Shown piece by piece: positions 1-64,000 of a DNA stretch of 64,000 bases; within the stretch, counting starts at the first letter, position 1, and each line of letters begins with the position of its first letter. A program made the position numbers and the translations under genes. This DNA is from an uncultured Faecalibacterium sp. (GTDB taxonomy: Bacteria; Bacillota; Clostridia; Oscillospirales; Ruminococcaceae), in the NCBI GenBank assembly GCA_934561555.1, contig CAKTGQ010000010.1, forward strand, positions 1 through 64,000, read 5' to 3'. The notes under the pieces are model-generated. The model had not been told where the DNA came from. It was given only the letters and a program-made list of their open reading frames with translations, and ran no database searches.

Positions 1-602
1 GCGGTCAGGTTCTTTTCAGAGTAGCCGCCCACCAGCTGACCGCCGTTTTCCACCACGGTGTACTTGGAGCAGAAATCGGCAAGATCGCTGGTAGCTACGC
101 GCACCGGCACATACTTGGTGCCCAGCACCTCGTAGTGGTCCATCTGCACGGTAGAGCCGTCGGCCTTAGTGATGGTGCCGCGGTTCCAGCCCACGGTGGT
201 GCCATCGGCCAGATAGATGGTCTTGCCATCGTCCGACCAGTGGGAAACGGTGTAGGTGCTGCCGTCCTTGGCGTAGATGACAGCAGTACTCTGGAAGCTG
301 CCGCGGTGCAGACCATGGTTGGCGGTGGCGCGGGAAACTGCATCAAATGCGCCAAGGTCCTGCTCCTCGTGGCTGTCCAGCTGCGCAGAGGCGGCAGTGC
401 TGCCGGCAGCATAGACCTTCTCGTTTGCCCAGTACTCGTCCCAAGTCAGGGCAGCGTAGAGATAGGTGTACTTTTTGCCCAGCAGAAAATCGAAAAAGCC
501 GTTTTCCTCCTCGGCGGGAGCTGCTGCAAAGGCGGTAGCGGTCAGCAGGCTGAACGCCATAGCCGCCGACAGCAGCAGGGAAAGAAATTTCTTTGTTCTC
601 AT
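1..602 (-). CDS. Secreted protein, possibly Tp47-like; C-terminus outside window
   Basis: The first 200 residues of a secreted protein are visible; the 3' end runs off the window edge. It opens with a signal peptide (MRTKK, then a hydrophobic stretch to about residue 24 ending AFA). The mature part has aromatic-rich motifs (YTYLYAALTWDEYW about residues 46-59, then HEEQDLGAFDAVSRAT and NHGLHRGSFQ). This pattern recalls the Tp47-type (P47) lipoprotein/penicillin-binding repeat seen in gut Firmicutes; that family name is from memory and tentative. The start at 602 follows a GGAG-type site (complement of 'gctcc' at 610-614). The promoter carries two iron-repressor-like boxes, which would suit a surface protein of iron or haem uptake, but that role is inferred. 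Confidence 0.6.
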   Translation of the reverse strand, partial: MRTKKFLSLLLSAAMAFSLLTATAFAAAPAEEENGFFDFLLGKKYTYLYAALTWDEYWANEKVYAAGSTAASAQLDSHEEQDLGAFDAVSRATANHGLHRGSFQSTAVIYAKDGSTYTVSHWSDDGKTIYLADGTTVGWNRGTITKADGSTVQMDHYEVLGTKYVPVRVATSDLADFCSKYTVVENGGQLVGGYSEKNLT

Positions 603-648
603 GGAAAATGCTCCTTTCATCGCAATGGCAGAAAAGTGCTGCCATATA

Positions 649-723
649 GTTAGCTGCTCCTAACATTGCGCGCAAAGAAAAACCTGCGGGGCAAAGCCCC
701 TCAGATGGTTAGGATAAGCTAAT
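649..723 (-). promoter_or_regulatory. Paired, oppositely oriented DtxR/IdeR-like boxes
   Basis: Two 14-bp sites, TTAGCTGCTCCTAA (650-663, plus strand) and TTAGCTTATCCTAA (722-709, minus strand), match at 12 of 14 positions and face each other. TTAG...CTAA half sites are typical of DtxR-family iron-dependent repressors. The box nearer the promoter overlaps the expected start region. Between them a hairpin (684-704, GGGGC-AAA-GCCCC core with flanking CTG/CAG) could form in the leader RNA. The regulator is not encoded in this window. Confidence 0.5.
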
Positions 724-734
724 TGACGAAATTT

Positions 735-763
735 AAAATAACACGCATACAGAATGTTGTCAA
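735..763 (-). promoter_or_regulatory. Sigma-A-type promoter for the secreted protein
   Basis: Minus strand: -35 TTGACA (763-758), 17-bp spacer, -10 TATTTT (740-735). The predicted transcription start falls just before a DtxR-like box at 722-709, the usual position for a repressor. Confidence 0.7.
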
Positions 764-874
764 GAAAAAACAGGAATGTTTATGAGCGCTAATTTTTCGG
801 CAGAAGGTGCCGCCCGTATTCCTTGTGCGCAGTTCTCCACAGGTGATGCGCAACCCGGAAGACGCGGCGCGCAT

Positions 875-2254
875 TCAGATGGTTTTCTTCCTCGGATACA
901 CAAAGGCATCGCGGCGGTACACCGCCACGAGATACGCCGCCATGAAGCACCAGATGATGGGCTCGCACAGGATGACGGCGTTGTAGGCGTAGCGCGGGAT
1001 GAACACCAGCACAAAGATCACCTTGCCCACCAGCTCGATGACGCTGGAAAACAGCGGCAGCACCTTCTGCCCAAGGCTCTGCAAAGCGTACCGGGTGCAC
1101 AGCAGCACCCCCAGCACCGCGTAGAACGGTGCGTTCCACATCAGATACCGTGCACCGTTTTCCAGCACGAGCGGCGCGGTGGAACCGGAGATCAGCTGCA
1201 CCAGCTGCCGGGCAAAAAGCTGCATCAGCACGATGTCTGCCACCATAATGACCACCGAGCACAGGTACATGGTGCGCATTCCCTTGCGCACCCGCTCCGG
1301 CTGGCTTGCACCCCGGTTCTGGGAGACAAAGGTAGAACCGGCGTTTGCCATGGAAATCAGCGGCATACTGGTAAAGGAGAACAGCTTGCGCGCGGCGGTG
1401 TGCCCCGCAATGGTCAGCGTGCCCAGCCCGTTGATGCCGTATTGCAGCACCACCGAACCCGCCGACACGATGCTGCTCATCAGCCCCATGGAGATGCTCT
1501 GGCTGAACAGCTCCCAGTACAAATGCTGTCCCACCGCCCAGTGCTTGCGGGCGGGCAGCAGCAGCGGCACGCGGCGCATCACATACAGAATGCACAGCAC
1601 CACCGAGATGCCCTGCGCAATGACGGTAGCCACCGCCGCGCCCTGCACGCCCATGCCCAGCCCGGCAATGAACCACAGATCCAGCGCCACATTCAGCCCG
1701 GAGCTGATGAGCAGGAACACCAGCGGCATCACGCTGTTGCCGATGGCACGCAGCAGCCCGGCGCACAGGTTATAAAGGAACATCACCAGCACGCCCAAGT
1801 CGATGACGATGATGTACCGGTAGGCGTCCTCTAAAATCTCTGCGGGGGTATCCAGCAGCTGCAAAAGCGGCCGCAGGCCGAAAAAGCCCGCCGTGGTAAT
1901 GACAAAGCTTGCGCAAAGCCCGATGACCAGCGACCCGGCCACCGTCCTTTTGAGCAGGTCCTCGTCCTGCGCCCCGTAGGAGCGCGCAGCCACGATGGAA
2001 AGCCCGTTGCCGATGCCGATGCCAAAGCCCACCAGCAGCTCGTAGATGGACCCGCAGGAGCCGATGGCGGCCAGTGCGGTATCGCCCAGCACGTTGCCCA
2101 CGATCATGGTATCTACGGTATTATACAGCTGCTGGAACAGATTGGACACCAGAATGGGCAGCATGAACAGCAGAAGGTTTTTGAAAATAGGCCCGTGCAG
2201 CAGGTCTGCATTCCGGTTAAAGAGGTTTGTTTTCAGGGGTCGCGTCTGGGTCAT
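875..2254 (-). CDS. MATE family multidrug/toxin exporter
   Basis: This is a 459-residue polytopic membrane protein of the MATE (MatE/NorM-DinF) family, which exports cationic or aromatic compounds by sodium or proton antiport. The N-terminal half has the usual YNTVDTMIVG motif at residues 44-53 followed by the conserved LAAIGS stretch. About 12 hydrophobic segments are spread over two homologous halves. I start at 2254 because AAAGGA sits 7 nt upstream there; an in-frame ATG 7 codons earlier lacks a good site. A terminator-like hairpin lies directly upstream of the ribosome-binding site. It is transcribed away from the secreted protein gene's promoter region and shares no obvious operon. Substrate is unknown. 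Confidence 0.9.
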   Translation of the reverse strand: MTQTRPLKTNLFNRNADLLHGPIFKNLLLFMLPILVSNLFQQLYNTVDTMIVGNVLGDTALAAIGSCGSIYELLVGFGIGIGNGLSIVAARSYGAQDEDLLKRTVAGSLVIGLCASFVITTAGFFGLRPLLQLLDTPAEILEDAYRYIIVIDLGVLVMFLYNLCAGLLRAIGNSVMPLVFLLISSGLNVALDLWFIAGLGMGVQGAAVATVIAQGISVVLCILYVMRRVPLLLPARKHWAVGQHLYWELFSQSISMGLMSSIVSAGSVVLQYGINGLGTLTIAGHTAARKLFSFTSMPLISMANAGSTFVSQNRGASQPERVRKGMRTMYLCSVVIMVADIVLMQLFARQLVQLISGSTAPLVLENGARYLMWNAPFYAVLGVLLCTRYALQSLGQKVLPLFSSVIELVGKVIFVLVFIPRYAYNAVILCEPIIWCFMAAYLVAVYRRDAFVYPRKKTI

Positions 2255-2273
2255 AGGGTTCCTTTCTTCGCGC

Positions 2274-2312
2274 AAAAAGGAGGCCGTTACACAAAAACTG
2301 TGCAGTGGCCTC
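2274..2312 (-). terminator. Terminator-like hairpin in the MATE leader
   Basis: On the minus strand GAGGCC (2312-2307) pairs with GGCCTC (2285-2280), with an inner CACA/TGTG pairing, and is followed by a run of five T (2278-2274) only about 10 nt before the MATE ribosome-binding site. A terminator at the end of a 5' leader suggests attenuation, but no known riboswitch was recognised further upstream. Confidence 0.45.
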
Positions 2313-2321
2313 TTTTGCGGT

Positions 2322-2396
2322 TAAACGATTTAAAAAATTTTTATTTGTAGTTGCGAAACGACTTTTTTATTCACGAAAAGGGTCGTGGCGGAGAAA
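2322..2396 (+). repeat. Truncated family A hairpin element
   Basis: Carries family A landmarks: an AACGATTTA-like end, an A/T-rich block, and CACGAAAAGGGTCGT at the other side. Only one hairpin arm (GTAGTTGCGAAACGAC) remains; it resembles the 5' arm of the intact copy at 42139-42174 in 14 of 16 positions. The partner arm is missing, so the copy looks decayed. Confidence 0.5.
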
Positions 2397-2412
2397 ACAT
2401 CTGCCGGTCTGC

Positions 2413-2621
2413 GCCCTCTCCGTCTGCTCACTGCGTTCGCATCCACCTCTCCCAAATGGAGAGGCAAGAGCACTGCCGGAAACTTTCTCATTACACCTGA
2501 TGCTTTAGCAACGAGCCTTAGACCTTGGCTCTCCCTTTGAGGAAAGACTTCCCCCGGAGCGGGGGAAGATGTCACCGTAGGTGACAAAAGGGGGAATCTG
2601 GCGCGGGAGCGCCTGAGAGGG
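2413..2621. repeat. Family B interspersed element
   Basis: CCCTCTCC...CTGAGAGGG ends enclose a chain of small palindromes: TCTCCC/GGAGAG, CTTCCCCCGGAGCGGGGGAAG, GTCACC-GTA-GGTGAC and GGCGC-GGGA-GCGCC. It fills the gap between the MATE gene's leader and the last gene of the histidine operon, ending 4 bp before that gene's stop codon. Confidence 0.75.
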
Positions 2622-2625
2622 TTTT

Positions 2626-3450
2626 TTATAACTCCTGTTCTTCAAACCCGTTGACAGTCAGCACAGTCACGGCGGTAAAGCCTGCAGCCTTGATGGCGTC
2701 GGCGGCTTCGTCAAAGCCGAAGGTCAGCGCAGCGGTGTCGTGGGCGTCGGCGGTGATGAGCACCCTGCCGCCCAGTTTGTTCCACTCGCCCAGCAGCCAT
2801 GCGCCGGGGTAGAAGTCCTTGCGGTAGCCCCGGTACACGCCGCCGGTGTTCACTTCCAGAATGCAGTTGTTCTCCCGGGCAGTGTGCAGCGCCTTTAAAG
2901 CCGCTGCCTTGTAGCGGGGAGACTCCTCGTCAAAGAAGCTGCCGTCGGCGTTCAGCTTTTTGATAAGGTCGATATGCCCCAGAATGTCCGGCTTTTTGGC
3001 GGCGATCGTCTCCACCTCGGCAAAATAGGCCTCCACCGCTGCCAGCGGGTCGCCGTCAAAATCGTTGTCGATGCAGTCCCGCAGATCCTCGGGGCGGAAA
3101 TCGATCTCGTAGTATTTGCCGGTGTTTTTGCCGTACAGGTGGTGTGCGCTGCCGATCCAGTAATCAAAGCCCTTGGGCGTGCCCTCGCTCAGCAGGTCCC
3201 ACTCGATGCCGCACAGGATGTCCACCTTGCCCCGGTACTCGTTTTTCAGCTTGGCAATGGTGGCGCGGTACTGCGCGGTGCGCCCGGGGGTCATGCAGTA
3301 TTCGCGGTCGGGCTTTGTGTAGCTGTGGCCGCTGAAACCAAGGGTGGTCAGCCCCTGCGCACAGGCAGCACCCGCCATCTCCTGCAGGGTGTTTTTGCCG
3401 TCACACAGGGTGGAGTGGCAATGTACGCTGGACTTTCTGTAATCTGCCAT
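2626..3450 (-). CDS. hisJ: Histidinol-phosphatase, PHP family
   Basis: This 274-residue protein dephosphorylates L-histidinol phosphate to histidinol, the step before HisD. It is a PHP-domain (metal-dependent) phosphatase of the HisJ/HisK type, not the HAD type fused to HisB in enterics. Metal-ligand motifs are visible in order: HCHS at residues 10-13, GHS near 41-43, GIEWD near 80, GSAHH, GHIDL and a C-terminal ADAHD. The start is an ATG next to AAGGATGCAGTGAGAAGCCT, only 8 bp after hisIE. It is the last gene of the operon and supplies the only step the other his genes here would lack. The gene is called hisK in some species. Confidence 0.9.
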   Translation of the reverse strand: MADYRKSSVHCHSTLCDGKNTLQEMAGAACAQGLTTLGFSGHSYTKPDREYCMTPGRTAQYRATIAKLKNEYRGKVDILCGIEWDLLSEGTPKGFDYWIGSAHHLYGKNTGKYYEIDFRPEDLRDCIDNDFDGDPLAAVEAYFAEVETIAAKKPDILGHIDLIKKLNADGSFFDEESPRYKAAALKALHTARENNCILEVNTGGVYRGYRKDFYPGAWLLGEWNKLGGRVLITADAHDTAALTFGFDEAADAIKAAGFTAVTVLTVNGFEEQEL

Positions 3451-3457
3451 AGGCTTC

Positions 3458-4093
3458 TCACTGCATCCTTTCCTGCTTGACCTTGTGGTCGATGACGTGG
3501 CGCTTTTCCAGCTCCCGGGTCACATCCTCAACGGTGATGCCCGCGCTGACCATCAGCACCAGCACATGATAGGCAAGGTCGCTGATTTCATAAATCGTCT
3601 CGGCCTTGTCCTCTTTTTCGCCCGCAATGATGACCTCGGTGCACTCCTCGCCCACCTTTTTCAGGATCTTCTCCTTGCCCTTTTCAAACAGGTAGGTGGT
3701 GTAGCTGCCCTCCGTGGGGGTATCCTTGCGGCCCTTGATGAGATTATACAGCCCCTGCCAGCTGAACTGTTTCAGCTCCGGGGAAACATATACTTCATTG
3801 AAAAAGCAGCTTTCTGCTCCGGTGTGGCAGGCAGGGCCATCCTTTACCACCTCTACCACCAGTGCGTCAGCGTCGCAGTCGGCGGTAATGGACACCACCC
3901 GCTGCACATTGCCGCTGGTCTCGCCCTTGCGCCAGATCTCCTGACGGCTGCGGCTCCAGAACACGGTGCGCCCCTCGGCAATGGTCAGCGCCAGCGTCTC
4001 GGCGTTCATGTAGGCAAGGGTGAGCACCTGCTTTGTGTAGTGATCCTGCACGATAGCAGGGATCAGGCCTTTTTCATCAAATTTCAGTTCCAT
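3458..4093 (-). CDS. hisIE: Phosphoribosyl-AMP cyclohydrolase / phosphoribosyl-ATP pyrophosphatase
   Basis: A bifunctional 211-residue cytosolic enzyme catalysing steps 2 and 3 of histidine synthesis. The HisI part (about 1-115) has the metal-binding DCDAD motif at 72-76 with Cys73, Cys89 and Cys96. The HisE part (about 125-211) has the helical pyrophosphatase signature KKVGEE at 145-150 and SDLAYH at 171-176. I start at 4093, with GGAGGGAGAA 6 nt upstream, rather than at an in-frame ATG 21 codons earlier that lies in the hisF-hisIE gap. It sits 79 bp after hisF, the largest repeat-free gap in the operon. Confidence 0.95.
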
Positions 4094-4172
4094 GACGGTT
4101 CTCCCTCCCCGGATGGGGATACTGTGTATTTTATCGTATTCAAGACAAAAAAGCAAGAGTTTTATGCGCTTT

Positions 4173-4928
4173 TTACAGCCGCATTTCCACGCCGTTTGCG
4201 TTCAGGTACTCCTTCAGCTCCCGGATGCCCAGCAGCTTCTGGTGGAAGATGCCCGCCGCCAGCCCGGCGTCGATGCCCTTGTGGTGGAACAGCTCCAGAA
4301 AATCCTCTTTTTTGCCCGCGCCGCCGCTGGCAATGATGGGGATGTTCACCCGGGCGGCCACTGCGTCCAGCATTTCAAGGTCGAAGCCGTTGCGCACGCC
4401 GTCGGTGTCGATGCTGTTCAGGCACACTTCGCCCGCGCCGTGGGCGGCGCACCAGCTGATCCAGTCCAGCGCATCCCGGCCGGTATCCTCGCGCCCGCCC
4501 TTGGCGAACACCCGGAACCGGCCGTTCACCCGCTTCACGTCTGCGGAAAGTACCACGCACTGGTCGCCGTAGCGCTGCGCGGCGGCGGGGATGAGCCCGG
4601 GGTCCTTCAGCGCGCCGGAGTTGACGCTCACCTTATCCGCGCCGCATTTCAGCACCCGGTCAAAATCCTCTAGGGTGTTGATGCCGCCGCCCACGGTCAG
4701 GGGGATAAAAATCTCTCCCGCCACCCGGGTCAGGATATCGGTAAAGAGGGCGCGTCCCTCAAAGCTGGCGGTGATATCGTAGAACACCAGCTCGTCCGCC
4801 CCGGCGGCGTTGTATAGCCGTGCCATCTCCACCGGGTCGGCTACGTCCTTGATACCCTCAAAGTTCGTGCCCTTGACCACCCGGCCGTCGCGCACGTCCA
4901 GACAGGGGATAATGCGTTTGGTTATCAT
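4173..4928 (-). CDS. hisF: Imidazole glycerol phosphate synthase cyclase subunit
   Basis: HisF (251 residues) is the cyclase half of IGP synthase. It uses ammonia channelled from HisH to turn PRFAR into imidazole glycerol phosphate and AICAR. It is a (beta/alpha)8 barrel; catalytic Asp11 (IIPCLD) and Asp130 (VLSAD) are both present at their standard positions. Phosphate-binding loops TVGGGI (78-83) and ASGGAG are intact. AGAGGGG lies 6 nt before the ATG. The gene follows hisA by 15 bp. Confidence 0.97.
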
Positions 4929-4943
4929 AAAGACCCCTCTTTC

Positions 4944-5663
4944 TCAGTCCTGCACCAGCTGCACGCAGCGGGCAAGGTCCAGCGCGCCGGTGTACAGGCT
5001 TTTGCCCAGAATGGCCGCTGCCGTGCCCATCTGCTGCAATTCCAGCAGCTCCGCCTCGGAGGAGATGCCGCCGCTGGCGGTAAAAGCCACCCCGGGCACC
5101 TCGGCCGCCAGCTGGCGGTACAGGGCAAGGTTTGTGCCCTGCATCGCGCCGTCACAGGCAATGTCGGTGTAGATGATGGCGGTACAGCCGGCTTCTGCCA
5201 GCCGCTTGCAGAAGGCCACACCCGGCTCGGCGCTGACCTCCTTCCAGCCGTGGATGGCCACATAGCCGTCCTTGGCGTCCACGCCTACGGCAATTTTGTC
5301 GCCGTATTTTTGCAGCATCCGGGCGGTAAAGGCAAAATCCGTTACCGCCACGCTGCCCAGAATGCAGCGCCCCACCCCGAGGGAGAGATATTTTTCAATG
5401 CGCTCCTCGGTGCGGATGCCGCCGCCTACCTCGATGTACAAACCGCCCTGCTTTGCCAGTGCGGCAATGGTGTCGTAGTTGGAAAGGGTGCCGTCCTTGG
5501 CGCCGTCCAAGTCCACCACATGAAGATTTTTTGCCCCGGCGGCCACAAAGCTGCGTGCCTGTGCGCAGGGGTCCTGCCCGTAAACGGTCATGCGGTCGTA
5601 GTCGCCCTGTGTCAGGCGCACCACCTGCCCGCCGCGCAGGTCAATGGCTGGAAATAGCTGCAT
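4944..5663 (-). CDS. hisA: ProFAR isomerase
   Basis: HisA (239 residues) isomerises ProFAR to PRFAR. It is a (beta/alpha)8 barrel homologous to HisF; the catalytic pair Asp8 (FPAIDLRGG) and Asp129 (VGVDAKDG) is present. A family A repeat lies immediately upstream. The only Shine-Dalgarno-like sequence, GAGAGGGG, belongs to the end of that repeat and sits about 11 nt before the ATG, so the mobile-looking element probably supplies translation initiation for hisA. Confidence 0.96.
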   Translation of the reverse strand: MQLFPAIDLRGGQVVRLTQGDYDRMTVYGQDPCAQARSFVAAGAKNLHVVDLDGAKDGTLSNYDTIAALAKQGGLYIEVGGGIRTEERIEKYLSLGVGRCILGSVAVTDFAFTARMLQKYGDKIAVGVDAKDGYVAIHGWKEVSAEPGVAFCKRLAEAGCTAIIYTDIACDGAMQGTNLALYRQLAAEVPGVAFTASGGISSEAELLELQQMGTAAAILGKSLYTGALDLARCVQLVQD

Positions 5664-5668
5664 ACATT

Positions 5669-5790
5669 ATGACCCCTCTCGTGAAAATGCGTTTGGAGCG
5701 GCCCGCAGGCCGCGACAAACGCGAAATTAAAAATAATTTTTCCGCTGAATATGCCCAGAGCGCAAGCGGAGGGCATTTAAAATTGTTTTG
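5669..5790. repeat. Family A hairpin element inside the his operon
   Basis: Between hisH and hisA. Contains GACCCCTCTCGTGAAAAT, a hairpin at 5689-5722 (GCGTTTG...GCGGCC arms, CGCA loop), the AATTTTTCCGCTGAA block and a second stem ATGCCC/GGGCAT. It is transcribed as part of the his mRNA. Confidence 0.8.
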
Positions 5791-5800
5791 CTCTGCAAAA

Positions 5801-5850
5801 GCTCCTCCCTCGGGGGAGCTGGCAACGCCGCAGGCGTTGACTGAGAGGGT
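5801..5850. repeat. Short family B element at the end of hisH
   Basis: CTCCTCCCTCGGGGGAG palindrome followed by CAACGCC-GCA-GGCGTTG and CTGAGAGGG. The hisH stop codon begins at its last base. Confidence 0.7.
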
Positions 5851-6458
5851 TACAATTCGCTGAACGCCTTGAGGATCCGCAGACCGGTATCGCCGCTCTT
5901 TTCCGGGTGGAACTGGGTGCCGTACACCCGCCCCGCCCGCACCGCGCCGGTGACCGGGATGGAATAATCGCTGACGGCAAGGGTGCTTTCGGCGCAGTTT
6001 TTGCCGTAGTAGCTGTGGACGTAGTACATATACTCGCCTTCGCGGATGTAGCGGAACAGGGGATCATCCTTTACGATGTGCAAAGCGTTCCAGCCCATCT
6101 GCGGCACCTTCAGCTCTTTGTCCGTAAGGTCGGGGCCCAGCGGGCAGACCTCGCCTTTGATAAAGCCCAGCCCGGCGTGCTCGCCGTACTCATAGCTTTT
6201 TTCAAACAGCAGCTGCATCCCAAGGCAGATGCCCAGCAGGGGCTTCTCTTCCGCCTGCTCTTTCAGCACCGGCACAAGGCCGGTGGCGGTAAGCTTTGCC
6301 ATGGCATCCCCGAATGCGCCTACCCCCGGCAGAATAAGCCGGTCGGCGGCGCGGATGGCATCGGCATCGGCGGTGACCACTGCCTGCAGCCCCAGCTGCT
6401 GCAAGCTGGAGCGCAGGCTGAACAGGTTGCCCACGCCGTAATCAATAATGGCGATCAT
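5850..6458 (-). CDS. hisH: Imidazole glycerol phosphate synthase glutaminase subunit
   Basis: HisH (202 residues) is the class I glutamine amidotransferase that feeds ammonia to HisF. The nucleophile lies in GICLGMQ (residues 76-82, Cys78) and the rest of the triad in QFHPEKSG (His184, Glu186). The start ATG at 6458 overlaps the hisB stop by 4 bp, indicating translational coupling. In-frame codons upstream only extend into hisB and are not used. The stop codon touches a family B repeat. Confidence 0.96.
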   Translation of the reverse strand: MIAIIDYGVGNLFSLRSSLQQLGLQAVVTADADAIRAADRLILPGVGAFGDAMAKLTATGLVPVLKEQAEEKPLLGICLGMQLLFEKSYEYGEHAGLGFIKGEVCPLGPDLTDKELKVPQMGWNALHIVKDDPLFRYIREGEYMYYVHSYYGKNCAESTLAVSDYSIPVTGAVRAGRVYGTQFHPEKSGDTGLRILKAFSEL

Positions 6459-7051
6459 ACCAGCAGTCCTTTCGTGGAGGGGATCTCGTCCCGGTGCGCC
6501 GCGTCGATGCGCACGGCTTCGGCCAGCGCGTGGCCTGCGCCCTTGAAGCAGGCTTCCAGAATGTGGTGGGTGTTTTCGCCTGCAAACTGCACAAAGTGGA
6601 CGGTGGCGGGCACGCTGCGGGCAAAGCCGTACCAGAACTCTTTGGCGCACTCCACGTCAAAATCGCCCACCTTTTCGGTCTGGCAGCGGATGTCCCAGTT
6701 CAGGGTGCACCGGCCGGAAAGATCCACCGCGCACAGCACCAGCGCTTCGTCCATGGGCAGGTAGAAGCTGCCGTAGCGGCAGATGCCGCGCATTTCGCCC
6801 AGTGCCCGGGCAAAGGCCTGTCCCAGCGCAATGCCCACGTCCTCGGTGGTGTGGTGGTAGTCCACCTGCACGTCGCCGTGGCAGGTGAGCACCAGATCAA
6901 ACCGTCCGTGCCGGGCAAACAGTTCCAGCATGTGGTTCAGAAAGCCGCACCCGGTGTCGATCTCGTAGCGGCCGGTGCCGTCCAGATCAAGGGTCAGCTC
7001 GATCTGAGTCTCGTTGGTGCTGCGTTCCAGCGTTACCATGCGCTCTGCCAT
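6455..7051 (-). CDS. hisB: Imidazoleglycerol-phosphate dehydratase
   Basis: A monofunctional 198-residue HisB that dehydrates imidazole glycerol phosphate to imidazole acetol phosphate. Manganese ligands are in the two repeats HHTTED (66-71) and THHILEACFK (161-170), with the STKG motif at the C-terminus. There is no fused HAD phosphatase, consistent with the separate PHP phosphatase at the operon end. I prefer ATG at 7051 because GGAGGT (7063-7058) is 6 nt upstream. A GTG two codons earlier would overlap hisC by 4 bp but has no room for the site. Confidence 0.95.
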   Translation of the reverse strand: MAERMVTLERSTNETQIELTLDLDGTGRYEIDTGCGFLNHMLELFARHGRFDLVLTCHGDVQVDYHHTTEDVGIALGQAFARALGEMRGICRYGSFYLPMDEALVLCAVDLSGRCTLNWDIRCQTEKVGDFDVECAKEFWYGFARSVPATVHFVQFAGENTHHILEACFKGAGHALAEAVRIDAAHRDEIPSTKGLLV

Positions 7052-7053
7052 TG

Positions 7054-8115
7054 TCACACCTCCAGTATTTTGTCCACGGCGTCCATCAGTGCCTGCATCT
7101 GCTCCGGCGTGCCGATGGTGATGCGCAGCCAGTTATCAATGCGCGGCGCATCGAAATGCCGCACCAGAATGCCGTTTTCCTTTAACTTTTTGTATAGCAC
7201 ACCGCCGTTTCTCCGCTCTGTGCTGGCAAATACAAAGTTTGCGCGGCTGTCCAGCACGGTAAAGCCCCGGTCGGTCAGTTGCTGCATCGTCCATGCGCGG
7301 GTGTCCATAATGGCGGTGCGGGTCTTTTCAAAGTAGGCGGTATCTTCCAGCGCAGCCTGCCCGGCTTTCAGGGTCAGGCGGTTGATGTTGTAGGGGTTCA
7401 GGCTGAACTTGACCCGGTTCAGGTCGGCAATCAATGCCGCGTTGCCCATGGCAAGCCCCAGCCGCGCACCCGCCAGCTGCCGGGATTTGGAGAAGGTCTG
7501 CACCACCAGCAGGTTGTCATATTGGTCAATGAGGGGCACGCAGCTCTCGCCGCCAAAGTCCACATAGGCTTCGTCTACAATGACCACGCTGTCCGGGTTC
7601 GATTGCAAAATGCCCTCGATGGCCTCCCGGGGCAGGCACAGCCCGGTGGGGGCGTTGGGGTTTGCGATGACGATGGTCTCGTGCAGGCCGTGGTAATCGG
7701 CGGGGTCAAGGGTGAAGTCCTCTTTTAACGGGATGATATGGGTGGGGATGTGCAGCAGGCCGCACCACACGCCGTAGCAGCCGTAGGTGATATCCGCAAA
7801 AGCCAGCGGGTGGCTCTCGTCACAGAAAGCCCGCAGCGCAAAGAACAGGTTCTCGTCGCTGCCGTTGCCGGGCATGACCTGGGAAGGCTGCAGGCCGAAA
7901 TGCGCCGCCGCCGTGCGCAGCAGCTGGGCACAGGCGGGGTCGGAGTAAAGGCGCAGCTTTTCCACCTCGGCTTCGCTCACGGCTGCCACCACCCGGGGGG
8001 ATGGCAGATAGGGACTTTCGTTGGTGTTCAGTTTGATATACTGCTGATCCTGCGGCTGCTCTCCCGGTGTGTAGGGGGTGACAGTGGACAGGGCAGGGGA
8101 AAGAAAACGGCTCAT
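7054..8115 (-). CDS. hisC: Histidinol-phosphate aminotransferase
   Basis: HisC (353 residues) is a PLP-dependent fold-type I aminotransferase converting imidazole acetol phosphate plus glutamate to histidinol phosphate. NPNAPTG (152-158), DEAYVDF (181-187) and TFSKSRQLAGARLG with the PLP lysine at 210 are all intact. The start at 8115 has AGAGGA 8 nt upstream; the longer frame would begin in the repeat between hisD and hisC. Confidence 0.94.
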   Translation of the reverse strand: MSRFLSPALSTVTPYTPGEQPQDQQYIKLNTNESPYLPSPRVVAAVSEAEVEKLRLYSDPACAQLLRTAAAHFGLQPSQVMPGNGSDENLFFALRAFCDESHPLAFADITYGCYGVWCGLLHIPTHIIPLKEDFTLDPADYHGLHETIVIANPNAPTGLCLPREAIEGILQSNPDSVVIVDEAYVDFGGESCVPLIDQYDNLLVVQTFSKSRQLAGARLGLAMGNAALIADLNRVKFSLNPYNINRLTLKAGQAALEDTAYFEKTRTAIMDTRAWTMQQLTDRGFTVLDSRANFVFASTERRNGGVLYKKLKENGILVRHFDAPRIDNWLRITIGTPEQMQALMDAVDKILEV

Positions 8116-8148
8116 AATGGTTTCCTCTTTAGGTTCTGCATACCGTGC

Positions 8149-8281
8149 GCCCTCATCAGTCACCTTCGGTGACAGCTTCCCCCGACCGGGGGAAGCCTTC
8201 AGGACGCTGCCGGTTTCGGAAAGCCTTCCCCCAGACGGGGGAAGGTGGATGCGAACGCAGTGAGCAGACGGATGAGGGTGC
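8149..8281. repeat. Family B element between hisD and hisC
   Basis: CCCTCATCAGTC...GACGGATGAGGG ends enclose GTCACC-TTC-GGTGAC and two copies of a C5/G5 palindrome (CTTCCCCCGACCGGGGGAAG-like). This end variant (CCCTCATC instead of CCCTCTC) recurs at 21279-21412. Confidence 0.7.
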
Positions 8282-8289
8282 TTCCTTAT

Positions 8290-9567
8290 TTATTTCTCAT
8301 ACCGGATGGTCACGCTGCGGGCGTGGGCGTGCAGACCCTCGCGCTCGGCAAAGTCTGCAATGCGGGGCGCAACGGCTTCCAGCGCGTCCCGGGTGTAGTA
8401 GATGAAGCTGGACTTCTTGACAAAGTCGTCCACGCCCAGCGGGCTGGAAAAGCGTGCGGTGCCGCTGGTGGGCAGGGTGTGGTTGGGGCCGGCAAAGTAA
8501 TCGCCCAGCGCCTCCGGCACATTGCGGCCAAGGAAGATGCTGCCCGCGTTGCGGATCTCGTTCAGCACACCGAAGGGGTCCTCCACGCATACTTCCAAGT
8601 GCTCCGGCGCGATGATGTTGCAGGCTTCAATAGCCTTGTGCAGGTCGGTGCAGAGGATGATCTTGCCGTTGTCGTCCACGCTGGCGCGGGCAATGGCGGC
8701 GCGGGGCAGCTGCGGGATCTGCACTTCCAGTTCTGCCTGTACCGCCTTGGCAAGGGCTTCGCTGTCGGTGACCAGCACCGGGCTTGCCAGCTTGTCGTGC
8801 TCGGCCTGACTCAACAGGTCTGCCGCCACCCATGCGGGGTCACAGCTGCCGTCTGCCAGCACCAGAATTTCGCTGGGGCCTGCGATCATATCAATGCCCA
8901 CCTTGCCGAACACCTTGCGCTTGGCGGTGGCAACGTAGATGTTGCCGGGGCCTACGATCTTATCCACCGCCGGGATGCTCTGGGTACCGTAGGCCAGCGC
9001 CGCCACAGCCTGTGCGCCGCCGGTCTTGAAAATCTTGGTCACCCCGGCGGTGGCGGCAGCGGCCAGAATGACCGGGTTCACCTTGCCGTCCTTCCCGGCG
9101 GGGGTGGTCATCACAATCTCGGACACCCCCGCCACCTTGGCGGGGATGACGTCCATGAGCACGGTGGAAGGGTACGCCGCCGTGCCGCCGGGCACATACA
9201 CACCGGCCTTTTCAATGGGGGTGTATTTCTGCCCCAGTACAATGCCGGGGCGGTCGTTCATCACAAAATTCTTGTGCACCTGCTGGCGGTGGAACTGCTC
9301 GATGTTCTCCGCTGCCTGCCGCAGGGTCTCGAGGAAATACGGGTCCATGCCCGCAAAGGCTTCGTCGATCTCGGCCTGCGTCACCTGTAAATTTTCGATT
9401 GTTGCACCGTCAAACTTCAGGGCGTAGTCCTTCAGGGCGTCATCGCCCCGGGCACGCACGTCCGCAATGATGGCGTCCACCACGTCTTCCACGTTCTTTT
9501 CGGCGCGGATATCCCGGTTCAAAATCTCTTCCGGTTTCAGCTCGTCAAAATTATACAGCTTTATCAT
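8290..9567 (-). CDS. hisD: Histidinol dehydrogenase
   Basis: HisD (425 residues) performs the last two NAD-dependent oxidations, histidinol to histidinal to histidine. The zinc-ligand motif SQAEHD gives Gln254 and His257; the catalytic pair is Glu322-His323 in APEHLEV; GPGNIYV and AGPSEI are intact. Its ATG overlaps the stop of hisZG by 4 bp, so it is the second gene of the operon and translationally coupled. Confidence 0.97.
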   Translation of the reverse strand: MIKLYNFDELKPEEILNRDIRAEKNVEDVVDAIIADVRARGDDALKDYALKFDGATIENLQVTQAEIDEAFAGMDPYFLETLRQAAENIEQFHRQQVHKNFVMNDRPGIVLGQKYTPIEKAGVYVPGGTAAYPSTVLMDVIPAKVAGVSEIVMTTPAGKDGKVNPVILAAAATAGVTKIFKTGGAQAVAALAYGTQSIPAVDKIVGPGNIYVATAKRKVFGKVGIDMIAGPSEILVLADGSCDPAWVAADLLSQAEHDKLASPVLVTDSEALAKAVQAELEVQIPQLPRAAIARASVDDNGKIILCTDLHKAIEACNIIAPEHLEVCVEDPFGVLNEIRNAGSIFLGRNVPEALGDYFAGPNHTLPTSGTARFSSPLGVDDFVKKSSFIYYTRDALEAVAPRIADFAEREGLHAHARSVTIRYEK

Positions 9568-11159
9568 TTTTCTTCCTCCTGCTTGTGCAAGGTGTCGCGC
9601 AGCTTTTCCAGCATGGTGTCCATCTGCCGGTGCTTGAACTGGTAGCTGGCCTTGTTGGCAATGAACCGCGCCGAGATGGGCATGAACTCGGTGACCACCT
9701 GTAAGCCGTTCTCCCGCAGGGTGGTGCCGGTCTCCACGATGTCCACAATGACGTCCGAAAGCCCAAGGATGGGCGCCAGCTCAATGGAGCCGTTCAGCTT
9801 GATGATATCGATATCCCGCCCCATGGAGGCGTAGTAGCGTTTTGCAATGTTGACGAACTTGGTAGCCACCCGCACCGGGCGGCTGGGGTCGTCCCGGTAG
9901 CCCGCCGGGGCGGCTACGCACATCCGGCAGCGGCCAAGGCCGGTGTCCAGCAGTTCGTACACGTCTGCGGCGGCTTCGGTCAGGATGTCCTTGCCCACGA
10001 TGCCCACATCGGCAGCGCCGTGCTCCACATAGATGGCCACGTCGCTGGGCTTGACCAGAAAATACCGGATGCCCGCCGCCGGGTTCTCCACCACCAGCTT
10101 GCGGGTGGCGTTGTAGTCCTCCGGGCAGCCGTAGCCGATGCCCGCCAGTAAGTTGTATACCTTGTCGCCCAGCCGCCCCTTGGGCAGCGCCACGTTCAGC
10201 ATCACCTTGCCGGTGTCCTGATGCTGCACCGGCGGCATTGCGTTCAGCCGGTCCAGCTCGTCCAGATACACCGCAAAGCCGATGGCACCCGCCCCGGGGG
10301 TGAACTTTTGCAGCAGCAGATCGTACCGTCCGCCCTTCAGCAGCGGGCGGGGCAAAGCCTTGAGATAGCCCTGAAACACAAGGCCGTTGTAGTATTCCAT
10401 CTCACCGGCTAAGGTCAGGTCCAGCCGGATGCTGCCGCCTGCCTGTCCCAGCGTGGGCGCTAGGGCGGTCAGCTCTGCCACGGCGGCAGTCATGGCGGGG
10501 TTGCGGCAGAGCGCCGCCGCCTTGGAAAGGGTAGCGGCGTAGCTGCCGGAAAGCTCCAGCACCCCGCACAAGGCGTCCGCTGCTGTTTCGGAAAGCCCCG
10601 CAGAAAGCGCAGCGGCACGCAGTTCATGGGCATTTTTCTGCCGCAGCTTTTCCAGCAGCTGCGCCCGGGCGGCTTCCGGCACGCCCAGTGCATCGAACAG
10701 GCCGAACAGGTAGCCCATGTGGCTGACTTCCAGCACCCACTCAGCGCCCAGCGCCGCCAGCGACTGCGCCGCCAGACACACCGCCTGCTGCACCTCGGCC
10801 TCGCCCACAGCGCCCAGCAGTTCCAGACCCATCTGGGAGATCTCTTTAAAGGTGTGGCTCTCGGCAGAAGGACGGTAGACGTTTTCGTGGTAGTAGTACC
10901 GTAGCGTCTCGCCCGGGGCGGGCTGTGCCGTCTTGGCGATGGACAGGGTCACGTCCGGCTTGAGCGCCAGCAGACGGCCATCCAGGTCGGTAAAGGTGAT
11001 GACCTGCTCCGACGACAGAAAGCTGCGGTTCTCCTGATACAGGCTGTACTCCTCGAACCGTCCCATGTGGTACTTGCGGCAGCCTGCCGTCTCGTACAGG
11101 CTGCGCAGCGCAAAGGAGGCGCGCTCCTTTGGCTGCAAATGCTCCAGACTGAACTCCAT
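9564..11159 (-). CDS. hisZG: HisZ-HisG fusion: ATP phosphoribosyltransferase with its regulatory subunit
   Basis: A single 531-residue frame joins two proteins that are normally separate. Residues 1 to about 308 are HisZ, the histidyl-tRNA-synthetase-like regulatory subunit (TFTDLDGRLLALKPDVT near 55-71, LDLTLAGEMEYYNGLVFQGY near 246-265). A roughly 10-residue linker follows, then about 318-531 is the short-form HisG catalytic subunit (VALPKGRLGD at 323-332, phosphate-binding VETGTTLRENG near the C-terminus). Short HisG needs HisZ for activity and histidine feedback, so fusion fixes 1:1 stoichiometry. GAGGGAG lies 4 nt before the ATG. It is the promoter-proximal gene of the his operon. Order is HisZ then HisG with no stop or frameshift at the joint. 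Confidence 0.93.
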   Translation of the reverse strand: MEFSLEHLQPKERASFALRSLYETAGCRKYHMGRFEEYSLYQENRSFLSSEQVITFTDLDGRLLALKPDVTLSIAKTAQPAPGETLRYYYHENVYRPSAESHTFKEISQMGLELLGAVGEAEVQQAVCLAAQSLAALGAEWVLEVSHMGYLFGLFDALGVPEAARAQLLEKLRQKNAHELRAAALSAGLSETAADALCGVLELSGSYAATLSKAAALCRNPAMTAAVAELTALAPTLGQAGGSIRLDLTLAGEMEYYNGLVFQGYLKALPRPLLKGGRYDLLLQKFTPGAGAIGFAVYLDELDRLNAMPPVQHQDTGKVMLNVALPKGRLGDKVYNLLAGIGYGCPEDYNATRKLVVENPAAGIRYFLVKPSDVAIYVEHGAADVGIVGKDILTEAAADVYELLDTGLGRCRMCVAAPAGYRDDPSRPVRVATKFVNIAKRYYASMGRDIDIIKLNGSIELAPILGLSDVIVDIVETGTTLRENGLQVVTEFMPISARFIANKASYQFKHRQMDTMLEKLRDTLHKQEEEK

Positions 11160-11296
11160 TTCGCTCCCTCGTTTCCTTTCCCGTGGTTCTTTTTCCTTGT
11201 TTTCTTTCCCTGCACCGGCACAATTCCGGCGTCTCTATACACAAAAACATCCGGCGCGGCATCCTCCGCGCCATAAAATGAAAGGCTTCTGTCCTT

Positions 11297-11325
11297 ATTT
11301 TACTTTATCTGGGTAAAGTTGTAAA
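11297..11325 (-). promoter_or_regulatory. his operon promoter
   Basis: Minus strand: -35 TTTACA (11325-11320), 17-bp spacer, -10 TAAAAT (11302-11297). The leader of about 130 nt has a GGCGCGG/CCGCGCC hairpin near 11252-11271 but no histidine-codon leader peptide and no T-box motif that I can find. Confidence 0.7.
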
Positions 11326-11450
11326 GCGTGAAAGTGACGTCTTTTCCATTCTTATCCTACAATTTTTCAGTGCGTTTGTACAGAAAGGCGAAAATTTTTC
11401 ACCCCAACATACGCACAGGTGATGGAAGGAAAAAACAGAGAGGAAAGAGC

Positions 11451-11657
11451 GCCCTCTCAGGCGCTCCCGCGCCAGATTCCCCCTTTTGTCACCTGCGGTG
11501 ACATCTTCCCCCGGAGCGGGGGAAGTCTTTCCTCTCAGGGAGAGCCAAGCCGTAAGGCTTGTTGCTAAAGTATTAGGTGTAATGAGAAAGCTTCCGGTGG
11601 TGCTCTTGCCTCTCCCTTTGGGAGAGGTGGATTTGCGAAGCAAAGACGGAGAGGGCG
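11451..11657. repeat. Family B element
   Basis: Begins CCCTCTCAGGCGCTCCCGCG and ends GACGGAGAGGG. Inside are GTCACC-TGC-GGTGAC, CTTCCCCCGGAGCGGGGGAAG, and paired TCTCCC/GGGAGA blocks separated by an A/T-richer centre that is conserved in several copies. Confidence 0.75.
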
Positions 11658-11680
11658 AGGACACCAGCTTCCGCTTGCCG

Positions 11681-11801
11681 TTACGACCCCTCCCGTGAAA
11701 AGGCAATTCTGGAAAATCCGCAGATTTTCCAGAATTGCGAATTAAAAATAATTTTTCCGCTGATGATGCGCAGAGCAACGCGGAGCGCATTCCCAATCGT
11801 C
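11681..11801. repeat. Family A hairpin element
   Basis: GACCCCTCCCGTGAAAA flank, a perfect 16-bp stem (GCAATTCTGGAAAATC / its complement) with loop CGCA at 11703-11738, the AATTTTTCCGCTGA block, second stem ATGCGC/GCGCAT, end CCAATCGT. The stem sequence is unlike any other copy in the window. Confidence 0.8.
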
Positions 11802-11868
11802 CTCCTCCCGGCTGCCTTGTATTCCACCGCGCAAAGGCGTATACTGGGGCAAAAAGGAGGCGTTTGCC

Positions 11869-12282
11869 ATGTGGTTCGTTTACGCGCTGGGGTCTGCGGT
11901 GTTTGCCGCCCTTACCTCGATTCTGGCAAAAATCGGCATTGAGGGGGTCAACTCCACCCTTGCCACTGCCATCCGCACAGCGGTGGTGCTACTGATGAGC
12001 TGGGGCATGGTGTTCCTCACCGGCACCCAGACCGGCATTGCGGACATCTCCCGCCGCAGCTGGCTGTTTTTGGTGCTGTCCGGCCTTGCCACCGGTGCAA
12101 GCTGGCTGTGCTACTACCACGCCTTGCAGGTGGGTGCAGCGTCCAAGGTAGTGCCCATTGATAAGCTGAGCGTGGTCATTACTCTTGCGCTGGCTTTTGT
12201 AGTGCTGCACGAGCCCTTTACCGCCAAAAGCCTCATTGGCTGTGCCCTCATCACCGCCGGCACGCTGTTTATGGTGCTGTAA
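11869..12282 (+). CDS. Single-domain EamA (DMT superfamily) transporter
   Basis: A 137-residue membrane protein with about five hydrophobic helices, corresponding to one EamA domain; full-length DMT transporters carry two. The motif DKLSVVITLALAFVVLHEP near 97-115 is typical of the family. Half-size EamA proteins exist and work as dimers, and nothing suggests truncation. GGAGG is placed 9 nt before the ATG. The TAA stop is the first three bases of the following family A element. The substrate cannot be told. Confidence 0.85.
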   Translation: MWFVYALGSAVFAALTSILAKIGIEGVNSTLATAIRTAVVLLMSWGMVFLTGTQTGIADISRRSWLFLVLSGLATGASWLCYYHALQVGAASKVVPIDKLSVVITLALAFVVLHEPFTAKSLIGCALITAGTLFMVL

Positions 12283-12456
12283 CGATTTAGAATGGCTTCC
12301 GCTGCGCTCTAGCCATTTTCAGCGGAAAAATTATTTTAAATTTCGGGGTACAGAAACGCCTGCGGGCGTTTCTGTACCCCATTTTCACAGGTGGGGTCGT
12401 AGCCATGAACTGCATTTGCAGCACCGCTTTCTGCGAAAGCTATTCTAAATCGTTAT
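12280..12456. repeat. Family A element with perfect terminal inverted repeats
   Basis: Termini TAACGATTTAGAAT (12280-12293) and ATTCTAAATCGTTA (12443-12456) are perfect inverted repeats. Internal hairpin 12345-12380 has a perfect 16-bp stem GGGGTACAGAAACGCC with TGCG loop; second stem ATGGCT/AGCCAT. This is the best-preserved copy and defines the element's ends. Confidence 0.85.
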
Positions 12457-12500
12457 CTTCCCGGTGGAGCTTTTGCACCTTCCAGTCAGCACGAAAAAAA

Positions 12501-12550
12501 GCTCCCCCTTTCGGGGGAGCTGGCATCGCGCAGCGATGACTGAGAGGGTT
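12501..12550. repeat. Short family B element
   Basis: CTCCCCCTTTCGGGGGAG palindrome, CATCGC-GCA-GCGATG hairpin, then TGAGAGGG. Ends 6 bp before the marR-family stop codon. Confidence 0.7.
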
Positions 12551-12555
12551 CGTTC

Positions 12556-13011
12556 TTATTCCTCGCCTTTTTTCAGCATATCCAGTTCCGGCATCAGCTC
12601 GGTGCTCACGATGGTAAGCATCTGTTCCAGCTTAGCGCATTCCTCGGGGGTAAAGCGCTGGCGGGCACGCTCCACTACGGTGTGCAGGTAAGAGTAGCTG
12701 ATGTTGTAGTAGTCGATATACTTCTGGGTGGGGCGCAGGTGGTACTCCCGCCGGTCGGTGGTGGACTGGATCTTTTCCACATAGCCCTTTTTCACCAGAC
12801 TGCCGATCTTGTATGCCGCATTGGGGGTGGAGATCTGCATCATGCGGGAAAACTCCGCGATGGTGGGCTCGCCCATGGCCATGATGCCCTCCATGCAGAA
12901 GGACTCCACCGTGGTCAGGGTAGCCTCACGGGTGGCAAAACGCTGGAACACGTTCTGATAAAAATGCAGCTTGAATTTGGTGTAGACGTCCTGAAAAGCT
13001 TTTTCCAGCAT
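12556..13011 (-). CDS. MarR-family transcriptional regulator
   Basis: A 151-residue protein with a MarR winged-helix layout: N-terminal dimer helix, HTH around TIAEFSRMMQISTPNAAYKI (about 50-69), beta-wing YVEKIQSTTDRREYHLRPT (about 76-94) with the conserved DRR, and a C-terminal dimer helix. Such repressors release DNA on binding phenolic or drug-like ligands. GGAGG sits 10 nt before the ATG. A TATAC/GTATA palindrome in its own promoter suggests autoregulation. Neighbouring nhaC on the same strand is separated by terminator-like hairpins, so co-transcription is doubtful. Confidence 0.88.
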   Translation of the reverse strand: MLEKAFQDVYTKFKLHFYQNVFQRFATREATLTTVESFCMEGIMAMGEPTIAEFSRMMQISTPNAAYKIGSLVKKGYVEKIQSTTDRREYHLRPTQKYIDYYNISYSYLHTVVERARQRFTPEECAKLEQMLTIVSTELMPELDMLKKGEE

Positions 13012-13045
13012 GGGTCATGCGCCTCCAATGGTTCAACTTTTTTAC

Positions 13046-13060
13046 TATACGTTCAGTATA
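13046..13060. promoter_or_regulatory. Candidate MarR operator
   Basis: TATAC-GTTCA-GTATA palindrome about 35 bp upstream of the MarR start; on the minus strand it contains TATACT, a possible -10. Position suits autorepression; the assignment is inferred. Confidence 0.4.
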
Positions 13061-13138
13061 CCACGAAAATGCCCCGCTGCATAGCGGAATATTTACACAG
13101 CCGCAGAAATAAATTCTTGCGGCTTGACCCGGAGCAAG

Positions 13139-13166
13139 GGCGTTCCCCCCGGCCGGGGGGAACGCC
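13139..13166. terminator. 28-nt perfect palindrome after nhaC
   Basis: GGCGTTCCCCCCGG is followed directly by its exact complement. A weaker hairpin (GCCGCA/TGCGGC, 13100-13123) lies next to it. It probably ends nhaC transcription although neither side has a strong T run. Confidence 0.5.
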
Positions 13167-13177
13167 TGATTTCCATA

Positions 13178-14851
13178 TTACGCAGCATCCCCGGAAGTTT
13201 TCGCCCGGGTGCGGGCGCGGATGACGCTGAGCACTACCAGTTCCAGCACGATGGCCACCACCAGCAGCACCAGCGAGGTCAGCAGGCTTGCGCGGCTGCC
13301 CAGCACCGCCTGTGCAAGGCCGGTGATGACGTAGCACACCGCCGAGCAGGCTGCCGCCGTAATGGCGTAGGGCAGCTGGGTGGAAACGTGGTTCACATGG
13401 CTGCAATGTGCGCCCGCCGAAGCCATGATGGTGGTATCCGAGATGGGAGAGCAGTGGTCGCCGCACACCGCGCCGGACAGGCAGGCGGCAATGGACACCA
13501 CCAGCATCTCACCGTCCGGGAAGGCCTGACAGACGATGGGGATCAGGATGGAGAAGGTGCCCCAGGAAGTGCCGGTGGCAAAGGCAAGGAACACCGCCAC
13601 AAGGAAGATGATGAACGGCAGCAGATACTGCAAGGCAGAAGCGGAATTGCCCAGCAGGTTTGCCACATAATACTTTGCGCCCAGCAGGCCGGTCATACCG
13701 GACAGCGTCCATGCAAGGGACAAGATCAGCATGGGGCTGACCATGGCCTTGAAGCCCTCGGGGATGCAGGCGGCAAAATCCTGAAAGGTCATCACGCTGC
13801 GCACCCGGTAAAATACAAAGGTGAACAGCAGGGCGATGCTGCTGCCCAGCACCAGACCTGCCGAAGCGTCGCAGTCCGCAAAGGCGGTGATGAAGTCCAC
13901 GCCCTCAAAGAAGCCGCCGGTGTACACCATGCCGAAGATGCACGCCGCGATCAGCACCAGCACCGGCGCGATCAGGTCGATGACATGGCCGTTGGTGTCC
14001 GAGCCGTCGTCCACATCGTCGCCGTAGGGACGGTCGGCGGTGGTGAACAGGTCGCCATTTTTAGCATTGTCCTCGTTCAGCTTCATGGGGCCGAACTCTG
14101 CCCCGGTAAAGATGAGGAACAGGCTCATCACCACGGTCAGCATGGCGTAATAGTTATAAGGGATGGTGCGCAGGAACATGGTAAAGCCGTTGATGCCGGA
14201 GCCCGCCGGGACGCTGGAAGTAACGGCAGCCGCCCAGCTGGACACCGGCGCAATAATGCAGATGGGCGCGGCGGTGGAATCGATCAGGTAGGCCAGTTTT
14301 GCGCGGGACACCTTCTGCCGGTCGGTCACTGGGCGCATCACCGAGCCCACGGTCAGGCAGTTGAAATAGTCGTCCACAAAGATCATCACGCCCAGCAGCA
14401 GGGTGGCGAACTGTGCGCCCGCCCGGCTGTGGATGTGGGTGGACGCCCAGCGGCCAAAGGCTGCCGAGCCGCCCGCCTTGTTCATCAGCGCCACCAGAAT
14501 GCCCAGCATTACCAGAAAGGCCAGAATGCCCACGTTGCCGGAGTCCGACAGCTTGGTGATCATGCCGCCGTCCTCGTTGAAGAACAGGGTGTTCAGCGCA
14601 AGCTCAAGGTTGCCGTTGGCATACAGCAGTGCACCGGAGGCAATGCCCACCAACAGCGAGGTGTACACCTCTTTAGTGTTCAGTGCCAGCACGATGGCAA
14701 TGACCGGCGGCAGCAGGGAAAAGAAGGTGCTGTACACCGCACAGGTGTAGGTGGCGGGGTCGGCCACCTTGCCGGGGGTTACCGCCGTGCACCACAGCAG
14801 CAGGGCAAAGACGAACAGCGCCCCCGCCCAGGATAAGTTTTTGTTTTTCAT
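13178..14851 (-). CDS. NhaC-family sodium/proton antiporter
   Basis: A 557-residue polytopic membrane protein of the NhaC/ion-transporter superfamily. The hallmark GDHCSPISDTTIMASAGA lies near residue 470 and VDDYFNCLTVGSVMRP near 160-175; both halves contain the inverted-repeat arrangement of the family. The region around residues 285-310 is a hydrophilic loop rich in Asp. Related proteins exchange sodium for protons or, in some members, exchange organic acids such as malate/lactate, so the exact substrate is open. GAGGAG precedes the ATG by 4 nt. Confidence 0.88.
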   Translation of the reverse strand: MKNKNLSWAGALFVFALLLWCTAVTPGKVADPATYTCAVYSTFFSLLPPVIAIVLALNTKEVYTSLLVGIASGALLYANGNLELALNTLFFNEDGGMITKLSDSGNVGILAFLVMLGILVALMNKAGGSAAFGRWASTHIHSRAGAQFATLLLGVMIFVDDYFNCLTVGSVMRPVTDRQKVSRAKLAYLIDSTAAPICIIAPVSSWAAAVTSSVPAGSGINGFTMFLRTIPYNYYAMLTVVMSLFLIFTGAEFGPMKLNEDNAKNGDLFTTADRPYGDDVDDGSDTNGHVIDLIAPVLVLIAACIFGMVYTGGFFEGVDFITAFADCDASAGLVLGSSIALLFTFVFYRVRSVMTFQDFAACIPEGFKAMVSPMLILSLAWTLSGMTGLLGAKYYVANLLGNSASALQYLLPFIIFLVAVFLAFATGTSWGTFSILIPIVCQAFPDGEMLVVSIAACLSGAVCGDHCSPISDTTIMASAGAHCSHVNHVSTQLPYAITAAACSAVCYVITGLAQAVLGSRASLLTSLVLLVVAIVLELVVLSVIRARTRAKTSGDAA

Positions 14852-14958
14852 AAGCTCCTCATATCAAGTATCAGTTATTGTCTGCGGGGTTCGTCCGGCG
14901 TATCGGGGCGCAGACTGCGGGGCAGACTACCCACAGTAACGCAAAGGGGGTGTGCACC

Positions 14959-15114
14959 GTGCCGGATTACAAGGCCATGTACTTTGAACTGTTCCGCGCC
15001 AGCGTGCAGGCTGTGCAGCTTTTGCAGGACGCGCAGACCCGTGCCGAGCAGCAGCTGTTGGCCGCAGACCCGCCGCCGCTGCGGCTGGACGAAACAGAAC
15101 CGGACGATCCTTAG
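14959..15114 (+). CDS. Small conserved-type protein, 51 residues
   Basis: Starts at GTG with GGGGGTG 8 nt upstream; reads VPDYKAMYFELFRASVQAV... with a charged helix (LLQDAQTRAEQQLL) and an acidic proline-rich tail. Small proteins of the pattern (D)YKxMYxxLF...A..AQxRAEE are widespread in Clostridia and have no known function. Its TAG stop overlaps the stop of the convergent thioesterase gene. Coding is likely given the site and family resemblance, but the length is short. Confidence 0.55.
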   Translation: MPDYKAMYFELFRASVQAVQLLQDAQTRAEQQLLAADPPPLRLDETEPDDP

Positions 15115-15500
15115 CCCTTTTTGGCCTCTGCCTTAGCGGCAAACTTTTCCTCAAAGATGACAAAGCGCTCGTGGGTGCCGCCGCCCACAGGGCCCTTCTC
15201 GTCTGCAAGCGTCACCTTAAAGGTCAGCTTGCGGCCCTCTACGGCCACCAGTTCGCTGTGGCAGGTCACGGTCATGCCCACCGGGGTGGGTGCGGTGTGC
15301 TCCAGTTCCAGCTTGGTGCCCACCGTGCCGCTGCCCGCTTCCAGTGCAGGGGCAACGCTCTGCCAGCAGGTCTTTTCGGCCAGTGCCACCAGTGCGGGGG
15401 TGGCAAACACGTCCAGCGTGCCGCTGCCCATGGTCTTTGCAGTGTTCTCTGCGCTCACGCGCACGCTCTGCTCGCCGCAGATCCCGGCTTCCAGTTTCAT
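15111..15500 (-). CDS. Thioesterase, FlK/hotdog fold
   Basis: 129 residues with the layout of fluoroacetyl-CoA-thioesterase-like (FlK) hotdog proteins: GSGTLDVFATPALVALAEKT (about 26-45), TVGTKLELEHTAPTPVGMTV (about 59-78) and a final beta strand with GGGTHERFVI. The FlK catalytic positions Thr/Glu/His are plausibly matched by Thr, Glu (AEKT) and His (LEHTAPT), but I did not align them. It likely hydrolyses a short acyl-CoA; substrate unknown. The leader contains a TGCGTCC/GGACGCA hairpin at 15517-15533 just before the GGAGG site. Confidence 0.85.
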   Translation of the reverse strand: MKLEAGICGEQSVRVSAENTAKTMGSGTLDVFATPALVALAEKTCWQSVAPALEAGSGTVGTKLELEHTAPTPVGMTVTCHSELVAVEGRKLTFKVTLADEKGPVGGGTHERFVIFEEKFAAKAEAKKG

Positions 15501-15635
15501 ATACAGTTCCTCCTTATGCGTCCTTTGGACGCAGTTGTGTTATTTGTGGTTACACACCTTTATAAGATATCACAAAACGCACCGGAATGCACTATTTTTT
15601 GCATATTTTTTCAGGGGCTCTTACAGAGGGCGGAA

Positions 15636-16106
15636 GATTTGGAATGCACCGCGCTCCGCGAGGAAAGTTACTGCTTGCCGCAAGCGTGCAGGGACGCTCC
15701 GCTGGGCCAGAGGCAGGGAGGGGTGTTCCGATTCCCCCCTCCCTACCTCTGGACTCCACCCACCCCGCAACGGGTCAAGGGCTGCACGCCCTTGACAAAC
15801 CTAAAGAAGAAGTCGAAGCACAAAAAAGCTAGCGCTGCGCCAGTCGGCGCTATCGCTTTAACGCTTTTTTCGCTTCTCCATTTATAGCCCCTCAGTCGCT
15901 GCGCGACAGCTCCCCCAAGGGGGAGCGAGCGCCCGCCCGCAGCGCTGCGCTTTCGCAGAAAGCGGCGCTGCAAATGCCGTTTCCCTCTACGACCCCTCCC
16001 GTGAAAATAGCGTTTGGAGCGCTCCGCAGAGCGCGACAAACGCGAAATTAAAAATATTTTTTCCGCTGAAGATGGCTAGAGCGAAGCGGAAGCCATTCCA
16101 AATCGT
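15636..16106. repeat. Composite repeat C, copy 1
   Basis: About 470 bp bounded by ATTTGGAATGC and GCCATTCCAAATCG. Internal hairpins include CCAGAGG...CCTCTGG (15707-15752) and GTCAAGGGC-TGCAC-GCCCTTGAC (15774-15796), then a family B core, a CGCTTTCGCAGAAAGCG hairpin, and a complete family A unit (15985-16106; hairpin 16010-16043). Nearly the same sequence recurs at 56564-57033. No credible coding region is present, although short frames run through it. Confidence 0.85.
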
Positions 16107-16216
16107 TTTGCCTGCCCAACCCGCACCCTGTTTGCAAATTAAAATTGCACCTTTTTTGCGTTTTAAGGCGATTTTCAGCAATTTTACGGCAATGTAAAAA
16201 ACTTTGCGGATTTTGC

Positions 16217-16267
16217 TTGACAGGGGGCTGTCTGCGTGTTATCATGAACACATGAACAGATGCTCAT
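16217..16267 (+). promoter_or_regulatory. Promoter and SmtB/ArsR-type operator of the metal module
   Basis: -35 TTGACA (16217-16222), 17-bp spacer, -10 TATCAT (16240-16245). An imperfect inverted repeat ATGAACA-GA-TGCTCAT (16252-16267) lies over the start region, with an extra ATGAACA half site at 16244-16250. This matches the 12-2-12-type operators of ArsR/SmtB metal sensors. Confidence 0.7.
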
Positions 16268-16293
16268 ATATCGAAACGAAAGGGGAGGACAGC

Positions 16294-16623
16294 ATGACCG
16301 GGCTAGAACAAACCGCACCGGAAAAGCAGCCGGTGGAGATGCCGGATGACGAGGTGTTGTACGAACTTGCAGACCTGTTCCGTGTGTTCGGCGATTCCAC
16401 CCGTATCAAAATCTTGTACGCGCTGCACGACAGCGAACTTTGCGTGCAGGATATCGCGGACGCCGTGCAGCTGAGCCAGTCTGCCGTCAGCCACCAGCTG
16501 CGGGTGCTCAAGGATTCCAAGCTTGTGCGCTTCCGGCGGGAGGGCAAAACTGTTTTCTACGCACTGGACGACGACCATGTGCGCAGCATCCTTTCCATGG
16601 GGATGGACCATATCGAAGAATGA
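16294..16623 (+). CDS. ArsR/SmtB-family metal-responsive repressor (zinc-type)
   Basis: A 109-residue winged-helix repressor. HTH: ELCVQDIADAVQLSQSAVSH (48-67); wing: REGKTVFYALDDD (82-94). The C-terminal helix carries Asp93, His95, His106 and Glu109, exactly the D-x-H-x10-H-x2-E spacing of the alpha-5 zinc site of SmtB/CzrA-type sensors. The alpha-3 cysteine pair of cadmium/lead sensors is absent. GGGGAGG sits 6 nt before ATG 16294; longer in-frame starts would overlap the operator. It heads the module with the HMA protein and the P-type ATPase, which it probably represses until zinc is in excess. Confidence 0.9.
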   Translation: MTGLEQTAPEKQPVEMPDDEVLYELADLFRVFGDSTRIKILYALHDSELCVQDIADAVQLSQSAVSHQLRVLKDSKLVRFRREGKTVFYALDDDHVRSILSMGMDHIEE

Positions 16624-16664
16624 CCGGGCACACGCCCGCACAAAAAGAAAGGCTGGTACTTATT

Positions 16665-16886
16665 ATGAAAAAGACCTACAAGATCGAAGTGGACTGCGCC
16701 AACTGCGCCCAGAAGATGGAGGATGCCGCCAACACCGTAGCCGGTGTGGAAAAGGCGACCGTCAGCTTTATGACCCAGAAGATGAAGGTGGAGTTCGCCG
16801 AGGGTGCCGACCCCCACGCCACCATGGAGAACGTGCTGTCTGCCTGCAAGAAGGTAGAGGACGACTGCGAGATCTTTGATATCTGA
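16665..16886 (+). CDS. Heavy-metal-associated (HMA) domain protein
   Basis: 73 residues: MKKTYKIEVDCANCAQKM with the CxxC metal-binding pair at Cys11 and Cys14, then a ferredoxin-like beta-alpha-beta fold and acidic end. It is a free-standing version of the N-terminal domain usually fused to ZntA/CadA ATPases; the ATPase that follows lacks that domain. It probably delivers zinc or cadmium to the pump. It follows arsR by 41 bp and ends at an intrinsic terminator. Confidence 0.9.
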   Translation: MKKTYKIEVDCANCAQKMEDAANTVAGVEKATVSFMTQKMKVEFAEGADPHATMENVLSACKKVEDDCEIFDI

Positions 16887-16898
16887 TGTACGGCAAAG

Positions 16899-16931
16899 CT
16901 CTCTCGGTCGGTGCTGACCGGGAGAGTTTTT
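16899..16931 (+). terminator. Intrinsic terminator after the HMA gene
   Basis: CTCTCTCGGTC (16899-16909) pairs with GACCGGGAGAG (16916-16926), loop GGTGCT, then five T. It separates arsR-HMA from the ATPase, perhaps allowing partial read-through. Confidence 0.8.
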
Positions 16932-16932
16932 C

Positions 16933-17098
16933 TGTGGAAAAATCCGCCACTTTTCAACAATTTCCACCGGGTTTTCAACAGGCTTCGTGAGGAAAACGAA
17001 AAAGAAGCGTGGAAAAGTGCTTTTCTGCTGGAAAACTGTGTGGAAAACCCGGGTAAAACTGTGGAATAACCATTTTTTGCCGAAAAACTTGTGGAAAA
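16933..17098. repeat. Cluster of TGTGGAAAA (DnaA-box-like) motifs
   Basis: Exact TGTGGAAAA at 16933, 17039 and 17090; TGTGGAATAA at 17060; CGTGGAAAA at 17008; reverse-oriented TTTTCAACA at 16951 and 16972 and TTTCCACC at 16961. TGTGGATAA is the classical DnaA box on that strand. The roughly 200 bp between terminator and ATPase gene otherwise shows no promoter I can name. Confidence 0.45.
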
Positions 17099-17144
17099 CC
17101 ACCCGTTTTTCACCCGCTGCACCGCAAAACAAGGAGCGTTGCTT

Positions 17145-19028
17145 ATGAACAAGAAACAAAAAAAGACCCTTGAGCGCATCCTGATCGCCGTGGCGCTGGT
17201 GATCGTGCTCAAGCTTTTGCCCGCCTTGCCCATGCCGGTAGAGCTGGCGCTCTACTGCATCCCCTACCTTGTGGTGGGCTGGGACGTGCTGCGCAAGGCG
17301 CTGAAGGGCATCAAGAACCGCCAGCCCTTTGACGAGTGCTTCCTGATGGCAGTGGCCACCGTAGGCGCGTTTGCGCTGGGCGATTATGTGGAGGGCTGCG
17401 CCGTTATCATTTTCTACCAGATCGGTGAACTGTTCCAGAGCGTCGCTGTGGGCAAGAGCCGCCAGAGCATTGCCAGCCTGATGGATATCCGCCCGGACTA
17501 CGCCAACATCGAGGGCGAGGACGGCAAGCTGGAGCAGGTAGACCCGGATGATGTCGAGGTGGGCACCGTCATCGTGGTGCAGCCCGGCGAGCGGGTGCCC
17601 ATTGACGGCGTCATCGTGGAGGGCGCATCTGCCCTGAACACCGCCGCCCTGACCGGCGAGAGCCTGCCCCGGGACGTGAACGCCGGGGATGAGGTCATCA
17701 GCGGCTGCGTGAACATGACCGGCCTGCTGAAAGTGCGCACCACCAAGGAATTCGGCGAATCCACCGTTTCCAAAATTCTCGATCTGGTGGAAAATTCCAG
17801 CATGAAAAAGGCCCGGGCAGAAAACTTTATCACCCGCTTTGCCCGGGTGTACACCCCGGCTGTCTGCTACGGCGCACTGGCGCTGGCCCTTCTGCCGCCG
17901 GTGGTGCTGCTGCTTATGGGACAGCCTGCCCGCTTTGGCGATTGGGTCTACCGCGCTTTGACCTTCCTTGTCATCAGCTGCCCGTGCGCGCTGGTCATCT
18001 CCATTCCGCTGAGCTTCTTCGGCGGCATCGGCGGTGCTTCTTCCTGCGGTATCCTCATCAAAGGCTCTACCTATCTGGAAGAGCTTGCCAACACCGGCGT
18101 TGTGGTGTTCGATAAGACCGGCACCCTGACGCAGGGCACCTTTAAAGTCACCGGCATCCACCCCGCCGAGGGCGTGACCGACGCCGCACTGGTGGAAGCC
18201 GCTGCGCTGGCGGAAAGCTGGTCGAAGCACCCCATCTCCCTGAGCATCAAGGCCGCCTACGGCAAGCCCATCGACGCCGCCCGGGTCACGGACGTGCAGG
18301 AGCTGGGCGGTCATGGCGTGACCGCAAAGGTGGACGGCAAGACCGTTGCCGCCGGTAACGCCCGCCTGATGGAAAAGCTGGGCATCACCGTGCCCGCCGT
18401 GGAGGGCGTGGGTACCATCGTCCATGTGGCGGTGGAGGGCAGCTATGCAGGTTATCTGCTGATTTCGGACGTGGTAAAGCCCCACAGCGCCGATGCCATC
18501 CGCGCTTTGAAAGCTTCCGGCGTGCGCAAGACGGTCATGCTGACCGGCGATGCACAGCCGGTGGCACAGGCGGTAGCGCAGCAGCTGGATCTGGACGAAT
18601 ACCACGCCGGTCTTTTGCCCGGCGACAAGGTGGACCAGATTGAAAAGCTGCTTGCCGCAAAGCAGCCCAAGGAAAACCTTGCCTTTGTGGGTGACGGCAT
18701 CAACGATGCACCGGTGCTTTCCCGCGCAGACGTGGGCATCGCCATGGGTGCACTGGGCTCGGACGCCGCCATCGAGGCCGCAGACGTGGTGCTGATGGAC
18801 GACGACCCCGCCAAAATCGCGCTGGCCATGCGCATCGCCCGCCGCACCCTGCGCATCGTGCACCAGAACATCGTGTTCGCGCTGGGCATCAAGGCGCTGT
18901 GCCTGCTGCTGGGTGCACTGGGCATTGCCGGAATGTGGGCAGCCATCTTTGCAGACGTGGGCGTGATGGTCATTGCGGTGCTCAACGCCACCCGCGCCCT
19001 GTATACCAAGGACCTGACCAAAAACTGA
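17145..19028 (+). CDS. P1B-type heavy-metal ATPase (zinc/cadmium/lead class)
   Basis: A 627-residue membrane pump exporting soft divalent metals at the expense of ATP. Landmarks: actuator TGES (170-173), membrane CPC (279-281), phosphorylation DKTGT (323-327), His-Pro of the nucleotide domain (362-363), GDGINDAP (516-523) and Asp604 in the last membrane region (FADVGVMVIAVLNATR), which corresponds to the zinc-selectivity aspartate of ZntA. There is no N-terminal HMA domain; that role falls to the preceding small protein. ATG 17145 has AAGGAG 9 nt upstream; an earlier in-frame ATG lies in the TGTGGAAAA region. Genetic context with a zinc-site ArsR supports zinc efflux. Confidence 0.93.
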   Translation: MNKKQKKTLERILIAVALVIVLKLLPALPMPVELALYCIPYLVVGWDVLRKALKGIKNRQPFDECFLMAVATVGAFALGDYVEGCAVIIFYQIGELFQSVAVGKSRQSIASLMDIRPDYANIEGEDGKLEQVDPDDVEVGTVIVVQPGERVPIDGVIVEGASALNTAALTGESLPRDVNAGDEVISGCVNMTGLLKVRTTKEFGESTVSKILDLVENSSMKKARAENFITRFARVYTPAVCYGALALALLPPVVLLLMGQPARFGDWVYRALTFLVISCPCALVISIPLSFFGGIGGASSCGILIKGSTYLEELANTGVVVFDKTGTLTQGTFKVTGIHPAEGVTDAALVEAAALAESWSKHPISLSIKAAYGKPIDAARVTDVQELGGHGVTAKVDGKTVAAGNARLMEKLGITVPAVEGVGTIVHVAVEGSYAGYLLISDVVKPHSADAIRALKASGVRKTVMLTGDAQPVAQAVAQQLDLDEYHAGLLPGDKVDQIEKLLAAKQPKENLAFVGDGINDAPVLSRADVGIAMGALGSDAAIEAADVVLMDDDPAKIALAMRIARRTLRIVHQNIVFALGIKALCLLLGALGIAGMWAAIFADVGVMVIAVLNATRALYTKDLTKN

Positions 19029-19041
19029 CATAAATGCAAAA

Positions 19042-19079
19042 CAGCCAGACCGGCAGTGCCGGTCTGGCTGTTGTTGTTT
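19042..19079. terminator. Bidirectional terminator between the ATPase and mtnN
   Basis: CAGCCAGACCGG (19042-19053) pairs perfectly with CCGGTCTGGCTG (19059-19070), loop CAGTG, followed by TTGTTGTTT; the other strand ends in TTTTG. It can serve both convergent genes. Confidence 0.85.
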
Positions 19080-19087
19080 CAGGAAGC

Positions 19088-19771
19088 TTACAGCTTTTCC
19101 ACCATTGCTGCCACGATCTTGGTGGCGGTGGCGACATACTCCCCGATGGAGAACTTTTTCACTACCAGAACTTCGTGACCATCCTCGTCGGCGTTGTCGC
19201 TCATGGCGCGCAGGATGACGCAGGGCACGCCGTTCTTGGCGGCGATCTGACTTACCGCAGCACCCTCCATCTCTACGCAGTCCGGGGCGCACTTGGCCTC
19301 AATGGCGGCTTTCGTCTCGCTGTCGCCCACGAACAGATCACCGGTGGCGATCTTGCCCACAAGCGCCTTGACCCCGGCTTCGGCGCAGGCGGCCTCGGCG
19401 GCGGCGATCAGTTCCGGGTCGCCGGTGTATTCCTTCAGGAACGGCGGGTTCTGGCAGATCATATCCAGCTGGGCGTCGTGGTACAGCACCGTTTTGCCGA
19501 TGACCACATCGCCGATGCCGATCTTGCTGGTCATGTTGCCCGCAATACCGGAGAAGATGATCTTCTCCGCGCCAAACTTGGTGATGAGCACCTGCGTGGT
19601 GGCGGCGGCGTTGGCCTTGCCCATACCGGCGCAGCACACCACCACCTGCTTGCCGGCCAGCGTACCCTTGTGGTACTCCACGCCGCCGTAGGGCTCAACG
19701 GTGACATTTTCCAGCTTTGCACACAGCTGGTCTACTTCATCGGGCATAGCGCCCATAATACCAAAGATCAT
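19088..19771 (-). CDS. mtnN: 5'-methylthioadenosine/S-adenosylhomocysteine nucleosidase
   Basis: A 227-residue cytosolic hydrolase releasing adenine from MTA and SAH, in the SAM recycling and quorum-signal pathway. Catalytic Glu12 (GAMPDEVDQL), the FSGIAGNM motif (73-80), substrate-binding VEMEGAA (166-172) and the general-acid Asp192 (RAMSDNAD) are present. AAGGAG lies 6 nt before the ATG. It stands alone between a terminator and a family B repeat. Confidence 0.95.
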   Translation of the reverse strand: MIFGIMGAMPDEVDQLCAKLENVTVEPYGGVEYHKGTLAGKQVVVCCAGMGKANAAATTQVLITKFGAEKIIFSGIAGNMTSKIGIGDVVIGKTVLYHDAQLDMICQNPPFLKEYTGDPELIAAAEAACAEAGVKALVGKIATGDLFVGDSETKAAIEAKCAPDCVEMEGAAVSQIAAKNGVPCVILRAMSDNADEDGHEVLVVKKFSIGEYVATATKIVAAMVEKL

Positions 19772-19814
19772 GGTGGACTCCTTTTATAGTGAGTATGCTT
19801 TTTTCAGCGGCCTC

Positions 19815-20018
19815 GCCCTCTCCGTCATCGCTGCGCGATGCCACACTCCCCCTTTTGTCGCTGCGCGACATCTTCCCCCGGAGCGGGGGAAGTCTTTCCT
19901 CAAAGGGAGAGGCAAGAGCACTGCCAAGAGCTTTCTTGTTTCTCCTGACACTTTAGTGATGAACTTTACGGCTTGGCTCTCCCTTCGGGAGAGCTGGCGC
20001 GGGAGCGCCTGAGAGGGC
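19815..20018. repeat. Family B element
   Basis: CCCTCTCCGTC...CTGAGAGGG ends with inner hairpins ATCGC-TGC-GCGAT, GTCGC-TGC-GCGAC, CTTCCCCCGGAGCGGGGGAAG, GGAGAG/CTCTCC and GGCGC-GGGA-GCGCC. Fills the mtnN-ychF gap. Confidence 0.75.
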
Positions 20019-20026
20019 GAATTTCT

Positions 20027-21160
20027 TTAAACATTAAACAGGAACTCGATGACATCGCCATCGTGCACAACGTACTCCTTGCCCTCGGTGCGCTGCAGGC
20101 CCTTGGCCTTGACGGCGGCGTAGTCGAAGTTGTTGGCTTCCAAATCGTTGTAGCCGATGACGCTGGCGCGGATGAAGCCGCGCTCGAAGTCGCTGTGGAT
20201 CTTACCGGCAGCCTGCGGAGCCTTGGTGCCCTTGCGGATGGTCCATGCGCGGCACTCCTTCTTACCGTCGGTCAGGAAGGAGATCAGACCCAGCAGGTCG
20301 TAGCTGGCGGTGATGAGGTTGTCCAGACCGCTGGCTTCGATGCCCATCTCGGCCAGAAACGCCTTCTTTTCCTCGGGGCTGTAATCCGCGATATCCTCCT
20401 CGGTCTTGGCGCAGATGGGAATGTAACGGGCGTCCTCCTCCTTGGCGCGGGTAGCCACCAGCGGGACGTACTTGTTGTTCTCGATGCCCTCCATCAGGTC
20501 ATCCTCGCCCACGTTGCAGGCGTACAGCACCGGCTTTGCGCTCAGCAGACCCATCTCGTGCAGCACGGTCTGCTGCTCGGTGTCGGCGGGGTCAAAATCG
20601 AAGCTGCGGGCGGGCTTGCCGGTGCTCAGATGGTCGGCCAGCTGCTGCAGCCAAGCGGCCTCGGCGGCTGCGCCCTTGTTGTTGCCGCTCTTGGCAGCCT
20701 TTGCCATGCGGCCTGCGCGGTTCTGCACCACCTCAAGGTCGGAGAGGATCAGCTCGTAGTCGATGGCTTCAATATCGGCAATGGGGTCCACGGCCTCGGC
20801 CTTGGTCACGTCCTCCACCACATGGATGATGTTGTCATCGTCAAAGCAGCGCACAACGTGCACGATGGCGTCGCACTCGCGGATATGGCCAAGGAACTTG
20901 TTGCCAAGGCCGGCGCCCTGACTTGCGCCCTTCACCAGACCTGCAATGTCCACGAACTCCACGATGGCGGGGGTCTTTTTGTTGGTCTGCCAGATCTCGG
21001 CCAGCTTGTCCAGCCGCTTGTCCGGCACCGCCACGATGCCGGAGTTCGGCTCGATGGTGCAGAAGGGATAGTTTGCAGCCTCCGCGTTCTTGGTGGAGGT
21101 GATGGCGTTGAACAGAGTGGACTTGCCCACGTTGGGCAGGCCGACGATACCTAACTTCAT
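20027..21160 (-). CDS. ychF: Redox-regulated P-loop ATPase YchF (OLA1 family)
   Basis: 377 residues. Walker [10 protein letters not shown] (7-15), the switch [10 protein letters not shown] near 70, an NVGED element where Ras-like GTPases have NKxD (explaining ATP preference), and a C-terminal TGS domain ([12 protein letters not shown] ... [14 protein letters not shown]). YchF binds ribosomes and influences oxidative stress response and translation at UUG starts. The start at 21160 follows AAGGAG at 8 nt; an extra 14 codons upstream are in frame but unlikely. Confidence 0.95.
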
Positions 21161-21278
21161 ATAAAATACGCTCCTTACACGTTTTTTGGCATAACGATAC
21201 ATCTACCATTATACGCGATGAACCCCGCCAGCGCAAGGGGGAGGGGCTATCTTGCATAGAAATCAATTTTCCTCTAAA

Positions 21279-21412
21279 GGCTTCCCCCGGTCGGGGGAAG
21301 CTGTCACCGCAGGTGACTGATGAGGGCGCAGGCAAGCGGCAGCTTGTGGGAAATCACCCCTCATCCGTCTGCTCACCGTGTTCGCAGCCACCTTCCCCCC
21401 AAGGGGTGAAGG
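21279..21412. repeat. Family B element (CCCTCATC variant)
   Basis: CTTCCCCCGGTCGGGGGAAG, GTCACC-GCA-GGTGAC, GATGAGGG / CCCTCATCCGTC and CCACCTTCCCCCC; arranged as at 8149-8281 but with inner order changed. Confidence 0.65.
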
Positions 21413-21452
21413 CTTTGACTCCGAGTCAAGCTGCAAAAATGGATTTCCGGGG

Positions 21453-22349
21453 CTATCTTGAATAAGGAATCCTGAAATAATCCATGACTGCTTTGAATTG
21501 ATCCTGCGCGGTCAGGCAGGTATCCAGCAAATACCCGCGTTCGGTTTTCCACTCGTGCAGACCTCGATAGTAGAACATTTTGAGGTCATCCGTAATAATA
21601 AACGGCACGATGTTGTTCCGCAGACACTCCTTGAAGAGCAGAAGCCGTCCGACACGCCCATTTCCATCCTGAAACGGATGGATGGATTCAAAGGCGTAGT
21701 GAAATTCCAGCAGGTCTTCCAGCGACTTGGCAGAAATTTGATTGTACGCAGATAAAAGCTCTTTCATTTGCGGGGCAACCAGTTCCGGTGCGGTGGTACT
21801 TCTGCCGCCGACCTCGTTCGGGAGCTTTTTATATTCACCGACAGCGAACCAGTCTTTGCGGGAATCGCTGGTGCCGCTTTTCAGGGTAAGGTGCAGCTTT
21901 TTGATAAACGCTTCGCTGATAGGTTTCTTTGCCTCCCGGATGACAAGGTCAATGCACTTGAAGTGATTGGCTGTTTCGACCACATCATCCACATTGACAA
22001 CACCGTTTTCCATGCCGATGGTATTGGTTTCATAGATATATCGTGTCTGGTCATGGGTCAGGCGGCTGCCCTCGATGTGGTTGGAGTTATAGGTGAGGTC
22101 GATCTGGATTTTGTGGTAGATGCCACCCTTGACTTGCCCGTTCATCTCGTCCTGCAAAACATCCAGCAGGGTGCGGGGCGCTTCCGGCTTTTTATTGGTG
22201 CGCGCCGGGCGCTTGGCATCCTGCGGAATATTCCACGTCTTGCCGGTAAGCACTGCGCCCGGGATCTTGCCGGCAGCACAGTAGTTGCGGACAGTCCGTT
22301 CTGAAATATTCCATAATTTTGCCGTATCAGCGACAGAATGGTACTTCAT
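21453..22349 (-). CDS. HTH-Fic protein, putative self-inhibited AMP transferase
   Basis: 298 residues combining an N-terminal helix-turn-helix (about 1-48, KYHSVADTAKLWNISERTV, excisionase/MerR-like) with a Fic domain. The catalytic loop is HPFQDGNGRVGR (224-235), complete for AMPylation. An inhibitory-helix motif S-x3-E-G (Ser89, Glu93, Gly94) precedes the Fic core, so this is a class II Fic held off in cis. The flap region and an N-terminal DUF4172-like helix bundle lie between. GGAGG lies 9 nt before the ATG. Its promoter contains one arm of a perfect 14-bp inverted repeat, suggesting that its own HTH represses it. Target protein unknown. Confidence 0.9.
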   Translation of the reverse strand: MKYHSVADTAKLWNISERTVRNYCAAGKIPGAVLTGKTWNIPQDAKRPARTNKKPEAPRTLLDVLQDEMNGQVKGGIYHKIQIDLTYNSNHIEGSRLTHDQTRYIYETNTIGMENGVVNVDDVVETANHFKCIDLVIREAKKPISEAFIKKLHLTLKSGTSDSRKDWFAVGEYKKLPNEVGGRSTTAPELVAPQMKELLSAYNQISAKSLEDLLEFHYAFESIHPFQDGNGRVGRLLLFKECLRNNIVPFIITDDLKMFYYRGLHEWKTERGYLLDTCLTAQDQFKAVMDYFRIPYSR

Positions 22350-22371
22350 GAAAACACCTCCCAGTAAAGTG

Positions 22372-22400
22372 ATTATACCATTTTATCGGCAAGAAATCAA
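22372..22400 (-). promoter_or_regulatory. fic promoter
   Basis: Minus strand: -35 TTGATT (22400-22395), 17-bp spacer, -10 TATAAT (22377-22372). The spacer and -35 are covered by the right-hand inverted-repeat arm at 22384-22397. Confidence 0.75.
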
Positions 22401-22437
22401 ATTTCGAGGGCGGCGGCGCGAACATTTCTTGCCGATA
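22384..22437. promoter_or_regulatory. Perfect 14-bp inverted repeat, candidate Fic-HTH operator
   Basis: TATCGGCAAGAAAT (22384-22397) and ATTTCTTGCCGATA (22424-22437), 26 bp apart. One arm occludes the fic -35/spacer. Two distant identical arms suit a dimer bound to spaced sites or a DNA loop. Confidence 0.6.
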
Positions 22438-22602
22438 GTGTTGCTGCACGGCTGCTGCGCGGACAGAAATGTGAAAAAAACTACACTTCCTTCTTTATTT
22501 TGTCATAACTGTCCCGTATAATAGAAAGGAAAGAGACTGCCAAAATGCCCGGAAGGGCTGCAAATACAACAAAAACCTGCATAAAAGGGGAGGAAAACAC
22601 TT

Positions 22603-23301
22603 ATGGCAAACGAAAAGATCCTTGTGGTGGACGACGACGCCAACATCTGCGAGCTGCTGCGGCTTTACCTGACCAAGGAGGGCTATCAGGTCACGGTGGC
22701 AAACGATGGCGAAGAGGGACTGGAAAAGTTCAACGCCGTCAAGCCGGACATGGTGCTGCTGGACGTGATGATGCCCCGCATGGACGGTCTTGAGGTCTGC
22801 CGCCGCATCCGCAAGGCGGGCAACACCCCCGTGATGATGCTTACCGCCAAGGGCGAGACCTTCGACAAGGTGCTGGGTCTGGAACTGGGCGCGGACGATT
22901 ACATGGTAAAGCCCTTTGACGCAAAAGAGGTGGTGGCGCGCATCAAGGCGGTGCTGCGCCGCTGCCAGACGACCTCCGCTGCCGCCGAGAGCACCGAGGG
23001 CGTCATTGAGTTTGATAACCTGCGGCTGGATATGAACAGCTACGAGCTGCGGGTCAAGGGCAAGGTGGTGGAAGCTCCCCCCAAGGAGCTGGAACTGCTG
23101 AACTGTCTGGCCTCCCACCCCAACCGCGTGTACACCCGCGACCAGCTGCTGGACGAGGTATGGGGTTTTGAATACTACGGCGACAGCCGCACCATTGATG
23201 TCCACGTCAAGCGCCTGCGCGAAAAGCTGGCCGGTGCTTCCGATAAGTGGGAGCTGAAAACCGTCTGGGGCGTGGGCTATAAGTTCGAGGTGCGTCAGTA
23301 A
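22603..23301 (+). CDS. OmpR/PhoB-family response regulator
   Basis: 232 residues: receiver domain with acidic pocket Asp10-Asp12, phosphoacceptor Asp54 (VLLDVMMP), Thr82 and Lys104 (VKPF), then a winged-helix DNA-binding domain (about 130-230, SRTIDVHVKRLREKL). A TATAAT hexamer at 22517-22522 is a likely -10. GGGGAGG lies 9 nt before the ATG. The stop overlaps the kinase start by one base (TAATG), typical of coupled two-component pairs. Regulon unknown. Confidence 0.95.
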   Translation: MANEKILVVDDDANICELLRLYLTKEGYQVTVANDGEEGLEKFNAVKPDMVLLDVMMPRMDGLEVCRRIRKAGNTPVMMLTAKGETFDKVLGLELGADDYMVKPFDAKEVVARIKAVLRRCQTTSAAAESTEGVIEFDNLRLDMNSYELRVKGKVVEAPPKELELLNCLASHPNRVYTRDQLLDEVWGFEYYGDSRTIDVHVKRLREKLAGASDKWELKTVWGVGYKFEVRQ

Positions 23302-24830
23302 TGCGTAAAAGTATCTCCACAGCCTTTTTCTCCATGGTGTCCACCCTGATGGTGCTGGGCATCGTGCTGATGGGCTGCTCGGAGTGGGTGCTGTTCAAGA
23401 GCTATTTTGCGAAGGATCGCTATGAAACGCTGGATCAGGTAGTGAACGTTGCCAAGCGCACTGCGGAGTATCTGGTAAACAGCGGGACTATGCCGCAGGG
23501 CGCAGAGCTGGATGCATTGAACACCAAGTTGGAGATCATCGGCGAGAGCGCCGAGGCGTATCTGTTCTTCACGGACGGACAGGGTAATGTGCTCATCGCT
23601 TCCGACCCGGCAAAGCTTACCACCGGCACCGTGCCGCTGGATATCTGCCAGCGCGCCAACGCAGTGGCAGACCCGGACGCCCGGCACTACCACGCTTTCA
23701 GCGACTTGGGCGGCGCACTGACCGAAAAAAGCTATATCTCGGTGGTGCAGACCACGGATGCGCAGAGTCCGGTCTGCGGCTGGCTGTTTTTGTGCTCCTC
23801 CGGCGCACAGCTTACCGACTTCAAGCAGCAGTTCTGGTCGAACTTCCTCATGTCCGCCTGCGTGATGCTGCTGTGCGCCAGCGTGCTGACCCGCCTGTTG
23901 ATGCGTCAGCTCACCGACCCGCTGCAAAAAGTCACCGATGCAGCCCAGCGCTTTGGCGGCGGCGACCTCTCCGTCCGCGTGGAGGGCGTGGAGGGCGATG
24001 GTGAGGTGGCAGACCTTGCCCGCACCTTTAACCAGATGGCAGAGAACATCCAGTCCAACGACAACTCCCGGGGACAGTTCATGGGCAACATCGCCCACGA
24101 GCTGCGCACCCCCATGACCACCATCAAGGGCTTTGTGGACGGCATTCTGGACGGCACCATCCCGCCCGAGATGCAGAACCACTATCTGCAGCTGGTCAGC
24201 GAGGAGACCGGGCGTCTGGCGCGGCTCATCCAGAATATGCTGGATCTTTCCAAGCTGGAAAGCGGGGAGTATCAGGTGAACGCCCGGATGTTCAATATCT
24301 GGGAGACTCTGACCGGCGTGGCGCTGGCGGCAGAGCAGCGCATCAACGACGGCATGATCGAGCTGGAAGGCCTGACCATGGACGAAAAGGTGCTGGTCTA
24401 CGCCGACCCCGACCTGATCCATCAGGTGGCATATAATCTGCTGGACAACGCCATCAAGTTCACCCCGGCGGGCGGCACCATCCGCTTCAGCGTGGAAAAG
24501 CTTGGCCCCGAGGCCGAGATCTCCATCTGGAACTCCGGGCAGGGCATCAGCCCGGAGGCGCTGCCCTATGTGTTCGAGCGGTTCTACAAGGAGGACCGCT
24601 CCCGCGGCCTGCACGCCCGCGGCTCCGGCCTTGGGCTGAACATCTGCAAGGTGCTGGTCAATCTAGCCGGCGGGCAGATCCGCGTGGAGAGCCAGCAGGG
24701 CGAGTGGTGCCGCTTTGTGTTCACCCTGCCCACCTGTTCCCCCAACCCCGGCGGCATGAAGCGCCTGCCGGACGCCGCCGGTCAGCCCGGCGCGGTGGAG
24801 GACCCCGCCAGCATGAAGCCGGTAGAATAA
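23301..24830 (+). CDS. Sensor histidine kinase, HAMP type
   Basis: 509 residues: membrane helix about 8-33, an extracytoplasmic sensor of about 140 residues, second membrane helix about 178-200, HAMP linker, HisKA with phosphoacceptor His266 (GNIAHELRTPMTT), and HATPase with N box YNLLDNAIKF and G boxes GSGLGLNIC. A short acidic proline-rich tail follows. The periplasmic part resembles dCache/PAS-like sensors (AEAYLFFTDGQGNVLIAS) but its ligand is unknown. It pairs with the upstream regulator. Confidence 0.93.
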   Translation: MRKSISTAFFSMVSTLMVLGIVLMGCSEWVLFKSYFAKDRYETLDQVVNVAKRTAEYLVNSGTMPQGAELDALNTKLEIIGESAEAYLFFTDGQGNVLIASDPAKLTTGTVPLDICQRANAVADPDARHYHAFSDLGGALTEKSYISVVQTTDAQSPVCGWLFLCSSGAQLTDFKQQFWSNFLMSACVMLLCASVLTRLLMRQLTDPLQKVTDAAQRFGGGDLSVRVEGVEGDGEVADLARTFNQMAENIQSNDNSRGQFMGNIAHELRTPMTTIKGFVDGILDGTIPPEMQNHYLQLVSEETGRLARLIQNMLDLSKLESGEYQVNARMFNIWETLTGVALAAEQRINDGMIELEGLTMDEKVLVYADPDLIHQVAYNLLDNAIKFTPAGGTIRFSVEKLGPEAEISIWNSGQGISPEALPYVFERFYKEDRSRGLHARGSGLGLNICKVLVNLAGGQIRVESQQGEWCRFVFTLPTCSPNPGGMKRLPDAAGQPGAVEDPASMKPVE

Positions 24831-24836
24831 GACCCC

Positions 24837-24871
24837 GCAGCCAGACTGCCCCGCCCGGGCGGTCTGGCTGC
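24837..24871 (+). terminator. Terminator after the two-component operon
   Basis: GCAGCCAGAC pairs with GTCTGGCTGC across a GC-rich loop, followed by TTTGGCGTTTTT. Confidence 0.75.
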
Positions 24872-24883
24872 TTTGGCGTTTTT

Positions 24884-25195
24884 GCCCTCTCAGGCGCTCC
24901 CGCGCCAGATTCCCCCTTTTGTCGCTGCGCGACATCTTCCCCCGGAGCGGGGGAAGTCTTTCCTCAAAGGGGGAGCCAAGCCGTTAGCCTCGATGCTAAA
25001 GCACTAGGTATAACGAGAAAGCTTCCGGCAGTGCTCTTGGCTCTCCCGTTGGGAGAGCTGTCACCGAAGGTGACTGAGAGGGCGCACGCTGTCAGCCCTG
25101 TTGCTAAAGTATCAGGCGCAATGAGAAACTTTCCGGGTGCGCCAGAGGCTCCCCCCTCGGGGGAGCTGGCATCGCGCAGCGATGACGGAGAGGGT
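24884..25195. repeat. Long family B array
   Basis: Two to three family B modules in a row: CCCTCTCAGGCGCTCC start, GTCGC-TGC-GCGAC, CTTCCCCCGGAGCGGGGGAAG, GTCACC-GAA-GGTGAC followed by TGAGAGGG, then a further module with CTCCCCCCTCGGGGGAG and CATCGC-GCA-GCGATG ending GGAGAGGG. The A/T-richer internal segment (GCTAAAG..AT.AGG..TAA.GAGAAA) occurs twice. Confidence 0.75.
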
Positions 25196-25284
25196 TCGTT
25201 CCCCCGCTCAAGATAACGCCGCAGCCCGCCTTATGGACTTTTTGCGCTATTTACGACTTTTCGGTGAAAAAAACAGCTGCGGGT

Positions 25285-25313
25285 TTGATTTTTTGGCCGT
25301 TTTCATGTAAACT
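25285..25313 (+). promoter_or_regulatory. Promoter of the rpe-rnf-like operon
   Basis: -35 TTGATT (25285-25290), 17-bp spacer, -10 TAAACT (25308-25313). A leader of about 95 nt follows. Confidence 0.65.
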
Positions 25314-25322
25314 AAAGAATAA

Positions 25323-25376
25323 CCATGCCCGCGTGTTCTTCGGGTGGGAAAAGCCCGCAAAACACGCAACGCATGG
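25323..25376 (+). ncRNA. Structured leader RNA of rpe
   Basis: Three nested stems: CCATGC/GCATGG (25323-25328 with 25371-25376), GCGTGTT/AACACGC (25331-25337 with 25361-25367) and CGGG/CCCG (25341-25344 with 25354-25357), loop TGGGAAAAG. No T run follows, so any control would be translational. It matches no riboswitch I know. Confidence 0.45.
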
Positions 25377-25406
25377 GATAAAATTTGCTAAAAATAACGG
25401 AGCGTA

Positions 25407-25451
25407 ATGAAATATTATGGCCATCGTAAGTCCTTCGATTCTTTCTGCTGA
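25407..25451 (+). CDS. Possible 14-codon upstream frame overlapping rpe
   Basis: ATG 25407 reads MKYYGHRKSFDSFC then TGA, overlapping the first 35 bases of rpe in another frame. It sits 4 nt from GGAG while the rpe ATG is about 14 nt away, so ribosomes may load here first. Could be chance. Confidence 0.25.
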   Translation: MKYYGHRKSFDSFC

Positions 25452-26067
25452 TTTTGGCAAGCTGGGTGCAGACTGCCGCATGGTGCTGGACGCCGGTGCG
25501 CAGATGCTGCACTATGATGTGATGGACGGGCATTTTGTGCCCAACATCAGCTTTGGCGTGCCGGTGCTCAAAAGCCTGCACAAGGCGCTGCCGGATGCCT
25601 TTTACGACGTGCATCTGATGATCAGCCATCCGCTGCAATACGCCGAGCCTTTCATCAAGGCCGGTGCGACCCTGTATAATTTCCATCTGGAGTGCGAAGA
25701 TGATATTCAAGCCACCATTGATGCCGTGCGTGCGCTGGGCTGCAAGGTGGGTCTGACCATCAAGCCCGGCACCCCGGCCGAGGCACTGGCGCCGTGGCTG
25801 GAGCAGCTGGATCTGGTGCTGGTGATGAGCGTGGAGCCCGGCTTCGGCGGGCAGAAGTTCATGCCCTCGGCGCTGGATAAGCTGCGCTGGCTCAAGGCGG
25901 AGCGGGAAGCACGCGGCCTTTCCTACCTGCTGGAGGTGGACGGCGGCGTGGATGCCGCCACCGCACCCCTGTGCGTGGAAGCCGGTGCCGATGTGCTGGT
26001 GGCGGGCAGTGCCGTGTTCGGCGCTGCCGACCCCGCTGCGGCTGTGGGCGCGCTGGCCAGCCTGTAA
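25417..26067 (+). CDS. rpe: Ribulose-phosphate 3-epimerase
   Basis: A 216-residue TIM-barrel enzyme interconverting ribulose 5-phosphate and xylulose 5-phosphate in the pentose phosphate pathway. Motifs PSILSADF (6-13), HYDVMDGHFVPN (32-43), DVHLM, VEPGFGGQ and EVDGG are intact, covering the metal ligands and catalytic aspartates. It opens an operon with three Rnf-like membrane proteins, 12 bp upstream of the first; the metabolic link is not obvious. The distance from GGAG to ATG is unusually long (about 14 nt). Confidence 0.95.
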   Translation: MAIVSPSILSADFGKLGADCRMVLDAGAQMLHYDVMDGHFVPNISFGVPVLKSLHKALPDAFYDVHLMISHPLQYAEPFIKAGATLYNFHLECEDDIQATIDAVRALGCKVGLTIKPGTPAEALAPWLEQLDLVLVMSVEPGFGGQKFMPSALDKLRWLKAEREARGLSYLLEVDGGVDAATAPLCVEAGADVLVAGSAVFGAADPAAAVGALASL

Positions 26068-26079
26068 GGAGGCTCGTAT

Positions 26080-27099
26080 ATGGATGAAGCTTTGATCCAA
26101 GAGCAGGAGCGACAGCTGCAAAAGACCGGCCGATACTATAAGCACGTTTTCTGGCTGTGTGTGCCGCTGCTGTGCATGGCCTGCTATTTCTACGGCGCAC
26201 GTCCGCTGCTGCTGTGCGGCATCGCTCTGCTCACCGGCAACCTGTGCGACCGTCTGGTGGCGCTGCTGCGCCATCGGGTGTACACCAATAAAGATCTCTC
26301 CAACGAGAGTTTCAGCCTGATCATCGCCCTGCTCATGCCTGCCACCGTGGACATCTATGTGCTGGTGGTGGCGGTGCTGGCGGGCGTGCTCATCGGCAAG
26401 GAGGTCTTTGGCGGCTACGGCAGCTACCCCTTCAACCCCGCTGCCGTGGGCTACGCCGTGGCGGCGGTATCGTGGCCGGAGCAGGTGGTGCGCTACCCGC
26501 AGCCCTATACGCCGCTGCCGCTGTGGAACGCCTCCGCCGTGCCGGTGAGCAGCACCATCGAGGATACCCTGCGCAGCGGCGGTATCCTGAACCTGAATGC
26601 CCTCGCCGTCGTGCTGGGCGAGTTTGCCGCCCCCATGGGCACCGGCGCTGCGCTGGTCATTCTGGCCTGCGGTCTTGTGCTGTGGGCCCAGAAGGACGTG
26701 CACATCGGTGCATCGGCAAGTTTTCTCATCACCTGCGGGCTCATCGCCTTCTTCTTCCCGCGTCAGGTGGGTCTGGCAGACAGCGCCTTCTTCAGCAGCC
26801 TGCTGCCCCGTTTGCAGGGCATCTGGGACGAGCTGCAAACCGGTGCGGTGCTGTTCTGTGCAGTGTTCCTGCTCAACGAGCCCTACACCTGTGCCCACCA
26901 CCGGCTCGGGCGCATCCTGTACGGCGCACTGGTGGGTGCTGCCACTATGGGCTTCCGCTATTTCGGCGTGTACGAGACCGGCGTCTGCTTTGCGCTGCTG
27001 GCTGTCAACAGCGTTTCTGCGCTCATTGACCGCACCGAGGAGCGGCTGTACCGTCTGCTGCACCGTCTGCCGTCCGAACGAAAGGAGGCTGCGGAATGA
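26080..27099 (+). CDS. rnfD: RnfD/NqrB-like membrane subunit, divergent
   Basis: A 339-residue polytopic protein aligning with RnfD of the ferredoxin:NAD oxidoreductase (Rnf/Rsx) complex. The signature FGGYGSYPFNPAAVGY (110-125) matches the RnfD pattern GG.G.NPFNPA..GY, and the C-terminal half has the usual membrane helices and a short charged tail. The covalent-FMN loop of RnfD (S-x-A-T-P-L) is altered to PVSSTIED; Thr159 could still accept FMN but the motif is degraded. AAGGAGG precedes the ATG by 9 nt. The stop overlaps the next gene by 4 bp. Only D, E and A-type subunits are encoded here; B, C and G are absent from the window. Confidence 0.85.
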   Translation: MDEALIQEQERQLQKTGRYYKHVFWLCVPLLCMACYFYGARPLLLCGIALLTGNLCDRLVALLRHRVYTNKDLSNESFSLIIALLMPATVDIYVLVVAVLAGVLIGKEVFGGYGSYPFNPAAVGYAVAAVSWPEQVVRYPQPYTPLPLWNASAVPVSSTIEDTLRSGGILNLNALAVVLGEFAAPMGTGAALVILACGLVLWAQKDVHIGASASFLITCGLIAFFFPRQVGLADSAFFSSLLPRLQGIWDELQTGAVLFCAVFLLNEPYTCAHHRLGRILYGALVGAATMGFRYFGVYETGVCFALLAVNSVSALIDRTEERLYRLLHRLPSERKEAAE

Positions 27100-27821
27100 A
27101 AAAGCGTACTGCGGAACTGATTTTGCAAGACCCCGAAAAATTTGCCCATCATGACCGTGTGTTCCTGAATAACCCGGTGGTCATGCAGGGCATGGGTCTG
27201 GCACCGCTGGTGGTCGTGGCCACCACCGGTCAGAACAGCCTGATGCTGGCGGCGGCGGTGGCGCTGCTGCTGGTGCCCTCCCGCGTGCTGGCCTGTCTGC
27301 TCAGCCGCCTTGTGCCCCTGCGGGACGAGGAGCCTTCGCCGGAGCAGCTGCAAAAAAAGCTGCTGCCCCGTGCGATTCTGTACGCAGCCAGCGCCTCTGC
27401 GGTGTACTTGGCAGCGTATCCCATTTTGAACTTCGTGTTCGGCACGGGTCTTTTGAACCTTGGCATCTACCTGCCCATGCTGGTGGTGGAGCCGCTTCTG
27501 ACCTACCGCTTCGGCCGCGTGCAGGAGACGGTGCATAAGGCGGTTTCCAAGGGCGTGCGTATCACCGTGGGCTACGCGCTGCTGCTGCTCGTAATTGGCA
27601 TGGTGCGCGAGTGGCTCAGCCTTGGCACCGTGTTCGGTGCTCCGGTGGGGCGCTGGGCGCTGCTGCCGCTGGCTAAGATGCCGGCGGGCGGCTTTATCGT
27701 GCTGGGCATCCTGTGCGCCATCTGGCGCGCTGCGGCTGCAAAGCGCAGGGAATATCTGCAAAAAGAAGCGCGGGATACCCTGACCGTGCACCATCAAAAG
27801 GAGGTGGACCGCGAACCGTGA
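27096..27821 (+). CDS. rnfE: RnfE/RsxE-like membrane subunit lacking cluster cysteines
   Basis: 241 residues, six predicted membrane helices, aligned to RnfE over NNPVVMQGMGLAPLVVVATT (25-44; RnfE: NN..LVQ.LGLCPLLAVT) and VREWLSLGTVF near 170. The two cysteines that in RnfE help hold the membrane [2Fe-2S] cluster are replaced: GLC to GLA (Ala36) and TNC to VEP (Pro132). A longer hydrophilic loop follows helix 2 and the tail is basic. It overlaps both neighbours by 4 bp, so it is translated as a unit with them. Confidence 0.85.
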   Translation: MKKRTAELILQDPEKFAHHDRVFLNNPVVMQGMGLAPLVVVATTGQNSLMLAAAVALLLVPSRVLACLLSRLVPLRDEEPSPEQLQKKLLPRAILYAASASAVYLAAYPILNFVFGTGLLNLGIYLPMLVVEPLLTYRFGRVQETVHKAVSKGVRITVGYALLLLVIGMVREWLSLGTVFGAPVGRWALLPLAKMPAGGFIVLGILCAIWRAAAAKRREYLQKEARDTLTVHHQKEVDREP

Positions 27822-28429
27822 AGGAAGTTGTAAGCACCTCAGCAGTGTTTTTCAGCTATGCACTGCTGGCTATTTTTGCACAGAACGCTGTCTTTACCCG
27901 TGCACTGGGCGTGTCCCGCATGGTGCAGCTGGTGGGGGACGACCGCACCAGCAGCGCGTTGTTCGGCATGATGCTGTGCATCACGCAGATTCTGGTAGCA
28001 CCCGTGGCGTTTGCTGCCGGGCGGTTCATCGCCCCGCTGGATAACCGCGCCCAGCTGCGCCCGCTGGTGTATATCGCCAGCATTGCCGTGGTGTGTCTGG
28101 CAGAGCACTTGGTGCTGTGGCTGCTGCGCAGCCTGCCCCGCCGCGCCCAGCTGCTGCGCATCGTGCCGCTGGCCGCGCTGAACAGCGGCGTGCTGGGCAC
28201 AGTGCTGGTGGAGCGCACCCAGACCTTTACCCTTGGCGAAAGCCTTGGTTTTGGCATTGGCAGCGGCATCGGCTATGTGCTGGCGGTGCTGCTGGTCACC
28301 GAGGCGCGCCACCGCCTGCGCAGCAAAGCCATCCCCAAAGCATTCCGCGGCCTGCCCATCACGCTGGTGTATATCGGCGTGCTGGCGCTGGCAATCTATG
28401 GCTTTACCGGACATTCCGTCATCCTGTGA
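27818..28429 (+). CDS. rnfA: RnfA/RsxA-like membrane subunit lacking cluster cysteines
   Basis: 203 residues starting at GTG 27818, whose bases overlap the rnfE TGA; AAGGAGGTG lies about 11 nt upstream. Alignment to RnfA is clear at FAQNAVFTRALGVSR (20-34; RnfA: VNNFVL.QFLGLCP), ALNSGVLGT (120-128; RnfA: TTNCAVLG) and the end AFRGLPITLVYIGVLALA. Both conserved cysteines are serine here (Ser33 and Ser123). Together with RnfE this removes all four ligands of the intramembrane [2Fe-2S] cluster described for Rnf/Nqr. The protein is intact, so the change looks selected, not decay. Confidence 0.85.
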   Translation: MKEVVSTSAVFFSYALLAIFAQNAVFTRALGVSRMVQLVGDDRTSSALFGMMLCITQILVAPVAFAAGRFIAPLDNRAQLRPLVYIASIAVVCLAEHLVLWLLRSLPRRAQLLRIVPLAALNSGVLGTVLVERTQTFTLGESLGFGIGSGIGYVLAVLLVTEARHRLRSKAIPKAFRGLPITLVYIGVLALAIYGFTGHSVIL

Positions 28430-28453
28430 TGCAGACAGGGAGGAAAGGATACC

Positions 28454-29560
28454 ATGGCTAAGTATAAACGTCAGAAGGTCAAGCATTATCACCGCAGCTT
28501 TTACAGCAGGGAAACGCGCGTCAAGCACGGCATCGGCATTGCGGTGCTGGTAGTGGCAGTGCTGGCAGCCGCATGGTTTGCCGCACCCCATGTGCTGGAT
28601 TGGGCTACCCACACATGGTATACCGTGGTCAAGGACCGGGACTTGGACGCCGAAAGCGCTTCCCGCGCCGAGGCAGCAGCCTCCTCTGCGGCAGCAAGCA
28701 GCGCCGCCGCTTCGCAGGCAGCGTCTGAGCCGGAGCCGGAAGAGGAAAAACCGCTGGACGGCAAGGCCATTACCGGCGGCAGCTGGGCAGAGCTGGATGT
28801 AACTACCCTGACCGATGAAGCCGCCATCCGCGCCGCCGCCCGGCAGCTGAAGCAGCAGGGCGCAGACTACGCCCTTGTCACCCTGAAGGACGCCGCTGGC
28901 ACGGTGTACTACGCTTCCGGGGTGACAGCTGCCGCCCAAAGCATTACCGAGAACCCGGTGGATGCGGCAAGCATTGCCGCCATCCTGCGGGAAGAGGGCA
29001 TCATCCCGGCGGCACAGCTTGCCGCCTTTACCGACCCGGTGTCGGTGTACACCGACCGCAGCATGGGCGTGCACTACGATGGCAACAGTCTCTGGCTGGA
29101 TAACGTCAACGCAGCTGCAGGCGGCAAGGCGTGGATGAACCCCTTTGCCGCAAATGCAGTGCAGTATATCGGCGACCTCATTGAAGAGGTGCAGGGCATG
29201 GGCTACGAACAGGTGGTGCTTACCGGGGTGCAGTTCCCCAACATCATCACCCGCAAGCAGGACTTCGGCGCTTCCGGCGGCAAGAGCCGGGAGGGACGTG
29301 CCGCCCAGCTGACGGCAGATATCGCCGCATGGCAGACCCGCTTTGCGGGCAGCGTGACCCTGTGGGTCAGCTACCCGGACGCACTTTGCACCGCCGCCAC
29401 CGATGCCCTTGGCACCACCGGCGTGTCCCTTGGTATGGAAAATCTGCTGGTCACCAGCAGCACCGCACTGGATGCGGACAGCCGCGCTGCACTGGAGCAG
29501 GCCGCTGCCGACGCCGGTGTGCAGCACGTTGTGGTGCACGACACCGCAACATTCCGCTGA
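28454..29560 (+). CDS. Membrane-anchored DUF4015-like putative glycoside hydrolase
   Basis: 368 residues: basic N-terminus, one membrane helix (about 26-46), a low-complexity Ala/Ser and Glu/Pro linker (about 65-98), and an extracellular TIM-barrel-like domain. WLDNVNAAAGGKAWMNPF followed by ANAVQYIGDLIEEVQGMGYEQVVL and a short VQFP motif resembles the DUF4015 putative glycosidase family (there ...W.NPY..E....A.EA...GFDEI..DYVRFP). In this copy the D-Y-V-R of the family is replaced by TGVQFP, so a catalytic acid may be missing. It follows rnfA by 24 bp in the same direction, with AGGGAGG 10 nt before the ATG. Confidence 0.7.
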   Translation: MAKYKRQKVKHYHRSFYSRETRVKHGIGIAVLVVAVLAAAWFAAPHVLDWATHTWYTVVKDRDLDAESASRAEAAASSAAASSAAASQAASEPEPEEEKPLDGKAITGGSWAELDVTTLTDEAAIRAAARQLKQQGADYALVTLKDAAGTVYYASGVTAAAQSITENPVDAASIAAILREEGIIPAAQLAAFTDPVSVYTDRSMGVHYDGNSLWLDNVNAAAGGKAWMNPFAANAVQYIGDLIEEVQGMGYEQVVLTGVQFPNIITRKQDFGASGGKSREGRAAQLTADIAAWQTRFAGSVTLWVSYPDALCTAATDALGTTGVSLGMENLLVTSSTALDADSRAALEQAAADAGVQHVVVHDTATFR

Positions 29561-29592
29561 AAAGCGGTTTTTAGAGAGGGGAGGAAACCACT

Positions 29593-30885
29593 ATGAAACT
29601 GACTACCTGTTTTGCACCTGCACACATCCTGCTGCCTTCGGAGCAGGTGCCGCTGGAACAGTGGGGCTGCATCGCCTGTGACCAGTTCACCAGCGACCGC
29701 AGCTACTGGCAGCGGGCAGAAGAGACCGCTGCGGGTGCGCCCAGTACCCTGAACCTGATCCTGCCGGAGGTGTATCTGGAGGACGGAGACGCCGATGCGC
29801 GGGTGGAAAAGATCCACGCCACCATGCAGGATTATGCCAAAAACGTGCTCACCCGGGCGGTGGACGGCTTTATCTATGTAGAGCGCACCGAGCAGAGCGG
29901 CCGGGTGCGGCAGGGCCTTGTGGGGCGTGTGGATCTGGAAGCTTACAGCTACCGCCGGGGCGAAAAATGCGCGGTGCGCCCCAGCGAGTGCACCGTGGAA
30001 AGCCGCATCCCGCCCCGCATGAAGGTGCGCACCGGCGCTGCGCTGGAAACGCCCCACATCATGATGCTGGCGGACGACCCGGACTGCACCCTCATCGAGC
30101 CCATTGCCGCCCACAAGGACAGCCTGCCCAAGGTATACGAGGGAGAGCTGATGCTGGGCGGCGGTCATGTGGCAGGCTGGGCGGTGGAGGACCCCGCTCT
30201 CATCGCGCAGATCGAAAACGCACTGACCGTGCTGGGCAGTCAGGAAGAATTTGACAAGAAATACCCCGATGCCACCCGCCGCGACCCGCTGACGCTGGCG
30301 GTGGGCGACGGCAACCACTCGCTGGCTACCGCAAAGGCCTGCTGGGAGGAGCTGAAAAAGACCCTGACCCCGGAGCAGGCAGAGAACCACCCCGCCCGCT
30401 GGTGTCTGGCAGAGGTGTGCAACGTGCACTCCCCGGCTATTGAGATCGAGCCCATCCACCGGGTGCTGTTCAACGTGGACTGCGCCACCGTACTGCTGAG
30501 CCTCATCACATGGAGCGATGCCAACATGGCAGGCTGCTGCTTTGGCGGCAGCAAAAAGCAGCCCTTTACGCTGGCGGGCCCCCACATGGCCAATGTGCTC
30601 AGCTTTGAGGACCCCACCGAGCCGCTGACCGTGGGCACCATCGACGATTTTATTTCGGATTATATGGCACGCCACCCGGAGGCAAAGGTGGACTATGTGC
30701 ATGACGAACCGGCTGTGCGCGCTTTGTGCAAGCAGGGCGCAGTGGCGTTTTTAATGCCGCCCTTCGCCAAGAGCGATCTGTTCCGCGGCGTTGTGATGGG
30801 CGGCGTGCTGCCCCGCAAGACCTTCAGCATGGGACACGCGGAGGAAAAGCGCTACTACATCGAGTGCCGGAAGATCACAGAATAA
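29593..30885 (+). CDS. DUF1015 family protein
   Basis: A 430-residue cytosolic protein of the DUF1015 family. The family's core motif [11 protein letters not shown] lies at 237-247, and the N-terminus (FAPAHILLP...[16 protein letters not shown]) is characteristic. DUF1015 proteins contain a ParB/sulfiredoxin-like nucleotide-binding fold and often sit beside serine biosynthesis genes in other Firmicutes, but the function is not settled and no serA/serC is present here. GGGGAGG precedes the ATG by 6-7 nt. It continues the same direction as the upstream operon, 32 bp after DUF4015. Confidence 0.85.
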
Positions 30886-30895
30886 TAGGAGAACC

Positions 30896-32821
30896 ATGAC
30901 ATTTAAAGAACTGAATCTGTCCGCCCCGCTGCTGCGCGCTGTGCAGGAAGCGGGCTACGAGACCCCCTCGCCCATTCAGGCGGCGGCCATCCCGCCGGTG
31001 CTGGCTGGCCGGGATCTGATGGGCTGCGCCCAGACCGGCACCGGCAAGACGGCGGCTTTTGCGCTGCCCATGCTGGACCGGCTCACCGCCAACGCACCCC
31101 GCCGCAAGGGTGCCGTCCGCGCGCTGATTTTGACCCCCACCCGGGAGCTGGCCTTGCAGATCGGCGAAAGCTTTGAGGCCTACGGAAAGTATCTGAAGCT
31201 GCGCAGCACCGTCATCTTTGGCGGCGTGGGACAGGCACCGCAGGTGGAAGCGCTGAAAAAGGGCGTGGACATCCTCATCGCCTGCCCGGGACGGCTGAAT
31301 GATTTGATCGGGCAGGGCTTTATCGACCTGTCCGCTTTGGAGATCTTTGTGCTGGACGAGGCCGACCGGATGCTGGACATGGGCTTTGTCCATGACGTGA
31401 AAAAGGTCATTGCAAAGCTGCCCGCCCAGCGCCAGAACCTGATGTTCAGCGCCACCATGCCCGCCGAGATCGAGCAGCTGGCTGCCGGTATCCTGCACGA
31501 GCCTGCCTTTGTCAAGGTGGACCCGGTGTCCAGCACCGTGGACCGCATCCAGCAGAGCCTTTACTATGTGGAAAAGGGCAACAAAAAGCTGCTGCTGCCG
31601 TGGCTCATCAAAAATTTGCAGCCGCCGGTGGTCAACGCACTGGTGTTCAGCCGCACCAAGCACGGCGCGGATAAGATCGCAAAGGACCTGACAAAGCAGG
31701 GCATCCCCGCCGCCGCCATCCACGGCAACAAGAGCCAGACTGCCCGCGTGACCGCGCTGGAGGATTTCAAGTCCGGCAAGACCCGGGTGCTGGTGGCCAC
31801 CGATATCGCCGCACGCGGCATTGATATCAGCGAGCTTTCCCATGTGTTCAACTACGACCTGCCCGAGGTACCGGAGACCTATGTGCACCGCATCGGGCGT
31901 ACTGCCCGCGCCGGTGCGGACGGCACCGCCGTCAGCTTCTGCGCCCCGGAGGAGCAGGAGTATCTGGCAGGCATCGAAAAGCTGAACCGCCGCAAGATCC
32001 CGGTGGTGTCCGGCCATCCGTGGGACGGTGTGCCCGCCCCGGTGCGCCCGGTGCTGCCCGTGCGCGGCAAAAAGCCCCGCCCCGAAGCAGAAAAACCGGC
32101 CGAAGCGCCGAAAAAACAGGCCGAAACTGCGCCCGCAAAAGCCGCAAAGGCAGCTGCGCCCGCGCCGAAGCAGGAGCCGAAGGCCGCAAAGAACGCGGTG
32201 CCTGCAAAACCGAAAAAAGAGGAAACACTGATGCAAGACAGCAACGCAAAGCGCGGCCCCCGCAACGACCGCCGCGCCAACAACCGGGGCGCAAACGCCC
32301 CCAAGGAGGCGGCAGCGCCCCGCGCCCGCCGCGAAAATGCCGCCCCCGCCCGGGGCAGCAACGCCCAGCCCAAGTTTGACCCCCATTTTGTCAGCGCCCC
32401 GGAGGCCACCCCGCTGCGCCCGGCACGCAAGACCCCTGCCGCCCCGGCAGCACCTGCCATTCGCAGCGCACAGGAACCCCAGAATAACCAGAACGCGAAC
32501 CGCAGCGGCAGCCGCCGCAATGACCGCAACGACCGGGGTGAGCAGCGCAATGCCCGCCCCGCAGCCCAGAACAATAATGCCCGCCCTGCCCGCAACGAGC
32601 GCGGCAATGCCGGGAACCAGAGCCGCCCCGGCAGCGCACCTCGTGCCCCCAAGGCCGAGCCTGCCCGCCGCGGCCGCAATGCCGCCGCCCGGGACGAGGA
32701 CCCGGGGCTGATGCTCATCAGCCGCCGCCCGCCCCAGCAGAAGTACACCAGCTTTGAGGAGTATATGGACGCTCACGGCGGTGCCACCGCACCCATTGAG
32801 GATCACAGCGAAGAAGTATGA
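30896..32821 (+). CDS. DEAD-box RNA helicase with long basic low-complexity tail
   Basis: 641 residues. The helicase core (1 to about 375) has [21 protein letters not shown] (in VLDEADRML), SAT, ARGIDIS and [10 protein letters not shown], so it is an ATP-dependent RNA helicase of the CshA/RhlE type. From about 380 on is an Ala/Lys/Pro-rich then Arg/Asn/Gly/Ala-rich disordered tail of about 260 residues, likely binding RNA or promoting condensates. Inside the tail, ATG 32231 (residue 446) is preceded by AGAGGA at good spacing, so a separate tail-only product is possible. AGGAG precedes the first ATG. The stop overlaps rlmA by 4 bp. Confidence 0.93.
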
Positions 32822-33666
32822 GCCGGAACGAAGCCTTTGCCCCGTGGCAGTGCCCCCTGTGCGGCGGCGCGCTGCAAGGGGAAACTGACCTGAAATGTGA
32901 AAAAGGCCACTGCTTTGACCGCGCCCGGGAGGGCTACTGGCACCTTTTGCCGGTGCAGAGCATGCGCACCAAAGCCCCCGGGGACAGCAAGGAGATGGTA
33001 GCCGCCCGCCGCGCCTTTCTGAACGCCGGATATTACGGCATCTTCGGGCAGGCGCTGGGAGAACTGTGTCTTGTCCACGGCGTGCCCGCCGCCAAGGACG
33101 CCCCGCTGCATCTGCTGGACGCAGGCTGCGGCGAGGGCTGGTACGACCGCTGCATCGCGCAGCAGTTCGCAGCGGCAGAAAAGCCGCTGTGCCTAGCCGG
33201 GTTCGATATCGCAAAGCCCGCCGTGCGCTTGGCCGCAAAGGCGCTGCCCACTGCGCAGTATGCGGTGGCGTCCAGCTTCAGCCAGCCGGTGCGCACCGGC
33301 TGGGCAGATGTACTGCTGAACTGCTTTTCGCCCTTTGCGCAGGAGGAGTTCAGCCGGGTGCTGCGCCCGGGCGGGCGTATGATCTACGTTGTGCCGGGGG
33401 CAGAGCATCTGTACCAGATGAAGGCCGTGCTCTACGAAAAGCCCTACAAAAACCCGGTGCAGCAGGTGGAGTACCCGGGCTTTCGCGCCATCGACGAGCG
33501 GGAGGTGCAGGGCACCATCACCGTGCCCGCCGCCCAGCTGGAAGCCCTGTTCGCCATGACCCCCTACTACTGGAAAACGCCCCGCGACGGTGCTGCCCGC
33601 CTTGCGGCTCTGCCGCAGCTCACCACCACCATCGCCTTCCGCTTTCTGGTGTTTGAAAAGCTGTAA
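32818..33666 (+). CDS. rlmA: 23S rRNA guanine-N1 methyltransferase, RlmA family
   Basis: 282 residues. An N-terminal zinc ribbon (Cys12, Cys15, Cys27, His31; CPLCGGAL ... KCEKGHCFD) is followed by REGYWHLL and a class I SAM domain ([12 protein letters not shown] near 98-109). Family members methylate G745 or G748 in helix 35 of 23S rRNA; the type cannot be fixed from sequence alone, and type II confers tylosin-class sensitivity changes. It is translationally coupled (ATGA) to the RNA helicase, consistent with a ribosome-assembly operon, and ends at a strong terminator. Confidence 0.9.
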
Positions 33667-33674
33667 TAATGAGA

Positions 33675-33709
33675 AAAGGACTGCCGTGCGCTGCACGGCA
33701 GTCCTTTTT
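33675..33709. terminator. Strong terminator after rlmA
   Basis: AAAGGACTGCCGTGC / GCACGGCAGTCCTTT (33675-33689 and 33693-33707), loop GCT, followed by T run. Confidence 0.9.
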
Positions 33710-33718
33710 GTATACTGG

Positions 33719-33874
33719 GACGATTTGGAATGCCCTCCGTTGCACTCTGGGCATATTCAGCGGAAAAATTATTTTTAATTTCGCGTTTGTCGCGCTCTGC
33801 GGAGCGCTCCAAACGCAGTTTCACGAAAGGGGTCGTAGAGGAAAACGGCATTTGCGGTGCATTCTGAATCGTTA
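33719..33874. repeat. Family A hairpin element
   Basis: Ends GACGATTTGGAATGC and GCATTCTGAATCGTTA. Hairpin 33783-33816 (GCGTTTG..GCGCTC arms, TGCG loop), second stem ATGCCC/GGGCAT. Its final TTA is the stop codon (TAA) of the minus-strand MATE gene. Confidence 0.85.
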
Positions 33875-35227
33875 TGTATGATACTCCATCCATTTGCCCT
33901 TCCACGCATACAGGATCATGAGCACTGCGCCCAGACCCCAGCTGACGGGGTAGAGGATGAACACGCCCTCGATGCCGGGGAAGAAGGGCAGCAGAAATTG
34001 GATCCACACTACCCGGAATAGGCACAGCGAGACCAGCAGCACCACCATGGGCGGGACGCTGGCACCCGTGCCGCGCACGGCACCGGCAAGGCCGTGCAGG
34101 ATGCTGAGCAGGAAGTAGAACGGGCAGAACCACCGCATGGCAAGCTTGCCGTAGGTGACCACGGCCTCGTCGGCGGTGAACAGGTGCAGAATGGCATCCT
34201 GTCCGGTCAGCAGCGCCGCGCCGGTGCAAAGGGTGTAGATGACCCCGATGGCAAGGGTGACCCACACCGAGCGCTTTACCCGGTCCAGACGCCCCGCGCC
34301 GTAGTTCTGCCCCACAAAGGTGGTGGCGGCCATGCTGATGCTGCTCACCGGCAGAATGTTGAAGCCGTCGATCTTCATGTAGGCGGCAAAGCCCGCCATG
34401 GCGGCGGCACCGTAGCTGTTCACGCTGGCCTGCACCAGCACGTTGGAAAAGGAGATGACCATGTTCTGGATGCCGGTGGGCAGACCCACCCGGATGATGC
34501 GGCTGGCCATTTTGCGGTGCAGACGGATGGCGGAAAGCTCCACCCGGCAGGCGTCCTCGCTTTTCATCAAAAAGCGCAGGCTCAGCACGCAGGACACCAG
34601 CTGGCTCAGGTCGGTGGCGATAGCGGCACCTGCCACCCCCATCCGCAGCCCTACGATGAACACAAGGTCCAGCACGATGTTGGTCACCGACGCCCATGCC
34701 AGATACACCAGCGAGCGCCGGGAGTTGCCGGCGGCGTTCAGGATGCCGGCGGTCATGTTATATACCACGCTGAACAGCACTCCGCCAAAGTAGATGCGGA
34801 TATAGGTCACGGCGTCGGCCAGCACCTCGGCGGGGGTGTTCATGGCTACCAGCAAAGCGCGCCCGCAGGCAACGCCGCCCACGGTCAGCAAAAGCCCCAT
34901 GACCACCGCAATGGCAAGGGCGGTGTGCACCGCCTCGCGGGTCTCCTTGTGGTCGCCCGCGCCCAGATACTGCGACACCACCACCCCCGCACCCACGGCC
35001 AGCCCCTGACTGAAGCCGATGAGCAGGTAGATGGGCGACCCACTGGATCCCACGGCGGCAAGGGCATTGCTGCCCACAAAATTGCCCACGATGATACTGT
35101 CGGCGGTGTTGTACATTTGTTGAAGCAGGTTGCCGAAGATCAGCGGCAGGGCAAACAGCAGCAGACTTTTTACAATGCTGCCCTCGGTCATAAGGGTAGC
35201 GGTATTCCGTGTTTTTACGGCGGCCAT
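33872..35227 (-). CDS. MATE family efflux protein
   Basis: 451 residues, second MATE transporter of the window, with YNTADSIIVG at 39-48 and about 12 membrane helices. It is a distant paralogue of the 459-residue protein at 875-2254, not a recent duplicate. GAGGAGG lies 6 nt before the ATG. The stop codon is formed by the terminal bases of an adjoining family A element, so the original C-terminus may have been altered on insertion. Substrate unknown. Confidence 0.92.
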   Translation of the reverse strand: MAAVKTRNTATLMTEGSIVKSLLLFALPLIFGNLLQQMYNTADSIIVGNFVGSNALAAVGSSGSPIYLLIGFSQGLAVGAGVVVSQYLGAGDHKETREAVHTALAIAVVMGLLLTVGGVACGRALLVAMNTPAEVLADAVTYIRIYFGGVLFSVVYNMTAGILNAAGNSRRSLVYLAWASVTNIVLDLVFIVGLRMGVAGAAIATDLSQLVSCVLSLRFLMKSEDACRVELSAIRLHRKMASRIIRVGLPTGIQNMVISFSNVLVQASVNSYGAAAMAGFAAYMKIDGFNILPVSSISMAATTFVGQNYGAGRLDRVKRSVWVTLAIGVIYTLCTGAALLTGQDAILHLFTADEAVVTYGKLAMRWFCPFYFLLSILHGLAGAVRGTGASVPPMVVLLVSLCLFRVVWIQFLLPFFPGIEGVFILYPVSWGLGAVLMILYAWKGKWMEYHT

Positions 35228-35307
35228 GGGGTTCCTCCTCTCAGCGAAAAAAATCGCTTGTACCCCCTAGCATAGCACAAACCCCGCCTTGGGACAAGGG
35301 GGCGGCT

Positions 35308-35324
35308 GACGATTTTAAATCGTC
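35308..35324. repeat. Solo family A terminus pair
   Basis: GACGATTTTAAATCGTC is two family A ends joined tail to tail with nothing between, as expected of a collapsed element. It encodes the last codons (ACG ATT) and TAA stop of the AGCS gene. Confidence 0.45.
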
Positions 35325-36754
35325 TCACCCGCCGACCACAGCGGCGGCGCGGGGCTGCCGTGCAGCTTACGGGCAAGGTAGTTTTGGGTGATGCGTACCA
35401 CCGTGCCGGACAGCGCAATTACGCCGATGAGGTTCGGCAGCATCATCAGGCCGTTGAAGGTGTCGGAAAGCGTCCATGCAAGGTCCAGCCGCATCACTGC
35501 GCCCAGCGGCATCAGCGCCACGAACAGCACCCGGTAGCCTGCCCCTGCCCCCGCGCCGAAGAGATACTCCACAGCCTTGCAGCCGTAGCAGCTCCAGCCC
35601 AGCGTGGTGGAATAGGCGAACAGCAGGATGCACACCGCGATGAGCTTTGACCCCAGCGTGCCGAATACAGCGTCAAACGCCTGCCCCACCAGCGCACTGC
35701 CCGCTGCCCCGGCGGCGATGCGGCCGGTGTCAAAATCCACAAAGCCGGAGGTCAGCACCACCAGCGCCGTCAGGGTACACACCACCATGGTGTCCGCAAA
35801 CACCTCAAAAATGCCCCACATCCCTTGCTGCACCGGCTCCTTTACGTTGGAAGCCGCGTGTACCATCACCGAGGAGCCAAGCCCGGCTTCGTTGGAAAAA
35901 GCACCCCGCTTGAAGCCCCATGTGATTGCCCGGGACAGCCCATAACCCACCATGCCCCCGCCGGCGGCGCGCAGCCCGAATGCGCCCTTTACGATAGCGG
36001 CAAGCGCCGCCGGGACGGCGGTGATGTGTACCCCCACCACGGTGAGCGCACCCACGATGTACAGCAGCGCCATGGCGGGGACAAGCCTTTCCGCCACAGC
36101 GGCTACTCGCTTCAGCCCGCCCAGCAGGATGACTGCCGATACTGCCGCCAGCACTGCGCCGGTGACGGCTTCCGGCACGCCGAAAGCTGCTTTCAGGTTG
36201 CCCGCGATGGAATTGAGCTGGCTCAGGTTGCCGATGCCGAAGCTTGCCAGCGCGCAGAACGCAGCAAACAGCACCGCCAGCACCCGCCCAGGCTTGCCGC
36301 CAAGGCCGTCCCGCAGGTAGTACATCGGCCCGCCGCGCCAGCCGCCCGCCGGGTCTTTGCGGCGGTAGTAGATGCCCAGCACGTTCTCGGCGTAGCTGGT
36401 CATCATGCCCAGCAGCGCCATGACCCACATCCAGAACACCGCCCCCGCCCCGCCGGAAAGGATGGCGGTAGCCACCCCCACAAGGTTGCCGGTGCCGATG
36501 GTGGACGCCAGTGCGGTGCACAGGCTCTGGAACTGGCTGATGGCCTGTTCCTCGCGGGCGGTATGGGCGGTGACGTTCCGGTCAGTCAGGATGGCGCCGA
36601 GGGTGTGCCGTATCCAGTAGCCCCACCGCCGCAGCTGAAAGCCCCCGGTGCGCACCGTCAGAAGCAGCCCGGTGCCGAAGAGCAGCCCCAGCCCTAGCGG
36701 CCCCCACACGATGCCGTTCACGGCCTCGATTCCCCGCATGAACTGCTCTGGCAT
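35315..36754 (-). CDS. AGCS-family sodium:alanine/glycine symporter
   Basis: A 479-residue membrane protein of the alanine or glycine:cation symporter family (LeuT fold). Typical segments: GTGNLVGVATAI near 87-98, FWMWVMALLGMMTSYAENVL, GGPMYYL, NEAGLGSS near 293-300 and FGYSTTLGWSCYG-like FAYSTTLGWSCYG. It takes up small neutral amino acids with sodium. The last residues and stop lie in a collapsed family A remnant. A 39-residue acidic protein is encoded 36 bp upstream in the same direction. Confidence 0.93.
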   Translation of the reverse strand: MPEQFMRGIEAVNGIVWGPLGLGLLFGTGLLLTVRTGGFQLRRWGYWIRHTLGAILTDRNVTAHTAREEQAISQFQSLCTALASTIGTGNLVGVATAILSGGAGAVFWMWVMALLGMMTSYAENVLGIYYRRKDPAGGWRGGPMYYLRDGLGGKPGRVLAVLFAAFCALASFGIGNLSQLNSIAGNLKAAFGVPEAVTGAVLAAVSAVILLGGLKRVAAVAERLVPAMALLYIVGALTVVGVHITAVPAALAAIVKGAFGLRAAGGGMVGYGLSRAITWGFKRGAFSNEAGLGSSVMVHAASNVKEPVQQGMWGIFEVFADTMVVCTLTALVVLTSGFVDFDTGRIAAGAAGSALVGQAFDAVFGTLGSKLIAVCILLFAYSTTLGWSCYGCKAVEYLFGAGAGAGYRVLFVALMPLGAVMRLDLAWTLSDTFNGLMMLPNLIGVIALSGTVVRITQNYLARKLHGSPAPPLWSAGETI

Positions 36755-36790
36755 CCCATCCCCCCTTTTACCGTATCCTATGCATCAGCC

Positions 36791-36910
36791 TTAGTCCTCA
36801 TGCGGTGCGGAGGGCTTTTCGGGGTCGGGTGCGGGAAGGGGGTCCAGCGTCAGCCAGAAGTCCTCCTGCTCCTCGCGGTCTTTTTTGTTGGGGTTATCCT
36901 TTTTATCCAT
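36791..36910 (-). CDS. Small acidic/charged protein, 39 residues
   Basis: Frame MDKKDNPNKKDREEQEDFW... ending in DPEKPSAPHED and TAA. The N-terminal third is mixed charge, the rest proline-rich and acidic; no membrane helix. AAAGG lies about 12 nt and GGGA 8 nt before the ATG. It ends 36 bp before the AGCS start on the same strand, so the two are probably co-transcribed. No family recognised; it may be an accessory micro-protein or chance, though its composition is protein-like. Confidence 0.45.
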   Translation of the reverse strand: MDKKDNPNKKDREEQEDFWLTLDPLPAPDPEKPSAPHED

Positions 36911-36928
36911 ACTGGATCCCTGCCTTTC

Positions 36929-36965
36929 TGCATAAAGGGTCGCCCGGTGGGCTATGCTTTATGCA
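36929..36965. promoter_or_regulatory. 9-bp perfect inverted repeat in a divergent promoter region
   Basis: TGCATAAAG (36929-36937) and CTTTATGCA (36957-36965), 19 bp apart, between the divergent 39-residue gene/AGCS unit and the LCP-like gene. Suits a shared operator. Confidence 0.4.
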
Positions 36966-36983
36966 CAAAAAGGAGGCAGAGCC

Positions 36984-37907
36984 ATGAAACACGCAAAACG
37001 CAGCGGCTGGCGTCCCTTCTGGGCGGCGCTGTGCGCCGCCCTGCTGGTGCTGCTGCCGCTGGTGGGCGGCACGGTGCTGCTCAGCCGCGCCCAGCTGCGC
37101 AGCAGTCTGCGGCAGGCCGCAAAAAGCCAGAGCGGGGTGCCCATCCGTCTGCCCAAGGCCACAGACCAGTGCACCATGCTGCTGTGCGTGGCAGACGAGA
37201 CTCCGGGCTTTGTGCTGGCCTACCTGAATGCCGGGCAGAACTGCATCCATCTGCTGGCGGTGCCGGCCGCGCTGGAAGTGCCCTTCGGGGGCAAAAACGT
37301 TCCTCTTGCGGACTGTTACGCCGCCGCAGGCCCCGCCCGCTGCCGGGAAGCGCTGGGCGAGGTATTCGCCCTGCCGGAGGACACTGACTATCTTGCCATC
37401 GCCCCGGCGGTGCTGACAAAGCTGGCAGCGCGGTACGGCGCAGTGCGGGTGGGCTTTACCGGGGCGCTCACCCCGGAGCAGCTGGCGCGGTACGGCAAGG
37501 GCACCGGGGTGCAGGGCATCTCCGCTGCCGACGCCCACAGCTTTTTGGCGGCGCTGGATGCCGACACTTCTCTTTCGCCCCGGCGCAGCGCCGCCGCCCG
37601 GGCGGCGGTGTGGGATGCGTTTTTCCGGCAGGCGCTGGAGTTGCTGCCCACCACCCTGCCGCAGGGTCTGCGGGAGGTGAGCAGCAGTCTGCTGACCAGC
37701 CTGACCGCCGTAGACCTTGCAACGTTGGAGCGCACGCTGGAATTTTTAGCCACCAGCGCCGAGCCGGTGGACATCACCGCCGATGCCCTGCCCGGGGACT
37801 GGTCAGGCGGGCACTATACGGTGTCCGAGGCCTCCCGGGCAGCGGTGCAGAGCTTTTTCAACCTCTCCCCGGCGGCGGCACAGTCCGCGTCCGGCAGCGA
37901 GCCGTAA
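36984..37907 (+). CDS. LytR-CpsA-Psr-like membrane protein without catalytic residues
   Basis: 307 residues: basic N-terminus, one membrane helix (about 12-35), then an extracellular domain whose order CTMLLCVADE ... FVLAYLNAGQNCIHLLAVPAAL ... LPEDTDYLAIAP follows the LCP fold (LLLGVD...; ...I..IPRD...; ...DYYV.V). The IPRD arginine/aspartate of active LCP phosphotransferases reads VPAAL here, so ligase activity is unlikely. GGAGG precedes ATG 36984 by 8 nt. Its last 94 bp overlap the 3' end of the convergent MocR gene. Family placement is by pattern and is moderate. Confidence 0.6.
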   Translation: MKHAKRSGWRPFWAALCAALLVLLPLVGGTVLLSRAQLRSSLRQAAKSQSGVPIRLPKATDQCTMLLCVADETPGFVLAYLNAGQNCIHLLAVPAALEVPFGGKNVPLADCYAAAGPARCREALGEVFALPEDTDYLAIAPAVLTKLAARYGAVRVGFTGALTPEQLARYGKGTGVQGISAADAHSFLAALDADTSLSPRRSAAARAAVWDAFFRQALELLPTTLPQGLREVSSSLLTSLTAVDLATLERTLEFLATSAEPVDITADALPGDWSGGHYTVSEASRAAVQSFFNLSPAAAQSASGSEP

Positions 37908-39256
37908 CCCAGCACCAGTGTCCCGGCGGCAGAGTGCGCCGTGCCTGTCAGGTCGTAGTCACTCAGCAGGGAACAGCGCACCCCGTACTGCCGGGCAGCC
38001 GCCCGCAGGGCGGCATCCGGCGGCGGGTCTTTCAGCTGCGCCAGCAGGTGCAGGCCGGTATGCAGCCCCGCAAGGGTCAGCTCCTCCGGTGCAAAGGAGG
38101 TGCGCAGCGCCGCCGCCAGCGCATCCCGCCGGGCTTTGTAGGCGGTGCGCTCCCGCGCCAGATGCCGGGTAAAATAACCCTCGGTGATAAAGCGCGCCAG
38201 CGTCTGCTGCTCAAACCGTCCCACCGTGCCGGAGTAGAGCCGGTATTTTTCCTGCCACGCACCCAGCAGCTGCCGGGGTAGCACCATATAGGCGATGCGG
38301 ATGCCCGGGGCAAGGCTGCGGGAGCAGGTGGACAGGTACACCACCGGGCCGTCTGCGCCCGCCATGCCCTGCAAACTGGGCAGCGGGCGGGTGTCGAAAC
38401 GGAACTCCGAGTCGTAGTCGTCCTCTATGATGTACCGCCGCCCCGGGGCGCGGGCCGCCCAGTGTAGCAGCTCTGCCCGGCGTCCGGCGGGCATGGTGAC
38501 CCCGGTGGGGAACTGGTGGCTGGGGGTAACGTAGCACACCGCTGCATCGCTGGCGGAAAGAGCCGTCAGCGACAGCCCGTCCGCATCCACCGGCAGACAG
38601 CGGCAGGGCACGCCGTTGTTTTCCAGCACCTGTCGGGCGCGGGGGTAGCCGGGGGTCTCCACAGCGGCAGGGCCGGGCAGAAGCGGTGCCAGCAGCCCCA
38701 GCAGATATTCCAGCCCTGCACCCACCACCAGCTGTTCCGGGTCGCACTGCACGCCCCGGTACTCGGCCAGATACCCTGCCAGCGCCTGCCGCAGGGCGGC
38801 ATCGCCCCGGGCATCCCCGGGGGTGAGCAGTTCCGGCGCGGAGTAAAGCAGTTCCTTTTGCAGCCGCGCCCATGTGCGGAAGGGGAACAGCCCCGGGTCC
38901 ACGCCCCGGGTGGACAGGTCGAACTGCACCGGCGGGGCAGTGTCAGCGGAGGGCGCTGCCACCGGCGCAGAGGGCGCGGCGGGCGGCTGCGTCCCCTGCG
39001 GCAGGGCAAGATACTCCTGCACCGTAAAACCGCTGCGCTCCCGGGCGGTCAGGTAGCCCTCTGCCGCCAGCATCTGGTAGGCGGTGTCCACCGTGTTCAC
39101 CGACACCGACAGCTCCGCTGCAAGCCGCCGCTTGCCGGGCATCCGGGTGCCCGCCGTCAGGGTGCCCGCCCGCATCTCGGCGGCAAGGCTGCGGTAAAGC
39201 TGCTCGTACAGCGGCACTGCCGAGGCTGGGTCCAGCGCCGTGGTCAGATGTACCAT
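37814..39256 (-). CDS. MocR/PdxR-like regulator with arginine in place of the PLP lysine
   Basis: 480 residues: GntR-type winged helix (about 12-80, LYEQLYRSLAAEMRAGTL ... LAAELSVSVNTVDTAYQML), a linker rich in Ala/Pro (about 86-112) and an aminotransferase-like domain. EDDYDSEFR (278-286) is typical of MocR proteins, but the PLP-binding TFSK-type motif reads STCSRSLAPGIR (309-320) with Arg313 where the Schiff-base lysine belongs. GGAGGG lies 8 nt before ATG 39256. It is divergent from an ECF vitamin-transporter subunit and shares an inverted-repeat operator with it, as PdxR regulators of vitamin B6 uptake do. Its 3' end overlaps the LCP-like gene by 94 bp. Confidence 0.88.
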   Translation of the reverse strand: MVHLTTALDPASAVPLYEQLYRSLAAEMRAGTLTAGTRMPGKRRLAAELSVSVNTVDTAYQMLAAEGYLTARERSGFTVQEYLALPQGTQPPAAPSAPVAAPSADTAPPVQFDLSTRGVDPGLFPFRTWARLQKELLYSAPELLTPGDARGDAALRQALAGYLAEYRGVQCDPEQLVVGAGLEYLLGLLAPLLPGPAAVETPGYPRARQVLENNGVPCRCLPVDADGLSLTALSASDAAVCYVTPSHQFPTGVTMPAGRRAELLHWAARAPGRRYIIEDDYDSEFRFDTRPLPSLQGMAGADGPVVYLSTCSRSLAPGIRIAYMVLPRQLLGAWQEKYRLYSGTVGRFEQQTLARFITEGYFTRHLARERTAYKARRDALAAALRTSFAPEELTLAGLHTGLHLLAQLKDPPPDAALRAAARQYGVRCSLLSDYDLTGTAHSAAGTLVLGYGSLPDADCAAAGERLKKLCTAAREASDTV

Positions 39257-39287
39257 AGAATGTCCCTCCCGTGTAGGCATTTTGTCA

Positions 39288-39348
39288 AACTGACCCCATA
39301 AAAAAACTTTATTCTGGGTATTTTCATAGGGTCAGTTCTGCGTATAAT
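39288..39348 (+). promoter_or_regulatory. Divergent MocR operator and ECF-gene promoter
   Basis: Inverted arms AACTGACCCCATA (39288-39300) and CATAGGGTCAGTT (39325-39337); about 12 of 14 positions match when extended. The second arm overlaps the weak -35 region of a promoter with perfect -10 TATAAT (39343-39348), the geometry of a site for activation. MocR/PdxR proteins bind such repeated sites between divergent genes. Confidence 0.6.
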
Positions 39349-39422
39349 AGGAGCATACCCGCCGAACACCCAAATGTCAAGTAGTTTTGTGGGGTTATCG
39401 GCGTGATTGGAGGGAAAGTATC

Positions 39423-40070
39423 ATGTCTACTACTGCAATGTGGCTGCTGCTGGCAGTCGTCGTTATCCTGATCCTGTTTTTCAGTGTGCTGTACAAGCGC
39501 CGCTTTACGGTGCACGAGCTGGCGCTTACCGGCGTGATGGCTGCGCTGAGCCTGGTGGCTTACCTGTTCTTCCGCATCCCGTTCTACGGCGGCTCCTCGT
39601 TCCATCTGGGCAACACCTTTACCGCCCTGACGGCGCTGCTGCTGGACGGCGTGTCCGGCGGTCTGGCGGGTGCCATCGGTCTGGCGCTGGCAGATATCCT
39701 TGCCGGTGACCCGGGCTACGCCATTACCACCTTCGTGCTCAAGTTCATCATCGGCATCACCTGCGGTGCCGTGGCACATAAGGTATTCAAGCTGCGGGAT
39801 CAGGACCGTCACAGCGCCGGGTATCTGGTCAAGGTGATCGTCTCTGCGGGTTCCGGTCTGCTGCTGAACGTGTTCACCGACCCCTTCCTTGGCTACTTCC
39901 GCAACGTGTACATCTTTGGTCAGGACTACACCGTGGCACAGGCGCTGACCAAGATCGCCGGCGGCGTCACCTTTGTGAACAGTGTGGCTTCCACCGCCTG
40001 CGCCGTGGTGCTGTATCTGGCACTGCGCCCCGCGCTGGAGCGTGCAAAGCTGCTCTCCAAGGGCGAGTAA
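39423..40070 (+). CDS. ECF transporter S component, possibly vitamin B6
   Basis: 215 residues with about six membrane helices. The first helix is an extra N-terminal one; then RFTVHELALTGVMAALSLVAYL (the cytoplasmic-face Ala-rich helix typical of S components that contacts EcfT), GSSFHLGNTFTALTALLLDG and LADILAGDPGYAITTFVLKFIIG. No EcfA/EcfT genes are adjacent, so it is a group II solitary S component sharing a central energising module. Divergent pairing with a MocR/PdxR-like gene suggests pyridoxine or a related vitamer; this is inference. GGAGGG precedes ATG 39423 by 8 nt. Confidence 0.85.
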   Translation: MSTTAMWLLLAVVVILILFFSVLYKRRFTVHELALTGVMAALSLVAYLFFRIPFYGGSSFHLGNTFTALTALLLDGVSGGLAGAIGLALADILAGDPGYAITTFVLKFIIGITCGAVAHKVFKLRDQDRHSAGYLVKVIVSAGSGLLLNVFTDPFLGYFRNVYIFGQDYTVAQALTKIAGGVTFVNSVASTACAVVLYLALRPALERAKLLSKGE

Positions 40071-40072
40071 AT

Positions 40073-40118
40073 AAAAAGGGATCCTGAAGCGCCGGCCGGC
40101 GCTTCAGGATCCCTTTTT
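40073..40118. terminator. Bidirectional terminator, 46-nt perfect palindrome
   Basis: 23-bp arms (AAAAAGGGATCCTGAAGCGC...) meeting at GCCGG/CCGGC, with A run on one side and T run on the other. Serves the convergent ECF and BaiN-like genes. Confidence 0.95.
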
Positions 40119-40120
40119 TA

Positions 40121-41371
40121 TTACCGTTTGCTGCTGCGGAGGTGCTTTGCGGCGTCCCGCCCGGCGGCAAGACCGCTGCCGAACGCCCAGTGCAGGTTGA
40201 AGCCGCCGCAGCTGCCGGCGCAGTCCAGCGTTTCGCCCACAAAATACAGTCCCGGACAGCCCTTGAACTGGAAGGTCGGCTCTACCTCGGTCAGGGCGAG
40301 CCCGCCGCCGGTGGTCTGCGCCTGCCGCCAGCCGCAGGGGGTAAGCCCCTCGAACCGCCAGTGCTTGGCGGTGTGGGCAAGCTTCTGCCAGCTGCCTGCG
40401 GGCAGGGTGCGGGGTGCGGTGTCCGGCAGGGCGGCGGCAGCCCAGAGGGCGCGGCCCAGCTTGCCGTGCAAAAGCCCCAGCCAGAACGCCGCCGCCGTGT
40501 CCTCGGCAAGCAGCGGCGCACGCGTTGCAAACAGGGCGGCAAGCTCTGCCTCCGGCAGGGCGGGGAACAAATCCAGCTCCACCGCCGGGTGCTTCGGGCT
40601 GCGCCCGGGGGCGAGCAAGCCGGACAGCTGCATGATGCAGATACCGGAAAGCCCGTAGTCGGTGAACTGCACCTCGCCCAGCTCTTCAGCCAGCACCCGG
40701 TCGCCGTCCAGCAGGCGGGCAGCGGCCTTGGCGCGGATGCCCGCAAGGCTCTTGTTCGGTCTTGCACATTGCAGGGCGGTCAGGCAGGGGTAAAGCGGGC
40801 GCAACTGTCCGCCGCAGTCGGCGGCAAAGCGGGTGCCGAAGCCGTCTGTGCCGAACTGCGGTCCGGCAGCGCCGCCCATGGCGCAGATGACGGCATCTGC
40901 CCGCAGGTTTTCGGTGCCGCCCTCGGGGTTCGTAAACTGCACGGCGTAGCCGCCCTTGCTCTGGCGCAGGGTGCTTACCGTGCAACCGGTGCGCAGTTGC
41001 ACGGTGTGCCGCTGCAAATGCAGCTCCAGCAGCGCCAGCACGTCGGCCGCCTGATTGGAATAGGGGTACACCCGCCCGGCTTCATCGGTGCGGGTATACA
41101 GCCCCAGCTGCTCAAACCACGCCAGCGGCGCGGCGGCATCCACCGCCGCCAGCAAAGGCCGCAGCGCGGCGGGGTCGGCAGTGAAGTATTTTTCCGGCGC
41201 AATGGCGGTGTTGTCCAGATTGCAGCGGCCGTTGCCGGTAGCCAGCAGCTTTTTGCCCACCTTGGGGTTGCGCTCCAGCACAGTGACGCGGGCAGCGGGC
41301 GCAGCCTGTGCAGCCGCCAGCGCAGCGGCCAGTCCGGCGGCACCGCCGCCCAGAATAAGGATGTGTGCCAT
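40121..41371 (-). CDS. BaiN/YhiN-type flavoprotein oxidoreductase
   Basis: 416 residues of the HI0933-like FAD family (YhiN, BaiN, also named aminoacetone oxidase family). Dinucleotide-binding GGGAAG (8-13), NPKVGKKLLATGNGRCN near 35-51, the family-specific insert domain, and C-terminal GLYFVGETLDCAGSCGGFNLHWAFGSG binding FAD. BaiN was proposed to act on bile-acid 3-dehydro intermediates; for most homologues the substrate is unknown, and I do not infer bile-acid activity here. It has no operon partner. Confidence 0.9.
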   Translation of the reverse strand: MAHILILGGGAAGLAAALAAAQAAPAARVTVLERNPKVGKKLLATGNGRCNLDNTAIAPEKYFTADPAALRPLLAAVDAAAPLAWFEQLGLYTRTDEAGRVYPYSNQAADVLALLELHLQRHTVQLRTGCTVSTLRQSKGGYAVQFTNPEGGTENLRADAVICAMGGAAGPQFGTDGFGTRFAADCGGQLRPLYPCLTALQCARPNKSLAGIRAKAAARLLDGDRVLAEELGEVQFTDYGLSGICIMQLSGLLAPGRSPKHPAVELDLFPALPEAELAALFATRAPLLAEDTAAAFWLGLLHGKLGRALWAAAALPDTAPRTLPAGSWQKLAHTAKHWRFEGLTPCGWRQAQTTGGGLALTEVEPTFQFKGCPGLYFVGETLDCAGSCGGFNLHWAFGSGLAAGRDAAKHLRSSKR

Positions 41372-41527
41372 GCGGACACCTGCTTTCTTTGGGTTTATTC
41401 CTATTTATTGTAGCAGAACCCCGCCCGGAACGCAATGCGGCGGGCAAAGCAAAAAATCAGCTGCCGGTATAATTTGCCGCCGCTGACAGATACTACATAC
41501 AAAGGAAACCGCAAGGAGGGCAAAATT

Positions 41528-42070
41528 ATGAAAGCAACCGGTATCGTACGCCGCATCGACGAGCTTGGCAGGGTGGTGATCCCCAAGGAGATCCGCCGCA
41601 CCCAGCGCATCCGGCGGGGCGACCCGCTGGAGATCTTTACCACCGGCGATGGGGAAGTGATCTTTAAAAAGTACTCGCCCATGGGCGAGGTGAACACCCT
41701 TGCCGCCCAGCTGGCAGAGGTGCTCAGCCGACAGTTTGCACTGACCGCCTTTGTGTGCGACAGGGACCGCATTCTGGCGGTCAGCGGCAGCGGGCGGCGG
41801 GAGCTGGCCGACCGCAGCATCAGCCAGCCGCTGGAAAAGCTGATGGAAGCCCGCAAGCCCTACCAGAGCCCCGGCAACCCGGAAAAGACCCTGCTGCCCT
41901 GCGAGGGCGCACCCCGGGTGCTGCTGTGCGCCGCGCCGGTGCTGGCGGGCGGAGATGTGACCGGCGCGGTGGGCTTACTGACCGAGGACCGCGCCGCCTG
42001 CCCGGAGGACGCCCAGTGCAAGGCGGTGGCAGTGGCAGCAGCCTTTCTGGCAAAGCAGATGGAGGAGTAA
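41528..42070 (+). CDS. spoVT: Stage V sporulation protein T-like AbrB regulator
   Basis: 180 residues: an N-terminal SpoVT/AbrB swapped-hairpin DNA-binding domain (MKATGIVRRIDELGRVVIPK, then RGDPLEIFTTGDGEVIFKKY) and a C-terminal GAF-like domain. In Bacillus SpoVT tunes late forespore (sigma-G) genes. CAAGGAGG lies 8 nt before ATG 41528. It stands alone. Together with spoVAC/AD/AE, gpr and spoIIP in the same window it argues that at least part of the sporulation programme is kept. Confidence 0.92.
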   Translation: MKATGIVRRIDELGRVVIPKEIRRTQRIRRGDPLEIFTTGDGEVIFKKYSPMGEVNTLAAQLAEVLSRQFALTAFVCDRDRILAVSGSGRRELADRSISQPLEKLMEARKPYQSPGNPEKTLLPCEGAPRVLLCAAPVLAGGDVTGAVGLLTEDRAACPEDAQCKAVAVAAAFLAKQMEE

Positions 42071-42075
42071 GGTGG

Positions 42076-42190
42076 GACGATCTGGAATGCGCGCCGCGCT
42101 GCTTTGCGCATAAATAGCGGAAAGAATAGTTTGATTGGTAGTTCCGAAACGCCTGCGGGCGTTTCGGAACTACTTTTTCACGGAAGGGGA
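42076..42190. repeat. Family A hairpin element
   Basis: Starts GACGATCTGGAATGC; second stem ATGCGC/GCGCAT; perfect 16-bp hairpin GTAGTTCCGAAACGCC with TGCG loop at 42139-42174; ends TTTTTCACGGAAGGGGACTC. Directly joined to a family B element. Confidence 0.8.
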
Positions 42191-42193
42191 CTC

Positions 42194-42353
42194 GCCCTCT
42201 CCGTCTGCTCCCGCTGGTCGCATCCACCTCTCCCAAAGGGAGAGGCAAGAGCACTGCCGAAAACTTTCCCCATTATGCCTAATACTTTAGTGTCGAACCT
42301 TACGGCTTGGCTCTCCCTTTGGGAGAGCTGGCGCGGGAGCGCCTGAGAGGGCG
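42194..42353. repeat. Family B element
   Basis: CCCTCTCCGTC start, CTCTCCCAAAGGGAGAG, the A/T-richer conserved middle, GGCTCTCCCTTTGGGAGAGC and GGCGC-GGGA-GCGCC, then CTGAGAGGG. Confidence 0.75.
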
Positions 42354-42425
42354 AGCCCGCTTACCTGAGGGGGAACCCCCTTTATGACAGAATTATGAAT
42401 CTTTATAAACATTTTTGCAAAGGGC

Positions 42426-42484
42426 TTGACAGCAGGGCAAAAACGATTATAATGGTCTTAGCACTCAGGAACAAGGAGTGCTAA
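42426..42484 (+). promoter_or_regulatory. hrcA promoter with CIRCE operator
   Basis: -35 TTGACA (42426-42431), 16-bp spacer, -10 TATAAT (42448-42453), then a perfect CIRCE: TTAGCACTC (42458-42466), 9-nt spacer, GAGTGCTAA (42476-42484). HrcA binds CIRCE and represses the chaperone operon until heat shock. Confidence 0.98.
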
Positions 42485-42519
42485 ACAAACAAAAGCGATA
42501 CAAAAAGGAGGCAGGCGCT

Positions 42520-43593
42520 ATGACGATGGATGCACGCAAGCAACGGGTCTTGCAGGCGATCGTGGCGCTGTATGGCCTTGAGGGCGAGCCGGTGGGCAGC
42601 AGCGTGCTGGCAAACTACTTTGACATGGCAGTGTCCAGCGCAACGCTGCGCAACGAGATGGCGGCGCTGACAAAGCTGGGCTTGCTGGAGCAGCCCCACA
42701 CCAGCGCGGGGCGCGTGCCCAGCGCCAAGGGCTACCGGTATTATCTGGACAATCTGCTTACCGACGATCAGCCGCTGGACCGCGTTACCCGCGCCCGGGT
42801 GGATGCGGTGTTCGCCAGCCTTGACCACGAGCCGGAAAAGCTGGCACAGGGCGCTGCCAAGGCGCTGGCCGCCATCAGCGGCTGCACCGCCGCCGTCAGC
42901 ACCCCCTGCGCCGAGGATCTGTGCATCGCCCATTACGAGGTGGTGCAGGTGGGCCGCAGCGCAGCTGCTGTGCTGGCTGTGACCACTGCCGGTTACGTCC
43001 GCACCCGGGTGGCGCGGGTACGCACCGGGCTTTCCCGGGAAAATGCAGCCGCCCTTGCGGCGCTGCTCAACCGCAACCTTACCTTTGTGGCACCGGTGGA
43101 TCTTTCCACCCGGATGCTCAGCGAGCTGTGCAGCCAGATCGCACCGGAGCTTGTGCCGGTGGTCAGCGCCGCAGCCGCAATTTTGCAGGACAGCGTAAAG
43201 CCCCATGTATTTCTGGGCGGCGAGCAGTACCTGCTGGACTGGCCGCAGCTGGACGGCCGGGTGGGTGATATCCTTACCCTGCTGAACGACGAGGAACAGG
43301 CCGCAAGCCTGATCGCACCCCCGGAAAACCGCAGCGAAAGCGTGCTGCTGGGCGAGGATCTGGAACCGCAGATCCCCGGGCTGTGCATCGTGAGCGACCG
43401 GTATCTGGTAGGCGGCGGGCTGTGGGGCTCCATTGCCCTGATCGGCCCCACCCGGATGCCCTTCCAGAAGCTGATGCCCCTGCTGCATGAGTTTGCAGAC
43501 CAGCTGGGCGAGGGCATGAGCGGTAAACGAAAAGACACCCCGCAGGCTGCCGTACCGCGGCGGACTGTGATCTATAAGGAGGATCTGGAATGA
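42520..43593 (+). CDS. hrcA: Heat-inducible transcription repressor HrcA
   Basis: 357 residues: N-terminal winged helix (MTMDARKQRVLQAIVALYG, then SSATLRNEMAALTKLGLLEQPHTSAGRVPS, about 38-67) and a GAF-like C-terminal domain (FLGGEQYLLDWP, GLCIVSDRYLVGGGLWGSIALIGPTRMPF). It controls the operon from the CIRCE site 36 bp upstream, with GroEL as co-factor in the known systems. ATG 42520 has GGAGG 9 nt upstream; an earlier in-frame start would lie inside CIRCE. The stop overlaps grpE by 4 bp. Confidence 0.97.
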   Translation: MTMDARKQRVLQAIVALYGLEGEPVGSSVLANYFDMAVSSATLRNEMAALTKLGLLEQPHTSAGRVPSAKGYRYYLDNLLTDDQPLDRVTRARVDAVFASLDHEPEKLAQGAAKALAAISGCTAAVSTPCAEDLCIAHYEVVQVGRSAAAVLAVTTAGYVRTRVARVRTGLSRENAAALAALLNRNLTFVAPVDLSTRMLSELCSQIAPELVPVVSAAAAILQDSVKPHVFLGGEQYLLDWPQLDGRVGDILTLLNDEEQAASLIAPPENRSESVLLGEDLEPQIPGLCIVSDRYLVGGGLWGSIALIGPTRMPFQKLMPLLHEFADQLGEGMSGKRKDTPQAAVPRRTVIYKEDLE

Positions 43594-44207
43594 GCGAAGA
43601 AGCAAAGAACACGGTGCCCGAGACCGAGCAGCCGGAAACTGCCCCCGAGGAAAAGACCGCTGCCGCAGCGCCCGAGCAGGCTGCTGCCGAGTCTGCCGCC
43701 GAAGAGGACAAGAAGAAGGACGGCGGCTGGTTCAACAAGAAGGCCCGGGAGATGGAAGCCGTTAAGGCTAAGCTGGATGCAGCGGAAAAGAACGCCGCAC
43801 AGGCCAAGGATCAGCTGCTGCGCATGGCTGCCGAGTACGACAACTACCGCAAGCGCTCCACCCGCGAGGCCGACCAGAAGTTCAGCGACGGTGTTTCCCA
43901 CGCAGTGGAAAAGATCATCCCCATTCTGGATACGCTGGATATGGCAGCCAACGCCCCCACCACCGACGAGAACTACAAAAAGGGCGTGGTCATGACGCTG
44001 GATAAGGCCGCAAAGGCACTGGAAGCCCTCCATGTGGAGGAGATCGAAGTGCTGGGCAAGCCCTTTGACCCCAACTTTATGAATGCTGTGCAGCAGATCC
44101 CCGCCCCGGACGGGCAGGAGAGCGGCACAGTGGTCACCGTTTTCCAGAAGGGTTACAAGCTGGGTGACAAGATCATCCGCCATGCAACCGTTGTGGTGGC
44201 CGAATAA
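43590..44207 (+). CDS. grpE: Nucleotide exchange factor GrpE
   Basis: 205 residues. A long acidic Ala/Glu-rich N-terminus (1-45), the coiled-coil dimer helix (about 52-90, LLRMAAEYDNYRKRSTRE) and the C-terminal beta-wing (GTVVTVFQKGYKLGDKIIRHATVVVAE). It releases ADP from DnaK. Coupled to hrcA through ATGA overlap. Confidence 0.96.
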   Translation: MSEEAKNTVPETEQPETAPEEKTAAAAPEQAAAESAAEEDKKKDGGWFNKKAREMEAVKAKLDAAEKNAAQAKDQLLRMAAEYDNYRKRSTREADQKFSDGVSHAVEKIIPILDTLDMAANAPTTDENYKKGVVMTLDKAAKALEALHVEEIEVLGKPFDPNFMNAVQQIPAPDGQESGTVVTVFQKGYKLGDKIIRHATVVVAE

Positions 44208-44249
44208 ATAAGCCGAACCTCCCGCAAGGGAGTTTGCAATAACATCCGC

Positions 44250-44276
44250 TTGACATCATCATAAGCATCATATAAA
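44250..44276 (+). promoter_or_regulatory. Possible secondary promoter before dnaK
   Basis: TTGACA (44250-44255) and TATAAA (44271-44276) with a short 15-bp spacer, following a small CTCCC-GCAA-GGGAG hairpin. May boost dnaK over hrcA-grpE. Confidence 0.35.
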
Positions 44277-44308
44277 CAAGATTTGTTCTTTCGAGAGGAG
44301 ACTTCATT

Positions 44309-46135
44309 ATGAGTAAGATTATTGGTATCGACCTTGGTACTACCAACAGCTGCGTGGCTGTTATGGAGGGCGGCGAGCCTGTTGTTATCGCCAATTCTGA
44401 GGGCGCCCGCACCACCCCGTCCGTTGTCGGCTTCACCAAGACCGGCGACCGTCTGGTAGGTCAGGTTGCAAAGCGTCAGGCGATCACCAACCCCGACAAC
44501 ACCGTTTCTTCCATCAAGCGTCAGATGGGCACCGACCACAAGGTGACCCTGAACGGCAAGGAGTACACTCCCCAGCAGGTCAGCGCTATGATCCTGCAGA
44601 AGCTGAAGGCTGACGCCGAGGCTTATCTGGGCGAGACCGTCACCGAGGCTGTCATCACTGTGCCTGCCTACTTCAACGACAGCCAGCGTCAGGCAACCAA
44701 GGACGCAGGCACCATTGCCGGCCTGAACGTCCGCCGTATCATCAACGAGCCCACCGCAGCGGCTCTGGCTTACGGTGTGGATAAAGAGGACGACCAGAAG
44801 ATCATGGTCTACGATCTGGGCGGCGGCACCTTCGATGTGTCCATCATCGAGATGGGCGACGGCGTTACCGAGGTTCTGGCCACCAACGGCGATACCCATC
44901 TGGGCGGCGATGACTTCGACCAGCGCATCATCGACTGGATGGCAGACGCCTTCCAGACCGAGAACGGCATCGACCTGCGCAAGGACAAGATGGCTGCACA
45001 GCGTTTGAAGGAAGCTGCCGAGAAGGCTAAGATCGAGCTGTCCAGCGCAATGAGCAGCCAGATCAACCTGCCCTTCATCACCGCCGATGCTACCGGCCCC
45101 AAGCACTTGGATATGACCCTGACCCGCGCAAAGTTCAACGAGCTGACCGCTGATCTGGTCGATCGTACTATGACCCCCGTGCGCAAGGCTCTGCAGGATG
45201 CAGGTCTGCGCGCTTCCGACCTGAAGAAGGTGCTGATGGTCGGTGGTTCCACCCGTATCCCCGCTGTCTACGATGCAGTGAAGAAGGAACTGAACTGCGA
45301 GCCCTTCAAGGGCATCAACCCCGATGAGTGCGTGGCTGTCGGTGCTGCTATTCAGGGCGGCGTCCTGAACGGCGAGAAGAAGGGTCTGCTGCTGCTGGAT
45401 GTCACCCCGCTGAGCCTTGGCATTGAGACTCTGGGCGGCGTGTGCACCAAGATCATCGACCGCAACACCACCATCCCCACCCACAAGAGCCAGGTGTTCT
45501 CCACCGCAGCCGACAACCAGCCCTCTGTTGAGGTCAACGTGCTGCAGGGCGAGCGTGAGTTTGCCCGCGACAACAAGAGTCTGGGTGTGTTCCATCTGGA
45601 TGGCATTGCTCCGGCTCCCCGTGGCGTGCCTCAGATCGAAGTTACCTTCGATATCGATGCCAACGGCATCGTGAAGGTCAGCGCTAAGGATCTGGGCACC
45701 GGCAAGGAGCAGAACATCACCATCACCGCTTCCACCAATATGTCCAAGGAGGACATCGACAAGGCTGTGAAGGAAGCTGAGCAGTTTGCTGCCGACGATA
45801 AGAAGAAGCGTGAAGAGGTCGATATCCGCAACGGTGCCGACCAGATGGTGTTCCAGACCGAGAAGATGCTGAAGGAGAACGGCGACAAGCTGCCCGCAGA
45901 CGTGAAGAGCGATGCCGAGGCAAAGCTGGCCGACCTGCGGACTGCTGTCCAGTCCGGCAACGTGGACGACATCAAGGCAAAGCAGGAAGCCCTGAGCCAG
46001 GTGTTCGAGAAGATGTATCAGGCAGCCGCTGCCGCACAGCAGGCCGCCGGTGCACAGCCCGGTGCTGACGCAGGCGCAGCCGATACCAAGCCCAACGATG
46101 ACGGCGTTGTGGATGCCGACTTCAAGGAAGTCTAA
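44309..46135 (+). CDS. dnaK: Chaperone DnaK (Hsp70)
   Basis: 608 residues. ATPase domain motifs [14 protein letters not shown] (4-17), [13 protein letters not shown] near 165, and [13 protein letters not shown]; substrate domain with [18 protein letters not shown]; helical lid and a Gln/Ala/Gly-rich acidic tail ending DADFKEV. AGAGGAG is 8 nt before the ATG. Codon usage is visibly more biased (GCT, GTT) than in neighbours, as for a highly expressed gene. Confidence 0.99.
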
Positions 46136-46194
46136 GTCTGACACAAAGCGCTGTGTCCGGCCAAACCGGCGGGCATACGCGCAATAGAGCAAAA

Positions 46195-46225
46195 GCCGCT
46201 CCGGTTTAGGCCGGAGCGGCTCTTG
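46195..46225 (+). terminator. Terminator after dnaK
   Basis: GCCGCTCCGG (46195-46204) / CCGGAGCGGC (46211-46220), loop TTTAGG, followed by TCTTGCTGGTTT. Separates dnaK from dnaJ. Confidence 0.75.
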
Positions 46226-46243
46226 CTGGTTTATAGAATGTAA

Positions 46244-46372
46244 ACCCTCTCAGTCATTGCTTCGCAATGCCAGCTCTCCCGATGGGCGAGCTTTTGGCAG
46301 TGAGGACAAGTTTCCCTTCTCGGTCTAAGCTCCCCCCTCGGGGGAGCTGGCGCGTCAGCGCCTGAGAGGGTT
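46244..46372. repeat. Family B element between dnaK and dnaJ
   Basis: CCCTCTCAGTC ... CTGAGAGGG with CATTGC-TTC-GCAATG, CTCTCCCGATGGGCGAG, CTCCCCCCTCGGGGGAG and GGCGC-GTCA-GCGCC hairpins. Confidence 0.75.
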
Positions 46373-46419
46373 TGTGCGGAGAAAGACCGTGACGGGAGAG
46401 GTTGGAGAGGTGAGTGGAT

Positions 46420-47595
46420 ATGGCACAGGAAAAGCGTGATTATTACGAAGTGCTGGGGGTATCCAAGGGCGCAAGCGATGCCGAGATCAAAAAGGCATAC
46501 CGCAAGCTTGCCATGAAATACCACCCGGACTATAACCCCGGCGATAAGGACGCCGAGGCAAAGTTCAAGGAGATCAACGAGGCAAACGAGGTGCTTTCGG
46601 ACCCGAAAAAGCGCCAGCTGTACGACCAGTACGGCTTTGCCGGTGTTGATCCCACCTACGCAGCACAGAACGGCGGCGGCCCCGGCGGCTTTGGCGGTTT
46701 TGGCGGCGACGGTGTAGATCTGGGCGACATCTTTGGCGATATCTTCGGCGGCGGCTTTGGCGGCTTCGGCGGCTCGTCCCGTCAGGCAAACAACCCCAAC
46801 GCCCCCCGCAAGGGTCAGGACATCCGGGTGCGCATCACCCTGAGCTTTGACGAGGCCGTGCACGGCTGCAAGAAGAACATTACCATCACCCGTCAGCAGG
46901 AGTGCACCGAGTGCCACGGCAGCGGCTGTGCCGCCGGCAGCAGCCCCGAGACCTGCCCGGACTGCGGCGGACGCGGCTTTGTCATCCGCCAGCAGCGCAC
47001 CCCCTTTGGCGTGATGCAGACCCAGCAGCCCTGCTCCCGCTGCGGCGGCAAGGGCAAGCTGGTCAAGAACCCCTGCAAGGTCTGCCACGGCGCGGGCAAG
47101 GTGGCTTCCAAAAAGACGCTGGAGGTGTCCATCCCCATGGGCATCGACGACGACCAGAGCTTTGCACTGCGCGGCATGGGCGATGCCGGTACCAACGGCG
47201 GCCCCGCCGGTGATGTCATCGTCATGGTCACTGTGCGCCCCAGCGAGGTGTTCCAGCGCGACGGCTACGATGTGTGGGTCACTGTGCCCATCACTTACAG
47301 TCAGGCCGTGCTGGGCGACAGCGTCACCGTGCCCTCCATTGACGGCAAGGTGGAGTACACCGTGCCCGAGGGAACCCAGAGCGGCACCACCTTCCGCCTG
47401 CGCGGCAAGGGCATCCAGTACCTGAATGGCCGCGGCCGCGGCGATATGTACGTCAAGTGCGAGGTGGAGATCCCCAAAAAGCTGAACAAGGCGCAGCGCG
47501 ATGCCCTGAAGAAATTTGAGGGCACGCTGAAAGAAGAAAACTACGAAAAGCGTAAGGGCTTCTTCAAAAAGCTGAAGGATATGTTCAACGCATAA
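46420..47595 (+). CDS. dnaJ: Chaperone DnaJ (Hsp40)
   Basis: 391 residues, type I: J domain with HPD at 35-37, Gly/Phe-rich region ([10 protein letters not shown]..., about 85-128), zinc-finger region with four CxxCxGxG repeats ([32 protein letters not shown]) and C-terminal substrate domains. I choose ATG 46420 with GGAGAGG 9 nt upstream; a GTG two codons earlier is possible. It is separated from dnaK by a terminator and a family B element, so it may rely on read-through or its own promoter. Confidence 0.98.
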
Positions 47596-47600
47596 AAACC

Positions 47601-47640
47601 AAACGGCGGCGCGTTCCATCGGAGCGTGCCGCCGTTTTTT
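47601..47640 (+). terminator. Terminator after dnaJ
   Basis: AAACGGCGGCGCG pairs with CGTGCCGCCGTTT (one G-T), followed by a run of six T. Confidence 0.9.
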
Positions 47641-47661
47641 GCGTGTAAACCCCATAAAACA

Positions 47662-47695
47662 GCGAAGGCGCTGCCCTTTCGGGCAGCGCCTTCGC
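47662..47695 (-). terminator. Terminator for the double-glycine peptide operon
   Basis: Perfect 15-bp stem GCGAAGGCGCTGCCC / GGGCAGCGCCTTCGC; on the minus strand the loop is the stable GAAA tetraloop and TGTTTT follows. Confidence 0.8.
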
Positions 47696-47733
47696 CTGCT
47701 TTGTTCTTTGGTTTACTCCAAATTTAGGTTCGA

Positions 47734-48057
47734 TCAGGAAAGTGCAATGAGTGCGGTGGGGATAATGCCGATACCGCTGCTGCAAACGCCCAGCACACTG
47801 ATCGTGCAGGCAATATCATACAGCAGATTGGTAGTGCTCTTCTCCATGTCCTTGCTCAGGGCATCCATACCGGTCTCCATCCAGGTGTCGGGATTCTTTC
47901 TGCGATAATCACGGATCGCAATAGAACCCTTGAACCAGCCATAGAAGGGCAGGAACCATGCACAAAGAGCCTGAGTAGCAGTAGCGCCGCCCTCGGTGTA
48001 GGTCATTTCCTCAGTGGACAGTACATTGTAGTACGCGGGCATCATCATTTTTTCCAT
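47734..48057 (-). CDS. Double-glycine-leader peptide 1 (bacteriocin-like)
   Basis: 107 residues. The leader MEKMMMPAYYNVLSTEEMTY ends TEGG at residue 24, the double-glycine site cleaved by C39-peptidase ABC exporters. The 83-residue core (ATATQALCAWFLPFYGW...) has hydrophobic stretches at both ends, three cysteines, and the segment GMDALSKDMEKSTTNLL shared in pattern with peptide 2. AAGGAG lies 8 nt before the ATG. It follows peptide 2 with a hairpin between. No exporter, immunity or modification gene is in the window. It could be a two-peptide bacteriocin partner, a signalling peptide or another secreted small protein. Confidence 0.75.
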   Translation of the reverse strand: MEKMMMPAYYNVLSTEEMTYTEGGATATQALCAWFLPFYGWFKGSIAIRDYRRKNPDTWMETGMDALSKDMEKSTTNLLYDIACTISVLGVCSSGIGIIPTALIALS

Positions 48058-48087
48058 AATAACACTCCTTTTGAAACAAAGCTATCC

Positions 48088-48118
48088 AAAACGGTGCACC
48101 CAAAAAACGCACCGTTTT
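48088..48118 (-). terminator. Hairpin between the two peptide genes
   Basis: AAAACGGTGC / GCACCGTTTT (10 bp) with T-rich loop on the minus strand. Could attenuate read-through or stabilise the upstream message, setting unequal levels of the two peptides. Confidence 0.5.
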
Positions 48119-48133
48119 ATCTGATTAAAAGGT

Positions 48134-48490
48134 TCAGCGCACGATCAGCAGAACGGCGCTCAGGGGAGCCAGTGCTACCACCATGGTGGTGGAAACGGCG
48201 TCCCGCACAAAGTTTCCGGCAGATTTGCCCATGTCGGCGGCAAGGGCATCGGTGGCACGGCCCATCACGGTAAAGAAATTGCCGTCCTTGTTGCCGTCCT
48301 GCTGCAGCCAGGTGCGTGCCTGCTTGATGCCCCAGATATAGCTGGAAGCCAGCACCACAGCACCTACGACAGTTGCGGTAGTAGTGGCGATCCCGGCAGC
48401 ATCATCGATCATACCGCCGCCGGTGGTATAGGTCATTTCTTCGTTAGAAAGAACCGCATAATCTGCGGGATAATTCATCTTGTTCATCAT
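48134..48490 (-). CDS. Double-glycine-leader peptide 2 (bacteriocin-like)
   Basis: 118 residues. Leader MMNKMNYPADYAVLSNEEMT then YTTGG (cleavage after residue 25), the same Y-x-VLS-x-EEMTYT-x-GG plan as peptide 1. The core starts GMIDDAAG, has a hydrophobic segment (TATVVGAVVLASSYIWG), a charged middle (WLQQDGNKDGNFF) and ATDALAADMGKSAGNFV, which parallels MDALSKDMEKSTTNLL of peptide 1, so the two are paralogues. AAGGAG is 6 nt before ATG 48490; ATG 48487 is equally possible. It is first behind a good promoter. Confidence 0.75.
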   Translation of the reverse strand: MMNKMNYPADYAVLSNEEMTYTTGGGMIDDAAGIATTTATVVGAVVLASSYIWGIKQARTWLQQDGNKDGNFFTVMGRATDALAADMGKSAGNFVRDAVSTTMVVALAPLSAVLLIVR

Positions 48491-48583
48491 CAATACTCCT
48501 TTGTCAAAGGGAAATGCCGCATTGCATCCCGATCCCCGGCGTCTATACCCAATTGCCGATAGAGCATTGTCCTCTATATAGTC

Positions 48584-48612
48584 ATTCTACAACAGGAGTG
48601 GGATTTTATCAA
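48584..48612 (-). promoter_or_regulatory. Promoter of the double-glycine peptide operon
   Basis: Minus strand: -35 TTGATA (48612-48607), 17-bp spacer, -10 TAGAAT (48589-48584). The leader of about 85 nt contains an ATAGAG/CTCTAT hairpin near 48559-48578. Confidence 0.7.
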
Positions 48613-48709
48613 GGGGTTTTGGCACATCTGTGCAAAAACTGGCGAGACGCATGAAATTACAACTATAAATTTGTGAAAATAGACTGCAATAATCTGGGCT
48701 TTTGGCTGT

Positions 48710-49882
48710 TTAGCCCTGTACCCCGGCGCGGTAGAGGTAAGGGTCGCTCTTGAAGCTGTCAAAATTGTACAGCACAAGGATCTGGTCGTAGCCGTTATCG
48801 GCGATCAGTTTGTCCAAGCCATAGTTGTAGTTGCGGAAGTCCACCACGTCAATGTCGGCGTAGTTGGCGGTCAGGTAGGGCACAAAACAGTTGGCGTAGC
48901 TGTCCTTGATGACAAGGATGCGCCCGCTGCCATTGCCCTGCACCCGGCTCAAACCGTTGTTGCCGTGCAGGAACATGGCGTACTTGTCGTAGACGGAAAG
49001 CTTCTCCGTATCGTACAGGCCGGTGGTCTGCCCCTCGGTGGGCTGGCCTGCCGCCGTCACGTTCCATACCGTCAGGGTGTTGTCAAGGTCGTAGTAGGTG
49101 ATCACGTCCGGCACAGCGTTCCATGTGCGTGCCTTGGCGTAGTGGGTGCCGTAAAAGCCGTCGGCTGTCAGAGCAGTGTGGGCGGCGGTGTCAAAGGGGG
49201 TAAGGCCAAGGGTATCGCACAGCTGACTGTAAGCATAGTAGGCGCCAAGGCTCGTCCAGTGGTGGTCGGTGCGGTAGTAAATATACTCGCTCTTGTGGGC
49301 GGAAAGGGTCTGGCGCACGTCCACAAAGCGACCGCCTGCCGCCTGCACCGCAGCGGAAAGCTGGTCAAGATAGCCGTCCTCGTCCAGCAGGGGGGCATTT
49401 GCGGGCACGTTCTCCTTGTAGATATCGCTGGCGGCGGGGGCCAGCAGCACATTCACCTTGCCCGGGTAGCGCTGGCACAGGCTGGTGAGCGCTGCCGTGT
49501 TCTTGGGCAGGGTGCGTTCCTCACTGGAAAGCAGCCCGTAGGTGCGGGGGAACATCATGTGCTCTTTGCCCAGCAGGATACCGCCGTTCTGCTGCTTTTG
49601 CAGCAGGGTGGTCTCCACCACGCTCTGCAGGCTGATCCACTGGTCGCGCCCCGCTACCTGATCCTTGACGTATTTGGTGTAGGCAGTAAAGTAGCTGTTC
49701 AGCCCCTTGGCGGTGAACTGGGTCAGTGCCGGGCGTTGGCTCAGGGTGGTATTTTCCAGCTCGCTGTAACTGCGGTCCGGGGTGACCAGATCCAGCGCGA
49801 ACAGCCCGATAAAGAACAGGCTGAACACCACCAGCACCGGGTAGTGCAAAAGGGAGAAGGTCTTTTTTTCGTGTTTGGACAT
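48710..49882 (-). CDS. DHHW-family protein (AlgX/SGNH-like), O-acetylation partner
   Basis: 390 residues: an N-terminal membrane anchor (about 12-32) and an extracellular SGNH-hydrolase-like domain. The family motif DHHW is at 206-209 (YYRTDHHWTSLGAYYAY), with the serine-containing VIKDSYANCF near 340. DHHW proteins pair with MBOAT acyltransferases to move acyl groups onto cell-surface polymers, as AlgX/AlgJ or PatB do. It starts 12 bp after the MBOAT stop on the same strand with AAGGAGG upstream, so the two form one transcription unit. Polymer acceptor unknown. Confidence 0.92.
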   Translation of the reverse strand: MSKHEKKTFSLLHYPVLVVFSLFFIGLFALDLVTPDRSYSELENTTLSQRPALTQFTAKGLNSYFTAYTKYVKDQVAGRDQWISLQSVVETTLLQKQQNGGILLGKEHMMFPRTYGLLSSEERTLPKNTAALTSLCQRYPGKVNVLLAPAASDIYKENVPANAPLLDEDGYLDQLSAAVQAAGGRFVDVRQTLSAHKSEYIYYRTDHHWTSLGAYYAYSQLCDTLGLTPFDTAAHTALTADGFYGTHYAKARTWNAVPDVITYYDLDNTLTVWNVTAAGQPTEGQTTGLYDTEKLSVYDKYAMFLHGNNGLSRVQGNGSGRILVIKDSYANCFVPYLTANYADIDVVDFRNYNYGLDKLIADNGYDQILVLYNFDSFKSDPYLYRAGVQG

Positions 49883-49894
49883 CTTCCCGCCTCC

Positions 49895-51313
49895 TTAAAA
49901 GTTAAAGTACAGGAACGGGCTGTTGGTGCTGCCCACCACATAGGCGGTGGAGACCACCAGCAGCGTCAGGATGGCGGCGCAGCGGGTGACCACGTTCTTG
50001 CGCAGCACATCCCACAGCTTTTCGATCAGCGGGGTGCAGCACACCACGCTTACCGCCAGCAGCACGCCGTAATTCCGCAGGAAATACAGCGGCGACACCC
50101 CGCCGGAGGGGATAAAGAGCTTTTGGAACAGCAGCCCGAAGGACACGCCGGTGTCGTTGCCCACGAACATCGCCCAGCCTACCACCACGAGGAACAGGGT
50201 GTACAGGTGCGGCCACACTCTGCCTTTTTTCAGGTAGGGCAGCAGGAACAGCTTTTCGGCCGCCAGCAGCACAAAGTAGTAAAGACCCCAGCAGATAAAG
50301 TTCCAGTTTGCGCCGTGCCAGATGCCGGTGAGCAGCTCCACGATGAACAGGTTCAAAATCTGCCGCTTGAGCCCCTTGCGGTTGCCGCCCAGCGGGATAT
50401 ACACATACTCGCGGAACCAGCCGGACAGGGTCATGTGCCAGCGCCGCCAGAACTCGGTGATGGAAGCGGAGATATAGGGGTAGTTGAAGTTTGCAGGGAA
50501 GTCGAAGCCCAGCATTTTGCCCATGCCGATGCCCATGAGGGAGTAGCCGGAGAAATCGAAGTACAGCTGTAAACTGTATGCGATGATGCCCAGCCACACC
50601 AGCGGGGTGGAAGCGTTCGCCAGACCCACAAAGGTGGTGGAGGGGCTGTCGGCTGCCCCGATGATGTCCGTCCACAGTGCACCTACGGCGTCTGCCAGCA
50701 GCACCTTTTTGGCAAGACCAAAGGTGAACAGGGTCATGCCCTCTTCGATCTGCTTTAAGTTATAGCGGTGCTTGTAGACGTGCAGCTGGTCGGAGACGTC
50801 CCGGTACTTGACGATGGGCCCCGCGATGAGCTGCGGGAACATGACCACATAAGCGCCGAAGTCGATGATGTTGCGCTCGGCCTTTACATCCCGGCGGTAG
50901 ACGTCGATGGAGTAGGAAAGGGTCTGGAAGGTGTAGAAGCTGATGCCCAGCGGCAAAGTGCCGATGCCTTGGATCTCGGCAAAGGCGGTGCCCAGCAGGG
51001 CGTTTGCGCTGCGCAGCACAAAGTTTGCGTACTTGAAGTAGAACAGCATCCCCAAGCTGCCAACGAGCGCCACCAGCAGAAAGAAACGGCGCAGCGCGGG
51101 CTTTGCATCAAAATGCTCGATGGCAAGGCCGCTGAGGTAGTTGATGAGGATAAGTGCCACCATGACCGGGAAAAAGCGCACCTCGCCCCAGCAGTAGAAC
51201 ACCAGACTGCACAAAAACAGCACGGTGTTCTTGAGTTTTGCGGGGGCAAGATAGTACAGCGCCAGCGTGATGGGCAGAAAACGGAACAGGAAGATGATGG
51301 TGCTGAAAACCAA
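49895..51313 (-). CDS. MBOAT O-acyltransferase (AlgI/DltB family)
   Basis: A 472-residue polytopic membrane protein. MBOAT hallmarks are EFWRRWHMTLSGWFREYVYI and, near residue 330, TGIWHGANWNF with the catalytic histidine. It passes acyl groups from a cytosolic donor across the membrane to the DHHW partner. The start codon is TTG at 51313, chosen because GGAGG lies 9 nt upstream and no ATG is near. It leads the MBOAT-DHHW pair. Confidence 0.93.
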   Translation of the reverse strand: MVFSTIIFLFRFLPITLALYYLAPAKLKNTVLFLCSLVFYCWGEVRFFPVMVALILINYLSGLAIEHFDAKPALRRFFLLVALVGSLGMLFYFKYANFVLRSANALLGTAFAEIQGIGTLPLGISFYTFQTLSYSIDVYRRDVKAERNIIDFGAYVVMFPQLIAGPIVKYRDVSDQLHVYKHRYNLKQIEEGMTLFTFGLAKKVLLADAVGALWTDIIGAADSPSTTFVGLANASTPLVWLGIIAYSLQLYFDFSGYSLMGIGMGKMLGFDFPANFNYPYISASITEFWRRWHMTLSGWFREYVYIPLGGNRKGLKRQILNLFIVELLTGIWHGANWNFICWGLYYFVLLAAEKLFLLPYLKKGRVWPHLYTLFLVVVGWAMFVGNDTGVSFGLLFQKLFIPSGGVSPLYFLRNYGVLLAVSVVCCTPLIEKLWDVLRKNVVTRCAAILTLLVVSTAYVVGSTNSPFLYFNF

Positions 51314-51344
51314 GGGGTCAGCCTCCTTTGTGTTGTGATGTCAA

Positions 51345-51397
51345 AGCTCCCCCTTCGGGGGAGCTGTCAACGCCGGCAGGCGTTGACTGAGAGGGTT
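51345..51397. repeat. Short family B element
   Basis: CTCCCCCTTCGGGGGAG then GTCAACGCC-GGCA-GGCGTTGAC and TGAGAGGG. Lies between the DUF4358 gene and MBOAT. Confidence 0.7.
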
Positions 51398-51450
51398 GTT
51401 CTACTGAAAAAAGCCGATGCCGCAGATGGCACCGGCTCAGAAGATCAGAT

Positions 51451-52020
51451 TCAGCTGTTCAGGGCGCTGTCCACGGCACTGTTTAGATCTGCGGTGCACT
51501 CGTTGGAGGCGATCACCATGACCACACGGTCGCCCTTGGAGGAGATGATGGCGTTTTCCACGTTGCTCTGTGCCTGTGCAAACTCGGCGTAGTTGCCGTA
51601 GAAAGCCACCTGATCCTGCTTGTAGCTCTCCAGCGCGGTCACAATATCCTGTGCCTTGCCGGAAGCGGCTTCCACCACCAGCACAAGGCCGGCGTCGCCG
51701 TTGTCGTTGCTCTTCACGCCCTTGTAGCCGGCTACGTCCTCAGCCTTCAGGCCGAAGTCGTACTCGATGTTCATGGCAGTGATCTCGAACTGGTTAGAGA
51801 TGGGGTCAGCAGCCAGCAGGGTCTCCACAGCGCTGTCCAGCTCGGCGGTGCCGTTTTCAGTGGTATCTGCCACCGAAGAGGCAGTGCTGGAAGCCGGTGC
51901 AGAGGCAGCGGCGCTGGATACAGAAGATGCCGCAGAAGAAGCGCTGCCGCCGCAGCCGGTCAGGGCAGCGGCCAGCACGGCACTGACGGCGATCACAGAG
52001 AGTTTTGTGCGGTTTATCAT
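51451..52020 (-). CDS. DUF4358 lipoprotein
   Basis: 189 residues. Signal peptide with lipobox LTGC (Cys23), a Ser/Ala-rich spacer (about 26-55), then the DUF4358 domain (ISNQFEITAMNIEYDFGL ... VLVVEAASGKAQDIVTALESYKQDQ). The domain often accompanies MBOAT/DHHW acylation genes in Clostridia (from memory), which fits this locus; the molecular role is unknown. GGAATAT is the nearest purine-rich site before the ATG. Confidence 0.85.
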   Translation of the reverse strand: MINRTKLSVIAVSAVLAAALTGCGGSASSAASSVSSAAASAPASSTASSVADTTENGTAELDSAVETLLAADPISNQFEITAMNIEYDFGLKAEDVAGYKGVKSNDNGDAGLVLVVEAASGKAQDIVTALESYKQDQVAFYGNYAEFAQAQSNVENAIISSKGDRVVMVIASNECTADLNSAVDSALNS

Positions 52021-52161
52021 AAAATATTCCTTCTTTTGTTGAATTCATTTGTCGGGGTGCGGGGCTGCGTCGCGCACACGGGCAGACTGTATTTATCTTA
52101 CCATAACGGCAGGCAAATTGCAACGCACCCCGCAGGGTTTTCCGGCAGTTTTCATTGGATT

Positions 52162-52959
52162 TTAACCAGTCACGGTCTCCTCGGCGGCAATGCGCTGCAA
52201 AACTGCGACTGCGTCCTCCAGACACAGGCCGCTCCGGTTGAGCAGGGCGGCGTTTTCCGGGCCTACATAGCGCCAGTGCCACGGCTCGTAGGTGATGCCG
52301 GTCACGCTTTCGGCTTCCTTGGGGTAGCGCAGGATAAAGCCGTACTGCTCCGCGTTTTCGCACAGCCAGCGGAAGGCGGCGGTGTCGGCAAAGCCGGTGT
52401 CAAGGGTGGCGTGCTCCGGGCTGTTCAGGTCGGCGGCAAGGCCGCAATTGTGCTCCGAGCAGCCCGGCGGGTTCACGGTGGCAGCGGCCTTTTCCCGGGC
52501 GGCGGCTTCGCTCAGCCCCTTATCACGGTAGTACTGGGTCTTGTTGTCGTACAGCTTTTTCTGGTAGCTGACGCTGCGGTAGCCGCTCTGCATCCGCACA
52601 TCCACCCCGTCCTTGGCAGCAGCGGCCTGCATGGCAAGAAAGGCCTCGGCGGCTTCAGTCTGCAAAGTCTTGTTGATGGCGGTGGCCGAGCCGCATTCCT
52701 TGGTCTCGATGGGGTAGTTCTCCGGCATCTTGTGGGTGCGGTTGACAAGAATCATGCGGGGGTCCTCCAGCAGCGCCTGCGCCTGTGCGGCGGTAAGGGT
52801 GCTCTGCTGTGTGCCGTTCTCGGCGGGCAGCTCCGGCAGCTGCGGCACGGCGGCTTTGCTGGTGCAGATGTAGGCGGTGCAGCCCGCCACAAAGCAGGCC
52901 AGCGCCGTCAGGCAGAGCAGACGCCAGACGTGACGTTTATGATGACGGGAAGAACGCAT
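52162..52959 (-). CDS. VanY/DdcA-type D,D-carboxypeptidase (M15B)
   Basis: 265 residues. N-terminal hydrophobic segment with lipobox-like VAGC (Cys27), then an M15B peptidase domain: zinc ligands His170 and Asp177 (SEHNCGLAAD), catalytic Glu225 and third ligand His228 (EPWHWRYVG). It trims the terminal D-Ala from peptidoglycan stem peptides. No vanHAX or vanRS genes are nearby, so glycopeptide resistance is not implied. It is divergent from spoVAC. Confidence 0.92.
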   Translation of the reverse strand: MRSSRHHKRHVWRLLCLTALACFVAGCTAYICTSKAAVPQLPELPAENGTQQSTLTAAQAQALLEDPRMILVNRTHKMPENYPIETKECGSATAINKTLQTEAAEAFLAMQAAAAKDGVDVRMQSGYRSVSYQKKLYDNKTQYYRDKGLSEAAAREKAAATVNPPGCSEHNCGLAADLNSPEHATLDTGFADTAAFRWLCENAEQYGFILRYPKEAESVTGITYEPWHWRYVGPENAALLNRSGLCLEDAVAVLQRIAAEETVTG

Positions 52960-53038
52960 AGAACCTACCTTCTTTCACGAAAAAAGGATAAGCACCCGCC
53001 GCCCCGGGCAGACTATCCGCAAAAGGGGGCGCGGGAAA

Positions 53039-53488
53039 ATGAAGATGACAGCGCAGGAATACGCACGCCGGGTGCAAAAGGCGGGGCCGCACTCGCCGCT
53101 TTTAGCAGACTGCCTTTGGGCGTTTTGCGTGGGCGGCGGTATCTGCCTGCTGGGCGAAGGGCTGCGGCAGCTGTTTTTGCGGCAGGGCGCGGACGCCGAA
53201 ACGGCGGGCACCCTGACCAGCTGCACCCTGATTTTGCTCTCGGCGGTGCTGACCACGCTGGGCTGGTACCAGAAGCTGGCAGCAAAGGCCGGGGCGGGGT
53301 CGCTGGTGCCCATCACCGGCTTTGCCAACGCGGTGGTCAGCGCGGCCATCGAGTTCAAGGCCGAGGGGCGGGTGCCGGGCACGGGAGCAAAGATGTTCCT
53401 CATCGCCGGGCCGGTCATCGTGTACGGCACGCTGGCGGCGGTGGTGTACGGTGTGGTGCTCTGGCTGCTGGGGGCTTCTGCCTTATAA
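53039..53488 (+). CDS. spoVAC: Stage V sporulation protein AC
   Basis: 149 residues with about four membrane helices. GPHSPLLADCLWAFCVGGGICLLGE near 16-40 and SLVPITGFANAVVSAAIEFKAEG near 87-109 match SpoVAC, a mechanosensitive-type channel for dipicolinic acid in the spore inner membrane. It is followed by spoVAD and spoVAE, the conserved core of the spoVA operon. The start has GGGGGCGCGGG upstream. Confidence 0.95.
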   Translation: MKMTAQEYARRVQKAGPHSPLLADCLWAFCVGGGICLLGEGLRQLFLRQGADAETAGTLTSCTLILLSAVLTTLGWYQKLAAKAGAGSLVPITGFANAVVSAAIEFKAEGRVPGTGAKMFLIAGPVIVYGTLAAVVYGVVLWLLGASAL

Positions 53489-53576
53489 TACGGAACAGCC
53501 CCGCCGGATATTGCAGCGTCACAGCACCAGTATAGCACGTTCCGGGGCATTTTTTGCAGAAAAGGAGAAAGTTTTT

Positions 53577-54593
53577 ATGACAGAGCGCCGGGGCGATACC
53601 CTGTTGTTCCATACTCCGCCGGTCATCGCCGCACAGGCGGCGGTGGGCGGCAAAAAAGAGAGCGAGGGCCCGCTGGCGGCGGGCTTTGACGAACTGACCA
53701 CCGACAACCGGCTGGGACAGCACTGCTGGGAAGCCGCCGAAAAGCAATTGCAGCTGCGGGCGGCGCGGCTCTGCCTGCAAAAAGCGTCTCTGCCTGCAGA
53801 GCAGGTAGACCTTGCGCTGGCAGGGGACTTGCAGGCGCAGTGCACCGCCTCCGGCTACGCGCTGCGGGAGCTGGGCGTGCCCTTTGCGGGGCTGTTCGGG
53901 GCGTGCAGCACCATGGCAGAGGCACTGGCGCTGGGCGCAGCGCTGTGCGGCAGCGGGGCGGCGCAAAACCTGCTGGCGATGACCTCCAGCCATTTCTGCG
54001 CGGCAGAGCGTCAGTTCCGCACCCCGCTGAGCTACGGTGCGGTGCGCACCCCTACTGCTCAGTGGACGGCTACTGCCGCCGGGTGCTGCCTGCTGCGCCC
54101 GGCAGGGCAGGGGGTGGGCATTGCCGCCGCCACCTTTGGGCGGGTGCAGGATTATAATATTAAAGATATCAACAACATGGGCGCAGCCATGGCACCGGCA
54201 GCCGCCGCCACGCTGTTGCAGTATCTTGCCGATACCCATGCCGAGCTGCGGGATTTCGACTGCATCTATACCGGCGACCTCGGGCTGGTGGGCAGTCAGA
54301 TGCTGCGGGAGCTGCTGGCAGCAGAAGGTCTGCTGCTGAAAAACCACGCGGACTGCGGCTGCCTGCTCTACGATGCCGAGGAGCAGCGGGTGAAAAGCGG
54401 CGGCTCGGGCGCGGGCTGCTGCGCCGCCGTGCTCTGTGGGCATATCCTGCCAAAGCTGCTGCGCCGCGGCAGCCGCCGGGTGCTGTTCATTGCCACCGGG
54501 GCGCTGATGAGCCAGACCACCTTTTTGCAGAAGGAGAGCATCCCGGCGGTGGCGCACTTGGTAGAGCTGACCGCGCCGGAAAAGGAGGGCTGA
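53577..54593 (+). CDS. spoVAD: Stage V sporulation protein AD
   Basis: 338 residues with a thiolase/ketosynthase-like fold; SpoVAD binds dipicolinic acid. Landmarks are FHTPPVIAAQAAVGGKKE near the N-terminus, ELTTDNRLGQHCWEAAEK, LFGACSTMAEAL, TSSHFCAAERQFRTPLSYG, and CIYTGDLGLVGSQMLRELL. ATG 53577 has AAGGAG 9 nt upstream; longer frames run back into spoVAC. One base separates it from spoVAE. Confidence 0.95.
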   Translation: MTERRGDTLLFHTPPVIAAQAAVGGKKESEGPLAAGFDELTTDNRLGQHCWEAAEKQLQLRAARLCLQKASLPAEQVDLALAGDLQAQCTASGYALRELGVPFAGLFGACSTMAEALALGAALCGSGAAQNLLAMTSSHFCAAERQFRTPLSYGAVRTPTAQWTATAAGCCLLRPAGQGVGIAAATFGRVQDYNIKDINNMGAAMAPAAAATLLQYLADTHAELRDFDCIYTGDLGLVGSQMLRELLAAEGLLLKNHADCGCLLYDAEEQRVKSGGSGAGCCAAVLCGHILPKLLRRGSRRVLFIATGALMSQTTFLQKESIPAVAHLVELTAPEKEG

Positions 54594-54594
54594 A

Positions 54595-54951
54595 ATGAAC
54601 TATCTGTGGGCATTTTTAATAGGCGGCGCCATCTGCGCGGTGGGGCAGCTGTTCATCGACCTGACAAAGCTGACCCCGGCACGCATCCTGACCGGCTATG
54701 TGGTGGCGGGGGTGGTGCTCTCGGCGGTGGGGCTGTATGCGCCGCTGGCAGAGTTTGCCGGTGCGGGGGCGAGCGTGCCCCTGCTGGGCTTCGGGCATCT
54801 GCTGGCAAAGGGGGTGCGCACCGCCGTGGCGGAAAAGGGCGCCATCGGCATCCTGACCGGCGGGCTGACCGCTGCCTCTGCGGGCATCACCGCAAGTCTT
54901 GTCTGCGGCGTGGTGTGCAGCCTTGCGGGCAAAAGCCACGACCAGAACTAA
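54595..54951 (+). CDS. spoVAE: Stage V sporulation protein AE (SpoVAEB)
   Basis: 118 residues, about three to four membrane helices: AFLIGGAICAVGQLFIDLTKLTPARILTGYVVAGVVL and LGFGHLLAKGV match SpoVAEB. It completes the dipicolinic-acid transport trio with AC and AD. GGAGG lies just upstream inside the spoVAD end, giving coupled translation. Confidence 0.95.
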   Translation: MNYLWAFLIGGAICAVGQLFIDLTKLTPARILTGYVVAGVVLSAVGLYAPLAEFAGAGASVPLLGFGHLLAKGVRTAVAEKGAIGILTGGLTAASAGITASLVCGVVCSLAGKSHDQN

Positions 54952-55028
54952 GCTGTTTTGTCCGCGCTGCTTCGCTATATTTTGCGCCCGGCGGCTGGTA
55001 AACTGGGGGCAAAACGGAGGTGAGGCGG

Positions 55029-55280
55029 ATGAAACACAGCGGTCAGACCGTATTGTGGGAGCTGTGGGCGGCGCTGTGCCTGTGCACGGCGCTGGTGCTG
55101 CCGCCCGGCAGCCCGTGGCTGCACGAGCCGACACTTTTGTACCCGGGGCTTTCGCTGGCGGTGGTTGTGCCCGCCGCGTGGGCGGCGTGGTGGATGGCGG
55201 TGCCGCCGCAGCCCCTGCCGCCGGAGCAGCTGCTGGAGCCGGTGCAGCGGCAGAGCCTTGCCGCACTGTGTGGGGCATGA
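55029..55280 (+). CDS. Small membrane protein of unknown function
   Basis: 83 residues with two predicted membrane helices (about 9-27 and 39-58, the second rich in Trp/Ala: AAWAAWWMAV) and a Pro/Gln-rich tail. GGAGG precedes ATG 55029 by 9 nt. It is 77 bp after spoVAE in the same direction and could be the last gene of that operon. No family recognised. Confidence 0.6.
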   Translation: MKHSGQTVLWELWAALCLCTALVLPPGSPWLHEPTLLYPGLSLAVVVPAAWAAWWMAVPPQPLPPEQLLEPVQRQSLAALCGA

Positions 55281-55289
55281 CCCTGAAAA

Positions 55290-55332
55290 AACAAAAACCC
55301 CTGTGCCGGATACCCGGTACAGAGGTTTTGTT
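55290..55332. terminator. Terminator between the small membrane gene and rpsT
   Basis: ACAAAAACCCCTGTGCCGG pairs with CCGGTACAGAGGTTTTGT with minor mismatches; T-rich on the minus strand (rpsT side) and on the plus strand. Confidence 0.85.
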
Positions 55333-55351
55333 CGTCAATCAAACTGCGCGA

Positions 55352-55612
55352 TCAAGCGTTCTTGTTAGCACGCTTTGCCATACGGCTGATCTTGCGGCTG
55401 GCGGTGTTCTTCTTGATGACACCCTTAGCGCGAGCCTTGTCGATCGCGGAAACAGCAGCCAGGACGGTTGCGTCCTTGTCAGCGGCATTCGCATCGATGG
55501 CAGCGTCTGCCTTCTTGACGACTGTTTTCAGGTTGGTCTTAATGGCCTTGTTGTGAGCCTGCTCTGCAGCAGCCTGCACGACGCGGTCCTTCTGAGATTT
55601 GATGTTAGGCAT
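55352..55612 (-). CDS. rpsT: 30S ribosomal protein S20
   Basis: 86 residues, basic and helical: MPNIKSQKDRVVQAAAEQA, ending KNTASRKISRMAKRANKNA, as in bacterial S20. ATG 55612 has AAGGAGG 9 nt upstream; a GTG three codons earlier overlaps that site. Divergent from gpr, an arrangement also found in Bacillus. Confidence 0.97.
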   Translation of the reverse strand: MPNIKSQKDRVVQAAAEQAHNKAIKTNLKTVVKKADAAIDANAADKDATVLAAVSAIDKARAKGVIKKNTASRKISRMAKRANKNA

Positions 55613-55650
55613 TCGTTCCACCTCCTTGGCTACCTATAACAGCGCACCCT

Positions 55651-55679
55651 ATGATACCATATTTCGCGTACCAGCGCAA
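55651..55679 (-). promoter_or_regulatory. rpsT promoter
   Basis: Minus strand: -35 TTGCGC (55679-55674), 17-bp spacer, -10 TATCAT (55656-55651). Confidence 0.55.
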
Positions 55680-55777
55680 GCGTTTTTTTGATTTTTGTTT
55701 GGAAAAGTTTGATTTTTCCCATACTTTCCGGCAAGAAAGCGGGCTTTTGCCCCAAAAAGGAACGGAGAGTGTGGAAA

Positions 55778-56563
55778 ATGCGTACTACGGATATGGCCGA
55801 CGAGCTGTTTTCGGGCGCGGCGCAGCCCCTGCCCGCAGGGGTGCGGCTGGCCACCGCCCGCCACGGCGGGGTGACGGTGACGCGGGTGGAAATTGCCCGC
55901 GAGGGGCTCAGCCGCCCCCGGGGCAGGTACGTCACGCTGGAAATGCCCAGCGTCAGTGTGTTGGACGAGCGGGACGCCGCCGTTATCGAAGTATGCGCCC
56001 GGGAGCTGCGCGCCCTTTTGCCGCCGGAAGGCCCGGTGCTGGTGCTGGGGGTGGGCAACCGCCGCGTTACCGCCGATGCCCTTGGCCCGCGCACGGTGCA
56101 GAGAATCCTTGTCACCATGGGCGCGGGCGCTGCCCCGCCGGTGCGGGGCTTGCGCCCGGTAGCAGCCGTTGCGCCCGGGGTGGCGGCAGCCACCGGGCTT
56201 TCGCTTCAGCAGCTGGCGGCGGCGCTGGTGGGGCAGCTGCGCCCGGCGGCGGTGGTCTGTGTGGACAGTCTCTGCTCCGCCGAGGGGCAGCGGCTGGGAC
56301 GCACGGTGCAGTTTTCGGACACGGGGCTTTACCCGGCGCAGGCCGACCACACCCGCCACCTGACCCGGGACACCCTAGGCGTGCCGGTGGTGGCGGCGGG
56401 CATCCCCACCCTGATGCAGGCGCAGGAGGGGGCAGACCTTGTGGTCACGCCCCGGGCGCTGGACAGTGTCATCGCCCACGGCGCGGCGCTGCTGGCGGGC
56501 AGCGTCAACCGCGCCTTGCAGCCCCGCCTTACCGTGCAGCAGCTCTGCTGGCTGACAGGGTGA
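55778..56563 (+). CDS. gpr: Germination protease GPR
   Basis: 261 residues, the aspartic-type endopeptidase that degrades small acid-soluble spore proteins on germination. Recognisable segments: YVTLEMPSVSVLDERD, VLVLGVGNRRVTADALGPRTV and RHLTRDTLGVPVVAAGIPTLM. It is shorter than Bacillus GPR (about 370), mainly in the N-terminal propeptide and loops. GGAGAG precedes ATG 55778. The stop abuts composite repeat C, beyond which spoIIP follows, keeping the rpsT/gpr/spoIIP order of Bacillus. Confidence 0.92.
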   Translation: MRTTDMADELFSGAAQPLPAGVRLATARHGGVTVTRVEIAREGLSRPRGRYVTLEMPSVSVLDERDAAVIEVCARELRALLPPEGPVLVLGVGNRRVTADALGPRTVQRILVTMGAGAAPPVRGLRPVAAVAPGVAAATGLSLQQLAAALVGQLRPAAVVCVDSLCSAEGQRLGRTVQFSDTGLYPAQADHTRHLTRDTLGVPVVAAGIPTLMQAQEGADLVVTPRALDSVIAHGAALLAGSVNRALQPRLTVQQLCWLTG

Positions 56564-57033
56564 ACGATTTTAAATGCGCTCCGCTGCGCGGGGAAAGCTT
56601 TTATTTGCCGCAAGCGTGCAGGGACGCTCCGCTGGGCCAGAGGCAGGGAGGGGTGTTCCGACTCCCCCCTCCCTACCTCTGGACTCCACCCACCCCGCAA
56701 CGGGCCAAGGGCTGCACGCCCTTGACAATCCTAAAGAAGAAGTCGAAGCACAAAAAAGCTAGCGCTGCGCCAGTCGGCGCTATCGCTTTAACGCTTTTTT
56801 CGCTTCTCCATCCATAGCCCCTCAGTCGCTACGCGACAGCTCCCCCGGGGGAGCGGGCACACCCGCAGCGCCGCGCTTTCGCAGAAAGCGGCGCTGCAAA
56901 TGCCGTTTCCCTCTACGACCCCTCCCGTGAAAATAGCGTTTGGAGCGCTCCGCAGAGCGCGACAAACGCGAAATTATAAATAATTTTTCCGCTGAGGATG
57001 GCTAGAGCGCAGCGGAAGCCATTCCCAATCGTC
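56564..57033. repeat. Composite repeat C, copy 2
   Basis: Near-identical to 15636-16106: same hairpins (CCAGAGG..., CCAAGGGC-TGCAC-GCCCTTG), family B core and family A unit (56917-57033; hairpin 56936-56969). It begins on the base after the gpr stop and ends 27 bp before spoIIP. Confidence 0.85.
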
Positions 57034-57059
57034 CCACTGGCCGGAAAGGAGGTCTTGCC

Positions 57060-58187
57060 ATGCGCAGCAGAGAGCCTTGGCGTCTGCCTGCGGGGCAGAG
57101 CAGGGCAGTGCCCTTTTTGCAGGCTGCGGTGCTGTTTGCGGCCCTGTGCATCTTTGCCCGCAGCGCCGCGCTGGTGCTGGCGGCCTTTCTGGCAGCGCCG
57201 GTGCCTGCCGCGCAGACCTTGCTGCATCTGGGGCAGCAGGCCGTGGAGAGCCGGGCAGCGGCAGCGCCTGCGGAAAGCGTGCCGGAAGCCGTGTCCGCGC
57301 CCTCTCCGGCGCAGGAGGCTGCCGCCCCGGTGCAGACCGGGGTGGAGCAGTATTTTGTGGCCTTGCAGCCGGACGAAGCCCGTCCCGCCGATGCGGGTAC
57401 GGTGACAGAGCAGCAGTTCGGGCAGGGCAGCGGCGAAAAGTACATTCCCTGCGGTGCGGGCAGCATCAAGAACAACACCCGGCAGACGGCGGCGGATATC
57501 GCCGCCGAGGCAGCGCAGCCCCTGCCCTTTGCTATCGAAAAAGACAGCGCCGCGCCGCAGGTGCTCATCATGCACACCCACGCCACCGAGGACTACCGCC
57601 TTTCTGCCGGACTGTGGTTCACCCCCGGGGACGGGGCGCGCAGCACCGACCGCAGCATCAATATGTGCGCGGTGGGGCGGGTGATGGCCGATACCCTCAA
57701 TGCGGCGGGCATCTGCACCCTGCACGACGAGACCCTGAATGACTACCCCAGCTACACCGGCAGCTACGCCAACAGCCGGACGGTGGTGCAGCAGTATCTG
57801 GCGCAGTACCCCAGCATCAAGGTGGTGCTGGACGTCCACCGCGATGCCATCGAGCGGGAAAACGGCACCCGCTGCGCACCGGTGTGCACCATAGACGGGC
57901 GGCAGGCGGCGCAGGTGATGATCATCTGCGGGTGCGACAACGGCACCAGCGTGCAGCTGCCCGCATGGCGGCAGAATCTGCGCTTTGCTGCTGCGTGGGA
58001 GCGCAGCATGGAAGCAAAATACCCCGGCTTTACCCGCCCGGTGCTGTTCAGCTACCGGTTCTATAATCAGGACCTGACCACCGGCAGCCTGCTGATCGAG
58101 ATCGGCGGGCACGGCAACAACCTAAATGAGGCCCTGTACGCCGGATATCTGGCAGCACAGGGCCTCGCGGATGCACTATTAAGTTGA
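57060..58187 (+). CDS. spoIIP: Stage II sporulation protein P, peptidoglycan hydrolase
   Basis: 375 residues. N-terminal membrane helix (about 18-50), Ala/Pro-rich linker, and an amidase/endopeptidase domain: MHTHATEDY (171-179: His172, His174, Glu177), DVHRDAIER (258-266) and LIEIGGHGNNLNEAL near 345-360, the SpoIIP active-site set. With SpoIID and SpoIIM it thins septal peptidoglycan to drive engulfment. GGAGG is 7-8 nt before the ATG. Confidence 0.95.
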   Translation: MRSREPWRLPAGQSRAVPFLQAAVLFAALCIFARSAALVLAAFLAAPVPAAQTLLHLGQQAVESRAAAAPAESVPEAVSAPSPAQEAAAPVQTGVEQYFVALQPDEARPADAGTVTEQQFGQGSGEKYIPCGAGSIKNNTRQTAADIAAEAAQPLPFAIEKDSAAPQVLIMHTHATEDYRLSAGLWFTPGDGARSTDRSINMCAVGRVMADTLNAAGICTLHDETLNDYPSYTGSYANSRTVVQQYLAQYPSIKVVLDVHRDAIERENGTRCAPVCTIDGRQAAQVMIICGCDNGTSVQLPAWRQNLRFAAAWERSMEAKYPGFTRPVLFSYRFYNQDLTTGSLLIEIGGHGNNLNEALYAGYLAAQGLADALLS

Positions 58188-58190
58188 GGG

Positions 58191-58736
58191 TCAGCCGCCA
58201 AGGCTGGAGATCATGTCGCTCTTGGCAGACTGATAGTAGCTCCATGCCTGATCGGCCACGGTCTCGGGCTGGTTATACTCCCGCAGGATGCTGCGCATCT
58301 CGCTGACCACCGAGGAGACGGCACTGTCGTAGGTGCCCTCCACAGAGGAAAGATGCTTGTAGGCGATACTGACCTTATTGGCAAAGGTCTGCTCGCTGGC
58401 GGGCAGAGCGTGGTATTCGTCCTTTGCGCTCTGGATGGCACTGCTGACATCCGACCGTGCCGCAGACTCCAGCGAATACAGCTCGCTCATCAGCGAGGAG
58501 ATCTTGGCGTCGCACTCCGGGTTTGGCGGGTCGTAGACATGGTCGGGATCATTGGCATTGCCGCCCGATGTGCCGGACTGGGAAGTGTTTCCGTAGGTGG
58601 GGAACCAGTCGCCGAACATAAACTCGTTGTACCCGGCAATGAATTCCTCCTTGGTGCAGCCGCTCAGCAGAGCAGCCAGTGCGCAGCTGACCACGGCGAG
58701 GGTCAGCAGACGAATGATGCGGTGTGTGTGTGTCAT
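58191..58736 (-). CDS. Small lipoprotein of unknown function
   Basis: 181 residues. Signal peptide with lipobox LSGC at about residue 27, a Ser/Gly/Asn spacer with the CDAKISSLMSELYSLE helical start, then a mostly helical domain (AIQSAKDEYHALPASEQTF ... SEMRSILREYN). GGAGG lies 5 nt before ATG 58736. It is convergent with spoIIP, 3 bp between stops. No family recognised. Confidence 0.75.
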   Translation of the reverse strand: MTHTHRIIRLLTLAVVSCALAALLSGCTKEEFIAGYNEFMFGDWFPTYGNTSQSGTSGGNANDPDHVYDPPNPECDAKISSLMSELYSLESAARSDVSSAIQSAKDEYHALPASEQTFANKVSIAYKHLSSVEGTYDSAVSSVVSEMRSILREYNQPETVADQAWSYYQSAKSDMISSLGG

Positions 58737-58846
58737 GATTTCCTCCAGAATCTGTTTTTGCGGAATACCGCTTTTTTCCATTTTATCAGAGAAAAGGCGT
58801 TCTGACAAGAAGAAAGCAAAAATTTGTCCGATGCTGCACAGCAAGG

Positions 58847-59180
58847 TTGACAAAATGCCGCCAACGTGCTATTTTAAAACAACAAATGCAAGGAACGGGA
58901 AAAGTAGCGCGGGCCGTCCGGCCCAGAGAGTGCGGCACAGCTGAGAGCCGCGCCCGTGCGCCGCGTGAACGAACACCCGGGAGCAGCAAACTGAACACGG
59001 CAGCGTGTCTGCCGCAAAGTAGGTGCGCCGCAGGTCCAGCGTTACAGGGACAGCGCTTAAACAAAGAGCGCGTGAGCGACCGGACACTTCCGGTAATTCA
59101 GGTGGCACCGCGGACATTACAAGACAGCTTGTTCGCCCTGAACTTTCAGGGCAAAAGCTGTCTTTTATTTTTTATTTTTG
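58847..59180 (+). ncRNA. T-box riboswitch of asnS with promoter and terminator
   Basis: Promoter: -35 TTGACA (58847-58852), 17 bp, -10 TATTTT (58870-58875). The leader holds a Stem I region with AGAGAG-like loop-E sequence (CAGAGAGTGCGG, GCTGAGAG), a likely specifier AAC (Asn) in GTGAACGAACACC, the T-box AGGTGGCACCGCG (59100-59112) and a terminator: AAGACAGCTT (59121-59130) with AAGCTGTCTT (59155-59164), inner GCCCTGAA/TTCAGGGC, then a T run to 59180. Uncharged tRNA-Asn would stabilise the antiterminator and allow asnS transcription. Confidence 0.93.
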
Positions 59181-59182
59181 GC

Positions 59183-59216
59183 TTTGTCTGCGGGCACCCC
59201 GGTGCCCGCAGACAAA
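59183..59216 (+). terminator. Extra hairpin after the T-box terminator
   Basis: TTTGTCTGCGGGCACC pairs perfectly with GGTGCCCGCAGACAAA (16 bp, CC loop), followed by ACAGAGG, not by a T run. Lies between the T-box terminator and asnS. Confidence 0.6.
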
Positions 59217-59263
59217 ACAGAGGATCGAGCCTCTTTATACAGAGGACGAAAAGGAGAACTATT

Positions 59264-60652
59264 ATGGAACGTACCGAGATCCTTTCGCTGTTCAAGAACA
59301 CCCCGGCGGACGGCACCGAGATCACCGTCTGCGGCTGGGCAAAGAACATCCGCGACTCCAAGAACATCGGCTTCATCGCCCTGTCGGACGGCGGCTGCTT
59401 CAAGACCCTGCAGGTCGTGTTGGAGGCCGGCAAGCTGGAAAACTACGAAGAGGTCATCCACACCGGCCTGTACAGCAGCCTGCGCATCAAGGGCAAGCTG
59501 GTGCTCACCCCGCAGGCAAAGCAGCCCTTTGAGCTGAACGCCGAGAGCGTGGAGATCCTGGGCGACTGCCCCGCCGACGAGTATCCCCTGCAGAAAAAGA
59601 AGATGAGCATGGAGTATCTGCGCACCATGCCCACCCTGCGTCCCCGCACCAACACCTTCAACGCCGCTTTCCGCGTGCGCAGCGTGGCAGCCTACGCCAT
59701 CCACAAGTTCTTCCAGGAGAACGGCTTTGTCTACGCCCACTCTCCGCTGATCACCGCCTCCGACTGTGAGGGTGCCGGCGAGATGTTCCGTGTGACCACG
59801 CTGGATCTGGACAATGTGCCCAAGACCGAGGACGGCGCTGTGGATTACAGCCAGGACTTCTTTGAAAAGCCGGTCAACCTGACCGTTTCCGGCCAGCTGG
59901 AAGCCGAGGCTATGGCGATGGCATTCGGCAAGGTGTACACCTTTGGCCCCACCTTCCGCGCCGAGAAGAGCTTTACCACCCGTCACGCCGCCGAATTCTG
60001 GATGATCGAGCCGGAGATGGCTTTCTGCGACCTGAACGGCTACATGGACAACGCCGAGGCTATGATCAAGTACGTCATCCGCTATGTGCTGGACAACTGC
60101 CCGGACGAGATGGCCTTCTTCAACCAGTTCATTGATAAGGGTCTTGTCGAGCGTCTGGAGCTGGTGGCAAACAGCGATTTCGCCCGCATCAGCTACACCG
60201 AAGCCATTGAGATCCTGGAAAAGAACAACAAGAAGTTCCAGTACCCCGTGGAGTGGGGCGTGGATATCCAGACCGAGCACGAGCGCTACCTGACCGAGGT
60301 GGTGTTCAAGAAGCCGGTCTTTGTCACCGACTACCCCAAGGAGATCAAGAGCTTCTACATGAAGCAGAACGCCGACGGCAAGACCGTGGCGGCAGCAGAT
60401 ATGCTGGTGCCCGGCATCGGCGAGCTGATCGGCGGCAGCCAGCGTGAAGAGGACTACGGCAAGCTGGTAGCCCGCATGGACGAGCTGGGCATGGATAAGA
60501 CCAACTACGAGTGGTACCTGAACCTGCGCAAGTTCGGCGGCGTGGAGCACGCAGGCTACGGCTTGGGCTTTGAGCGTATGATCATGTACCTCACCGGCAT
60601 CCAGAACATCCGTGACGTGCTGCCCTTCCCCCGCACCGCATACGGCTTCTGA
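59264..60652 (+). CDS. asnS: Asparaginyl-tRNA synthetase
   Basis: 462 residues, class IIb. N-terminal OB-fold anticodon-binding domain ([21 protein letters not shown] near 16-36), motif 2 TFRAEKS near 230, and motif 3 [20 protein letters not shown] at the C-terminus, ending FPRTAYGF as usual for AsnRS. ATG 59264 has AAGGAG 7 nt upstream. Controlled by the T-box leader. Confidence 0.97.
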
Positions 60653-60671
60653 GAAGCGCGCATACTTTTAC

Positions 60672-60705
60672 CGGGCTGCTGCATTCCGCAGCGGCCCGTT
60701 TTTGG
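60672..60705 (+). terminator. Terminator after asnS
   Basis: CGGGCTGCTGC (60672-60682) / GCAGCGGCCCG (60688-60698), loop ATTCC, followed by TTTTT. Confidence 0.9.
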
Positions 60706-60718
60706 TTGAACGGAAAGC

Positions 60719-60926
60719 GCCCTCTCAGTCAAAGCCTGACGGCTTTGCCAGATTCCCCCTTTTGTCGCTGCGCGACATCTTCCCCCGGAGCGGGGGAAGT
60801 CTTTCCTCAAAGAGAGAGCCAAGAGCACTGCCGGAAACTTTCTCTTTGCGCCTAATACTTTAGCAACGAACGTAATGGCTTGGCTCTCCCTTTGGGAGAG
60901 CTGGCGCGGGAGCGCCTGAGAGGGCG
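60719..60926. repeat. Family B element
   Basis: CCCTCTCAGTC start, CAAAGCC-TGAC-GGCTTTG, GTCGC-TGC-GCGAC, CTTCCCCCGGAGCGGGGGAAG, TCTCCC/GGGAGA, GGCGC-GGGA-GCGCC, end CTGAGAGGG. Confidence 0.75.
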
Positions 60927-60961
60927 TTCTACCTGACTTTTCAACAAGGAGCACAAAACAA

Positions 60962-62005
60962 GTGGAAAACATTTCGCCTGCCCTCTTGGAGTGGTTTTAC
61001 AAGAACCGCCGCAGCCTGCCTTTTCGGGAGGACCCCACCTCCTACCATGTGTGGCTCAGCGAGGTGATGCTGCAGCAGACCCGGGTGTCGGCGGTGCTGC
61101 CGTATTACTACCGCTTTCTGGAAGAGCTGCCGGATATCCCCGCGCTTGCCGCCTGTGAGGAGGAAAAGCTGCATAAGCTGTGGGAGGGGCTGGGCTATTA
61201 CAGCCGGGTGCGCAACCTGCAAAAGGCCGCAAAGCTCGTCTGTGCACAGTACGGCGGGCAGCTGCCTGCCGACTACGCCGCCCTGCGTGCGCTGCCCGGC
61301 ATCGGGGAGTACACCGCCGGTGCCATTGCGTCCATCAGCTTCGGCTTGCCCGTGCCCGCCGTGGACGGCAATGTGCTGCGGGTGTTTTCCCGCCTGTATA
61401 ATGACCCGGGCGTGATTACAGAACCGGCGGTAAAAAAGGCCTTTACCGCCCGGGTCATGGAGCATCAGCCGCCGGAAAAGGCGGGGGATTACAATCAGGC
61501 GCTGATGGAACTGGGTGCGCTGGTCTGCGTGCCCAACGGCGCGCCCCTGTGCGGACAGTGCCCGCTGGCAGAAGTCTGCCTTGCCCGGGCGGCGGGCACC
61601 ACCGCCCAGCTGCCCCAGAAGGCAAAGCCCAAGCCCCGCAAGCTTGTGCCGGTAACGCTGGCGCTGGTGGAAAGCCCGGCGGGCTTTCTGGTGCAGCAGC
61701 GGCCGGAAAAAGGGCTGCTTGCCGGGCTGTGGCAGCCGGTATTGTGGGAAGGCGAGCATCTTTTGCAGGCCGAGGTGCTGGCGCGGCTTGCGGCACTGGG
61801 GCTGAACACTGACGCGGCAGCTCCCGCTGCCCTGCCCGCCGCAAAGCATATCTTTACCCATATCGAGTGGCTCATGTCCGGCGTGCAACTGCGCGTTCCG
61901 GCGCAGAGTGCCCCGGCGGGCTATGTCTGGGCAAGCCGGGAGGCTCTGCGCACCACCTACGCCCTGCCCGGTGCGTTCCGGGCGTACAAGCCGCTGCTGC
62001 TGTGA
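60962..62005 (+). CDS. mutY: A/G-specific adenine glycosylase
   Basis: 347 residues. MutY removes adenine opposite 8-oxoguanine. Catalytic Glu34 (SEVMLQQTRV), helix-hairpin-helix LPGIGEYTAGAI (111-122), Asp135 (VDGNVLR), and the [4Fe-4S] cysteines 189, 197, 200 and 206; then a NUDIX-like C-terminal domain (about 225-347) that reads 8-oxoG. The start is GTG with AAGGAG about 11 nt upstream. Confidence 0.95.
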   Translation: MENISPALLEWFYKNRRSLPFREDPTSYHVWLSEVMLQQTRVSAVLPYYYRFLEELPDIPALAACEEEKLHKLWEGLGYYSRVRNLQKAAKLVCAQYGGQLPADYAALRALPGIGEYTAGAIASISFGLPVPAVDGNVLRVFSRLYNDPGVITEPAVKKAFTARVMEHQPPEKAGDYNQALMELGALVCVPNGAPLCGQCPLAEVCLARAAGTTAQLPQKAKPKPRKLVPVTLALVESPAGFLVQQRPEKGLLAGLWQPVLWEGEHLLQAEVLARLAALGLNTDAAAPAALPAAKHIFTHIEWLMSGVQLRVPAQSAPAGYVWASREALRTTYALPGAFRAYKPLLL

Positions 62006-62102
62006 TTTTGGCAATTTGCTGTAATGCGCCGCGCCAAAACCGGCACACTGCCCAAAGTGTGTCCCGCAGCACCTTCGGGGCGTGAAAATTGGGGCGCAAC
62101 GG

Positions 62103-62131
62103 TTGTAATTTTGGACGCGAACGGGTATAAT
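62103..62131 (+). promoter_or_regulatory. Promoter of the small membrane protein gene
   Basis: -35 TTGTAA (62103-62108), 17-bp spacer, -10 TATAAT (62126-62131). The leader has a GGCGGC...GCCGCC-like hairpin (62143-62161). Confidence 0.7.
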
Positions 62132-62246
62132 AAAAGCTACAAGGCGGCGCTGATCGCCGCTTGAATCAAGATCCTTTTGCGGGATGCCCGCTGGAAAAAT
62201 CAAGCTGAAACAACGTTTCAACTGCAAAAAGGAGTGTACTGAATCT

Positions 62247-62441
62247 ATGAAAAAATCTTGCTTGGTCGCTGTGATCGCCGTTCTGGCTGCTGTGGCTGGT
62301 GCGCTGGCTGCTGTGGCACTTTACCTGAACCGCCGCGAGAAGGAGCTGGACGAATACGAGCGCCTGCTGTTCGGCGAGGATGACGCAACCACCGTAGAGC
62401 CGGAGGAAGCCGCTGCTGAGGACGAGACCGAGGCAGAATAA
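62247..62441 (+). CDS. Small single-pass membrane protein with acidic tail
   Basis: 64 residues: MKKSCLVAVIAVLAAVAGALAA membrane helix, a basic/acidic juxtamembrane stretch (LNRREKELDEYERLLFGEDD) and a strongly acidic end (EPEEAAAEDETEAE). Similar short proteins, one helix then REKELDEYE, are common in gut Clostridia and uncharacterised. GGAG lies about 13 nt before the ATG, which is long. It has its own promoter and terminator. Confidence 0.75.
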   Translation: MKKSCLVAVIAVLAAVAGALAAVALYLNRREKELDEYERLLFGEDDATTVEPEEAAAEDETEAE

Positions 62442-62484
62442 TTCCCCTAAAATACCGGAAACTGCCGGGAAGATAAGCGCATCG

Positions 62485-62535
62485 GGGCGCACGGAGCAGT
62501 CTGTCTGAACGGACTGTCCCGGTGCGCCCTTTTTG
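62485..62535 (+). terminator. Terminator after the small membrane protein gene
   Basis: GGGCGCAC / GTGCGCCC outer stem with an inner CAGTC/GACTG, followed by a T run. Confidence 0.8.
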
Positions 62536-62553
62536 TACATAAGGAGAAGGAAC

Positions 62554-63858
62554 ATGAAGCGTTTTTTGCTTTGGCTCATCAGTGTGGCGCTGGGTGTGGT
62601 GGTGCTGCTGGCGGCTGTGATGGGTGTAAGCTATGCCTTTACCACCGAGGGCGGCTGCCCGGACGGCGCGGCGCAGTTCGGCGGGCAGGCGCTGGAGACC
62701 AACGGCTCCTGCTGGCAGGTGCCGCTGCTGGGTGGGCAGCTGGATAAGGTATTTGCCAGCCCCGCCACCCTGACCGTGCAGAAGCTGGGGGTGTTGTACA
62801 CCGCCCACCCGGAGCTTACAGTGCCGGAGTGGACGGGCTACACCGCCCTGACCATCCAGAATGCGGCGGGGGATGTGCTGTTTGCGGGCAGCGCGGGGGA
62901 GTACCAGAACTTCCTCTTCCCCGCGAACGGCGAGTATAAGGCGGAGCTGACCGCATGGCGTGTGCCCAAGGGCGGGGTCATTACCCAGTTCGAGGGCGGC
63001 AGCACCGGGCAGCTGCGCAAAAACTTAGGTTTGGAGCGCCCGGCCAAACCCACCGGCTGGTACCGGTACAGTTTCCGATTCACCTTGCAGGCCAGCGCGG
63101 AGGTAGAGCTTTCCGCTGAGCGGGTGGAGCAGGGCGGCACGGTGGGCGTGCGCATCTCCGGCATGACCGGGGACGCCGTGCCCACCATCGAGACCGACCT
63201 TGGCAGCGTGCAGTGCGTGCGCGCCGCCGAGGGCTGGCGCGCCTATATCCCGGCGGCGTATAACGCCTCCTCCGGCGGGCACGAGGTGAACATCACGGTG
63301 AACGGCGAGACCATCACCCGCACCCTGACCGTGCTGCCGAAGGACTTTGGCACGGTGGAGGCGGAGGCCGAAGAGCCCGCCCCGGAGAGCGCCAATGCAC
63401 AGTTCCGCAGCGCCATCTGGCCGCTGTACGAAGCTGCCGCCACCGCCAAGCAGTGGCAGGGCGGCTTTGTGCCCCCGGCCGAGGATTCCATGACCCTGGT
63501 GGACTACGGGCAAATTAAAGTAACGAACGGCCAGCAGGGCAGCCGCTCCAACTCCACAAAACTGTACACCATCCCCGGTGCGCCCTGCCGCGCCGCAGCC
63601 AACGGCACGGTGGTGTTTGCGGGCAATTTGGAACTTACCGGCAACACGGTGGTCATCGACCATGGCTGCGGGCTGCGCAGCTATCTGTACGGCTTGCAGG
63701 AGCTTTCGGTCAGCAAGGGACAGACCGTGGAAAAGGGACAGGCTGTGGGCGTACTGGGCGAAGAGCTGACCATGGATTTCAAGCTGGGCAGCAGGAGCGT
63801 GAACCCGCGTCTGCTGTTCCAGACCTCTGGCGGGTTGTTCTGGAAGGAAAACGGCTGA
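62554..63858 (+). CDS. M23/LytM-like membrane protein lacking zinc ligands
   Basis: 434 residues: membrane helix (about 4-26), two beta-rich extracellular domains, and a C-terminal LytM/M23-like barrel. The barrel is recognisable from PCRAAANGTVVFAGNLELTG, VVIDHGCGLRSYLYGLQEL and VEKGQAVGVLG, the core of M23 peptidases. The metal ligands are gone: no HxGxD before the barrel, YLYGL where YxHL is expected, and MDFKLG in place of HLHFE. It is therefore probably a non-enzymatic LytM protein, like EnvC/NlpD activators of amidases. AAGGAG is 6 nt before the ATG. Confidence 0.8.
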   Translation: MKRFLLWLISVALGVVVLLAAVMGVSYAFTTEGGCPDGAAQFGGQALETNGSCWQVPLLGGQLDKVFASPATLTVQKLGVLYTAHPELTVPEWTGYTALTIQNAAGDVLFAGSAGEYQNFLFPANGEYKAELTAWRVPKGGVITQFEGGSTGQLRKNLGLERPAKPTGWYRYSFRFTLQASAEVELSAERVEQGGTVGVRISGMTGDAVPTIETDLGSVQCVRAAEGWRAYIPAAYNASSGGHEVNITVNGETITRTLTVLPKDFGTVEAEAEEPAPESANAQFRSAIWPLYEAAATAKQWQGGFVPPAEDSMTLVDYGQIKVTNGQQGSRSNSTKLYTIPGAPCRAAANGTVVFAGNLELTGNTVVIDHGCGLRSYLYGLQELSVSKGQTVEKGQAVGVLGEELTMDFKLGSRSVNPRLLFQTSGGLFWKENG

Positions 63859-63883
63859 GCCGTAGGATGCAGGAGGAACGACA

Positions 63884-64000
63884 TTGAAAAAGAGGATCAT
63901 TGCATGGGCGGTGCTGCTCTCGGTGTGCGCAGCAGCCCTTGGGCTGTGGTGCAGCGCCGCCGCAGGCAAAACTGCCCGCACCCTGTCCTGTGAGGAGGAG
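63884..64000 (+). CDS. Secreted or lipid-anchored protein, N-terminal fragment
   Basis: Begins at TTG 63884 with AGGAGG 7 nt upstream; no ATG is suitably placed. Reads MKKRIIAWAVLLSVCAAALG then LWCSAAAGKTARTLSCEEE, a signal peptide followed by a few mature residues, and runs off the window. It is 25 bp after the LytM-like gene and probably in its operon. Function cannot be told. Confidence 0.6.
   Translation, partial: MKKRIIAWAVLLSVCAAALGLWCSAAAGKTARTLSCEEE

What the first reader, a model, noticed from the sequence alone, without database searches (positions are those of the whole stretch)
26080..28429. Rnf-like membrane trio (D-E-A) that has lost every ligand of the intramembrane iron-sulfur cluster
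Three tightly overlapping genes align to RnfD, RnfE and RnfA over their diagnostic segments, yet the four cysteines that hold the [2Fe-2S] cluster between RnfA and RnfE are Ser33 and Ser123 (RnfA) and Ala36 and Pro132 (RnfE). The RnfD flavin motif is also altered (PVSSTIED). The frames are intact, no rnfB, rnfC or rnfG is adjacent, and the genes share an operon with rpe and a DUF4015-like surface protein. This looks like a repurposed Rnf membrane core, perhaps a transporter or carrier scaffold, not an electron pump.
Basis: partly seen in the sequence, partly recalled or inferred. Interest (0 to 1): 0.82.

Follow-up and report, generated by a model that had tools for sequence, protein, structure and literature searches.

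The report
Electron pump core stripped of cofactors
A gut Faecalibacterium carries a second copy of the membrane core of the Rnf electron pump that has lost the recognisable binding sites for its electron carriers, yet related bacteria have kept it for a long time, so it has probably been put to a new use.

Summary
Three overlapping genes (26080-28429) encode intact homologues of RnfD, RnfE and RnfA. The four [2Fe-2S] ligand positions are Ser33 and Ser123 (RnfA-like) and Ala36 and Pro133 (RnfE-like). It is not an error or local decay: three of the four positions carry no Cys in any of the 92-93 divergent rows read (RnfA ligand 2 is still Cys in 38 of 93), dN/dS is 0.04-0.30, and the nearest held genome also has a complete canonical rnfCDGEAB. 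rpe lies upstream in 91 of 91 trio loci read; a DUF4015-like anchored protein follows in 78.

Relatives show how it arose. In 16 of those 91 loci an RnfC homologue precedes the trio, with both 4Fe-4S motifs but no NADH/FMN loop. Other families have C-D-G-E-A-B with all four Cys plus the DUF4015 gene, or intermediates with Cys lost. A D+E+A tree without the diagnostic columns puts all 21 rpe-linked rows in one group (100/100).

So this is a redox-silenced Rnf paralogue, not an electron pump. Its function is unproven; my best guess (about one in three) is transport or ion conduction at the former cluster site, where the Faecalibacterium subclade has a carboxylate (57 of 57).

The parts
25417..26067 (+). 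rpe, ribulose-phosphate 3-epimerase, first gene of the conserved block
   Evidence: TIGR01163 250.9 bits over cut-off 212.6; same strand upstream of D in 91 of 91 trio loci, at most 2188 bases away
26080..27099 (+). RnfD-like subunit D*, without the canonical FMN motif
   Evidence: PF03116; flavinyl column Thr in 14 of 14 canonical but Ser 48, Gly 31, Thr 9 among 92 divergent rows; a TP dipeptide in the motif region in 3 of 92; predicted fold is RnfD/NqrB
27096..27821 (+). RnfE-like subunit E*, ligand positions Ala36 and Pro133, with Glu132 beside the lost ligand
   Evidence: PF02508; ligand columns; E or D at 132 in 57 of 57 subclade loci, Asn in 15 of 15 canonical
27818..28429 (+). RnfA-like subunit A*, ligand positions Ser33 and Ser123
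   Evidence: PF02508; ligand columns
28454..29560 (+). X: DUF4015-like protein with one hydrophobic N-terminal stretch (residues 26-44) and a predicted glycosidase-like TIM barrel
   Evidence: PF13200 E=1.1e-12; hydropathy; model pLDDT 82.9, best match 4s1a_A; follows A in 78 of 91 trio loci

Best explanation
The trio is the surviving membrane core of an old Rnf paralogue that has lost the recognisable sites for its electron carriers and no longer pumps ions with electrons. SHOWN by sequence: no [2Fe-2S] ligand set in A*/E*; no canonical FMN motif in D*; no RnfB, RnfG or RnfC-like gene beside it; relatives that keep an RnfC-like partner (C*) have lost its NADH/FMN loop but keep two 4Fe-4S motifs; one origin of the rpe-linked copies; purifying selection; D, E and A together in 91 of 92 loci read (the other is cut by a contig end); D* predicted to keep the fold. 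INFERRED: D*, E* and A* still assemble as in Rnf, and the A*/E* interface, which in Rnf alternates between inward and outward states around the cluster, now works without redox, most likely as a cation- or proton-dependent conduit or transporter whose former cluster pocket holds polar and acidic groups (Ser33, Asn122, Glu132), with X as a partner outside. The confidence is for the redox-silent but functional paralogue; the transport step alone I put at 0.3 to 0.35.
For: Ligand columns without Cys at three of four sites, all four gone in the window; flavin motif lost in D*; C* loop lost, 4Fe-4S kept in 16 of 16 loci; C* absent from three genomes of the genus at the threshold used; canonical operon C-D-G-E-A-B present in G001 besides the trio; block order rpe-(C*)-D-E-A kept while flanks vary; single group in trees; dN/dS 0.04-0.30 in D, E, A; living intermediates. 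For a new pocket: acidic residue at E132 in 57 of 57 subclade loci, Ser at A33 in 56 of 57, Asn at A122 in 56 of 57.
Against: Nothing here shows transport. Na+-path residues of A. woodii are only partly kept: RnfE R67 is kept (Arg92), RnfA T110 is Ala120, RnfE E115 is Gly140, RnfA E88 is His97. RnfD has no known transport role in Rnf (PMC11889175, passages), so its retention is unexplained. D* keeps Asn119 and Glu267 at the riboflavin-site positions, and in 38 of 93 rows one RnfA ligand is still Cys. The carboxylate belongs to one subclade and is Asn in most C*-bearing loci (22 of 28). The divergent copy may not be universal in the family: 29 of the 112 genomes with RnfA matches show only one match (my count of the listing).
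Confidence: 0.8

Rival explanations
1. Structural platform: D*E*A* no longer move anything but hold the extracytoplasmic protein X (and formerly C*) in a membrane assembly that acts on the cell envelope.
For: X follows A in 78 of 91 trio loci, follows canonical rnf operons in other families, and resembles cell-wall or glycan hydrolases in fold.
Against: X is missing beside the trio in 13 of 91 loci and beside the block in six f24 loci; three f24 genomes with the block had no X match at E 1e-15. A bare platform would not need three conserved polytopic proteins.
Confidence: 0.2
2. Leftover redox: D* still binds riboflavin without covalent attachment, and in relatives C* feeds it from two 4Fe-4S clusters, making a short electron relay to an unknown acceptor.
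For: N119 with D/E267, counterparts of the riboflavin residues N123/D249 of A. woodii, are both kept in 25 of 28 loci with C*; C* keeps eight Cys in 16 of 16.
Against: Both kept in only 29 of 74 loci without C*; no exit carrier (G, FMN, 2Fe-2S); C* is absent in this genus. The loci are related, so the association is not a count of independent events.
Confidence: 0.12
3. Exchange or assembly partner of the canonical Rnf: A*, E*, D* replace or regulate the canonical subunits.
For: G001 has both sets.
Against: In the intermediate genus g155 all five genomes, and in g124 four of five, show a single RnfA match, and the g155 and g124 loci read are Cys-depleted; those genomes are 84-98% complete, and I read the loci of five g155 and two g124 genomes. 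The rpe-linked clade itself was not tested in genomes lacking canonical rnf.
Confidence: 0.06
4. Decaying pseudo-operon without function, or sequencing or alignment artefact.
For: Many cofactor sites are lost, and C* is absent in this lineage.
Against: Intact frames in close strains and distant genera, dN/dS well below 1, block order kept in 91 of 91 trio loci, many conserved residues in all three proteins.
Confidence: 0.03

Closest known systems
Rnf complex (RnfABCDEG), ferredoxin:NAD+ oxidoreductase
   Different: No [2Fe-2S] ligands, no FMN motif, no B, G or C beside it
Na+-NQR (NqrB, NqrD, NqrE; NqrA)
   Same: Paralogue of Rnf without RnfB; NqrA is an RnfC homologue that lost its cofactors (PMC4014512 and PMC12174285, passages)
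   Different: NQR keeps the [2Fe-2S] in NqrD/E and the flavins and is a working pump; here the reverse: C* keeps its clusters, A/E lose theirs
Nqr/Rnf-like two-subunit systems (flavinylation-linked)
   Same: NqrB/RnfD-like subunit without the flavinylated Thr (PMC10979944, passages)
   Different: Those have a fused NAD-binding domain and an NqrC/RnfG-like partner; here D* stands with E* and A* and no FMN-binding subunit
DUF4015 (PF13200) putative glycosyl hydrolases, for gene X
   Same: X matches over the cut-off; best structure match Cthe_0052, 4s1a_A
   Different: Carries an N-terminal hydrophobic stretch and stands in rnf-type operons; loci without C* mostly lack the Asp at position 257

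Membership tests
Rnf complex | Homologous membrane subunits D, E, A | tested here: met
   PF03116 and PF02508 over cut-off; structure matches
Rnf complex | NCBIfam rnfD, rnfE, rnfA at cut-off | tested here: not met
   134.6/207, 45.4/213, 74.4/229 bits
Rnf complex | Four Cys for the intramembrane [2Fe-2S] | tested here: not met
   S33, S123, A36, P133; 14 of 14 canonical rows have four Cys
Rnf complex | Flavinylated Thr motif in RnfD | tested here: not met
   Motif PVSSTIED; A-T-P-L type absent, although MAFFT sets a Thr at the column
Rnf complex | RnfG and RnfB in the operon | tested here: not met
   Gene order in window and in 91 trio loci; I looked beside the trio, and in G001 also genome-wide for FMN_bind (13 matches, one in the canonical operon, none on the trio's contig C76)
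Rnf complex | RnfC with NADH/FMN site | tested here: not met
   No RnfC at the locus; G001 has one match, its canonical RnfC; C* of relatives lacks the loop
Rnf complex | Ferredoxin:NAD+ oxidoreductase and ion pumping activity | not testable with these tools
   Needs biochemistry
Na+-NQR | NqrB/NqrD/NqrE with [2Fe-2S] ligands, plus NqrF and NqrC | tested here: not met
   Ligands absent; no NqrF- or NqrC-like gene among the neighbours scanned, which were not all genes of the window
DUF4015 glycosyl hydrolase (gene X) | PF13200 domain | tested here: met
   48.1 bits, cut-off 27
DUF4015 glycosyl hydrolase (gene X) | Catalytic acids | tested here: inconclusive
   D194 and D216 kept; position 257 is Thr here, Asp in 16 of 22 loci with a C gene and in 4 of 61 without; which residues are catalytic is not known to me from any call

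The most novel reading that the evidence does not exclude
An electron-driven ion pump has been turned, step by step and with living intermediates, into a redox-free membrane transporter or channel: the iron-sulfur pocket between A and E was refilled by a carboxylate and polar groups, and the complex works with an extracellular glycosidase-like partner that already accompanied the ancestral pump.
Probability: 0.3. Interest if true: 0.88.

Novelty: new variant of a known kind. Interest (0 to 1): 0.72.

Why it matters
These genes match the Rnf families in Pfam but fall far below NCBI's subunit cut-offs. If they are counted as Rnf subunits in genome-based metabolic models, energy-conserving enzymes will be overcounted in a major gut genus. 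Genomes of the order to which Faecalibacterium belongs offer a graded natural series: complete Rnf with all ligands, complete operon with ligands lost, C-D-E-A without B and G, then D-E-A alone. That makes it possible to test which parts of Rnf do something other than electron transfer, and whether the A/E pair can move ions without its cluster, a central point of the Rnf pumping mechanism. The DUF4015-like protein behind canonical rnf operons of several families is a candidate Rnf partner; the one paper in the library searched that names DUF4015 mentions it only in a legend on domain fusions.

Tried and rejected

Literature: searches (open-licence library only) listed no paper on Cys-less Rnf subunits, a second rnf of this kind, or DUF4015 with rnf. 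I judged most results from the listing; passages were read in PMC12174285, PMC11889175 (also section 9), PMC4014512, PMC8238504, PMC10979944 and PMC12700454; none was read whole. mostly returned unrelated RNF ubiquitin-ligase papers, so it tests little.

Limits: gene starts in relatives come from a simple caller of mine that also produced antisense false genes, so neighbours were recounted with profiles. Alignments are near the twilight zone for the most distant rows. L088 and L092 repeat L035 and L070: they are counted (without them: X 76 of 89, C* 16 of 89, rpe 89 of 89) and were dropped. Relatives were chosen because they match RnfA or RnfC. My RnfA column numbers start one residue late (add 1), and notes 1-3 carry that error. 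The 22 loci with a C gene include L199, whose RnfC is nearly canonical. The tree warns of unusual letter make-up for ten rows, window, L213 and L214 among them; the tree warns of long branches (L184, L121, L126, L120 and others) and has L097 with few columns. The 36 genomes with C* are counted by score; I read 21 of these loci. The class-wide C* search found matches outside the order up to 213.8 bits; I read only G527 (L200) of them and take the rest as canonical unseen. The promoter scan found no sigma-70-like site between 24800 and 31000 and more terminator-like sites than shuffles (14 against 5.2), some of them inside genes, so one transcript is not shown.

Full report
WHAT IS THERE. Window 26080-28429 holds three overlapping intact frames: RnfD-like (339 aa), RnfE-like (241 aa) and RnfA-like (203 aa, GTG start at 27818), each behind a GGAGG-type site. 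Pfam places them in PF03116 and PF02508 over the cut-offs. The NCBIfam rnfD/E/A models match but well below their cut-offs, and the solved relatives are Rnf and Nqr subunits. rpe ends 12 bases upstream of the RnfD-like gene; 24 bases downstream of the trio begins X, a DUF4015-like protein with one hydrophobic stretch near its N-terminus. The four ligand positions read Ser33, Ser123 (A*), Ala36 and Pro133 (E*).

WHOSE IT IS. The window's own assembly is not held. The nearest genome is G001. Its contig with the trio has the same length, 131131 bases, as the F. prausnitzii ATCC 27768 contig. G001 has four PF02508 matches: two strong ones on contig C6 (225 and 174 bits) and two weak ones, the trio, on C76 (84 and 83 bits). 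The C6 operon reads C, D, G, E, A, B. That the window's own strain has it too is inferred.

CONSERVATION. A scan of named genomes gave 53 loci from Faecalibacterium, Gemmiger, Fournierella, Anaerofilum, Pygmaiobacter, Ruthenibacterium and kin. Of 119 genomes of the same family 112 have an RnfA match; by my count of the listing 83 have two or three and 29 have one, so the divergent copy may not be universal. I read 92 divergent loci (53, 39) and 14 canonical ones. D, E and A stand together in 91 of the 92; L052 is cut at a contig end. No row has Cys at A*33 (0 of 93, window included), E*36 (0 of 92) or E*133 (0 of 92), while 14 of 14 canonical rows do. At A*123, 38 of 93 still have Cys. So three of four ligands are gone throughout, and the window has lost all four. 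rpe lies upstream on the same strand in 91 of 91 trio loci and X downstream on the same strand in 78 of 91. dN/dS between the window and seven relatives is 0.04-0.25 (D), 0.09-0.30 (E), 0.14-0.28 (A), 0.015-0.15 (rpe) and 0.11-0.47 (X).

THE MISSING RnfC. In 16 of the 91 trio loci an RnfC homologue (C*) lies directly upstream of D*. All 16 keep the eight Cys of two 4Fe-4S clusters. The GLGGAGFP loop has become a DERDG-type stretch, and NAECEPYITSD a DAIDDEPYVSSQ-type one. In one C* the FMN-binding-domain score falls to 21.9 bits, below the cut-off of 31.2, and in a second to 35.6, just over it, against 139 in canonical RnfC. By whole-genome search 36 of 119 family genomes have a match of 264.9 bits or more, with the next at 185.8; G001 has one match, its canonical RnfC, at 128.8. 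At E 1e-55 none of three genomes of the genus has a match. In the D tree the loci without C* lie inside those with it (94/86), so loss is the likelier direction. N119 with D/E267, counterparts of the riboflavin residues N123/D249 of A. woodii RnfD (PMC11889175, passages), are both kept in 25 of 28 loci with C* and 29 of 74 without. These rows are related, not independent events.

WHERE IT CAME FROM. The block rpe-C*-D-E-A also stands in family f5 (L183) and f24 (L185, L193-L197), and rpe-D-E-A-X in f23 (L184). In these eight, A33, E36 and E133 lack Cys; A123 is Cys in L185, L193 and L194. In the seven with C* the 4Fe-4S motifs are kept and the loop is lost. Two further kinds were found. Canonical subunits with all four Cys and the FMN motif, followed by B and X, stand in f3 (L209, L210, L211) and f7 (L215); L212 (f3) is cut after A. 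In one f3 genus (g155: L199, L205-L208) the order is C-D-G-E-A-B-X (B not detected in L208) with the TPL motif of D kept but three of four ligands gone (all four in L206), a changed C loop (GLGGSA.P), and in L206 an RnfG frame of only 80 aa. In an f7 genus (g124: L213, L214) C-D-E-A-X is left, the four ligands are gone, the D motif reads ANPL, and E carries an N-terminal extension of about 310 residues. In one search all five g155 genomes and four of five g124 genomes showed a single RnfA match. A tree of joined D, E and A with ligand and flavin-motif columns removed puts all 21 rpe-linked rows in one group (100/100), g124 beside them (100/99), canonical L215 next (97/94), and g155 (100/100) inside the f3 set (100/99). 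So the ligands were lost at least twice in this lineage; a further Cys-depleted operon (L200, another family of the class; C, D, G, E and A, with A123 still Cys) branches outside. Ten rows of that tree have an unusual letter make-up. The D tree with 57 rows gives the rpe-linked group 99/95.

X. X stands in canonical rnf operons too: behind B in four loci of f3 and f7 and in six of six loci read from family f47, all with four Cys, three of them with about 2 kb between B and X. I chose these because C and X lay on one contig or for their family. DUF4015-like matches are common (83 of 291 genomes of the class), and the seventh locus read, L222, has X without rnf genes within 16 kb. X is not obligatory: it is missing beside 13 of 91 trios and six f24 blocks, and three of those f24 genomes have no X match at E 1e-15. 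Its model is a TIM barrel; the best match is 4s1a_A, then glycosidases. Asp at 257 is present in 16 of 22 loci with a C gene and 4 of 61 without.

READING. The evidence is strong that this is a functional, redox-silenced paralogue. The novel part, a transporter or channel built from an electron pump, fits the fold, the gained carboxylate and the retention of the A/E pair, but nothing here shows transport. Retention of D* and, in relatives, of the C* clusters with the riboflavin pair argues for a rival with leftover redox, and retention of X for a platform. Precedents for partial cofactor loss exist: NqrA lost the RnfC cofactors (PMC4014512, PMC12174285, passages), and an Nqr/Rnf-like D subunit lacks the flavinylated Thr (PMC10979944, passages). 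I found no paper describing loss of the A/E cluster in the searches named under Tried and rejected.

Noticed in passing
L209, L210, L211, L215 and L216-L221: A DUF4015-like anchored protein follows canonical rnf operons in families f3, f7 and f47: a candidate Rnf partner.
   Followed up: partly
L199, L205-L208: Complete-looking rnf operons that have lost three or four of the four cluster ligands while the RnfD TPL motif is kept; in L206 the RnfG frame is only 80 aa.
   Followed up: partly
L200: Another family of the class: C-D-G-E-A with three of four ligands gone but C loop and D motif kept.
   Followed up: partly
L213:4653-6197, L214:4857-6374: RnfE-like protein with an N-terminal extension of about 310 residues rich in Ala, Pro and charged residues.
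   Followed up: no
window 26080-27099: D* has gained frequent Cys at 197 (78 of 92) and 303 (65 of 92), positions that are Gly and Ser in canonical RnfD; role unknown.
   Followed up: no
window 22603-24830: Response regulator and HAMP histidine kinase upstream; a same-strand cluster at this position occurs in 41 of 91 loci, and an HtrA-like protease cluster near rpe in 12 (protease named from its sequence by eye).
   Followed up: partly
L095 and 22 other loci: A gene that I take by eye for MecA stands on the opposite strand between rpe and C* or D* in 23 of 91 trio loci.
   Followed up: no
window 29593-30885: DUF1015 protein next downstream of X; its cluster is the gene after X or A in 15 loci.
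   Followed up: no
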